36,957 nucleotides of DNA from an uncultured Pelagibacteraceae bacterium (lineage in GTDB: Bacteria; Pseudomonadota; Alphaproteobacteria; Pelagibacterales; Pelagibacteraceae), in the NCBI GenBank assembly GCA_902578325.1, contig CACHCM010000007.1, positions 1 through 36,957 of the forward strand, given 5' to 3'. Of this stretch, positions 1 to 36,957 are shown piece after piece (the first letter of the stretch is position 1; each line of letters starts with the position of its first letter). The position numbers and the translations under genes are program-made. Under the pieces are notes generated by a model. It made no database searches. It was not told the DNA's origin and was given only the letters and a program-made list of their open reading frames with translations.

Positions 1-555
1 TTATATCTTTTTTTGCATATATAGATCTACGGAAAGAATAAAGATTATTTTGTTTTTTTTCACTGTTTGTTAACTTTTTTTTCGTACCAAAATATGTCGA
101 AATTTTTTTTATTTTATCAAGAAAGATATTTACTGATTTTTTATCTAAAGAAATTTCATGATCTCTAAAAGTTTTTTTTTTGATATTATTAGAAAAATGT
201 TTTTCTATAATGTTTGCTCCAGACAAATATGAATATATTAATGTTTCATCACCTATAGTATGATCTGAATATCCAATTTCTAAATTAAATTTGTCTTTTA
301 AATGCTTTATTGTTCCTAAGTTGCTATCATTTGCAGGGGTTGGATAAGATGTATTGCAATGAAGAAGTGCAAGTCTCTTTTTTGTTATATAGGTTTTATC
401 TAATTTTTTTACAAAATCTACTGTCAGCTTTATGTCTTTTAAACTGCATAAACCTGTGGATACTATTAATGGTTTTTTTGTTTTAATTATTTTTTCAATA
501 ATTTGAAAATTATGCACATCTCCAGATCCAATTTTAAATATATCAATATACTTAT
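1..555 (-). pseudogene. neuB: NeuB-like N-acetylneuraminate/pseudaminate/legionaminate synthase, fragment (N-terminus missing at ~555; C-terminal SAF domain runs off the left edge)
   Basis: Hand translation of the minus strand: IDIFKIGSGDVHNFQIIEKIIKTKKPLIVSTGL...LLHCNTSYPTPANDSNLGTIKHLKDKFNLEIGYSDHTIGDETLIYSYLSGANIIEKHF...FRDHEISLD...FRRSIYAKKDI. KIxSGD, HCxxxYPTP, GYSDHT, IEKHF and RRSIxAxKDI are NeuB-family motifs. No open N-terminal continuation upstream of ~555. Not in the ORF list because it has no start. Confidence 0.85.
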
Positions 556-1861
556 TAAAGCAATTAAAAGTGTTTTTGATCAATCTTTTAAAGAATTAGA
601 ATTAATAGTAATTGACGATGGATCTTCTGATATTTCAGGTGAAATAATTAAAAAATATAAAAAAAGAAAAAATTTTAAAGTTATTTATAACAAAATTTCT
701 AAAGGTTTGATCAAGTCTTCAAATATTGCAATAAAAGCAGCAAGGGGAGAATATGTAATAAGGTTAGACGCTGATGATTATCTAGATCCAAATGCCTTGT
801 CAGTGCTTTATAATGCCATTAATAAAGATGAAAACATTGCGCTTGTTTATTCTGATTATTACTTAATTGATAGAAAGAACAATATTTTATCACTAGAAAA
901 ACAGCTATTGAGAGTGAATAAAAGTTTAAATCATTTACCAGTCCTTGCAGCCTGCTGTTTAATCAAAAAAAATGCATTATTTTCAGTTAACTTGTATGAT
1001 GAAAATTTTACTAGACAAGATGGGTATGATATTTGGTATAAATTATTGAATAACTTTCAATTTAAACATGTGTCTTTACCTCTGTTTTATTATAGAAGAC
1101 ACGAACAAAACTTAACATCAGATAAATCTAAACTATATAAAACAAGAACTAAAATATTAAATAAATTTTCAAATTTAAGAAAAATAAAAAATAAACTTAA
1201 AATAATCTGCGTAATTCCTGTAAGGGGTAAAAATATTGATTTAAACTGTACTTCACTAGACCTGTTTAATGGCAAACCATTAATATTCCATACAATTAAT
1301 GAAGCTATTAAAGTTAAAGAATTTAAAAAAATTATTGTAACTACACCAGATATTAATTTGATTAAAAAATTGAAAATAAAATATAAAAATAAAATTTTTA
1401 TTCAAAAGAGAAAAGAAATGTTGTCTTCAATAAATTTGGATTATAAACCTGCAGTAATTGAAGCTATAAATAAATTTGAGAAAGTAAATCCAGATTTAAT
1501 TGCAATATTAACTATAGAAAATCCATTGAGGAAGAAATATTATATAGAGCAAGCAATAAGTAATTTAATTGTTCATAAAAGTGATTTAGTAATTGGAACG
1601 GTTCCTGATTTTGAAAATAATTACTATAAGTATACCTCAAAAGGAATAAAACCTGTTACAAATCAAAAAAATAGAAAATTAAAACTTGAAAAAAATATAA
1701 TTCATAAAGATGTAGGAGCTTTTTCGATTATGAAATATTCTTCATATGTGAGTAACAGATTAAACAAAATTACTAATATCGTCATGAATACTGATGACTC
1801 ATTTATTATAAATAATAAGTCAGATCTTTCGGTTTTAAATAAGATCTCAAAAAAAAAATGA
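503..1861 (+). CDS. GT2-family glycosyltransferase fused to a CMP-sugar (NeuA-like) cytidylyltransferase domain; the annotated N-terminus lies in antisense neuB, so the native start is missing
   Basis: AIKSVFDQSFKELELIVIDDGS (GT2, minus the SVIIPTYN strand) and LDADDYLDP; C-terminal half IPVRG...LFNGKPLIFHTINEAIKVKEFKKIIVTTPD resembles cytidylyltransferases. Confidence 0.7.
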   Translation: MKIMHISRSNFKYINILIKAIKSVFDQSFKELELIVIDDGSSDISGEIIKKYKKRKNFKVIYNKISKGLIKSSNIAIKAARGEYVIRLDADDYLDPNALSVLYNAINKDENIALVYSDYYLIDRKNNILSLEKQLLRVNKSLNHLPVLAACCLIKKNALFSVNLYDENFTRQDGYDIWYKLLNNFQFKHVSLPLFYYRRHEQNLTSDKSKLYKTRTKILNKFSNLRKIKNKLKIICVIPVRGKNIDLNCTSLDLFNGKPLIFHTINEAIKVKEFKKIIVTTPDINLIKKLKIKYKNKIFIQKRKEMLSSINLDYKPAVIEAINKFEKVNPDLIAILTIENPLRKKYYIEQAISNLIVHKSDLVIGTVPDFENNYYKYTSKGIKPVTNQKNRKLKLEKNIIHKDVGAFSIMKYSSYVSNRLNKITNIVMNTDDSFIINNKSDLSVLNKISKKK

Positions 1862-2835
1862 GAATTTTAATTACAGGCTCTGCTGGATTTATAGGTTTTC
1901 ACTTGTCAGAGTTTTTGTTAAAAAAAGGACTTAAAGTTATTGGAATAGACACTTTAAATAATTATTATGACATAAGTTTTAAACTTAGAAGACTTAAAAT
2001 ATTAAAAAAGTATAAAAACTTTAAATTTAATAAACTAGATATTAGTAACAAAAAAAAAATTGATAATTTTTTCAATAAAAATAAAATTGATATAATTGTA
2101 AATTTAGCTGCATATGCAGGGGTTCAATATTCTCTTCAAAATCCTGATATATATTTTAAAACTAACGAGATTGGTTTTTATAACATTTTAGAAAATGCAA
2201 AAAGAAAAAATATAAAGAGAGTTTTATTTGCTTCTTCTTCTTCAGTTGCTGGTGATCTTAAAAAAAAGTTATTTTCTGAGTTGGATTTTACCGATTCTCC
2301 CATTTCACTTTACGGAGCTACAAAAAAAAATAATGAAATTCTAGCTCATTTTTATGCAATAAATTATAAAATTAAAATTATAGGCATACGTTTTTTCACT
2401 GTTTATGGTCCATTGGGCAGACCAGATTTATCGATATTTAAATTTGCAAATTCAATCCAAAAAGGAAGTCCAATCACAGTAAATAATTTTGGGAATCATT
2501 ACAGGGATTTTACTTTTGTAGATGATGCAATTAAATGTGTATTTAAGCTTTTGAAAATAAAACAATTTCATAAAATTGATAGAAAAAAAAACAAATATTT
2601 CCAAATTTTTAACCTTGGTGGAGGAAAAAAAATTAAGATAACAAAACTTATAAATATTTTAGAAAAGCTTTTAAATAAAAAAGCTAAAATAGTTTTAGGC
2701 CCTTTAAAAAAAGGTGATATTATATCATCTCAATCCGATATCAAAAAATTAAAAAGAAATATTAAATATTTCCCAAACACATCTTTTGAAAAAGGTTTAA
2801 AAAAATTTGTAAATTGGTTTGTAAATGATTTTTGA
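1858..2835 (+). CDS. NAD-dependent epimerase, UDP-glucuronate 4-epimerase-like SDR
   Basis: GSAGFIGFHL, IDTLNNYYD, NLAAYAGVQYSLQNP, YGATKK (YxxxK), RFFTVYGPLGRPD. Confidence 0.85.
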   Translation: MRILITGSAGFIGFHLSEFLLKKGLKVIGIDTLNNYYDISFKLRRLKILKKYKNFKFNKLDISNKKKIDNFFNKNKIDIIVNLAAYAGVQYSLQNPDIYFKTNEIGFYNILENAKRKNIKRVLFASSSSVAGDLKKKLFSELDFTDSPISLYGATKKNNEILAHFYAINYKIKIIGIRFFTVYGPLGRPDLSIFKFANSIQKGSPITVNNFGNHYRDFTFVDDAIKCVFKLLKIKQFHKIDRKKNKYFQIFNLGGGKKIKITKLINILEKLLNKKAKIVLGPLKKGDIISSQSDIKKLKRNIKYFPNTSFEKGLKKFVNWFVNDF

Positions 2836-2837
2836 AA

Positions 2838-4196
2838 TTAATTAGAAAGTTTTATCAACTTATTTTTTTCTAACAACTTGGCAATTGTAAATACTTTTTT
2901 GGATTTACTTTTAATTATATTTGCAATACTCGATATAGTATTGCCATCACCATAATAAAGTAAGTTAAACATTATAAATTCATCATTTGTTAAGAAATTT
3001 TTAGAAACATTTCTGTATAAATTTCTTTTTGATAAAAAAGGTTCGCATTTTGTTTGGCTAAATACCTTTATTCTATTATATTTTGAATTAATTAATTTTG
3101 TAATTTTTAATTTATTATCTACTTTTTTTTTTAAAAATTTATTTTTTTCATAGTTAATTAAATTTATTATTTTAATCAAAAAGTTAAAAGACTCTGTTAG
3201 CAATTTCGGATTTGTTATTTGTAAGTTATCCATGGAATTATGATATTCTTTATAATTTCCAAATTTTGTTCTTGTTAAAGTTACTACAGGCAAATTAACT
3301 CCAGGAAAATTATATTGTCTTTCATCTGAGCCACATTTTTGAAATTTGTAAACTTTAATTTTTTTTTTGGTTTTTAAAATTTTTTTTGCAATATTATCCG
3401 AATAGCTATTTGCATATTTTGATGAAATCATTGAAAAATTTCCCTTGTCACCAAAGCAGGTTATGTGGAATCCAGCTCTGAAATTTTTTTTCAGAGTTTT
3501 TAAGTTTTTATTTATGTAAGTAATTGCTCCAATAGTTTCAGGAAGAAATAAAATTCTTAAAGTAAAAAAATTATTTAAATTAGAAAAATATTTTGCCAAA
3601 TATGCTAAAATTACAGGTGCGCACAATTCATTATTAACCAGTGATGGATGGCAAATGTTTGTACTAAGAATTATTTCTTTTTTAGATTTACCTTTAATTA
3701 AAATTTCACCTATAGATAGGCTTCCTTTTTTATTAAAGGATGAGTCAATATAAACCTTGTAGGATTTAAATTTATCAAGCTTTATTCTATCATTATGATT
3801 TAAGCAAAAACCCCATCTTTTTTTATAATATGAAGTTATATAGGGAATAGATTTAGGTTTACTTTTTATTGAATAAAGATGTTCATTTAATTCCTTAAAA
3901 CTAATTTCTTTATTTATTGGTTCTGAATATGAAACTAAGTGTAGATTATTTTTTTTAAAATCAACTATTTTTTCTCCATCACATTTAATAAAAGCATCTT
4001 TGACATTCCATTCTGGAGGTATTGTCCAGTCAAATACTTTTTTGCCCGACTTGAACTCTAATATTTTCATTTTTCCAGATATCTTACCTAAAATTTTGAG
4101 AGACGCTCTATTTCCATTGCCTGTTAAGCTCCTATTTATTGGAAAAAGTTTCTTGATTGATTTATAGATTTTCTCACCTACATTGAGATTGTTCAT
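2838..4196 (-). CDS. DUF4910/DUF2172 aminopeptidase-like (M28 fold) protein of polysaccharide loci
   Basis: LFPINRSLTGNGNR, WTIPPEWNV, STNICHPSLVNNELCAP, KCGSDERQYNFPGVNLPV, EYHNSMDNL. Confidence 0.8.
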   Translation of the reverse strand: MNNLNVGEKIYKSIKKLFPINRSLTGNGNRASLKILGKISGKMKILEFKSGKKVFDWTIPPEWNVKDAFIKCDGEKIVDFKKNNLHLVSYSEPINKEISFKELNEHLYSIKSKPKSIPYITSYYKKRWGFCLNHNDRIKLDKFKSYKVYIDSSFNKKGSLSIGEILIKGKSKKEIILSTNICHPSLVNNELCAPVILAYLAKYFSNLNNFFTLRILFLPETIGAITYINKNLKTLKKNFRAGFHITCFGDKGNFSMISSKYANSYSDNIAKKILKTKKKIKVYKFQKCGSDERQYNFPGVNLPVVTLTRTKFGNYKEYHNSMDNLQITNPKLLTESFNFLIKIINLINYEKNKFLKKKVDNKLKITKLINSKYNRIKVFSQTKCEPFLSKRNLYRNVSKNFLTNDEFIMFNLLYYGDGNTISSIANIIKSKSKKVFTIAKLLEKNKLIKLSN

Positions 4197-4326
4197 AATA
4201 TTTTTTTATTTTATCTATTCAAACAGTTTAATTTTAAAATTTAATCGATAAACTTATTTATTATTTAAGTTTTTGATATTACAATTATTTCTATATATAT
4301 AGAAATTTCAATAAATTACTAATTTA

Positions 4327-5994
4327 ATGAATAAAAAAATAGAAAATTTAATAGTATCAAATTTATTTTTAAATCGACAAAGTCATTCTTGGAATAAATT
4401 AAAAAATAAACATAATCTTACTTTTCTTGAGATGGGCGAGTTCCACGCGCTTGCAAGTAAAGTTAAAAGTACTAGCACTATAAATATTATATTATTTTTA
4501 CAAGAAATGACTAATAACAAAGGTTCTTTAAAAATAAATAATATAAAAAATTTATCTAAATTGATTGAAGTTGTATGCTCTAAAACTGAAAAAGAAGTTG
4601 TCGTTTCATTTTCTAGCTGGAAAAGTGTTTCTAGTATTAATTATGCCCAAGATAAATCTCAAGAGATTATTAACGTTTCGAGTTTCATTAAATTATTACG
4701 TAAAATTCAAAAAAAATCTAAAAATTTATATCTATTAAATTTAGACACTTTTTTTGCAGAAAAGGGATTTGAAAAATGTTTTAGCAATCGAGATTATTAT
4801 TTATTTTCTTCAAAAGTATCTTCACTAGGACTAGAAATTTTAATAAATAAAATTAATGAGATATATTTAAAAAGTATTTTACCTCAATCTAAGGTACTGG
4901 TATTAGATTGTGATAATACTCTTTGGGGTGGCGTATTAGGTGAGGATGGTTTTAACAATATAAAAATAGGTCAAGATGGAATTGGAAAAGTTTATAAAGC
5001 ATTTCAAAATGAAATTTTAAATTTATCAAAAAAAGGAATGTTATTAACTGTTTCTAGCAAAAATAATTATGAAGATGTAGTAGAAGTTTTTGAGAAACAT
5101 AAAATGATGACTATAAAAAAAAAAGATATAATTTCTTTTAAAGTAAATTGGCAAGAAAAATACAAAAATATAATAGAAATTTCTAAAGAACTCAATCTTG
5201 GTTTAACTAGTTTTATCTTCTGGGATGATAATAAATTGGAAAGAGAAAAAATGAAGAAATTTCTTCCAGAAGTAAATACTATTGATGTTCATGATGATAT
5301 TAGTAATTGGCCAGAACAACTAAAAAATAATATTCATACTTCTAAATTTAATACAACTAAAGAAGATTTGAAAAAAAATAAACAATACAAGATGGCGGGA
5401 AAGTTTGTACAAAATAAAAAAGATATAAGATCTGAAGATGAAGAAATAAATTTTTTAAAATCTATAAAATTAAATCCTAAGATACTAAAAATAGAAAATA
5501 GTTTGATTTCAAGAGCTTCACAAATGTCTCAAAAAACTAATCAATTTAATTTTAGAACAATTAGGTATTCTGAAACAAATTTGAAAAGAATAATAAAGGA
5601 TAAAAATTTTGAATGTAGACTGGTAAATCTTAAAGATCTTTATGGTGATCATGGAATAATCGCAATGTTCATTCTTAGAAAACTAAACAAAGATTACTGT
5701 TTTATTGATACAATGCTAATGAGTTGTAGGGTTTTGGGTAGGTTTTTAGATGTATGGATCTTTAATGAATGTAGAAAGCTAGCAAAAAAAAAAAACTATA
5801 AATTTATTATTTCTGAATTTATAAAAACTGAAAAAAATAAAACTTTTGAAAAATCGTTAGAATTAAATGGCTTTAAACAGATAGATCAAAAATATTTAGA
5901 AAAAATAAAAGTGTCTTATAAATCAAAAAATAAATTATTTGCGACTGAGGTTAATAAATATCAAATTAAACAAAATAAAATATTTGACATTTAA
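4327..5994 (+). CDS. FkbH-like HAD-IIIC protein with C-terminal GNAT-like domain
   Basis: VLDCDNTLWGGVLGEDG; SQKTNQFNFRTIRYSE; YGDHGIIAMF; SCRVLGRFLD. Confidence 0.92.
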   Translation: MNKKIENLIVSNLFLNRQSHSWNKLKNKHNLTFLEMGEFHALASKVKSTSTINIILFLQEMTNNKGSLKINNIKNLSKLIEVVCSKTEKEVVVSFSSWKSVSSINYAQDKSQEIINVSSFIKLLRKIQKKSKNLYLLNLDTFFAEKGFEKCFSNRDYYLFSSKVSSLGLEILINKINEIYLKSILPQSKVLVLDCDNTLWGGVLGEDGFNNIKIGQDGIGKVYKAFQNEILNLSKKGMLLTVSSKNNYEDVVEVFEKHKMMTIKKKDIISFKVNWQEKYKNIIEISKELNLGLTSFIFWDDNKLEREKMKKFLPEVNTIDVHDDISNWPEQLKNNIHTSKFNTTKEDLKKNKQYKMAGKFVQNKKDIRSEDEEINFLKSIKLNPKILKIENSLISRASQMSQKTNQFNFRTIRYSETNLKRIIKDKNFECRLVNLKDLYGDHGIIAMFILRKLNKDYCFIDTMLMSCRVLGRFLDVWIFNECRKLAKKKNYKFIISEFIKTEKNKTFEKSLELNGFKQIDQKYLEKIKVSYKSKNKLFATEVNKYQIKQNKIFDI

Positions 5995-5996
5995 TT

Positions 5997-6230
5997 ATGA
6001 GAAAAAAAATATACAAAATTCTAGAAAAAGTAGACAAAAGAATTAAAATAAAAAATTATAATTTAGATTCTCAAGTAGGAGATATTAAATATTGGGATTC
6101 TTTATCTCATCTAAATTTTTTAATGAGCTTGGAAGAAAAATTTCAAATTAGATTTTCAACATTTGAGATGACTAATATAAAATCAATATCAGACGTAGAA
6201 AAATCTTTGAATAAAAGAAAAATTAAATAA
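5997..6230 (+). CDS. Acyl carrier protein
   Basis: 77 aa with WDSLSHLNFLMSLEEKFQIRF (phosphopantetheine DSL serine); directly follows FkbH. Confidence 0.85.
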   Translation: MRKKIYKILEKVDKRIKIKNYNLDSQVGDIKYWDSLSHLNFLMSLEEKFQIRFSTFEMTNIKSISDVEKSLNKRKIK

Positions 6231-6992
6231 ATGATTTCTCCTGATTTAAAAAAATCGCTTTTGAAATTAGGTTTAGAAAAAACAGATGTCGTTATGATTC
6301 ATGGTGATGCGATCGTATCTACTCAATTAAAATTAAAAAATTCTAGAGATAATTTTCTAAATTCTTATTTAGATATGCTAATTGATTTTTTTTGTCCAAA
6401 AGGAACACTAATTATACCATCTTTCACATATAATATGACCACAAATAAAATTTTTGATAAATACAAAACGCCTAGCAAAATAGGAATGTTCAGCGAAGCA
6501 TTTAGAAAAAAAAAAAACGTAATAAGGTCAAATCATCCAATATTTAGTGTGTGCAGTATTGGTAAGCACTCAAAACAAATTACAAGTTATGACTTGAGCG
6601 ATTGTTTTGGAAAAAATAGTTTTTTTGATATTTTTACAAAGCTTAATGGAAAAATTATTTGCATGGGGTGTCCACTTGAGGCAATTACTTACTTTCATTA
6701 TATTGAGCAAAAATATAAAGTTCATTATCGTTACAATAAAATATTTTCTTGCACTTATAGGGAGAAATTCAAAAAAAAAAAAATTCAAATTTCATATTAT
6801 GTGAGGGATTTGAATAAAAATGCTTCTCTAGATTTAAAATTTTTAAGACCAAAAATCAAAAATTTAATAAAAGTATCAAATTTTGGTAGATTCGAATTTA
6901 CATCTATTGAATCTAAAAAATTATTAAAAAAAAGTAAAACTTTATTAAAACAATACCCAGATATATTTGTAGGAGAAAAGCATGCAATTTAA
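6231..6992 (+). CDS. AAC(3)-family N-acyltransferase
   Basis: GLEKTDVVMIHGDA, GTLIIPSFTYN, GMFSEAFR, RSNHPIFSVCSIGK, YIEQKYKVHYRYNK. Confidence 0.8.
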   Translation: MISPDLKKSLLKLGLEKTDVVMIHGDAIVSTQLKLKNSRDNFLNSYLDMLIDFFCPKGTLIIPSFTYNMTTNKIFDKYKTPSKIGMFSEAFRKKKNVIRSNHPIFSVCSIGKHSKQITSYDLSDCFGKNSFFDIFTKLNGKIICMGCPLEAITYFHYIEQKYKVHYRYNKIFSCTYREKFKKKKIQISYYVRDLNKNASLDLKFLRPKIKNLIKVSNFGRFEFTSIESKKLLKKSKTLLKQYPDIFVGEKHAI

Positions 6993-7380
6993 TCATATAG
7001 GAATTTTTGTTAACAAAATAAATGAAGGAATTACTGAATTAAAAAAATTTATTAGAATAAAAAAAAAAAGCAAGATTATAAAAGACAAAAATTTAAAAGT
7101 TAAAGTAATTTTTATTATCGATCATGATGATATTTGTTATGAATTAGTTGAACCTTTTGGAAAAAATAATCCAGTCAGTAAAACTTTAGAAAAAAAGGTA
7201 AATATTCTTAATCACCTTGCTTATGAATCAAAAAATTTTAAAAAAGATTTAAATAACTTAACTAAGAGAGGATTTAGAATTATTACAAAACCTGTCAAAG
7301 CAAAGGCTTTTAATAATAGAAAAGTTACTTTTTTAATTAATAATCTAAATTTAATAATTGAGTTAATTGAAAGTGATTAA
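6982..7380 (+). CDS. VOC/glyoxalase-fold protein (methylmalonyl-CoA epimerase-like)
   Basis: FNHIGIFVNKINEGI...YELVEPFG...LNHLAYE...IIELIE pattern. Confidence 0.75.
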   Translation: MQFNHIGIFVNKINEGITELKKFIRIKKKSKIIKDKNLKVKVIFIIDHDDICYELVEPFGKNNPVSKTLEKKVNILNHLAYESKNFKKDLNNLTKRGFRIITKPVKAKAFNNRKVTFLINNLNLIIELIESD

Positions 7381-8905
7381 AAAATTATTTAAACATATTT
7401 CAAAACTCATTTTAGATGAAAATGAAAAAAAATTCATAAATTTTTCACATTCAGAAAAACAAAAATTCAAATATAATGCATTGGTAGTTGTTCCAGAAGA
7501 ATATTACTATGTATGTTATAATTACATATTATCTAATGAAAGGTTAAAAAATTTTAATATTTATGGTTTTTGGCCGTACTTTATAAATTTAAATAGAAAA
7601 AGAAATTTTGAAAAATTTCATAATTTAAAAACTAAATTTTATTATAAATTTGTAAAAAAAAAATTTTTTAAAATATATAAATCATTTAATTTTTTTAAAA
7701 TATGGGATTTAGATGAATTAAATAAAAAATATATCTCTCCAAGTGAAAATTATAAAATTATAAAAATATCAAATAAAATTTACAGCACTATTCGCAACAA
7801 AGAGGAAATATTAAATTTAAAAATAGAAAACATTTATTGTGGAGATTTAATTTATGACAGCTATATAAGATTTAGAAATCAGCCCACTGTAGATATTAAT
7901 GATAAATTTTTAAAAGAGATAATTTATTTGTCCTTACTTGCAATAAGGTGTTATAAAAAACTACAAAGAGATTATTGCTTTAAATATTTGTACACATCAT
8001 TTGCAACTTATATTCAATATGGACTATTAGTAAGAGTTTTTTTAAATTGTGGTGTTAAAGTTTATTCAGGCAGCACCTTGTCTCAATACAATAAATCTTT
8101 ATCCAAAAAAGATTTTTATCATGTAGATAATTATAGGAAATTTAAAGAAACATTTAAAAAATTAAAAAATAAAGAAAAAAAAATTATTGAAGGAAAAAAA
8201 TTCATTAGAAATATTTTTTTCAAAAATAGATCTAATTTAACTTTTAAAGATTATATGAATGTTAATCCGTATAAAAAAAATATTAAAAAGACTAAATTAA
8301 AATATGATGGGATTATATTTTTACCAAATTTTTTTGAATCCCAAAGGGAATGGGGAAAGTTAATTTTTATAGATTTTTATGAATGGATAAACTTTACATG
8401 CAAATTAATTTCAAATAATAACTTAAATATAGCTTTAAAACCACATCCAAATATTTACAACATTAATAAAGAGTCAGTAAAAGTTGTAGAGCAATTAAAA
8501 CAAAAATATAAAAACATAAGTTGGATATCGCCTTCTATATCAAATCATGAAATATTTAAATCAGTAAAGTTTGGAATTTCACCATGGGGAACTGTACTAT
8601 GGGAAATGGCCTATTTTGGAGTAAACGCAATTTCTACAGGAGATCATCCCGCTATTAAATATAATTTTGGTTTTAATCCAAGATCAAAAAAAGAATACAA
8701 AGAGATTTTATTATCTGCGTCAAAATTAAGTAAATTTAAAGTAAATAAAAATAAAATTTATGAATATTGTTATATGTATTATATTAATAAGAATGATGCG
8801 TTTAAATCTCTAGCTAGAGAAATACAATTACATAACATAAAATTTGAAAACTCAACTTCACTTTTAAAATTTATTAAAAAAATAAAATCTTATGAGAAAA
8901 TTTAA
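7367..8905 (+). CDS. Putative surface carbohydrate biosynthesis protein / GT-B-like glycosyltransferase (TTG or GTG start)
   Basis: IALKPHPNIYN, ISNHEIFKSVKFGISPWGTVLWEMAYFGVNAIS resembles the capsule-transferase/GT-B C-terminal HP and GTxxxEM motifs. Confidence 0.55.
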   Translation: MKVIKKLFKHISKLILDENEKKFINFSHSEKQKFKYNALVVVPEEYYYVCYNYILSNERLKNFNIYGFWPYFINLNRKRNFEKFHNLKTKFYYKFVKKKFFKIYKSFNFFKIWDLDELNKKYISPSENYKIIKISNKIYSTIRNKEEILNLKIENIYCGDLIYDSYIRFRNQPTVDINDKFLKEIIYLSLLAIRCYKKLQRDYCFKYLYTSFATYIQYGLLVRVFLNCGVKVYSGSTLSQYNKSLSKKDFYHVDNYRKFKETFKKLKNKEKKIIEGKKFIRNIFFKNRSNLTFKDYMNVNPYKKNIKKTKLKYDGIIFLPNFFESQREWGKLIFIDFYEWINFTCKLISNNNLNIALKPHPNIYNINKESVKVVEQLKQKYKNISWISPSISNHEIFKSVKFGISPWGTVLWEMAYFGVNAISTGDHPAIKYNFGFNPRSKKEYKEILLSASKLSKFKVNKNKIYEYCYMYYINKNDAFKSLAREIQLHNIKFENSTSLLKFIKKIKSYEKI

Positions 8906-9866
8906 AGTATTTTTATTTATAATATATTTACCTATATTTATATTTGAGTTAATTATTTTTAAATTATTTACAATTAAAAATTCAAGTGTTTCGTATCAAT
9001 CTATGATAAATTATTTTATTATTACTAGAGGATGGTCTAACGCGATAATTCATTTCTTTTTGAAAAAAAATTTACTTAAAAAAAATAAATTTGATCTTCA
9101 AATAAATAAATTAAAAAAAAATGGATATTTAATAAAAAAAAATTTTTTTACCAAAAAGTTGGTTTTAGATCTTAAAAAATCTTTAAAAAAAATTGATGGA
9201 TATTGGATTGGAGATAAATACAAGAGCAAAAGCAAAGAAAAACTTTACAAAAAAGTTAAGGCTGCAAAATTTTTTTATACCGACGATGATTTACTTAAAT
9301 TAAAACCTGTTCAAGAAATTTTATCTAATGATTATTTGTTTAATATTGCATCAAAATACTTAGATGCAGAGCCAATATTGTATAACATCAATTGCTGGTA
9401 TAATTTTCCAACTAAATTACCAGATAAAGAGGCTGCACAATTATGGCATTTTGATATGGATCGTCCAAAGTGGCTTAAAATATTTATTTATCTTAGTGAT
9501 TGTAACATAAATAATGGTCCACATTGTTTTGTTCAAGGAACTCACCTAAACGGTTCTATTTCTCGTGAAATATTAAATTTAGGATATATGAGAATACAAG
9601 ATAAAATAGTTAATAGATTTTATAAAACAAAAATAAAAGAGTTTAATTTTAATGAGGGAGATTTATTGTTTGAAGATTCTAGAGGATTGCATAAAGGAAA
9701 AAAAGTAACTTCTAAAAATCGCTTAATGTTTCAAATTGAATTTACAAGCAGCTTATTCGGTAATAAATATAATATTCCCAGTATAAAAAAAAGAGATTGT
9801 ACAAATAATTTTTATAAAAAAGTTACATCTAAAAGATATAATTACCAAGGAATTAAAATCATTTAA
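8892..9866 (+). CDS. Phytanoyl-CoA dioxygenase (PhyH) family Fe(II)/2OG oxygenase
   Basis: WHFDMDRPKWLKIFIYLSDCNINNGPHCFVQGTH (HxD), FEDSRGLHKGKKV..NRLMFQIEF. Confidence 0.85.
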   Translation: MRKFKVFLFIIYLPIFIFELIIFKLFTIKNSSVSYQSMINYFIITRGWSNAIIHFFLKKNLLKKNKFDLQINKLKKNGYLIKKNFFTKKLVLDLKKSLKKIDGYWIGDKYKSKSKEKLYKKVKAAKFFYTDDDLLKLKPVQEILSNDYLFNIASKYLDAEPILYNINCWYNFPTKLPDKEAAQLWHFDMDRPKWLKIFIYLSDCNINNGPHCFVQGTHLNGSISREILNLGYMRIQDKIVNRFYKTKIKEFNFNEGDLLFEDSRGLHKGKKVTSKNRLMFQIEFTSSLFGNKYNIPSIKKRDCTNNFYKKVTSKRYNYQGIKII

Positions 9867-10548
9867 AATAATTTTTATTTTTTTTTAGGATGTTTTCTAA
9901 GTCTAATTTATTTCCTAATGTATCCATTGGAAACCATTTAGATACCTCAAATTCAAGTATTTTATATTTTGCTTTTAAAATCCTTTTAAAAACAGTTGTT
10001 TCAAGATTTTCTTTCTCTGATTTAATAAATTCGAATATTTTTTTATCAAATATATAAAATCCTGCGTTTATCTTTTCAAATGTTTTTTTTTCGTTAAAAT
10101 TTTTAATTAAACTTTTTTTCACACTTAATTGTCCAAATGAAGACTTTTTTTTATATGAAGAAATAATGAAATTTTTTTTATTTTTAAGTTTTAAAGCTTT
10201 TTTTAATGAAAAATTTGTAAGTGAATCTCCATAAGTTAAACAAAAATTATTAGATTTAATATAATTTTTAGCTAACAATATTCTACCTGCAGTCGGAGTA
10301 TTTGAACCTGTATTTAAAACAATCAAATTTTTAACTTTAAAATTTTTATCAATATATTTTTTTAAGTTTTTATATCTGTATCCACCTAAAATTATAAATC
10401 GACAATTCTTTTCATCTTTTTGATAGATTTCAATTATTCTCTCTAAAATAGTTTTTCGATTTATAATTACTAATGGTTTATTTATTTTTTTATTACTAAT
10501 ATTAAATCTAGTTCCAAAACCACCGCATAAAATAAGAACATCAATCAT
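9859..10548 (-). CDS. Sugar-1-phosphate nucleotidyltransferase (RfbF-like cytidylyltransferase)
   Basis: MIDVLILCGGFGTRF...INKPLVIINRKTILERI, TYGDSLTNFSL, FEKINAGFYIFDKKIF, WFPMDTLGNKLDLE. Confidence 0.75.
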   Translation of the reverse strand: MIDVLILCGGFGTRFNISNKKINKPLVIINRKTILERIIEIYQKDEKNCRFIILGGYRYKNLKKYIDKNFKVKNLIVLNTGSNTPTAGRILLAKNYIKSNNFCLTYGDSLTNFSLKKALKLKNKKNFIISSYKKKSSFGQLSVKKSLIKNFNEKKTFEKINAGFYIFDKKIFEFIKSEKENLETTVFKRILKAKYKILEFEVSKWFPMDTLGNKLDLENILKKNKNYFK

Positions 10549-11572
10549 GAGTAGTTATAATACCTGAATGAGAATAGTTAAAATTTAACATTTTAAATTT
10601 TTTATTATTATTTTTAATAAATTTTTTTTTATTTAATGGATTTTTAAATGTACATAAAACAAATCCTCCACCCCCTGCACCTAAAATTTTTCCAGAAATC
10701 ATTCCATTTTTTTTTAAAAAATCAAAAATATTTTCAATATGATTATTACTAATTTTTTTTGATAAACTTTTTTTTAAGTTCCAGCTTTCATTCATTAAAT
10801 CGTTATAATAATCAATAATGTCAGATGATTTATCGTTTAATTTTTTGAAAAAATCTTCCTCCAGTTGCAAAATTCTCTTTGTATAATTAAATATATCTTT
10901 CTTTTTGTAATTATTTTTTTGTTCTTTTAAAATATTTTGAGCTTTTCTGTTTTTGTTTGTAAAAATTAAAATTGAATTATTTGAAAGATTTTTTAAAAAT
11001 TTTAATTGAAATTTTTGATTTAGCTTTTTAACAGATATTTTTGAATTATCATAGAAGGTATATTCATTAAAGCCACCACAAGCTGCAGAATATTGATCTT
11101 GGAATCCTGCTTCGGATTTTGTTAAACTCATCTCAATTTTTGATGCATCTTGAGCTAATTGAAGATTATTTTTTCTTTTATTTCGCATTAATATATTTAG
11201 AATTTTGCATACACTTACTTGAAACGCTCCTGAAGAACCCATTCCAGTTCCAGCAGGAATGTCTGATATAGTTGCTATATATAGAGGTTCATTGTACTTA
11301 TAGTATTTTATAGAATTACGAATAATATTATTTTTAATTTTATCAATTTTATTAACGTTTTCTGTTTGGTGATAATTAAATCTGTATTTTTTATTAAAGA
11401 TTTCTGATTGAATTTTTGCAAAAGTATAAATGTATTTATCAATACTAAAATTTAAGACTTTGCCATAACCATTTTTATTTATAAAATATGGTAAATCAGT
11501 ACCTCCTCCAAAAATACTAATCCTTAAAGGTGTTATGGTTGTTATTATTTTATTTTTTGAAAAATTAAACAT
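10541..11572 (-). CDS. hddA: GHMP kinase, D-glycero-D-manno-heptose 7-phosphate kinase-like (HddA)
   Basis: TTITPLRISIFGGGTDLPYFI, IPAGTGMGSSGAFQVSVCKIL, QDQYSAACGGFNEY, GKILGAGGGGFVLC. Confidence 0.85.
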   Translation of the reverse strand: MFNFSKNKIITTITPLRISIFGGGTDLPYFINKNGYGKVLNFSIDKYIYTFAKIQSEIFNKKYRFNYHQTENVNKIDKIKNNIIRNSIKYYKYNEPLYIATISDIPAGTGMGSSGAFQVSVCKILNILMRNKRKNNLQLAQDASKIEMSLTKSEAGFQDQYSAACGGFNEYTFYDNSKISVKKLNQKFQLKFLKNLSNNSILIFTNKNRKAQNILKEQKNNYKKKDIFNYTKRILQLEEDFFKKLNDKSSDIIDYYNDLMNESWNLKKSLSKKISNNHIENIFDFLKKNGMISGKILGAGGGGFVLCTFKNPLNKKKFIKNNNKKFKMLNFNYSHSGIITTHD

Positions 11573-11608
11573 CTTTTAACAATTATAACTAATATTTTAA
11601 AATCATTA

Positions 11609-12694
11609 ATGTATAGTTCACCAGGCATGTATTTAAAAGTAATATCTTTGAAAAGAGCAAAATATAGAAAAATTACTCTTTCGCCCTTTTTAGAAATGAA
11701 TAATGATTTATATATTTTTGATGATTATATTTTTTCACTAATAAAATGTGTATTTTTCTGTTTATTCAATAAAAAAAAAAATATAGAAATTATTTTTTGT
11801 GATGGCAATGTAGAGACCTTGAATTTTAAAATAATCAATTTTTTTTTTAGAAATATTAAAAAATCTATTTTATGGTTCAACTCTTTAAATGAAATAAATA
11901 ATAGTAAACTTATTGATTTTGATCATTATAATTTTTTTCCAGAGCAAAGAAAATTTTTAAATAAAAGTTCGAAGTCTATTTTACCTTTTCCAAAAAAAAT
12001 TAGATTATCTAATACTAATAAAGATATTTTTATTTCTTATATTTCGGAAGTAAGCATAGAGATTAGTGATCCATCTTATAGTCTCATAAATTCATATAAC
12101 AGCAGTATAATAAATAAAATTGATAACTTTGTTTATAAAATTTTGAAAGAAAATAATTTTGATATAATTTCTAAATTTGAATTTTGTTATGATTTTACTT
12201 CTGAATTATTTAATAATCTTTCACATTATGAAAAAATAAATATAAATAATGAAATTTATAGGCTCATTAAAAATAGATTACGTTATAATTGTGTAAAAAG
12301 TTTAAATAAACATTTAAAACAAGATTTTTGCCTTATAGGAAAAAGTTGGAAAAAATTAGGATTTGAAACATTAAGAAATAATTACGATTATTTTGATAAT
12401 AGAAACAAATATTCAAGTTCAATATTCTCCCTAGATTGTGGCTCAACCAGTGGTGAATATCCAATTTATTTAAGAACATATGAGATAGTTCTAAATTCGA
12501 GTTGTTTATTTCAAACCATGACGTCTATGTCATCACAATTATTTGGAGATCTTACTAAAGAGGTTTGCTTTAATAATTTAGAAGATATGATGAAAAAGAT
12601 TGAAACTCTAAGAAAGTTAGAAACAAATGATGTCGAAAATCTTAAAAATAAAATATTTAATCAAATTAAAAAAAATAATCTTCAGTCTTTGTAG
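11609..12694 (+). CDS. Hypothetical protein, possible glycosyltransferase (GT1/CgeB-like C-terminus)
   Basis: 361 aa; FSLDCGSTSGEYPIYLRTYEIVLNSSCLFQ weakly resembles the sPRtfEilasG motif. Confidence 0.4.
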   Translation: MYSSPGMYLKVISLKRAKYRKITLSPFLEMNNDLYIFDDYIFSLIKCVFFCLFNKKKNIEIIFCDGNVETLNFKIINFFFRNIKKSILWFNSLNEINNSKLIDFDHYNFFPEQRKFLNKSSKSILPFPKKIRLSNTNKDIFISYISEVSIEISDPSYSLINSYNSSIINKIDNFVYKILKENNFDIISKFEFCYDFTSELFNNLSHYEKININNEIYRLIKNRLRYNCVKSLNKHLKQDFCLIGKSWKKLGFETLRNNYDYFDNRNKYSSSIFSLDCGSTSGEYPIYLRTYEIVLNSSCLFQTMTSMSSQLFGDLTKEVCFNNLEDMMKKIETLRKLETNDVENLKNKIFNQIKKNNLQSL

Positions 12695-12697
12695 TAT

Positions 12698-13588
12698 ATG
12701 CAAAAAATTTTATTAACAGGTGGCACAGGTTTTATAGGAAATAATGTTCTTAAATTACTAAAATTAAATCCAGATTATAAAATATTGTCTCTTTCCAGAA
12801 CAAAACAATATAACAGTAAAGAATTAAAATGGATAAGAGGAGATTTTGGGAGTTTAAATAAAAAAACTATGAAATTAATTTTAGATTTTAAACCTTCAAT
12901 ATTAATTCATTTAGGTTGGCAAGACATTCCAAATTTTAGTAAAAAAGTTTGTACAGATAATTTAAACAAATCAAAAAAATTTTTAAATGATATGGTAAAA
13001 ATACAAAGTATAGAAAAAATAATAATTTCTGGTTCTTGTTTTGAGTATTTACGTAAATCAGGAGAAGTTAAAGAAAAAGCTGAACTGGATAGAAAAAATT
13101 TTTTCCCAAATTCTAAAATAAAACTTGAAGAATTCACAAGAAAAATTTGTTTAAGTTATGATAAGACTTTTTATTGGCTTAGATTTTTTTATGTTTATGG
13201 TCCAAATCAAAGATCAGGATCACTAATACCTTATATTGCCAAAAGTATCATCAATAATTCTGAATTAATTTTAAACAATCCAAAGATGACACTTGATTTT
13301 ATAAATGTTATTGATGTTTCTAAAATAATAAAATTATTTATAAAAAAAAAAATACCCTCAGGTGTCTATAATGTTGGATCTGGAAAAAAAACTTCAGTAG
13401 TTGAAATTTATAATTATTTGTTCTTTAAAATTTTAAAGAAAAAACAAAATAAGTATAAAATAGATAAAAATAATTTTTTTATTTCAAATAATAAAAAATT
13501 AACAAAAAATATTGGTAAATTTAAATTTACTCCAATAAAAAATGGTTTAACAAATTATTTATTATGGTACAGGAATATTAAAAAATAA
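12698..13588 (+). CDS. NAD-dependent epimerase/dehydratase (SDR)
   Basis: ILLTGGTGFIGNNVLKLL, LIHLGWQD, IISGSCFEY, RFFYVYGPNQRSGSLIPY. Confidence 0.8.
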   Translation: MQKILLTGGTGFIGNNVLKLLKLNPDYKILSLSRTKQYNSKELKWIRGDFGSLNKKTMKLILDFKPSILIHLGWQDIPNFSKKVCTDNLNKSKKFLNDMVKIQSIEKIIISGSCFEYLRKSGEVKEKAELDRKNFFPNSKIKLEEFTRKICLSYDKTFYWLRFFYVYGPNQRSGSLIPYIAKSIINNSELILNNPKMTLDFINVIDVSKIIKLFIKKKIPSGVYNVGSGKKTSVVEIYNYLFFKILKKKQNKYKIDKNNFFISNNKKLTKNIGKFKFTPIKNGLTNYLLWYRNIKK

Positions 13589-13607
13589 TTTAATTTAAAG
13601 TAGATTT

Positions 13608-14132
13608 ATGAAATTTAAAAAAACAAAAATTAAGAACTGTGTTGAAATTTTTCCAAGTAAGTTAAAAGATAGGAGAGGTTTCTTTCAAAGGATTTTTTGT
13701 AGCAAAACTTTCAAAGAAAAAAAATTAAATGATATAGTAGTAAATATAAACAATTCATTTAGCAAATTTAAAGGAACAACTAGAGGCCTGCATTACCAGG
13801 TTGGAAAATTTAAAGAAACTAAAATAATGAGATGCATAAAGGGAAGATGTGATCTTTATGTTGTGGATTTAAATAAAAAAAGTAAATCATTTCATAAATA
13901 TCAGAGATTTACTCTAGACTCAAAAAAAAGAAATATGGTAATGGTCCCTGTAGATTGCGCAAATGGTATACAGACTCTTGAAGACAACACAGAAATCATA
14001 TATTTTGTGTCGAATTATTACAATCCTAGGTACGAGAGAGGATTAAGCTTTTTTGACCCCAGTCTTAAGATAAAATTAAGATTAAAGCCTAGTGTAGTTT
14101 CAAAAAAAGATTTAAGTTGGAAATTCCTTTAA
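13608..14132 (+). CDS. dTDP-4-dehydrorhamnose 3,5-epimerase (RmlC)-family cupin
   Basis: KDRRGFFQRIF, TTRGLHYQVGKFKETKIMRCIKGRCDLYVVDL, TLEDNTEIIYFVSNYYNPRYERGLSFFDPSL. Confidence 0.85.
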   Translation: MKFKKTKIKNCVEIFPSKLKDRRGFFQRIFCSKTFKEKKLNDIVVNINNSFSKFKGTTRGLHYQVGKFKETKIMRCIKGRCDLYVVDLNKKSKSFHKYQRFTLDSKKRNMVMVPVDCANGIQTLEDNTEIIYFVSNYYNPRYERGLSFFDPSLKIKLRLKPSVVSKKDLSWKFL

Positions 14133-14160
14133 GTACTTTATTTAAATGGCTAGGTTAACA

Positions 14161-15201
14161 TCATTTAATTTTCTTTAAATTTTCATCAAATTTTTTTTTA
14201 TAATTTTCTTTTAAACAAACCAATCTATTAGTTTTATATCCTATAAAATCTTCATAAGTTAAATTAACTTTTTCAAAAAAACTTAGTAATTCTTTTCCAC
14301 CACTTTTTAAATCAAATTCAGGTTTATAATAATCTTTTAAACCAATAAGTATCCTATTAAAGCTAACTTTATAAGTTCTACTATCTGTATGTTCGCCAGT
14401 AAATTTTAAATTACTATTTGGCAAAAGATCTTTAACTGTTTCAGCAATTTCTTTTACTGTAAAATTTCCATCAGGTATTCCAATGTTAAAGGATTTAGCA
14501 GCAACTAAATTAATGGGTGCTTTAATTGTAGCTTCGATGGCATTACAAACATCTTTAATGTGTATTACAGGTCTCCATGGAGATCCATCACTTTTGATAA
14601 CAATTTCGTTTGTTGTATATGCACATGCAAGAAGATTATTAAAAACTATATCACATCTTAATCTTGGACTTGAACCAAACACTGTTGAAGGTCTTAACGA
14701 AATAGTGGTAAAATTTTCATTATTTAATTTTAATATCTCTTTTTCCGCATTCCATTTTGTTTTTGCGTACTCTGTTATCGGGTTTTTTTTGCTATTGTCT
14801 TCATCTAGTTCTTTTGTTGTTTCTGAAATCCCATACATACTTTGAGATGAAATAAATATAAATTTTTTAACACCGCTCTCCTTAGCTTTTTTTGCAAAAT
14901 TAACAGCACCTATATAATTAATATCGTTTGTAATTTTTTTATCAAATTCACCAAGTGGGTCATTAGATATGGCAGATAAATAAACAATTATTTCATAATT
15001 TTTTAAATCATTACAATTTATATCTCTAACATCTTTTAAAATCTGTTTATGTGGTAAAGTTTCTTCACATAACAAGCAATCTTTAAATAATCCTGAGTCC
15101 ATTCCTGTTATATGATAATTATTATTCTTAAGATAATCTGTAAGTACAGTTCCAATGTAGCCTAAGTTTCCCGTTATTAAAATATTTGATTTAAAATTCA
15201 T
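14161..15201 (-). CDS. NAD-dependent epimerase/dehydratase (SDR)
   Basis: ILITGNLGYIGTVL, YLSAISNDPLGEFD, SSQSMYG, YAKTKWNAE, LRPSTVFGSSPRLRCDIVFNN. Confidence 0.85.
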   Translation of the reverse strand: MNFKSNILITGNLGYIGTVLTDYLKNNNYHITGMDSGLFKDCLLCEETLPHKQILKDVRDINCNDLKNYEIIVYLSAISNDPLGEFDKKITNDINYIGAVNFAKKAKESGVKKFIFISSQSMYGISETTKELDEDNSKKNPITEYAKTKWNAEKEILKLNNENFTTISLRPSTVFGSSPRLRCDIVFNNLLACAYTTNEIVIKSDGSPWRPVIHIKDVCNAIEATIKAPINLVAAKSFNIGIPDGNFTVKEIAETVKDLLPNSNLKFTGEHTDSRTYKVSFNRILIGLKDYYKPEFDLKSGGKELLSFFEKVNLTYEDFIGYKTNRLVCLKENYKKKFDENLKKIK

Positions 15202-15258
15202 TGTAAATTTGATTTTGAAAATTTAATATTATAAATAGATGATAATATCCATATTTAA

Positions 15259-16089
15259 ATGTCAAAATTAATTAATTTATTTAGATCAGAGAAAAGAAAA
15301 ACTGTAAAACATCAAAATTATTTTCAAGTTTATGATGAATATTTACACAAATATGTTGATAAAAACATTACATTTGTTGAGATAGGTATAGCTAACGGTG
15401 GCTCTCTAAAAGTTTGGAAAAATTATTTTAAAAACGCTAGAATAATAGGTATTGATCTTAACGATAAATGCAAAATATTTGAAGAAGAGGGGATAGAAGT
15501 AATAATTGGAGATCAAGCAGATCCAAAATTCTGGAAAAATTTCTTTCAAAAAATAGGAAAAGTTGATGTTATTATTGATGATGGAGGGCATACAAATTTA
15601 CAACAAATTATAACAACTACTGAATGCATCCCTAATATCAAAGACGGAGGCATATTGTTAATCGAAGATGTTATGAGTAGTTATATTTCAAGTTTTGATA
15701 ACCCAAGTAAGTTTTCATTTATTAATTTTTCAAAAAAACTTGTAGATGATATAAATTTTAATGACCCTTCTCTTGGAAAATTTAAATTTTCCTTAAATCA
15801 ATATATTCATGCAATTAAGTTTTTTGAAGGAATTGTTATTTTTGAGATTAATAGAAGCAAAATATTACCAAATATTGAAGTAGATAATAATGGCAAAACA
15901 TTAAATATTGAGGATTTAAGACAAGAAGGAATTGGAAATTATGGAGGATTTGTATCATATATAAAAAGAAAAACCTATTTTTTTAAAAAAATAAAAATAT
16001 TTATTAAAATTTATAAATTTTTTGCGTTTTTCTTTAAATTTTTTAAAAAAATTAAAAATGAAAAAAAATATAAGAGTTTTTTTAAATAA
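15259..16089 (+). CDS. Class I SAM-dependent methyltransferase (Methyltransf_24 / cephalosporin hydroxylase-like)
   Basis: FVEIGIANGGSLKVWKNYF, RIIGIDL, DVIIDDGGHTNLQQI, GGILLIEDV. Confidence 0.75.
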   Translation: MSKLINLFRSEKRKTVKHQNYFQVYDEYLHKYVDKNITFVEIGIANGGSLKVWKNYFKNARIIGIDLNDKCKIFEEEGIEVIIGDQADPKFWKNFFQKIGKVDVIIDDGGHTNLQQIITTTECIPNIKDGGILLIEDVMSSYISSFDNPSKFSFINFSKKLVDDINFNDPSLGKFKFSLNQYIHAIKFFEGIVIFEINRSKILPNIEVDNNGKTLNIEDLRQEGIGNYGGFVSYIKRKTYFFKKIKIFIKIYKFFAFFFKFFKKIKNEKKYKSFFK

Positions 16090-16103
16090 AAAATATTTCA
16101 CCA

Positions 16104-17348
16104 ATGTTTAAAATAATCAGAATATTGATTTTTATTATAAAATTGCCAATCTATATTTTTTGTATTTTTTTAAGCTTTTTTTTATTAATAATTAATTTGT
16201 TTTATAGAGTAAAAACTTACGAAGTTGATGTTGCAACTTTTGGTCATTTTTTTAATGATTTTAATTTAACTAATATTTATTCAAAAATAAATAAGATAAA
16301 AGTTATAGGATCTATTGTTGGATTAAAACATTATCATAATAAATATATTCTATCGGTTGTTAGAAAAGAATTTGTTACATCATTTTTATTTAAGTATTTA
16401 GATTTTATAAATAGAAAGATGCCTTGGGCTAAGTTTGTAACCATACCTAGTTTTAGAAAAGAAAGTTCTTTTGATTTAGATGGGTTGGTGTTTTCCAATC
16501 CTAGTTTAATTTTTAAATTTAATGATAATGAGGATCAATATTGTTTAAATTTTTTAGAAAATAAGGGAATTAAAAAAAATGATAAATTCATACTTTTAAA
16601 CTTGAGAGATAATTATTTTTATAATCAAATTTTTAATTATAAGGCAGATAATCTTAATATTACCAGAAACCAAATTAGAATTGAAAATTGTATTAAACCC
16701 TTAGAATACCTATCAAGTAAAGGTTTTAAAATTATAAGATGGGGAAGATTTAGAAAGAAGATTCATGTACCAAGTACAATAAATTTTTATGATTTTTCAT
16801 TAGATGAGACGATACCTCATATTTTAGATGTTTGGCTTCCTAAAAATTGTTCATTTTCTATAGGTACAGATAGTGGACCTGACACAATTGTTGGTAACTT
16901 TAATAATTTGATGTGTATATTGGGCATGTGGCCACTATATTATTCAAGAAGTTTTTTTAAATGTATCACTCTTCCAGCTGATGCACGATGGTTAGATAGT
17001 AAAAAAAATTTAAATTTGAGGGAAATGTGTGAGTTTCATTCGAATGAAAATTACATAGATGAATTGAAATTAAAAAACATTGAGTTTATCAAAAATTCTG
17101 ATGAGCAAATCTTCGATGTAATAAATCAAACATTTCAAATTTATGAAGGTAAATATAGCTTTTCTCCAGAACTATTAAAAAAGCAGGAGAAATATTGGTC
17201 ATCTTTTTTACAATGGGACATTAATTCAGAAAAAAATTATCCTCAAAAAAAAATACAAAAAAGATTTATGGGATTTAAACATCCTTCAGCACTTATAGCT
17301 GATACTTTTTTAAAAGAAAAAAAAGAAGATTGGTTTGATATTAATTAA
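16104..17348 (+). CDS. TIGR04372-type putative glycosyltransferase
   Basis: N-terminal hydrophobic segment; LNLRDNYFYN, TRNQIRIENCIKPLEYLSSKGFKIIRWGRF, FSIGTDSGPDTI. Confidence 0.7.
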   Translation: MFKIIRILIFIIKLPIYIFCIFLSFFLLIINLFYRVKTYEVDVATFGHFFNDFNLTNIYSKINKIKVIGSIVGLKHYHNKYILSVVRKEFVTSFLFKYLDFINRKMPWAKFVTIPSFRKESSFDLDGLVFSNPSLIFKFNDNEDQYCLNFLENKGIKKNDKFILLNLRDNYFYNQIFNYKADNLNITRNQIRIENCIKPLEYLSSKGFKIIRWGRFRKKIHVPSTINFYDFSLDETIPHILDVWLPKNCSFSIGTDSGPDTIVGNFNNLMCILGMWPLYYSRSFFKCITLPADARWLDSKKNLNLREMCEFHSNENYIDELKLKNIEFIKNSDEQIFDVINQTFQIYEGKYSFSPELLKKQEKYWSSFLQWDINSEKNYPQKKIQKRFMGFKHPSALIADTFLKEKKEDWFDIN

Positions 17349-17847
17349 AATAAATTTTAGATTTTGACGTAAAATAATATATTAGTGTCTCTATAACAAC
17401 TGAAAATAATAAAGTAGAAATTAAAGTATAACCAAAAAAAGGTAATGCCAGTACATAACAATTTGTTAAACCAGCTAAAGTATAACCATAGGATCCGTTC
17501 AACCATACTCCAAAATTTGTTAGAATATAAAATATTAATGCACCACCAAGTGCCCCAAATATTCTGAATAATATTGATTTGTTAAAATATTTTGACAGTA
17601 TTCCTATCAATACCACGCTACCCATTGTAAAAAACATAGTTAAGTGAAATCCAATAACTAAGTCTGTAAAGAATAAAGCCAAAACAACGATAGGTATAAA
17701 TTTAATCCCAAAAACTGCTGGAATATAAAAACTTAACGCTAAAAGACTTGTGAAATTTGGTGGGTGAGGAATAAATCTACTAGCAGATAATGCTATTAAC
17801 ACTCCAAAGGCAACTTTAAGGTAATTCATCAAATTATAGTACCACAT
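17341..17847 (-). CDS. Small integral membrane protein, DUF6580-like (ECF S-component-like)
   Basis: SRFIPHPPNFTSLLALSFYIPAVFG, FTDLVIGFH, NFGVWLNGSYGYTLAGLTNCYVLALPFFGYTL; about five TM segments; 20 bp downstream of the btuB-like gene. Confidence 0.65.
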   Translation of the reverse strand: MWYYNLMNYLKVAFGVLIALSASRFIPHPPNFTSLLALSFYIPAVFGIKFIPIVVLALFFTDLVIGFHLTMFFTMGSVVLIGILSKYFNKSILFRIFGALGGALIFYILTNFGVWLNGSYGYTLAGLTNCYVLALPFFGYTLISTLLFSVVIETLIYYFTSKSKIYFN

Positions 17848-17867
17848 AAAACTTGCAAGACAACAAT

Positions 17868-19736
17868 TTAATAGTTAATTCCAAATTTAAAAATTCTGCC
17901 CTCATGATTATACCCGTGGGGTCTTTGATATGACTCATTTAAAGCATTAGTAATTTTAATAAAAAAATCACCGTTATTCAATTTTTTTGAAATTTTAAGG
18001 TCTACTAAGTCGGTACTATCCATTTCGATAGTACTGAAATTTGAGGAGTGAGTATCAAAATGTTTTCCATAATGATTATATTTTAAATTTAAATTCAAAT
18101 TACCGAAAAAATTACTATTAATTATTTTTGAAAAGTTTATGCCATAATTTTTTTCTGGTCTTCTTAATTGGTCAGCACCATTCTCTTTTTCTGATGATAA
18201 AAATGATGAGAAAAAATTTATATTAGAATTTTTAAATTTTAAATTTACCTGATTACTAAAACCTGATTGATTTAAATCTATATTATCACTGTCATTTTGA
18301 TATTTATTATTTAAATATTCGATATTATTTTGTATGTTTGCTCTAAAAGCTCTAAGAGATAAATTTAAATTTTCGTTAAATGATATTTTCGAATAAATTT
18401 CATAAGTATTACTTTTTTCAGGATTTAAATCTTTATTACCGGAATAACCAAAGTTATCTGTTCCAAACATTTCGTAAAGAGTGGGATTTCTTAAACCATT
18501 CATATAGGAAAACCCTAAATTAAATTTATTAAATTTTTGTTCTAAATTTACTTTATATGTATTATTTCTTTTTGTTTGTTTATGAACATCACTTCTTCCA
18601 AATAATGAAATATTTGAATTTTCAAAGATATTCCAACCTAAATTACCGTGTATAGCTAAATTATCTGAATGACCTTTTGTTGATGCTGTATATGATCCTC
18701 TGTTGTTAAAATACCCCCAATCGTACTTATATTCTGAGCCTAATCCATAAGATAATTTGCTATTAATTATTTTCGATAAATCATATTTAAAACCAAAAAC
18801 TTCACTTTTATATGTATCTATGGTTCCTAATTCGTCATATTCTCTATCGTAAATATTGTAATAAAATTTATAGTTATTTTTTTTAGTCTCAGTTAAATTC
18901 TCTAAACCAAATTGTATAGACCCCATCTTATTATCACCCTCATAACCAATTTGATTTGAATTACTATTGTCGTATTCCGCTTTTGTTTGTCTTATATATG
19001 TTGTTTTATATATTCTTAAATTTTCATTTAAAAATTTTTCATAGTTTATATTTGTAGAATAATTCTCAAGAGCATCTTTTTCATCTTTTGAATTTCCTCT
19101 AGCACTTACAGTTGAATTTTTTACACTGCCTACTTTAATATTCAGTGAAGATTCATCGTAAACATAGGTTTTGTTTCCAGATAATTCATAATTTGCACTG
19201 TTATCAGTTGTTACAAAAAAAGTATCTTTATAATCACCTGTTAAGATAATATTCACCGCTCCTCCGATTGCATTAGTTCCAAAATGAGTAGCGCTAGAAC
19301 CAGGATAAATTTCAATTTGTTGAACTGTTTGAATAAAATCAACTCCAAAATCATGTAATCCTTGAGTAGTAGATTGGTCATTAATTGGTATCCCATTTAT
19401 CATTACCAAGGTATGATTTGATCCAGTTCCTCTCATAAACATAGAGGCTTGTTGACCTTTTGGTCCAGATTGAGTGATGTTAATATCGGGCACAGATTCT
19501 AAGACGTCAATTAAATCTACTGCACCACTTTCTTCGATTTGTTTTTTTGTAATTATAGTTTTGTTAATTCCAGACTTTGAAAAGTTTGATGAATTTGGAG
19601 TTAAACTAATAACTTCTATACATGGAATTTTATTTTTGTTATCCCATCTACATGTGTAATTAGAATTTTTATCTGCAGCAAATACTAGATTTGAAAATAT
19701 TAAATTAAAAAGTATATATACAATTAGCCTCGGCAT
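17868..19736 (-). CDS. btuB: TonB-dependent outer-membrane receptor, vitamin B12 (BtuB)-like
   Basis: Signal peptide; plug motifs IDVLESVPDINITQSG, MFMRGTGSNHTLVMINGIPIND, VQQIEIYPGSSATHFGTNAIGGAVNIIL; barrel ending in aromatic Y; cobalamin riboswitch upstream. Confidence 0.88.
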   Translation of the reverse strand: MPRLIVYILFNLIFSNLVFAADKNSNYTCRWDNKNKIPCIEVISLTPNSSNFSKSGINKTIITKKQIEESGAVDLIDVLESVPDINITQSGPKGQQASMFMRGTGSNHTLVMINGIPINDQSTTQGLHDFGVDFIQTVQQIEIYPGSSATHFGTNAIGGAVNIILTGDYKDTFFVTTDNSANYELSGNKTYVYDESSLNIKVGSVKNSTVSARGNSKDEKDALENYSTNINYEKFLNENLRIYKTTYIRQTKAEYDNSNSNQIGYEGDNKMGSIQFGLENLTETKKNNYKFYYNIYDREYDELGTIDTYKSEVFGFKYDLSKIINSKLSYGLGSEYKYDWGYFNNRGSYTASTKGHSDNLAIHGNLGWNIFENSNISLFGRSDVHKQTKRNNTYKVNLEQKFNKFNLGFSYMNGLRNPTLYEMFGTDNFGYSGNKDLNPEKSNTYEIYSKISFNENLNLSLRAFRANIQNNIEYLNNKYQNDSDNIDLNQSGFSNQVNLKFKNSNINFFSSFLSSEKENGADQLRRPEKNYGINFSKIINSNFFGNLNLNLKYNHYGKHFDTHSSNFSTIEMDSTDLVDLKISKKLNNGDFFIKITNALNESYQRPHGYNHEGRIFKFGINY

Positions 19737-19784
19737 AATTCTCCCTTATATTTTGTTGAGCCTCTGCTAATTTTTCATTGTAGA

Positions 19785-19915
19785 ACTAGACTTTTCCTGG
19801 CCTTCATTCAACAAAGGACTAAGTTGGGCGGCACTCGGACTTTAACATTTATTAAGTTATTACCGTTGCAGGAACAGTTAATGATTTTCACATTATTCCC
19901 CACCAAGATTCAACT
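19785..19915 (-). promoter_or_regulatory. Cobalamin (AdoCbl-type) riboswitch upstream of btuB-like gene
   Basis: Minus strand reads TCTTGGTGGGGAATAATGTGAAAATCATTAACTGTTCCTGCAACGGTAATAA...AAGTCCGAGTGCC...GGCCAGGAAAAGTCT; matches the GGGAA-N-GTGAAAATC-N-CTG-CC-GCAACxGT...GTCxGAxxGCC consensus. Closing pairing UCUUGG (19903-19908) with CCAGGA (19795-19800). Confidence 0.9.
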
Positions 19916-20005
19916 TAATTTTTTAAATATCAAATTTTTAAAATTGTGTCAATCTATAAGTATTTCGTTGGTTTAGTATATAAAACATATGTATAAGAGT
20001 GGCTC

Positions 20006-20956
20006 ATGAGAAAAAAAATTCTAGTAACTGGAGGATCGGGATACAAGGGTGTCAAACTTATTAAAAGATTAGTAGATGAAGGCTATGATGTAATTAACTT
20101 AGATTTAAATTATTTTGGAAATTACTTTATAAATAGCAGTCATATAAAAAACTATAAATTAGATATTTTACAAATTCAAAAGTTGAACTTAAAAAATGTT
20201 TACGCTTGTATTCATTTAGCATGTATAGCAAATGATCCAATGGTAGATTTAAATCCAAGTTTAAGTTGGGAAACATCTGCATTAGGAACAAAGCTATTAA
20301 TGGATCATTTAATTAAATATAACGTTAAAAAAATTATTTATGCCTCCTCTGGCTCTGTTTATGGCATTAAAAAAGAAAAGAGAGTAACCGAAGATTTAGA
20401 ATTAAAACCCATATCTACTTATAACAAAGTTAAAATGGTAACTGAGAGAACAATACTATCATACAAAAATGACATTAATGTCGTTATACTTAGGCCAGCT
20501 ACAGTTTGTGGATTTGCTCCAAGAATGAGATTAGATGTAACTGTAAATATGTTGACATTTCAAGCATTAAAAAATGGAAAAATGACAATATTTGGAGGTG
20601 CACAAAAAAGACCGAATGTTCACATTGATGACATAATAAATGCATACTTATTTTTTTTAAAAAAAAATATAAAAGACAATATTTTTAATATTGGTTTTGA
20701 AAATTTATCTATTTTAAAAATTGCACAAATGGTTTCCTCTGAAATTCCATCTGACATAAAAATAATAAAAAAATTTGTAGATGTTAGAAGCTATAATTTA
20801 GACTCATCTAAATTATTAAAACATGGTTTTAAACCAAATAAAGGTATAATTGATGCAATTAGAGAATTAAAAAAATTTTATGCAGAAAAAAAATTTAAGG
20901 ATAAGCCTAACTTTCATTCAATATCATGGTTAAGAGAAAAGTTAAAAAAGCATTAG
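20006..20956 (+). CDS. NAD-dependent epimerase/dehydratase (SDR), paralogous to 14161-15201
   Basis: ILVTGGSGYKGVKLI, HLACIANDPMVDLNPS, SSGSVYG, YNKVKMVTE, LRPATVCGFAPRMRLDVTVN. Confidence 0.85.
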   Translation: MRKKILVTGGSGYKGVKLIKRLVDEGYDVINLDLNYFGNYFINSSHIKNYKLDILQIQKLNLKNVYACIHLACIANDPMVDLNPSLSWETSALGTKLLMDHLIKYNVKKIIYASSGSVYGIKKEKRVTEDLELKPISTYNKVKMVTERTILSYKNDINVVILRPATVCGFAPRMRLDVTVNMLTFQALKNGKMTIFGGAQKRPNVHIDDIINAYLFFLKKNIKDNIFNIGFENLSILKIAQMVSSEIPSDIKIIKKFVDVRSYNLDSSKLLKHGFKPNKGIIDAIRELKKFYAEKKFKDKPNFHSISWLREKLKKH

Positions 20957-21921
20957 TTATAGGATCAAATAGTTTCTCTGCAGGATCTTTAATTGAAAAT
21001 TTATTAAAAAAAAATTTTTATGTGATTGGAATTAGCAGATCAAAAATAAATAATAAAAAATTTCAGAGATTTAGTCTTGGTAATAAAAATTATAAATTTT
21101 ATAAACTAGATATAAATAAAAATAAAAATAAAATTTTAGAGATTATTAAGAGTTTCAAGCCAGGCTTTATAATAAATTATGCATCGCAAAGCATGGTAGG
21201 ACAAAGTTGGAAAGATCCTGAAGATTGGTTTTTAACTAATTCATTAAGCACAATAAAATTATATAGCGGTCTTTCAAAACAAAATTTTAAATTTAAATTA
21301 ATTCATATTTCAACCCCTGAAATTTATGGTAATATCAAAAAAAAAGTAATTGAGAATAATAATTACAATCCAACTACACCATACGCTGTTTCTAGGGTTA
21401 CAGCTGATCAATATTTAAAAATCTTAAATGATGTTGATAAAATTGATTCATGCTCAATTAGGGCAAGCAATGTATACGGTGAATATCAAAGGTTATACAG
21501 AATAATACCCAAAACTATTTACTCTATTTTAAAGAAAAAGAAATTAAATCTTGATGGGGGTGGAATATCAGAGAGAAACTTTATTCATATTGATGATGTT
21601 TCAAATGCAACGTATAAAATTATGACAAAAGGAAAAAAGGGTGAAATTTATCATATTTCATCTAACGAAATTATTTCAATTAAAAAACTTGTAAAACTAA
21701 TATGTAAAAAAATGAATTATGATTTTGATAAACTTGTTAATATTGTACCTGAAAGATTAGGAAAAGATAAATCTTATAGCCTTGCAAATAAAAAAATAAA
21801 AAAGCTTGGCTGGAAACCACATATATCTTTATCTAAAGGTTTGGATCGATGTATCAAAAATATTATTGAAAATATTAGTGAATTTAAAAAATTAGATGAA
21901 AATTATGTTCATAAAAAATAA
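20926..21921 (+). CDS. SDR of GDP-mannose/dTDP-glucose 4,6-dehydratase type
   Basis: IGSNSFSAGSLIENLL, INYASQSMVGQSWKDPEDWFLTNSLSTIKL, STPEIYG, PYAVSRVTADQYL, RASNVYGEYQRLYRIIP. Confidence 0.8.
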   Translation: MVKRKVKKALVIGSNSFSAGSLIENLLKKNFYVIGISRSKINNKKFQRFSLGNKNYKFYKLDINKNKNKILEIIKSFKPGFIINYASQSMVGQSWKDPEDWFLTNSLSTIKLYSGLSKQNFKFKLIHISTPEIYGNIKKKVIENNNYNPTTPYAVSRVTADQYLKILNDVDKIDSCSIRASNVYGEYQRLYRIIPKTIYSILKKKKLNLDGGGISERNFIHIDDVSNATYKIMTKGKKGEIYHISSNEIISIKKLVKLICKKMNYDFDKLVNIVPERLGKDKSYSLANKKIKKLGWKPHISLSKGLDRCIKNIIENISEFKKLDENYVHKK

Positions 21922-22074
21922 AAATTTTATAAACTTTTCAGTCTTAATAAACTTTTTTTTATTTTTAAAAATGAATAATTTAGTAGACATGGGTTTGATT
22001 TATATTTTTAAGAATATTATCTTTAGAAATTTTTCATATAATATATAGATATAAAATTATAATTACTAAAATAA

Positions 22075-22878
22075 ATGCAAAATAAGTTTTTACTTTCCAA
22101 AGATAGATGCAAGTTATCCAGAAAAAGAATCTTGGATATATCGCAACAAGTAAAAGCGATACATGCTGCAGGAGCATTTTCCTCTATTGAGATTGTTGAT
22201 GCAATTTATTATTTTTTGATGAAAAAAAAGAAAAATAAATTTTTTGATACATTTTTGATGTCTAAAGGCCATGGTTGTATGGCTCAATATGTTGCACTGG
22301 AAAAATTGAAAATTTTAAAAAAAAAAGATTTAGATCAGTATTGTACTAAAAATGGTATTCTTGGTTGTCATCCAGATTATGGAAATCCAGGAATTGAAGC
22401 ATCTACAGGTTCTTTAGGACATGGTATGGGTTTAGCAGTGGGAATATCACATTCAGATGTAATACTAAATAATAAAAAAAAATTATTTGTTTTATTAAGT
22501 GACGGTGAATTTCAAGAGGGATCTACTTGGGAAAACATGATGATGGCTGCTAATCTAAATTTAAAAAACTTAACTTGTTTTATTGATCATAATGGTTCTC
22601 AATCATTTGGAATTACAAAATACACTCATCCAAATTTTTATCCTTTAGTAGAAAAGATCAAATCTTTTGGATGGGAGTGTAAAAGCGTTAATGGTCATAA
22701 TGTGAGCTCAATTATTAACGCATACAAAACAAAAAAAACAAATAAGCCTTTAATGATAGTCTGCAATACAATTAAAGGTAAAGGGGTTTCTTTTATGGAA
22801 AATAAGCCTATTTGGCATTACAGATCTCCTAATAAAGAAGAGTATAAAATAGCAATTAAAGAAATATTAAAAAAATGA
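22075..22878 (+). CDS. Transketolase, N-terminal (ThDP-binding) subunit
   Basis: SKGHGCMAQY, GSLGHGMGLAVG, LSDGEFQEGSTWENMMMAANLNLKNLTCFIDHN. Confidence 0.92.
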   Translation: MQNKFLLSKDRCKLSRKRILDISQQVKAIHAAGAFSSIEIVDAIYYFLMKKKKNKFFDTFLMSKGHGCMAQYVALEKLKILKKKDLDQYCTKNGILGCHPDYGNPGIEASTGSLGHGMGLAVGISHSDVILNNKKKLFVLLSDGEFQEGSTWENMMMAANLNLKNLTCFIDHNGSQSFGITKYTHPNFYPLVEKIKSFGWECKSVNGHNVSSIINAYKTKKTNKPLMIVCNTIKGKGVSFMENKPIWHYRSPNKEEYKIAIKEILKK

Positions 22879-23789
22879 GAAATAAATTTGCAGAGGTGAT
22901 TTATAGAGAGTCTACTAAAAATTCAAAAATATGTGTAGTTGTTGCAGATATTTCTCCCGCAGGTTCAATGAATCTTTTTAGGTCAAAGTATCCAAAGAGA
23001 TTTATTAATACTGGAGTTGCTGAGCAGTCTATGATTGGAATTGCTGCTGGCATGGCATTAAGAGGATTAAAACCCTTTTGTTATACAATTGCTACATTCT
23101 CACTTTATAGACCATTTGAAATGATAAGAGTTGATTTATGTTATCAAAATCTTCCCGTAACAGTGGTTGGTATGGGAACTGGAACGGTTTATTCCACATT
23201 AGGAGGGACACATTTAACTCAAGAAGATATATCTATTGCCAGATCAGTTCCTAATATGAACATTATAGCTCCTTGTGATCCAGTTGAGCTTGAAGATGCT
23301 TTAAAGTATTGCTGCAGACAATCAAAAGGACCAATATACTTAAGGATTGGTAAAGCTGGAGAACCAACATTTGTTAATAAAAGAAGTGAAAAATGGAAAT
23401 TTGGAAAAATAAGAAAAATTGTAAGTGGAAAAGATATCTGTATTTTAACTTTTGGTCCAATTATGGAAAAAGCTTTTAAATTAAGAGAAAAATTAAAAAA
23501 AGATGGAAACTCTGTAGAGATTAATAGTTGCCATACTCTAAAACCTTTCGATTACGTTACTTTGAAAAAAAAATTTAATAAATACAAAAAAATTATTACT
23601 ATTGAAGATCATTCTGAAATTGGTGGATTAGCGTCTATAGTAAAAGAAGCTGCTTATAACAACACTTATAAGGGCAAAATATTTAGTTTTTCTCTAAAAG
23701 ATAAATTTATTCATTGTTATGGAGATCAAAATGATCTCTTAAATAAACATGGTGTAAATGTTAATAAGTTTTATAGAAAAGTATTGTAA
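22875..23789 (+). CDS. Transketolase, C-terminal subunit
   Basis: RFINTGVAEQSMIGIAAGMALRGLKPFCYTIATF, GGTHLTQEDISIARSVPNM, GPIYLRIGKAGEP; 4-bp ATGA overlap with the N-terminal subunit. Confidence 0.92.
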   Translation: MRNKFAEVIYRESTKNSKICVVVADISPAGSMNLFRSKYPKRFINTGVAEQSMIGIAAGMALRGLKPFCYTIATFSLYRPFEMIRVDLCYQNLPVTVVGMGTGTVYSTLGGTHLTQEDISIARSVPNMNIIAPCDPVELEDALKYCCRQSKGPIYLRIGKAGEPTFVNKRSEKWKFGKIRKIVSGKDICILTFGPIMEKAFKLREKLKKDGNSVEINSCHTLKPFDYVTLKKKFNKYKKIITIEDHSEIGGLASIVKEAAYNNTYKGKIFSFSLKDKFIHCYGDQNDLLNKHGVNVNKFYRKVL

Positions 23790-23794
23790 AAAAT

Positions 23795-24817
23795 ATGAAG
23801 GCTGCAATTTTAAATAAGACAAGATCAGATTTGATAGTAGATGAAGTTACTTTGCCAAAAGAACTTCTATTTGGACAGGTTCTTGTAAAGATAAAATACA
23901 GTGGGATATGTGGGTCACAAATAAATGAAATTGATGCTGCCAAAGGAGTTGATAAATACTTGCCCCATTTGTTAGGCCATGAGGGCTCAGGTATTGTAGA
24001 AAAAATTGGATCTGGAGTTAGTAAAGTCAAAATTGGAGATCATGTAGTTTTGCATTGGAGGCCCGGATCAGGAATAGAAGCACCACCAGCGAAATATTTA
24101 TGGAGAGGTCGAAAATTAAACTCAGGCAGGGTAACCACGTTCAGTGAAAAATCAATTGTGTCTGAGAATAGATTAACTGTTATTCCTAAAAATTTTAATT
24201 TAAGAGAAGCACCATTATTTGGATGTGCTATCCCAACTGCTTTTGGGGTAATTAACAATGATGCAAAAGTCAAAATTGGACAATCCGTATTGATATTTGG
24301 AATTGGAGGTGTGGGTTTAAATATTGCACAGGCTGCAAAAATGGTTTCAGCAAATCCTATTATTGGTGTGGACGTAAATAAAAAAAAATTAAATATGGGA
24401 AAGAAATTTGGATTAACTCATGATTTACTATCAGGTAAAAATATTAAAAAAAAAATATTAAATATTGTTGGGTTTTCAGGAGCAGATGTCTGTATTGATA
24501 CTACAGGTATTCCAAATGTAATAGAAACAGCATATGATTTAACTCATAAGGATGGTAAAACTATTTTAGTTGGCGTTCCTTCAAAAAAGATTAAAATATA
24601 TTCTTTACCTCTGCATTTTAAAAAAATTCTTAAAGGTTCTCATGGTGGTTCAGCTGTGCCTGACTTAGAAATTCCCAGATATATTAATTTGATAAAAAGA
24701 AAAAAAATGAGTTTAAAAAATCTCATAACTCATCAATTTAAATTAGATCAAATTAATTCAGCGATTAAATTACTTAGATCTGGGAATTCTGGAAGAATAA
24801 TTATAAAAATGAGTTAA
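23795..24817 (+). CDS. Zinc-binding medium-chain dehydrogenase/reductase
   Basis: KYSGICGSQINEID, PHLLGHEGSGIVEKIGSGVSKVKIGDHVV, VLIFGIGGVGLNIAQAAKM. Confidence 0.88.
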   Translation: MKAAILNKTRSDLIVDEVTLPKELLFGQVLVKIKYSGICGSQINEIDAAKGVDKYLPHLLGHEGSGIVEKIGSGVSKVKIGDHVVLHWRPGSGIEAPPAKYLWRGRKLNSGRVTTFSEKSIVSENRLTVIPKNFNLREAPLFGCAIPTAFGVINNDAKVKIGQSVLIFGIGGVGLNIAQAAKMVSANPIIGVDVNKKKLNMGKKFGLTHDLLSGKNIKKKILNIVGFSGADVCIDTTGIPNVIETAYDLTHKDGKTILVGVPSKKIKIYSLPLHFKKILKGSHGGSAVPDLEIPRYINLIKRKKMSLKNLITHQFKLDQINSAIKLLRSGNSGRIIIKMS

Positions 24818-24819
24818 AT

Positions 24820-25485
24820 ATGGGAAAATTAGTTAATTATATTACTCAATTACATAAATCTACTAAAAGATTATACATTGAGAGAATGCAGGACAATAAA
24901 GTTGAATGCATGATCGAAGCAAAAAAATATGATTTTAATTACTGGGATGGAGACAGACGGTACGGTTATGGCGGTTATAAATTTATCGATGGAAGATGGA
25001 AGCCTGTTGCTGAAATTCTCATAAAAAATTATAATCTAACTAATGATTCAAAAATTCTAGATGTGGGCTGTGGTAAGGGTTTTTTATTATATGAAATAAA
25101 AAAAATTTTACCTGAAATAAAGGTTTGTGGTTTTGATTCTTCAGAATATGCAATTAAGAATTCTAAAGATGAGATAAAATCAAATTTATTAATACACGAT
25201 GCTAGTAAAAAGTTTCCATTTAAAGACCAAGAATTTGACTTAGTATTCTCTTTAAATACACTTCATAATTTGAAAATTTTTGATTTAGAAATATCTCTTA
25301 AAGAAATGAATCGTGTAGCTAGAAATGGATACCTTTGTTTGGAAAGTTATCGGAATGATGAGGAATTATTTAACTTAGAATGTTGGGCACTTACATGTCA
25401 GTCATTTTATGCTCCAGATGAATGGAAATGGATATATGATCATTTTGGATATAATGGTGATTATGAGTTCATATATTTTGAGTAA
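24820..25485 (+). CDS. Class I SAM-dependent methyltransferase
   Basis: ILDVGCGKGFLLYEI, FDLVFSLNTLHNL. Confidence 0.85.
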   Translation: MGKLVNYITQLHKSTKRLYIERMQDNKVECMIEAKKYDFNYWDGDRRYGYGGYKFIDGRWKPVAEILIKNYNLTNDSKILDVGCGKGFLLYEIKKILPEIKVCGFDSSEYAIKNSKDEIKSNLLIHDASKKFPFKDQEFDLVFSLNTLHNLKIFDLEISLKEMNRVARNGYLCLESYRNDEELFNLECWALTCQSFYAPDEWKWIYDHFGYNGDYEFIYFE

Positions 25486-25495
25486 ATAAAATAAT

Positions 25496-26776
25496 ATGAA
25501 TCAAAAAAATACTTTTAATCTCTTTTCAAAAAGAAATAATTGCAGATTATGTGAAAGTAAAGATGTTCAGTTAGTTGTTCCTCTTAATCCTACTCCTGTT
25601 GCAGAAAAATATCTTTTAAAAAAAGATCTCTCTAAAGAAAATATAGTTTGTCCATTAGATTTATACATTTGTAATGATTGCGGACATGTCCAACTTTTAG
25701 ATATTGTTGAGCCAAATTTTTTATATAGTGACTATACATATAGTAGTGGAACCTCTAAAGGACTTGTGAAGCACTTCGAGTCTTATGCTAATAGTATTTT
25801 AGAAAATTATAAACCAATCAAAAATTCATTGATTCTTGACATAGGTAGTAACGATGGAACACTTTTAAAGTTTTTTAAAAATAAAGGGTTAAGAGTTTTA
25901 GGAGTAGATCCTGCGGAAGAAATAGCAAATAAAGCCACTAAAGAGGGAATTGAAACAATACCAAAATTTTTTAATTTAACTTTATCTGAAGAAATACTTC
26001 AAAAGTATGGGTCCCCTAAAATTATAACAGCAAATAATGCATTTGCTCATATGGATAATTTGGATGAAATAATGAAAGGTATTCATATGTTGATGGACAA
26101 AAGTTCAATTTTTGTTTTTGAAGTATCTTATCTCTTGGATGTTGTTGAGAAAGTATTGTTAGGTACAATTTTTCATGAACATCATTCTTATCATTCCGTC
26201 ACACCTTTAAATATATTTTTTAATAAGTTTGACATGGAAATAATTCACTTAGAAAGAAATACTATCCAAGGAGGCTCTTTGATTGGTGTAGTACAGTTTC
26301 AAGATGGAATGTATAAAAAAGATGAAAGTGTTGATAAAATTTTAGAAATTGAGAAAAAGTCAAATATAACTAAACCAGAAACATTAAAAAAATTTTCAGA
26401 AAATTTAAACCATTCAAAAAATCAAATTAATAAATTACTTAATTCATTATTAATAAATAATAAAACAATTGCAGGTTTTGGTGCAGCTAGAAGTGGAACA
26501 ACATTGATTTCGCAAATGGAAATAGCTAAATTTATTGATTTTATAGTGGATGATAATAAGTTTAAACAAGGAAAATATTCTCCTGCTGGACAAATAATTG
26601 TAAAACCTACGGAATATATTTATGAAGCAAAACCTGATTATTTAATTATATTAGCATGGGTACATTCAAAAAATATTATTAAAAATCATCAAAAATATTT
26701 AGATCAGGGTGGATCATTTATAGTTTGTTTTCCCGAATTAAAAGTAATTAACAACAGCAACATGAATGATTTGTAA
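25496..26776 (+). CDS. NDP-hexose C-methyltransferase-like protein (zinc-binding N-terminus, Methyltransf_14-type C-terminus)
   Basis: CRLCESKDVQLVVPLNPTPVAEKY, CNDCGHVQL, LILDIGSNDGTLLKFFKNKG, FHEHHSYHS, GFGAARSGTTL. Confidence 0.87.
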   Translation: MNQKNTFNLFSKRNNCRLCESKDVQLVVPLNPTPVAEKYLLKKDLSKENIVCPLDLYICNDCGHVQLLDIVEPNFLYSDYTYSSGTSKGLVKHFESYANSILENYKPIKNSLILDIGSNDGTLLKFFKNKGLRVLGVDPAEEIANKATKEGIETIPKFFNLTLSEEILQKYGSPKIITANNAFAHMDNLDEIMKGIHMLMDKSSIFVFEVSYLLDVVEKVLLGTIFHEHHSYHSVTPLNIFFNKFDMEIIHLERNTIQGGSLIGVVQFQDGMYKKDESVDKILEIEKKSNITKPETLKKFSENLNHSKNQINKLLNSLLINNKTIAGFGAARSGTTLISQMEIAKFIDFIVDDNKFKQGKYSPAGQIIVKPTEYIYEAKPDYLIILAWVHSKNIIKNHQKYLDQGGSFIVCFPELKVINNSNMNDL

Positions 26777-27941
26777 ATTTTGCGATATTCAAAAAACTAA
26801 AGAATTAATTAACTTTGGAAGCTTTCCAGTGTGTCATAAATTTTCTAAAGGTGATAAAAAAATTAAAACCTTTAAATTAGGTCTGAGTTATTGTGATTAT
26901 TGTAATTTATTCCAAATTTCAAAACCTTTTCCATTAAATGAGCTTAAGCCAATTCACAACTGGATAAATTATAATGAGCCAGAGGAACATTTAGATAATT
27001 TGGTAAATACAATATCAAAATTAAAATATATAAACAAAAAATCTATAATCTCCGGAATAAGTTATAAGGAAATTTCCACTATAAGAAGATTCTCTAAAAA
27101 AGGTTATGATAAAAATTGGATTTTAAACCCTTTTAAAGATTTAAGAATAAAAGATAAGAAGCATAATCTAGAAACAATTCAAAAAAGAATTTCATCAATT
27201 AAAAATATCAAAAAATTAAAAAAAACAGATGTTTTAATAGTAAGACACATTCTTGAACATTGCTATGATATTAAAAAATTTATTAATAATTTAAAAAAAA
27301 TGGTTAAAAAAAATGGTTACATAGTTTTTGAAGTTCCAGATTGTGAGCAAAGTCTATTAAGGAGAGATTATGTTATGATGTGGGAAGAACACATATTCTA
27401 TTTTACAAAAAAAAGTTTTTTAAATTTGTTGGATAAAGCTGGTTTTAAAATAGAATATTTTGAAAGATATAAATATTCTTATGAAAGTATTTTAATTGCT
27501 ATAGTTTCAATCAAAAATAGTTCAGAGAAACATTCAATTGATTTATCAAAACCAAAAGTTTTTTTTAATAATAAAAATTTAGTCAAAGATAGATTAGCAA
27601 TAAAAAAGAAAATAAAAAAATATAAAGAGAAAAATTATAATATTTGTATGTTTGGCACCGGTCATTCAGCACTGACTTTTATCAATATATTAAAACTAGA
27701 GAAGCAGATAGATATGATTATTGATGATGACAAAAACAAAATTAATATGAATTTGCCAGGAAGTAGTTTAAAAATAAAAAATTCGAAAATATTACAAAAT
27801 ATGAACAAAATATTAATTTTTCTAGGAGTGAATTTTGAAAGTGAGAAAAAAATAGTAAAAAAAATTGATAAACTTAATTTGAAGGTTAAATATTTTTCTG
27901 TATACAAAAATAGTAAATATAATCTTTTAAAATATGCATAA
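26766..27941 (+). CDS. C-methyltransferase-like paralogue with degenerate SAM-binding motif
   Basis: MICKFCDIQKTKELINFG...CDYCNLFQ; RHILEHCYDIKKFINNLKKMVKKNGYIVFEVPD; CMFGTGHSALTFINIL. Confidence 0.75.
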   Translation: MICKFCDIQKTKELINFGSFPVCHKFSKGDKKIKTFKLGLSYCDYCNLFQISKPFPLNELKPIHNWINYNEPEEHLDNLVNTISKLKYINKKSIISGISYKEISTIRRFSKKGYDKNWILNPFKDLRIKDKKHNLETIQKRISSIKNIKKLKKTDVLIVRHILEHCYDIKKFINNLKKMVKKNGYIVFEVPDCEQSLLRRDYVMMWEEHIFYFTKKSFLNLLDKAGFKIEYFERYKYSYESILIAIVSIKNSSEKHSIDLSKPKVFFNNKNLVKDRLAIKKKIKKYKEKNYNICMFGTGHSALTFINILKLEKQIDMIIDDDKNKINMNLPGSSLKIKNSKILQNMNKILIFLGVNFESEKKIVKKIDKLNLKVKYFSVYKNSKYNLLKYA

Positions 27942-28431
27942 TTTAAAAAAAATTAATAATGAAGTTTATTTTACAAATAATAAGGAGTTAAATTTTATTA
28001 ATAAAAGTCATATTAAATTTTTAAAATCTAAAGTTAAAAAAGCTAAAAAGAAAAGAGCTAGAATTTGTTTGCATAAAAGCATAAAAGACAAATTACATGA
28101 GATGTTTATTATCTTATCAAAAGAAACCTATATTAGACCGCACAAACATTTAAATAAAGCAGAGTCTCTTCATGTAATTGAGGGTTCAGCAGATGTAATT
28201 TTTTTTAATGATTATGGAGAAGTGGTAAAAAAAGTTAGATTAAGTAAAAAAGAGAATTTTTATTACAGACTATCTAATTCTGCCTATCATACTTTTAAAA
28301 TTAGAACAAAAAATTTAATTTTTCATGAAACTACAGAGGGGCCATTCATAAAGAATAAAACTTGTTATGCAAAGTGGGCTCCTAATGAGAAAAACATTGA
28401 AAAAGGAAAAAAGTATATAAACTCTCTATAA
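27934..28431 (+). CDS. WbuC-family cupin
   Basis: RARICLHKSIKDKLHEMFIILSKETYIRPHKHLNKAESLHVIEGSADVIFFNDYGEV, FHETTEGPF. Confidence 0.85.
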   Translation: MHNLKKINNEVYFTNNKELNFINKSHIKFLKSKVKKAKKKRARICLHKSIKDKLHEMFIILSKETYIRPHKHLNKAESLHVIEGSADVIFFNDYGEVVKKVRLSKKENFYYRLSNSAYHTFKIRTKNLIFHETTEGPFIKNKTCYAKWAPNEKNIEKGKKYINSL

Positions 28432-28469
28432 GTGTGCAGTTTATACGTTTGCAAACTTATTTAAAATAG

Positions 28470-28475
28470 TATAAT
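28470..28475 (+). promoter_or_regulatory. Candidate sigma70 -10 element (TATAAT) 9 nt upstream of the radical SAM ATG
   Basis: TATAAT at 28470-28475; TTTGCA/TTGCAA at 28448-28455 as a weak -35 with short spacing; start codon at 28485. Confidence 0.35.
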
Positions 28476-28484
28476 GAAACTTCA

Positions 28485-30116
28485 ATGTTAAAAAATAGTA
28501 GAACTGACTTCACATTTGTAATTCCAAATACTAGATGGCATAAAGGAGGTGAAGGAAGATATTGGAATCATATACCTTATCCAGAAGGAATTTTAACAGC
28601 TGTATTAAGAAAAAATGGTTATACAGTAAATCATATTGATGCTAATACAGAAAACCTAACAGAGGACGAGCTGTACAATATTTTAAAAGAAAAGGTAGGA
28701 AACGTTGTAGGAATTAGTGCTTTAAGCGTTGAGTACAGAGACTCTGTTCATAAAACATTTGAAATTATCAAAAAAGCAGATGAAAGTGTTTTAACTGTTT
28801 TAGGGGGTGTTTACCCATCAATATCACCTGATGTTGCGAAAGAAGACGAAAATGTAGATTTTATAGTTATATCTGAGGGAGAAGAAAGACTTGTAAAATT
28901 AATGAATGCATTAAAAAATAAAACTGGATTTAAAGGCATTGATGGTTTGCATTATAGAGATGATCATAGAGAATGGCATCACAATCCTAGAAAAGCAATA
29001 GGAAACGTTAGAAACTTAGACGATTTACCATTCCCAGATTATAGTGATTATAACACCCAAAAGCTTTTTTCATGGAGTCAAAAATATACGCAGAATTTTC
29101 AATTTAGACAATTACCAATGACAATTATGATGACTTCTAGGGGTTGTGTTTATAAGTGTACTTATTGTGGAGCAGGTAAGGATGGAAATCCAATTAACGA
29201 TGGTATTAAGAGAAGATCTCCAGGCAGCATCATGGAAGAAATAAAACATTTAGTGAAAAATCATGGAATAAGAGAAATTATATTTGTAGATGATAGTTTG
29301 CTCTTACCACGAGATAGAATAATTGATATTTTAAAGGGTATCACCAAGCTGCGTGAGGAAGGCTATGATTTAGTTTGGAAGTCAAACAATTTAGATTTAA
29401 GACATATTCCTTTGCCGCATACAATTAAAGAGAAAAAAGGGAAAGATGATCTATTGTATTGGATGAAAGAGTCTGGATGTTATCAAATAAGTATTTCTTT
29501 AGAATCTGGTTCACCTGAGACATTTAAAAGAATGAAGAGACCAACAAATTTAGAACATGCAATGATTAGATTACATGAGATGCGAAATTATGGTTTTGAT
29601 GAAATTGCATCAAATTTTATTATTGGAATGCCAGGTGATACTTGGAGTGATATTTTAACAACATTTGAGTTTGCTGACAAAATAACTAATCAAGAAAAAA
29701 TATTAGATTATTCTTTATTTTCAATTGCAACGCCTCTTCCAGGAACTGAAATGTATGAAGATGCTAAAAGAATGAAGGTAATACCAGAAGATTTAAAACC
29801 TGAAGATTTTTATGGATTTGGTAAAGGAGTAATTAATACCGACGAATGGTCAGCAATTGAACTTCAAATTAAGAGAGCATACGAATGGGATAGAATAAAT
29901 TTTCCACCAAGCAGACCAGAACATCATTTAAAAATTGCAAAAATGCTTGGAATTACTTTAGAGGAATTAAATATTTGGAGAAAAGAAACAAGACAGAATG
30001 CAGGTGTAGAGGTTAAAAGTGCAGATAAAACAGATGTTCAGGTCTTTGGAGCAGACGAAAGAAGTAAGAAATTCTTCAAAGAAGAGCTCCCGAGTTTAGA
30101 ACCTTTAAGTCATTAG
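28485..30116 (+). CDS. B12-binding-domain radical SAM protein
   Basis: N-terminal Rossmann-like VVGISALSVEYRDSV...VLTVLGGVYPSISPD; radical SAM CxxxCxxC in SRGCVYKCTYCGAG; SISLESGSPETFKRMKRP; FIIGMPGDT. Confidence 0.9.
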   Translation: MLKNSRTDFTFVIPNTRWHKGGEGRYWNHIPYPEGILTAVLRKNGYTVNHIDANTENLTEDELYNILKEKVGNVVGISALSVEYRDSVHKTFEIIKKADESVLTVLGGVYPSISPDVAKEDENVDFIVISEGEERLVKLMNALKNKTGFKGIDGLHYRDDHREWHHNPRKAIGNVRNLDDLPFPDYSDYNTQKLFSWSQKYTQNFQFRQLPMTIMMTSRGCVYKCTYCGAGKDGNPINDGIKRRSPGSIMEEIKHLVKNHGIREIIFVDDSLLLPRDRIIDILKGITKLREEGYDLVWKSNNLDLRHIPLPHTIKEKKGKDDLLYWMKESGCYQISISLESGSPETFKRMKRPTNLEHAMIRLHEMRNYGFDEIASNFIIGMPGDTWSDILTTFEFADKITNQEKILDYSLFSIATPLPGTEMYEDAKRMKVIPEDLKPEDFYGFGKGVINTDEWSAIELQIKRAYEWDRINFPPSRPEHHLKIAKMLGITLEELNIWRKETRQNAGVEVKSADKTDVQVFGADERSKKFFKEELPSLEPLSH

Positions 30117-30127
30117 TATTCAAACTT

Positions 30128-30995
30128 TTGAAAAAAAAAAAAATTCTTATTTTAGGTGCCTCAGGGTTAATTGGTGAAGAATTATTCTATTTCTTCAAAA
30201 CTAAAGGGTTTGATGTAATCGGTACATATAGAAATAATCCAAAAAAAAATTTATTTAAATTAGATATAAATCAAAAAGAAATTAATGAAAAAATTTTTAA
30301 AAAAATTTCACATATAATAATTTGTCAAAATTCTTTCAAAAAATTAGATGATTATGAAATAAATTGGAAAACATCAAAAAAAACAGATTTAATTTCTTTA
30401 TCTTTATTTTTAAAAAAAGCAAAAAAAAAATAAAATAATTCCTATTTTCTTTTCATCCGATGCTGTTTTTGATGGTTTAAAAGGAAATTATAAAGAAAGT
30501 GACAAGGTTAAACCTGTTAATAAATATGGATACTTAAAAGTAAAAATGGAAGATTTCATTAGAAAAAATTTTAAAAAATATATGATATTAAGATTTAGCA
30601 AAATTTTTTCAAATGATTTAAAAAAAAAAGATTTTATGAGTGATATGATTTTTAATATAGAAAATAATAATTCCGCAACATTTGCTGAGGATGAGTTTTT
30701 TTCACCTTTATATCTTAAAGATCTTAAAAAATATATATATAAATTAATTAAAAAAGAATTTATTGGCACAATGCATCTCAGTTCTGTAAATAAAATATCT
30801 AGATACAGATTGGCATTAAAAATTAAATCTTTTAAGAAGAGTAAATGTAAAATAATTAAAACTAAAATTAATTCATTAAATTTAATTGCTAAAAGGGGCA
30901 AAGACTGTACGTTAAATACTAATAAATATGACAAACAATTTTCAATTAAGAAAAAAACAATAAATTTTTATTTAAATAATTATGAAAAAAAATGA
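30128..30995 (+). pseudogene. RmlD-like SDR (dTDP-4-dehydrorhamnose reductase family), frameshifted at an A10 tract
   Basis: Frame 1 ORF 30128-30433 (ILILGASGLIGEELFYFF) stops after A10 at 30421-30430. The +1 frame continues without gap KIIPIFFSSDAVFDGLKGNYKESDKVKPVNKYGYLKVKMEDF (SSDAVFDG and YxxxK) into ORF 30546-30995. Confidence 0.85.
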
Positions 30996-31476
30996 TTTAA
31001 AAGAAATACATAAATTATCAAAAACAAAAAAGATTGTATTGTGTCATGGAGTATTTGATATTTTGCACTCAGGTCACATTTATTATTTTGAGCAAGCAAA
31101 AAAATTAGGCGATATACTTGTAGTTAGTGTAACTTCGGATAAGTTTGTTAATAAAGGCCCAAATAGACCTGTTAATCAATTAAATGAAAGAATTCTTCTT
31201 CTAAAAAATATTAAGTCAGTAGATTATGTACTGGAAAGCAATTATATGACAGCAAAAAATATAATTACAAAAATAAAACCTAGTTTTTTTTGCAAAGGCC
31301 CAGATTATAACAATAAGGAGAATATAGATATAAAATTAAATGAGGAAATTGCAACTTTAAAAAAGTATGGTGGAAAATTTGTAACTGTAAAACATCAAAT
31401 GAAAAGTTCTTCAAAAATAATTGATAAGTTAAAATTTGAAAATAATGAAAGTAATAAAAAAAAAATATTCTTATGA
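30982..31476 (+). CDS. RfaE/HldE C-terminal-type nucleotidyl (ADP-heptose) transferase
   Basis: KIVLCHGVFDILHSGHIYYFEQAKKLGDILVVSVTSD; FFCKGPDY. Confidence 0.85.
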   Translation: MKKNDLKEIHKLSKTKKIVLCHGVFDILHSGHIYYFEQAKKLGDILVVSVTSDKFVNKGPNRPVNQLNERILLLKNIKSVDYVLESNYMTAKNIITKIKPSFFCKGPDYNNKENIDIKLNEEIATLKKYGGKFVTVKHQMKSSSKIIDKLKFENNESNKKKIFL

Positions 31477-32455
31477 GAAGATAAATAAAATTTTGAATGA
31501 ATTAATTAATAAGAAAGCTTTAATTCTTGGTGAATTAATAATTGATAAATACATATTTGCTGATGCTATAGGTAAGTCAGGAAAAGATTCAATCTTAGTT
31601 TATAAACAAAAAAGTGAAGTTGAGTTTTTAGGAGGTGCAGCATATATAGCGAATTTATGTTCTTCTTTTTTAAAAACGCAGTATCTTTTTCATGTTGGAA
31701 AAAAAAATACACAACTTAAATTTATAAAAAATAATTTAAATAAAAAAATAAAATATAAATATTTTTACAAAGATGACTCACCAACAATAACAAAATTACG
31801 ATATTTAGATGACTATAGAAAAAATAAAATAATCGGATTTTATGATATTAATGATAAAGTATTAACGAGATCAGAAGAAAAAATTTTTATTAAAAAAATT
31901 AAACAAAACATCAAAAATATTTCAACTTTAGTATTAATTAATTATGGACATGGAGAAATTACACAGAATGTTATAAATTATCTAAAAAATTATTCCGATA
32001 AGTTATGTTTAAACAATCAAGTAAATTCATTTAATACTGGACATTATAACATAGGAAGACTAAAAAAAGTTTGTGTTTTGTGCATGAACGAGACAGAATT
32101 AAGACACGAATTAAGAGACTCTAATAGTTCAGTTCCTAAGCTGGCGAAGGAATTAAGAAAAAAAATAGATTTTAAATATCTTGTTGTAACTCGAGGAAAA
32201 TTTGGTTCTTTGATATTTTATAAAAATAAGGAATTATATTGCCCTGCTTTTGAAAAAAAACCTATTGATAGTACTGGATCTGGAGATACTTTTTTCACAT
32301 TAGTATCGTTATGTTTAACAAATAAACTTTCACCATTATTATCTATTTTTCTAGCCTCAATTGCGGCCAGTTATAGTGTTAAAAATATAGGCAATAAAGA
32401 TCATATTAATTATAAAAAATTATTGGAACTGACTAAATATTATTTAGTAAATTAA
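31445..32455 (+). CDS. PfkB-family kinase, RfaE/HldE N-terminal-type (heptose kinase)
   Basis: ALILGELIIDKYIFADAIGKSGKDSILVYKQKSEVEFLGGAAYIANL; VVTRGKFGSL; DSTGSGDTFF. ATG at 31445 preferred over the listed TTG at 31436. Confidence 0.83.
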   Translation: MKVIKKKYSYEKINKILNELINKKALILGELIIDKYIFADAIGKSGKDSILVYKQKSEVEFLGGAAYIANLCSSFLKTQYLFHVGKKNTQLKFIKNNLNKKIKYKYFYKDDSPTITKLRYLDDYRKNKIIGFYDINDKVLTRSEEKIFIKKIKQNIKNISTLVLINYGHGEITQNVINYLKNYSDKLCLNNQVNSFNTGHYNIGRLKKVCVLCMNETELRHELRDSNSSVPKLAKELRKKIDFKYLVVTRGKFGSLIFYKNKELYCPAFEKKPIDSTGSGDTFFTLVSLCLTNKLSPLLSIFLASIAASYSVKNIGNKDHINYKKLLELTKYYLVN

Positions 32456-32821
32456 ATGAAAAGAAAAAAAATTATATGCTTTGATTTAGATAATGTAATC
32501 TGCAGAACACCAATTGATAATAATTACAACAAAAGTATTCCTATAAAAAAAAATATAAAGAAAATAAATGAAATTTATAATCAGGGTTATTATGTTAAAA
32601 TATTTACAGCTAGATATATGGGCAGATGTAGACAAAATGTAAATTTAGCAAAAAAATTTGGATATAAATTTACCTTAAATCAATTAAAAAAATGGAATGT
32701 TAAATACCACAAACTCATTTTTGGAAAGCCTTCTTATGACCTTTTTATAGATGATAAAAATTTAGGTCATAAAAATAATTGGAGTACATTTATTGTTAAA
32801 CACCTTCCAAGTGATAATTAA
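32456..32821 (+). CDS. Small HAD-superfamily phosphatase-like protein
   Basis: CFDLDNVICRTP (DxD), KIFTAR, LIFGKPSYDLFIDDKNL. Confidence 0.75.
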   Translation: MKRKKIICFDLDNVICRTPIDNNYNKSIPIKKNIKKINEIYNQGYYVKIFTARYMGRCRQNVNLAKKFGYKFTLNQLKKWNVKYHKLIFGKPSYDLFIDDKNLGHKNNWSTFIVKHLPSDN

Positions 32822-32866
32822 AAATAATATAATTTTTGAGAATAATAATTTAATTTTAATATTATT

Positions 32867-34585
32867 ATGAGATTAAGCTCTAGTATAAAATTGTTATTTA
32901 AAAATTTGTCTTTAAAATTGAAGGTTAAATTATTTTTTATTTTCACTATTATAATTATCAATTCTTTCACAGAGATTGTTACAATTGGCAGTGTGATCCC
33001 CTTAATAACAATTCTTATAGATCCTAGTTATTTAACTAATTTACCTTATGTAAACGAAATTTTAAATTTCTTTAATATTAAAGATCAGAATGTATCTATT
33101 TTTATTCTTATTTCTTTTATCTCTTTAATTTTTTTTTCAGCATTCATAAATATTATTTTTATCACAATTAATGTTAATTTTTCAAAAGAAACAGCAAAAT
33201 TTTTAACAAAGAAAATTTTTTCTAATTATTTAGCGCAAACTTATGAAAATAGTATATCCAGACATACCTCAAAATATTATTCTGCAATTATAGAGAAAAC
33301 AAATGGAGTATTATTAATCGTTCAAAGTTTAGTGTTAGGATTATCTAACGCTTTTATTCTGTTAATTATTTTTTTGACGATTTTAATTTATGATCAAAAT
33401 AATAGTATATTAATAGTCATTTTTTTTGGTTTATTATATTTTTTTATAAGTATTTTTTTAAAAAAATATGTAAAAAAATTATCAAAAGATGTAACCCAAT
33501 TTACCTCAAATAGAAGTAAATTTTTATCTGAGGCATTTAAAATATTAAGAATTATAACATTAAACAAAAATGAAAATCTATTTAAAAATCTATTTAAAAG
33601 AGTAGAAGATAATTACAGAAGTGCAGAGTCAAAAATTTTAATATTTAGTCAAATTCCAAAATTTATTCTTGAAAGTATTGGAATTATTACTTTAGTAATT
33701 ATTGCAATGTATTTGAAAAATTCTGATTTTAATAATGATAATATATTATTTTATCTTGCGGTAATCGCATTTGCTGCACAAAGATCACTTCCAAGAATAA
33801 ATCAAATATTTACATCATGGTTTAATATTAGATCAATGGAGAACAATTTAAATGATGTTAATGAACTTTCGAAGGTTAAAGTTAAGAAACAAAATTCCAA
33901 AAAAACAATTAAATTTAAAAACAAAATTGAATTAAAAAACCTTTTTTTTAAATATACTTCAAACAAGAAAAGTGTTTTAAAAAATATAAATTTTACTGTT
34001 AAAAAGGGAGAAAAAATATTTATTTTTGGAAAGAGTGGTAGTGGAAAAAGTACGTTTTTAGATATTATTTTGGGTCTTCTTATACCAAGTCGTGGAAGTG
34101 TAAAAGTTGACAACAGAAATGTAACAAAAATTGGAATTTATAATTTTAGAAATTTAATTTCTTCTGTATCTCAAGCAAATTTTCTTTTAGATGACACTAT
34201 AAAGAATAATATTACACTTAATAGAAGCATTAATAATCAAGAAAACTCTAAGCTGAAATATGCTTGTAAACAGGCAGAAATTTATGAATTTATACATAAT
34301 TTGGATAAAAAATTAGATACAAATCTAGGTGAAAGCGGTTTTAAAATATCTGGAGGTCAAAGACAAAGAATTGCTATTGCTAGATCATTATTTAAAAATC
34401 ATCAAATATTAATTTTTGATGAGGCCACAAATTCTTTAGACAGTAAAACAGAAAAGAAAATTATTGAGAACTTAATAAATGTATCGGATTTAACTTTTAT
34501 TTGTGTTTCTCATAATAATAAATTAAGTAATCTATTTGATAAGACATATAAGTTTAATAATGGAAATATAAAATTACTAAAATAA
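32867..34585 (+). CDS. ABC transporter, fused permease/ATPase (PglK/MsbA-like flippase)
   Basis: Multiple TM segments; Walker A FGKSGSGKST, signature SGGQRQRIAIARS, Walker B ILIFDEATNSLD. Confidence 0.9.
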   Translation: MRLSSSIKLLFKNLSLKLKVKLFFIFTIIIINSFTEIVTIGSVIPLITILIDPSYLTNLPYVNEILNFFNIKDQNVSIFILISFISLIFFSAFINIIFITINVNFSKETAKFLTKKIFSNYLAQTYENSISRHTSKYYSAIIEKTNGVLLIVQSLVLGLSNAFILLIIFLTILIYDQNNSILIVIFFGLLYFFISIFLKKYVKKLSKDVTQFTSNRSKFLSEAFKILRIITLNKNENLFKNLFKRVEDNYRSAESKILIFSQIPKFILESIGIITLVIIAMYLKNSDFNNDNILFYLAVIAFAAQRSLPRINQIFTSWFNIRSMENNLNDVNELSKVKVKKQNSKKTIKFKNKIELKNLFFKYTSNKKSVLKNINFTVKKGEKIFIFGKSGSGKSTFLDIILGLLIPSRGSVKVDNRNVTKIGIYNFRNLISSVSQANFLLDDTIKNNITLNRSINNQENSKLKYACKQAEIYEFIHNLDKKLDTNLGESGFKISGGQRQRIAIARSLFKNHQILIFDEATNSLDSKTEKKIIENLINVSDLTFICVSHNNKLSNLFDKTYKFNNGNIKLLK

Positions 34586-34607
34586 ACTGGATTTTATAAT
34601 TAAGTTT

Positions 34608-34637
34608 TTGAAATAAAGTTTGCAAAACGAATATAAT
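34608..34637 (+). promoter_or_regulatory. Candidate sigma70 promoter upstream of gmhA-like gene
   Basis: TTGAAA (34608-34613) - 18 nt - TATAAT (34632-34637); start codon at 34655. Confidence 0.5.
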
Positions 34638-34654
34638 GAATTAAAAAAAATAAT

Positions 34655-35290
34655 ATGAAGAAAAAAAACAAGTTTCCCAATCAAAAATATAAAAGTGTAA
34701 AAAATTTTTTTATTGATTATTTATCAGATTTAAATTCAAGTTTTAATTCACTAGATATAGATATATTAAAAAAAATAATTCTATTATTAAAAAAAAGCTA
34801 TAATCAAAAAAATAAAAAAATATTTATATGTGGAAATGGTGGATCCGCAGCTTTATCTGATCATTACGCATGTGATCATCAAAAGATATTATTTGAAACA
34901 AAAAAATTAAAACCAATTATTATAAGCTTAGTAGCAAATTCTGCATTGGGGACAGCAATTTCAAATGATGTAAATTATAAATCTATATTTTCTGAACAAT
35001 TAAAACAAATGGCAAGAGATGGAGATATATTGATTGTAATTTCTGCCTCAGGAAATTCTAAGAATGTAATAGAGGCAATTAAATGGGCAAATAAAAATAA
35101 AATTACTTCTATAAGTTTCACAGGTTTCGATGGCGGTATAGTAAAAAAAATTTCAAAATATAATTTACATATAGAGTCTAATAACTATGGTGTAATAGAG
35201 GCTAATCATCAGTCAATTATAAATATAATTTCACAATATATTAAAATGGATGTTTTAAGTTTAAATCAAATCAGAAAAATTAAATTTTAA
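34655..35290 (+). CDS. gmhA: Sedoheptulose-7-phosphate isomerase (SIS domain)
   Basis: IFICGNGGSAALSDHYACDH, ANSALGTAISND, GDILIVISASGNSKNVIEAI. Confidence 0.87.
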   Translation: MKKKNKFPNQKYKSVKNFFIDYLSDLNSSFNSLDIDILKKIILLLKKSYNQKNKKIFICGNGGSAALSDHYACDHQKILFETKKLKPIIISLVANSALGTAISNDVNYKSIFSEQLKQMARDGDILIVISASGNSKNVIEAIKWANKNKITSISFTGFDGGIVKKISKYNLHIESNNYGVIEANHQSIINIISQYIKMDVLSLNQIRKIKF

Positions 35291-36475
35291 AAAATATTTA
35301 ATTGCTGTTTCAAAAGATTTAAATTTGAACTTTGAATTTTGATCAATTTTATCTTCAATATTAATACTTTTAATATTGATTTTTTTTAGTGGTAATTTTT
35401 TTTTTCTGCTAAAAATTATAAAAGATTTATTTAGATTAATATTAAATGTTTTAGTAATTTTTTTTAATATTTTAATTTTATTTTGTTTATTATTTAAATT
35501 GTCAAAAGCAATTTCATCTATATAACAATTTTTTTTGCCTAAAAATGTTTCAAATTCTAAAATTTGTTTATTAGTATTGCTAATATTTAATTTATCTTTT
35601 TTATTATTATCCATAATCATTATAGTTAAAAATCCATCTTTATTGAGTTTTTTTAATAATTTAAAAGCTTCGTCATTTAAATTATTTTTATCTTTTAAAT
35701 AAGTATTTTTCTTATCTTTTTTGAAAAAATTTTGATCAAAAAAGAAAGCAGGTTTTTTTTTATTTAAGTTTCCTTTTTTAAATTTATTTGAATTGAATTC
35801 TTTTATTGCTGTTTTATATCTTTTGGGTGTACCTATGTCTTTTGTATATTCTCTACTTTTGTACGCATAGACTTTGTAATTTTTTTTTAAGATTTTCGGA
35901 AGAAAATCTAAACTAAAGTCCTGGTATTTATTTTTTTTTAGATTTTTAAATAGTTTTGCTTTTATTATGTAAATACCTGCCAAACTTAAATTACCTATTA
36001 TTCTTTTTTTATGTGGTTTGTGAAAAAAGTTTTTAATTTTTTTATTATGGTTTATTTCTAATAAATCACTATCATAAGGATGATCATTTGGATGAACGAA
36101 TAGTGTTAAATCACTTTTTTTTATTTTATGAAATCTGATAAATTTTTGTAAGTCTATGTTAAATAAAATATCAGAATAAATCACTAGTAAATCTTTTATT
36201 TTATAAGAATTTAATATTTCAAGACATCCTGCTGTACCTAATTTTTTAGTTTCTTTTAAAAAAGTAAATTTACAGGATCTTATTTTATTTAAATGATTTA
36301 TAATTATTTTGTCATCATTTTTTATAGCAATAAAAATATTACGATTGATTTTTTTTAATTGATCTATTTGAATGTCTAGAATTGTCTTGTTATTAAACTT
36401 TAATAAAGCTTTTTGTTTTCTAATAATTTTTTTGATTCTATTCCCGTCGCCTCCAGCAACAATAAAAGGATACAT
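35261..36475 (-). CDS. Sugar nucleotidyltransferase (HddC-like) fused to a degenerate GmhB-like HAD domain
   Basis: FIVAGGDGNRI...KALLKFNNKTILDIQI, YSDILFNIDLQKF, LSLAGIYIIK; C-terminal PAFFFDQNFFKKD...LLKKLNKDGFLTIMIMDN aligns by eye with the GmhB fold. Confidence 0.7.
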   Translation of the reverse strand: MYPFIVAGGDGNRIKKIIRKQKALLKFNNKTILDIQIDQLKKINRNIFIAIKNDDKIIINHLNKIRSCKFTFLKETKKLGTAGCLEILNSYKIKDLLVIYSDILFNIDLQKFIRFHKIKKSDLTLFVHPNDHPYDSDLLEINHNKKIKNFFHKPHKKRIIGNLSLAGIYIIKAKLFKNLKKNKYQDFSLDFLPKILKKNYKVYAYKSREYTKDIGTPKRYKTAIKEFNSNKFKKGNLNKKKPAFFFDQNFFKKDKKNTYLKDKNNLNDEAFKLLKKLNKDGFLTIMIMDNNKKDKLNISNTNKQILEFETFLGKKNCYIDEIAFDNLNNKQNKIKILKKITKTFNINLNKSFIIFSRKKKLPLKKINIKSINIEDKIDQNSKFKFKSFETAIKYFLKFNFSDLI

Positions 36476-36608
36476 TTATTTATTAAATTTTAAAGTTTTT
36501 TTATTATTTAAACTTATACAATATATTAATTAAATTAATATACAATTATTTATTAAGTGTAATTAATTTTTTTAAAATATTAAAAAAAAATATTAAAAAA
36601 TTTAATAT

Positions 36609-36957
36609 TTAAAATTTAAAAAAAATTTTAATTGATATGATTAATCCCACTAATGCAGCAGGTATACCTCTGCTGAGAAAAAAAATCCCAATCAGCAATA
36701 TCTCTTCTAAAGTAAATATATTTAATAATAATAATGCTGTTTCTCTCGCACCAACACCGTTAAAACTTATTGGTATAGAACTTATTATTGATATGTAAGA
36801 TAATATAAAAGCAGAGTGGTAAATATTAGAATTAAACAAATTAAATGAGTGCAAAAAAATTATAAAGTGAATTAAACTCAAAGAAAAAATTATAATATTA
36901 CAAATCAATAACTTTTTATTTATGTAGAATTCTAACAAAAGCTTAAGGTATTTTGAT
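36609..36957 (-). CDS. UPF0104/LPG_synthase_TM (flippase-like) membrane protein, C-terminal fragment running off the right edge
   Basis: Frame open to the window edge (SKYLKLLLEFYINKK...); IPISFNGVGARETALLLL motif. Confidence 0.65.
   Translation of the reverse strand, partial: SKYLKLLLEFYINKKLLICNIIIFSLSLIHFIIFLHSFNLFNSNIYHSAFILSYISIISSIPISFNGVGARETALLLLNIFTLEEILLIGIFFLSRGIPAALVGLIISIKIFFKF

Follow-up and report, generated by a model that had tools for sequence, protein, structure and literature searches.

Does the head-to-head arrangement of two genes at one end of a Pelagibacteraceae contig record an inversion that destroyed both of them in the cell, or was it created while the DNA was amplified and assembled? 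The question is raised by contig C7, analysed here over its complete length of 36,957 nucleotides (the window), where a neuB gene and a GT2 glycosyltransferase gene both lack their 5′ part and are broken at a single point, 0.56 kb from the contig end. The preliminary description had reported a head-to-head junction truncating both genes, and Pfam profiles together with nucleotide homology on both strands confirmed it. Whether an inversion had really taken place, or whether the join was an inverted chimera of the type known from multiple displacement amplification (MDA), it had left open. Our analysis supports this either/or reading, and the artefact branch is to be preferred, given the position at a contig end, a second fold-back in contig C26 of the same assembly and the geometry of the join. 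We estimate at about 85% the probability that the C7 junction is an amplification/assembly chimera, namely an inverted fold-back from phi29 single-cell amplification.

The minus-strand open reading frame at 583-2 matches the Pfam NeuB profile (E 6.5e-44) at positions 90-241 of 241, so that roughly the first third of the protein is absent, as had been claimed from the translation. Nucleotide and amino acid homology to two loci of a relative described below (L126 and L063) assigns to positions 2-559 of the minus strand a fragment of a sialic/pseudaminic/legionaminic-type synthase gene, from about codon 112 onwards, and thereby refines the end of homology to position 559. The fragment is cut on its 5′ side by the junction, with a loss of about 111 codons, and on its 3′ side by the contig end. 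It shares 71% amino acid and 81% nucleotide identity with the N-terminal half of neuB in L126, up to window position 559. Its C-terminal part is 59% identical at the amino acid level to the NeuB C-terminus encoded by L063, and other full-length matches do not exceed 43%.

On the plus strand, the open reading frame at 503-1861 contains a Glycos_transf_2 domain (Pfam, 11-165) followed by a weak cytidylyltransferase domain. DNA homology to the GT2-cytidylyltransferase gene of L063 begins at window position 557, which corresponds to 69 bases past the ATG of that gene (about codon 23). The genuine part of the gene therefore spans positions 557-1861 (+), without its first 23 codons or so, and is 73% identical in amino acids to the L063 frame at 267-1640. 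The late start of both the profile match (at 11) and the L063 homology agrees with the earlier remark that the first strand of the GT2 fold is missing. The 5′ extension at 503-556 (+), which provides the apparent starts TTG 503 and ATG 512, is spurious; these starts had been placed inside antisense neuB, correctly so, as neuB homology to L126 runs to position 559. Downstream, a gene for an NAD-dependent sugar epimerase/dehydratase (1858-2835, +; Pfam Epimerase; 74% amino acid identity to L063 1637-2599) and one for a DUF4910/DUF2172/HTH_47 protein (2838-4196, −; Pfam; 70% identity to L063 2635-3984) are both intact and collinear with the relative.

Fusions of a GT2 domain with a PseF/NeuA-like cytidylyltransferase domain occur in the window (557-1861) and in L049-L056, L062 and L063, often beside neuB. 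Among 300 genomes of the same genus, 16 gave matches to the GT2-cytidylyltransferase (E ≤ 1e-20), some of them to the GT2 part only. The nucleotide-binding motif IPARGxSKRxxxKN is kept in L056 and replaced in most fusion members, for example by IPVRGKNIDLNCTSL in the window; because of this replacement, the second domain may lack CMP-sugar synthetase activity.

The transition between the two genes can be placed at positions 554-562, by nucleotide homology (GT2 from 557, neuB to 559) and codon-level comparison. The junction announced in the preliminary description is thus present, at a narrower place than the 500-575 interval over which it had been spread. The AAA at positions 557-559 fits both neuB and GT2, giving three common bases as read against the genes of relatives rather than against the parental sequence of the same cell. 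The partly self-complementary AT-rich stretch mentioned at the breakpoint also exists, as a pair of 20-nt arms; these arms are only 70% complementary and represent one of 34 inverted pairs in 301 AT-rich bases. They are no evidence for anything. A search for repeats at the junction that could drive a switch returned AT-rich chance pairs only, and nothing indicated a phase-variable switch.

The native order of these genes can be read from AG-457-O03 (G357), a single-cell genome that was the closest named relative found in a scan of GTDB genomes. L063, a 100% match to this genome, comes from the end of its contig C26, and L126 from the end of its contig C7, in its own numbering. L063 and window positions 557-4205 share 75% nucleotide identity and the order of their GT2-cytidylyltransferase, epimerase and DUF4910 genes. 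Directly upstream of the GT2-cytidylyltransferase gene, on the same strand and with a 4-bp overlap, L063 carries the last 89 codons of neuB, whereas L126 carries the N-terminal 186 codons of the same neuB type. The gap between the two halves (67 codons, 201 bp) matches what would be lost where two contigs abut and each end is shortened by 100 bp, as in the SCGC pipeline (PMC5519541), and we strongly infer that both halves belong to one gene. In SCGC assemblies generally, ends trimmed in this way would lend themselves to systematic pairing.

Judged from these sequences, the native order is neuB, GT2-cytidylyltransferase and epimerase on one strand, with both genes unbroken at the junction point in AG-457-O03. 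The relative thus resembles the window in its orthologous genes and their order downstream of the junction, and differs from it in that neuB and the GT2-cytidylyltransferase gene are co-stranded, neuB being split elsewhere by the contig gap. Since this order is collinear, a local inverted join must have occurred in C7. In less closely related genomes that have the two genes close together, these lie on the same strand (L048, L049, L050, L051, L052, L053, L056 and L057), or neuB is convergent on the GT2-cytidylyltransferase gene (L062). None of the relatives compared has the head-to-head arrangement, and the C7 join was not found in the 100-400 same-genus genomes searched. The comparison proposed earlier, for a close homologue with an equally short NeuB and a conserved junction, was run and yielded none. 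It is hardly conceivable, therefore, that C7 carries a natural, functional pair of short NeuB and GT2 genes transcribed divergently from a common start region: open frames do enter the junction from both sides, but such a pair is present in no relative compared, and it would consist of a NeuB without the first third of the catalytic domain profile and a GT2 without its first strand.

A genuine inversion in place is a more serious alternative, although an unlikely one. In the lineage of this cell, a segment of about 0.76 kb, from about codon 112 of neuB to about codon 23 of the GT2 gene, would have been turned around, breaking both genes, and its right border would give exactly the junction of C7. 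Surface-polysaccharide gene sets vary among relatives, and the orientation of neuB is not fixed, as its convergent position in L062 illustrates. Against this, the reciprocal border, in which neuB codons 1-111 should lie beside the antisense GT2 5′ part, is absent from the assembly (72% complete), no stand-out repeats able to drive a switch were found, and neither the neuB nor the GT2-cytidylyltransferase frame otherwise contains stops, both being well conserved in the manner of genes still in use. That no relative compared shows the head-to-head order also speaks against an inversion, although such a relative is not strictly required if the event was recent in one cell line. Somewhat less probable still is a small true inversion that acts as an off switch, or as a reversible one, for a nonulosonic-acid gene pair of a streamlined SAR11 cell; if true, it might, for example, alter the surface sugar under phage pressure. 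The chimera and a true inversion differ only from about 0.2 kb beyond the contig end.

The properties of the assembly point to the chimera. It comprises 962,632 bases in 57 contigs, of which 6.6% lies as near to a contig end as the C7 junction. The smallest contig measures 2,018 bp, which fits the SCGC pipeline, where 100 bp are trimmed from contig ends and a 2,000-bp cut-off is applied (PMC5519541). From this published cut-off, the smallest contig and the named relatives, which are single-cell genomes with SCGC-style names, the assembly appears to derive from an amplified single-cell genome. The missing 5′ part of neuB was sought with the NeuB profile and with the N-terminal halves from two relatives, and nothing beyond the known fragment was present in the assembly; the same kind of query recovered the neuB 5′ part in five relatives. 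Absence from an assembly that is 72% complete nevertheless proves little. The left neighbour of neuB could not be placed either: for the adjoining gene of AG-457-O03, whose product resembles a sugar-nucleotide dehydrogenase, this assembly contains no more than a 34% paralogue.

The geometry of the join corresponds to that of known phi29 products. In the MDA of an E. coli cell, 475 chimeras were described, 85% of them inverted joins, mostly between segments less than 10 kb apart, and most chimeras had 2-21 nt of complementary bases at the join; the inverted join of nearby segments with a short common sequence is the dominant phi29 chimera type (Lasken and Stockwell 2007, PMC1855051). In C7, the two segments have opposite orientations relative to the native order in L063 and L126. 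If gene lengths are as in AG-457-O03, a distance of about 756 nt (0.76 kb), well within 10 kb, separates the joined points on the native template; it is the sum of the 558 nt of neuB present in the window and 198 nt of L063 (138 to 336). An inverted join over less than 10 kb and the loss of the intervening stretch are shared with the published chimeras, and so, probably, is a short common sequence, with the difference that the C7 join is known from an assembled contig only and that only about three common bases can be deduced.

A mechanism can be proposed whose steps of strand displacement and re-annealing are derived from the junction geometry and the published model. Synthesis would proceed through the GT2 gene in the direction of its 5′ end until the nascent strand detaches at about codon 23. 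Pairing of a few bases (AAA/TTT) would then let the free 3′ end of this strand prime on a displaced complementary strand, at about neuB codon 112 and some 0.76 kb distant, from where it would be extended in the opposite direction. The assembled contig would cover 0.56 kb of the flipped neuB. A fold-back should re-enter GT2 about 0.2 kb past the contig end, a distance that shrinks to about 0.1 kb if the end was trimmed by 100 bp. No inverted duplication of a complete fold-back was detected within the window, which ends short of the expected fold-back point.

The misorientation of the neuB edge at a short repeat, through a de Bruijn-graph or scaffolding error and with no amplification chimera, is a very improbable source of the junction. 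Its position near a contig end and the composition of the genome (24% GC, AT-rich with many short repeats) would suit such an error, but the common sequence of about 3 bases is too short for a k-mer overlap, and the two places are not connected by any repeat of more than a few bases, which makes a pure assembler error unlikely.

A second fold-back is carried by contig C26 of the same assembly (L046; 12,998 bp). This contig displays a perfect terminal inverted duplication of 1,484 bp (positions 1-1484 and 11515-12998) that stops abruptly. At the break, a membrane-protein gene is interrupted in its second copy at about codon 240. The gene to which it is joined, likewise one for a membrane protein, retains about 395 codons, compared with open frames of about 540-600 amino acids in relatives, so that it lacks its N-terminal part. 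We regard C26 as an almost certain fold-back chimera, one in which both arms were assembled. It resembles the C7 junction in that an inverted join near a contig end cuts two genes in a polysaccharide gene region; it differs in that both identical 1,484-bp arms were assembled, whereas C7 stops before the second copy. It was the only fold-back found in a screen of 41 contigs (333 kb) that took in C18-C57 and the window. One other fold-back in 333 kb indicates that chimeras are rare in this assembly, which counts against a chimera in C7. The chimera is nevertheless favoured by the contig-end position, the C26 fold-back, the SCGC-type statistics, the absence of the neuB 5′ part and the MDA-like geometry taken together.

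Two further genes of the window lie among glycan genes. An Antibiotic_NAT family protein (Pfam PF02522; 6231-6992, +) is encoded inside the glycan gene region, and its gene context makes a sugar N-acetyltransferase probable, rather than a resistance determinant. A TonB-dependent receptor with Plug and beta-barrel domains (17868-19736, −) is encoded in a sugar-nucleotide/glycan region of this streamlined SAR11-type genome.

For single-cell assemblies a cheap check is available: genes broken in head-to-head orientation at up to about 1 kb from a contig end should be trimmed, as should terminal inverted duplications like that of C26. We see no good evidence that this organism has lost a gene, and neither gene should be called a pseudogene; neuB and the GT2 gene are probably both intact in the cell. 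An automatic annotation would list neuB as truncated and give the GT2 gene a wrong start, and such entries could be misread as pseudogenes or as a rearranged SAR11 surface locus.
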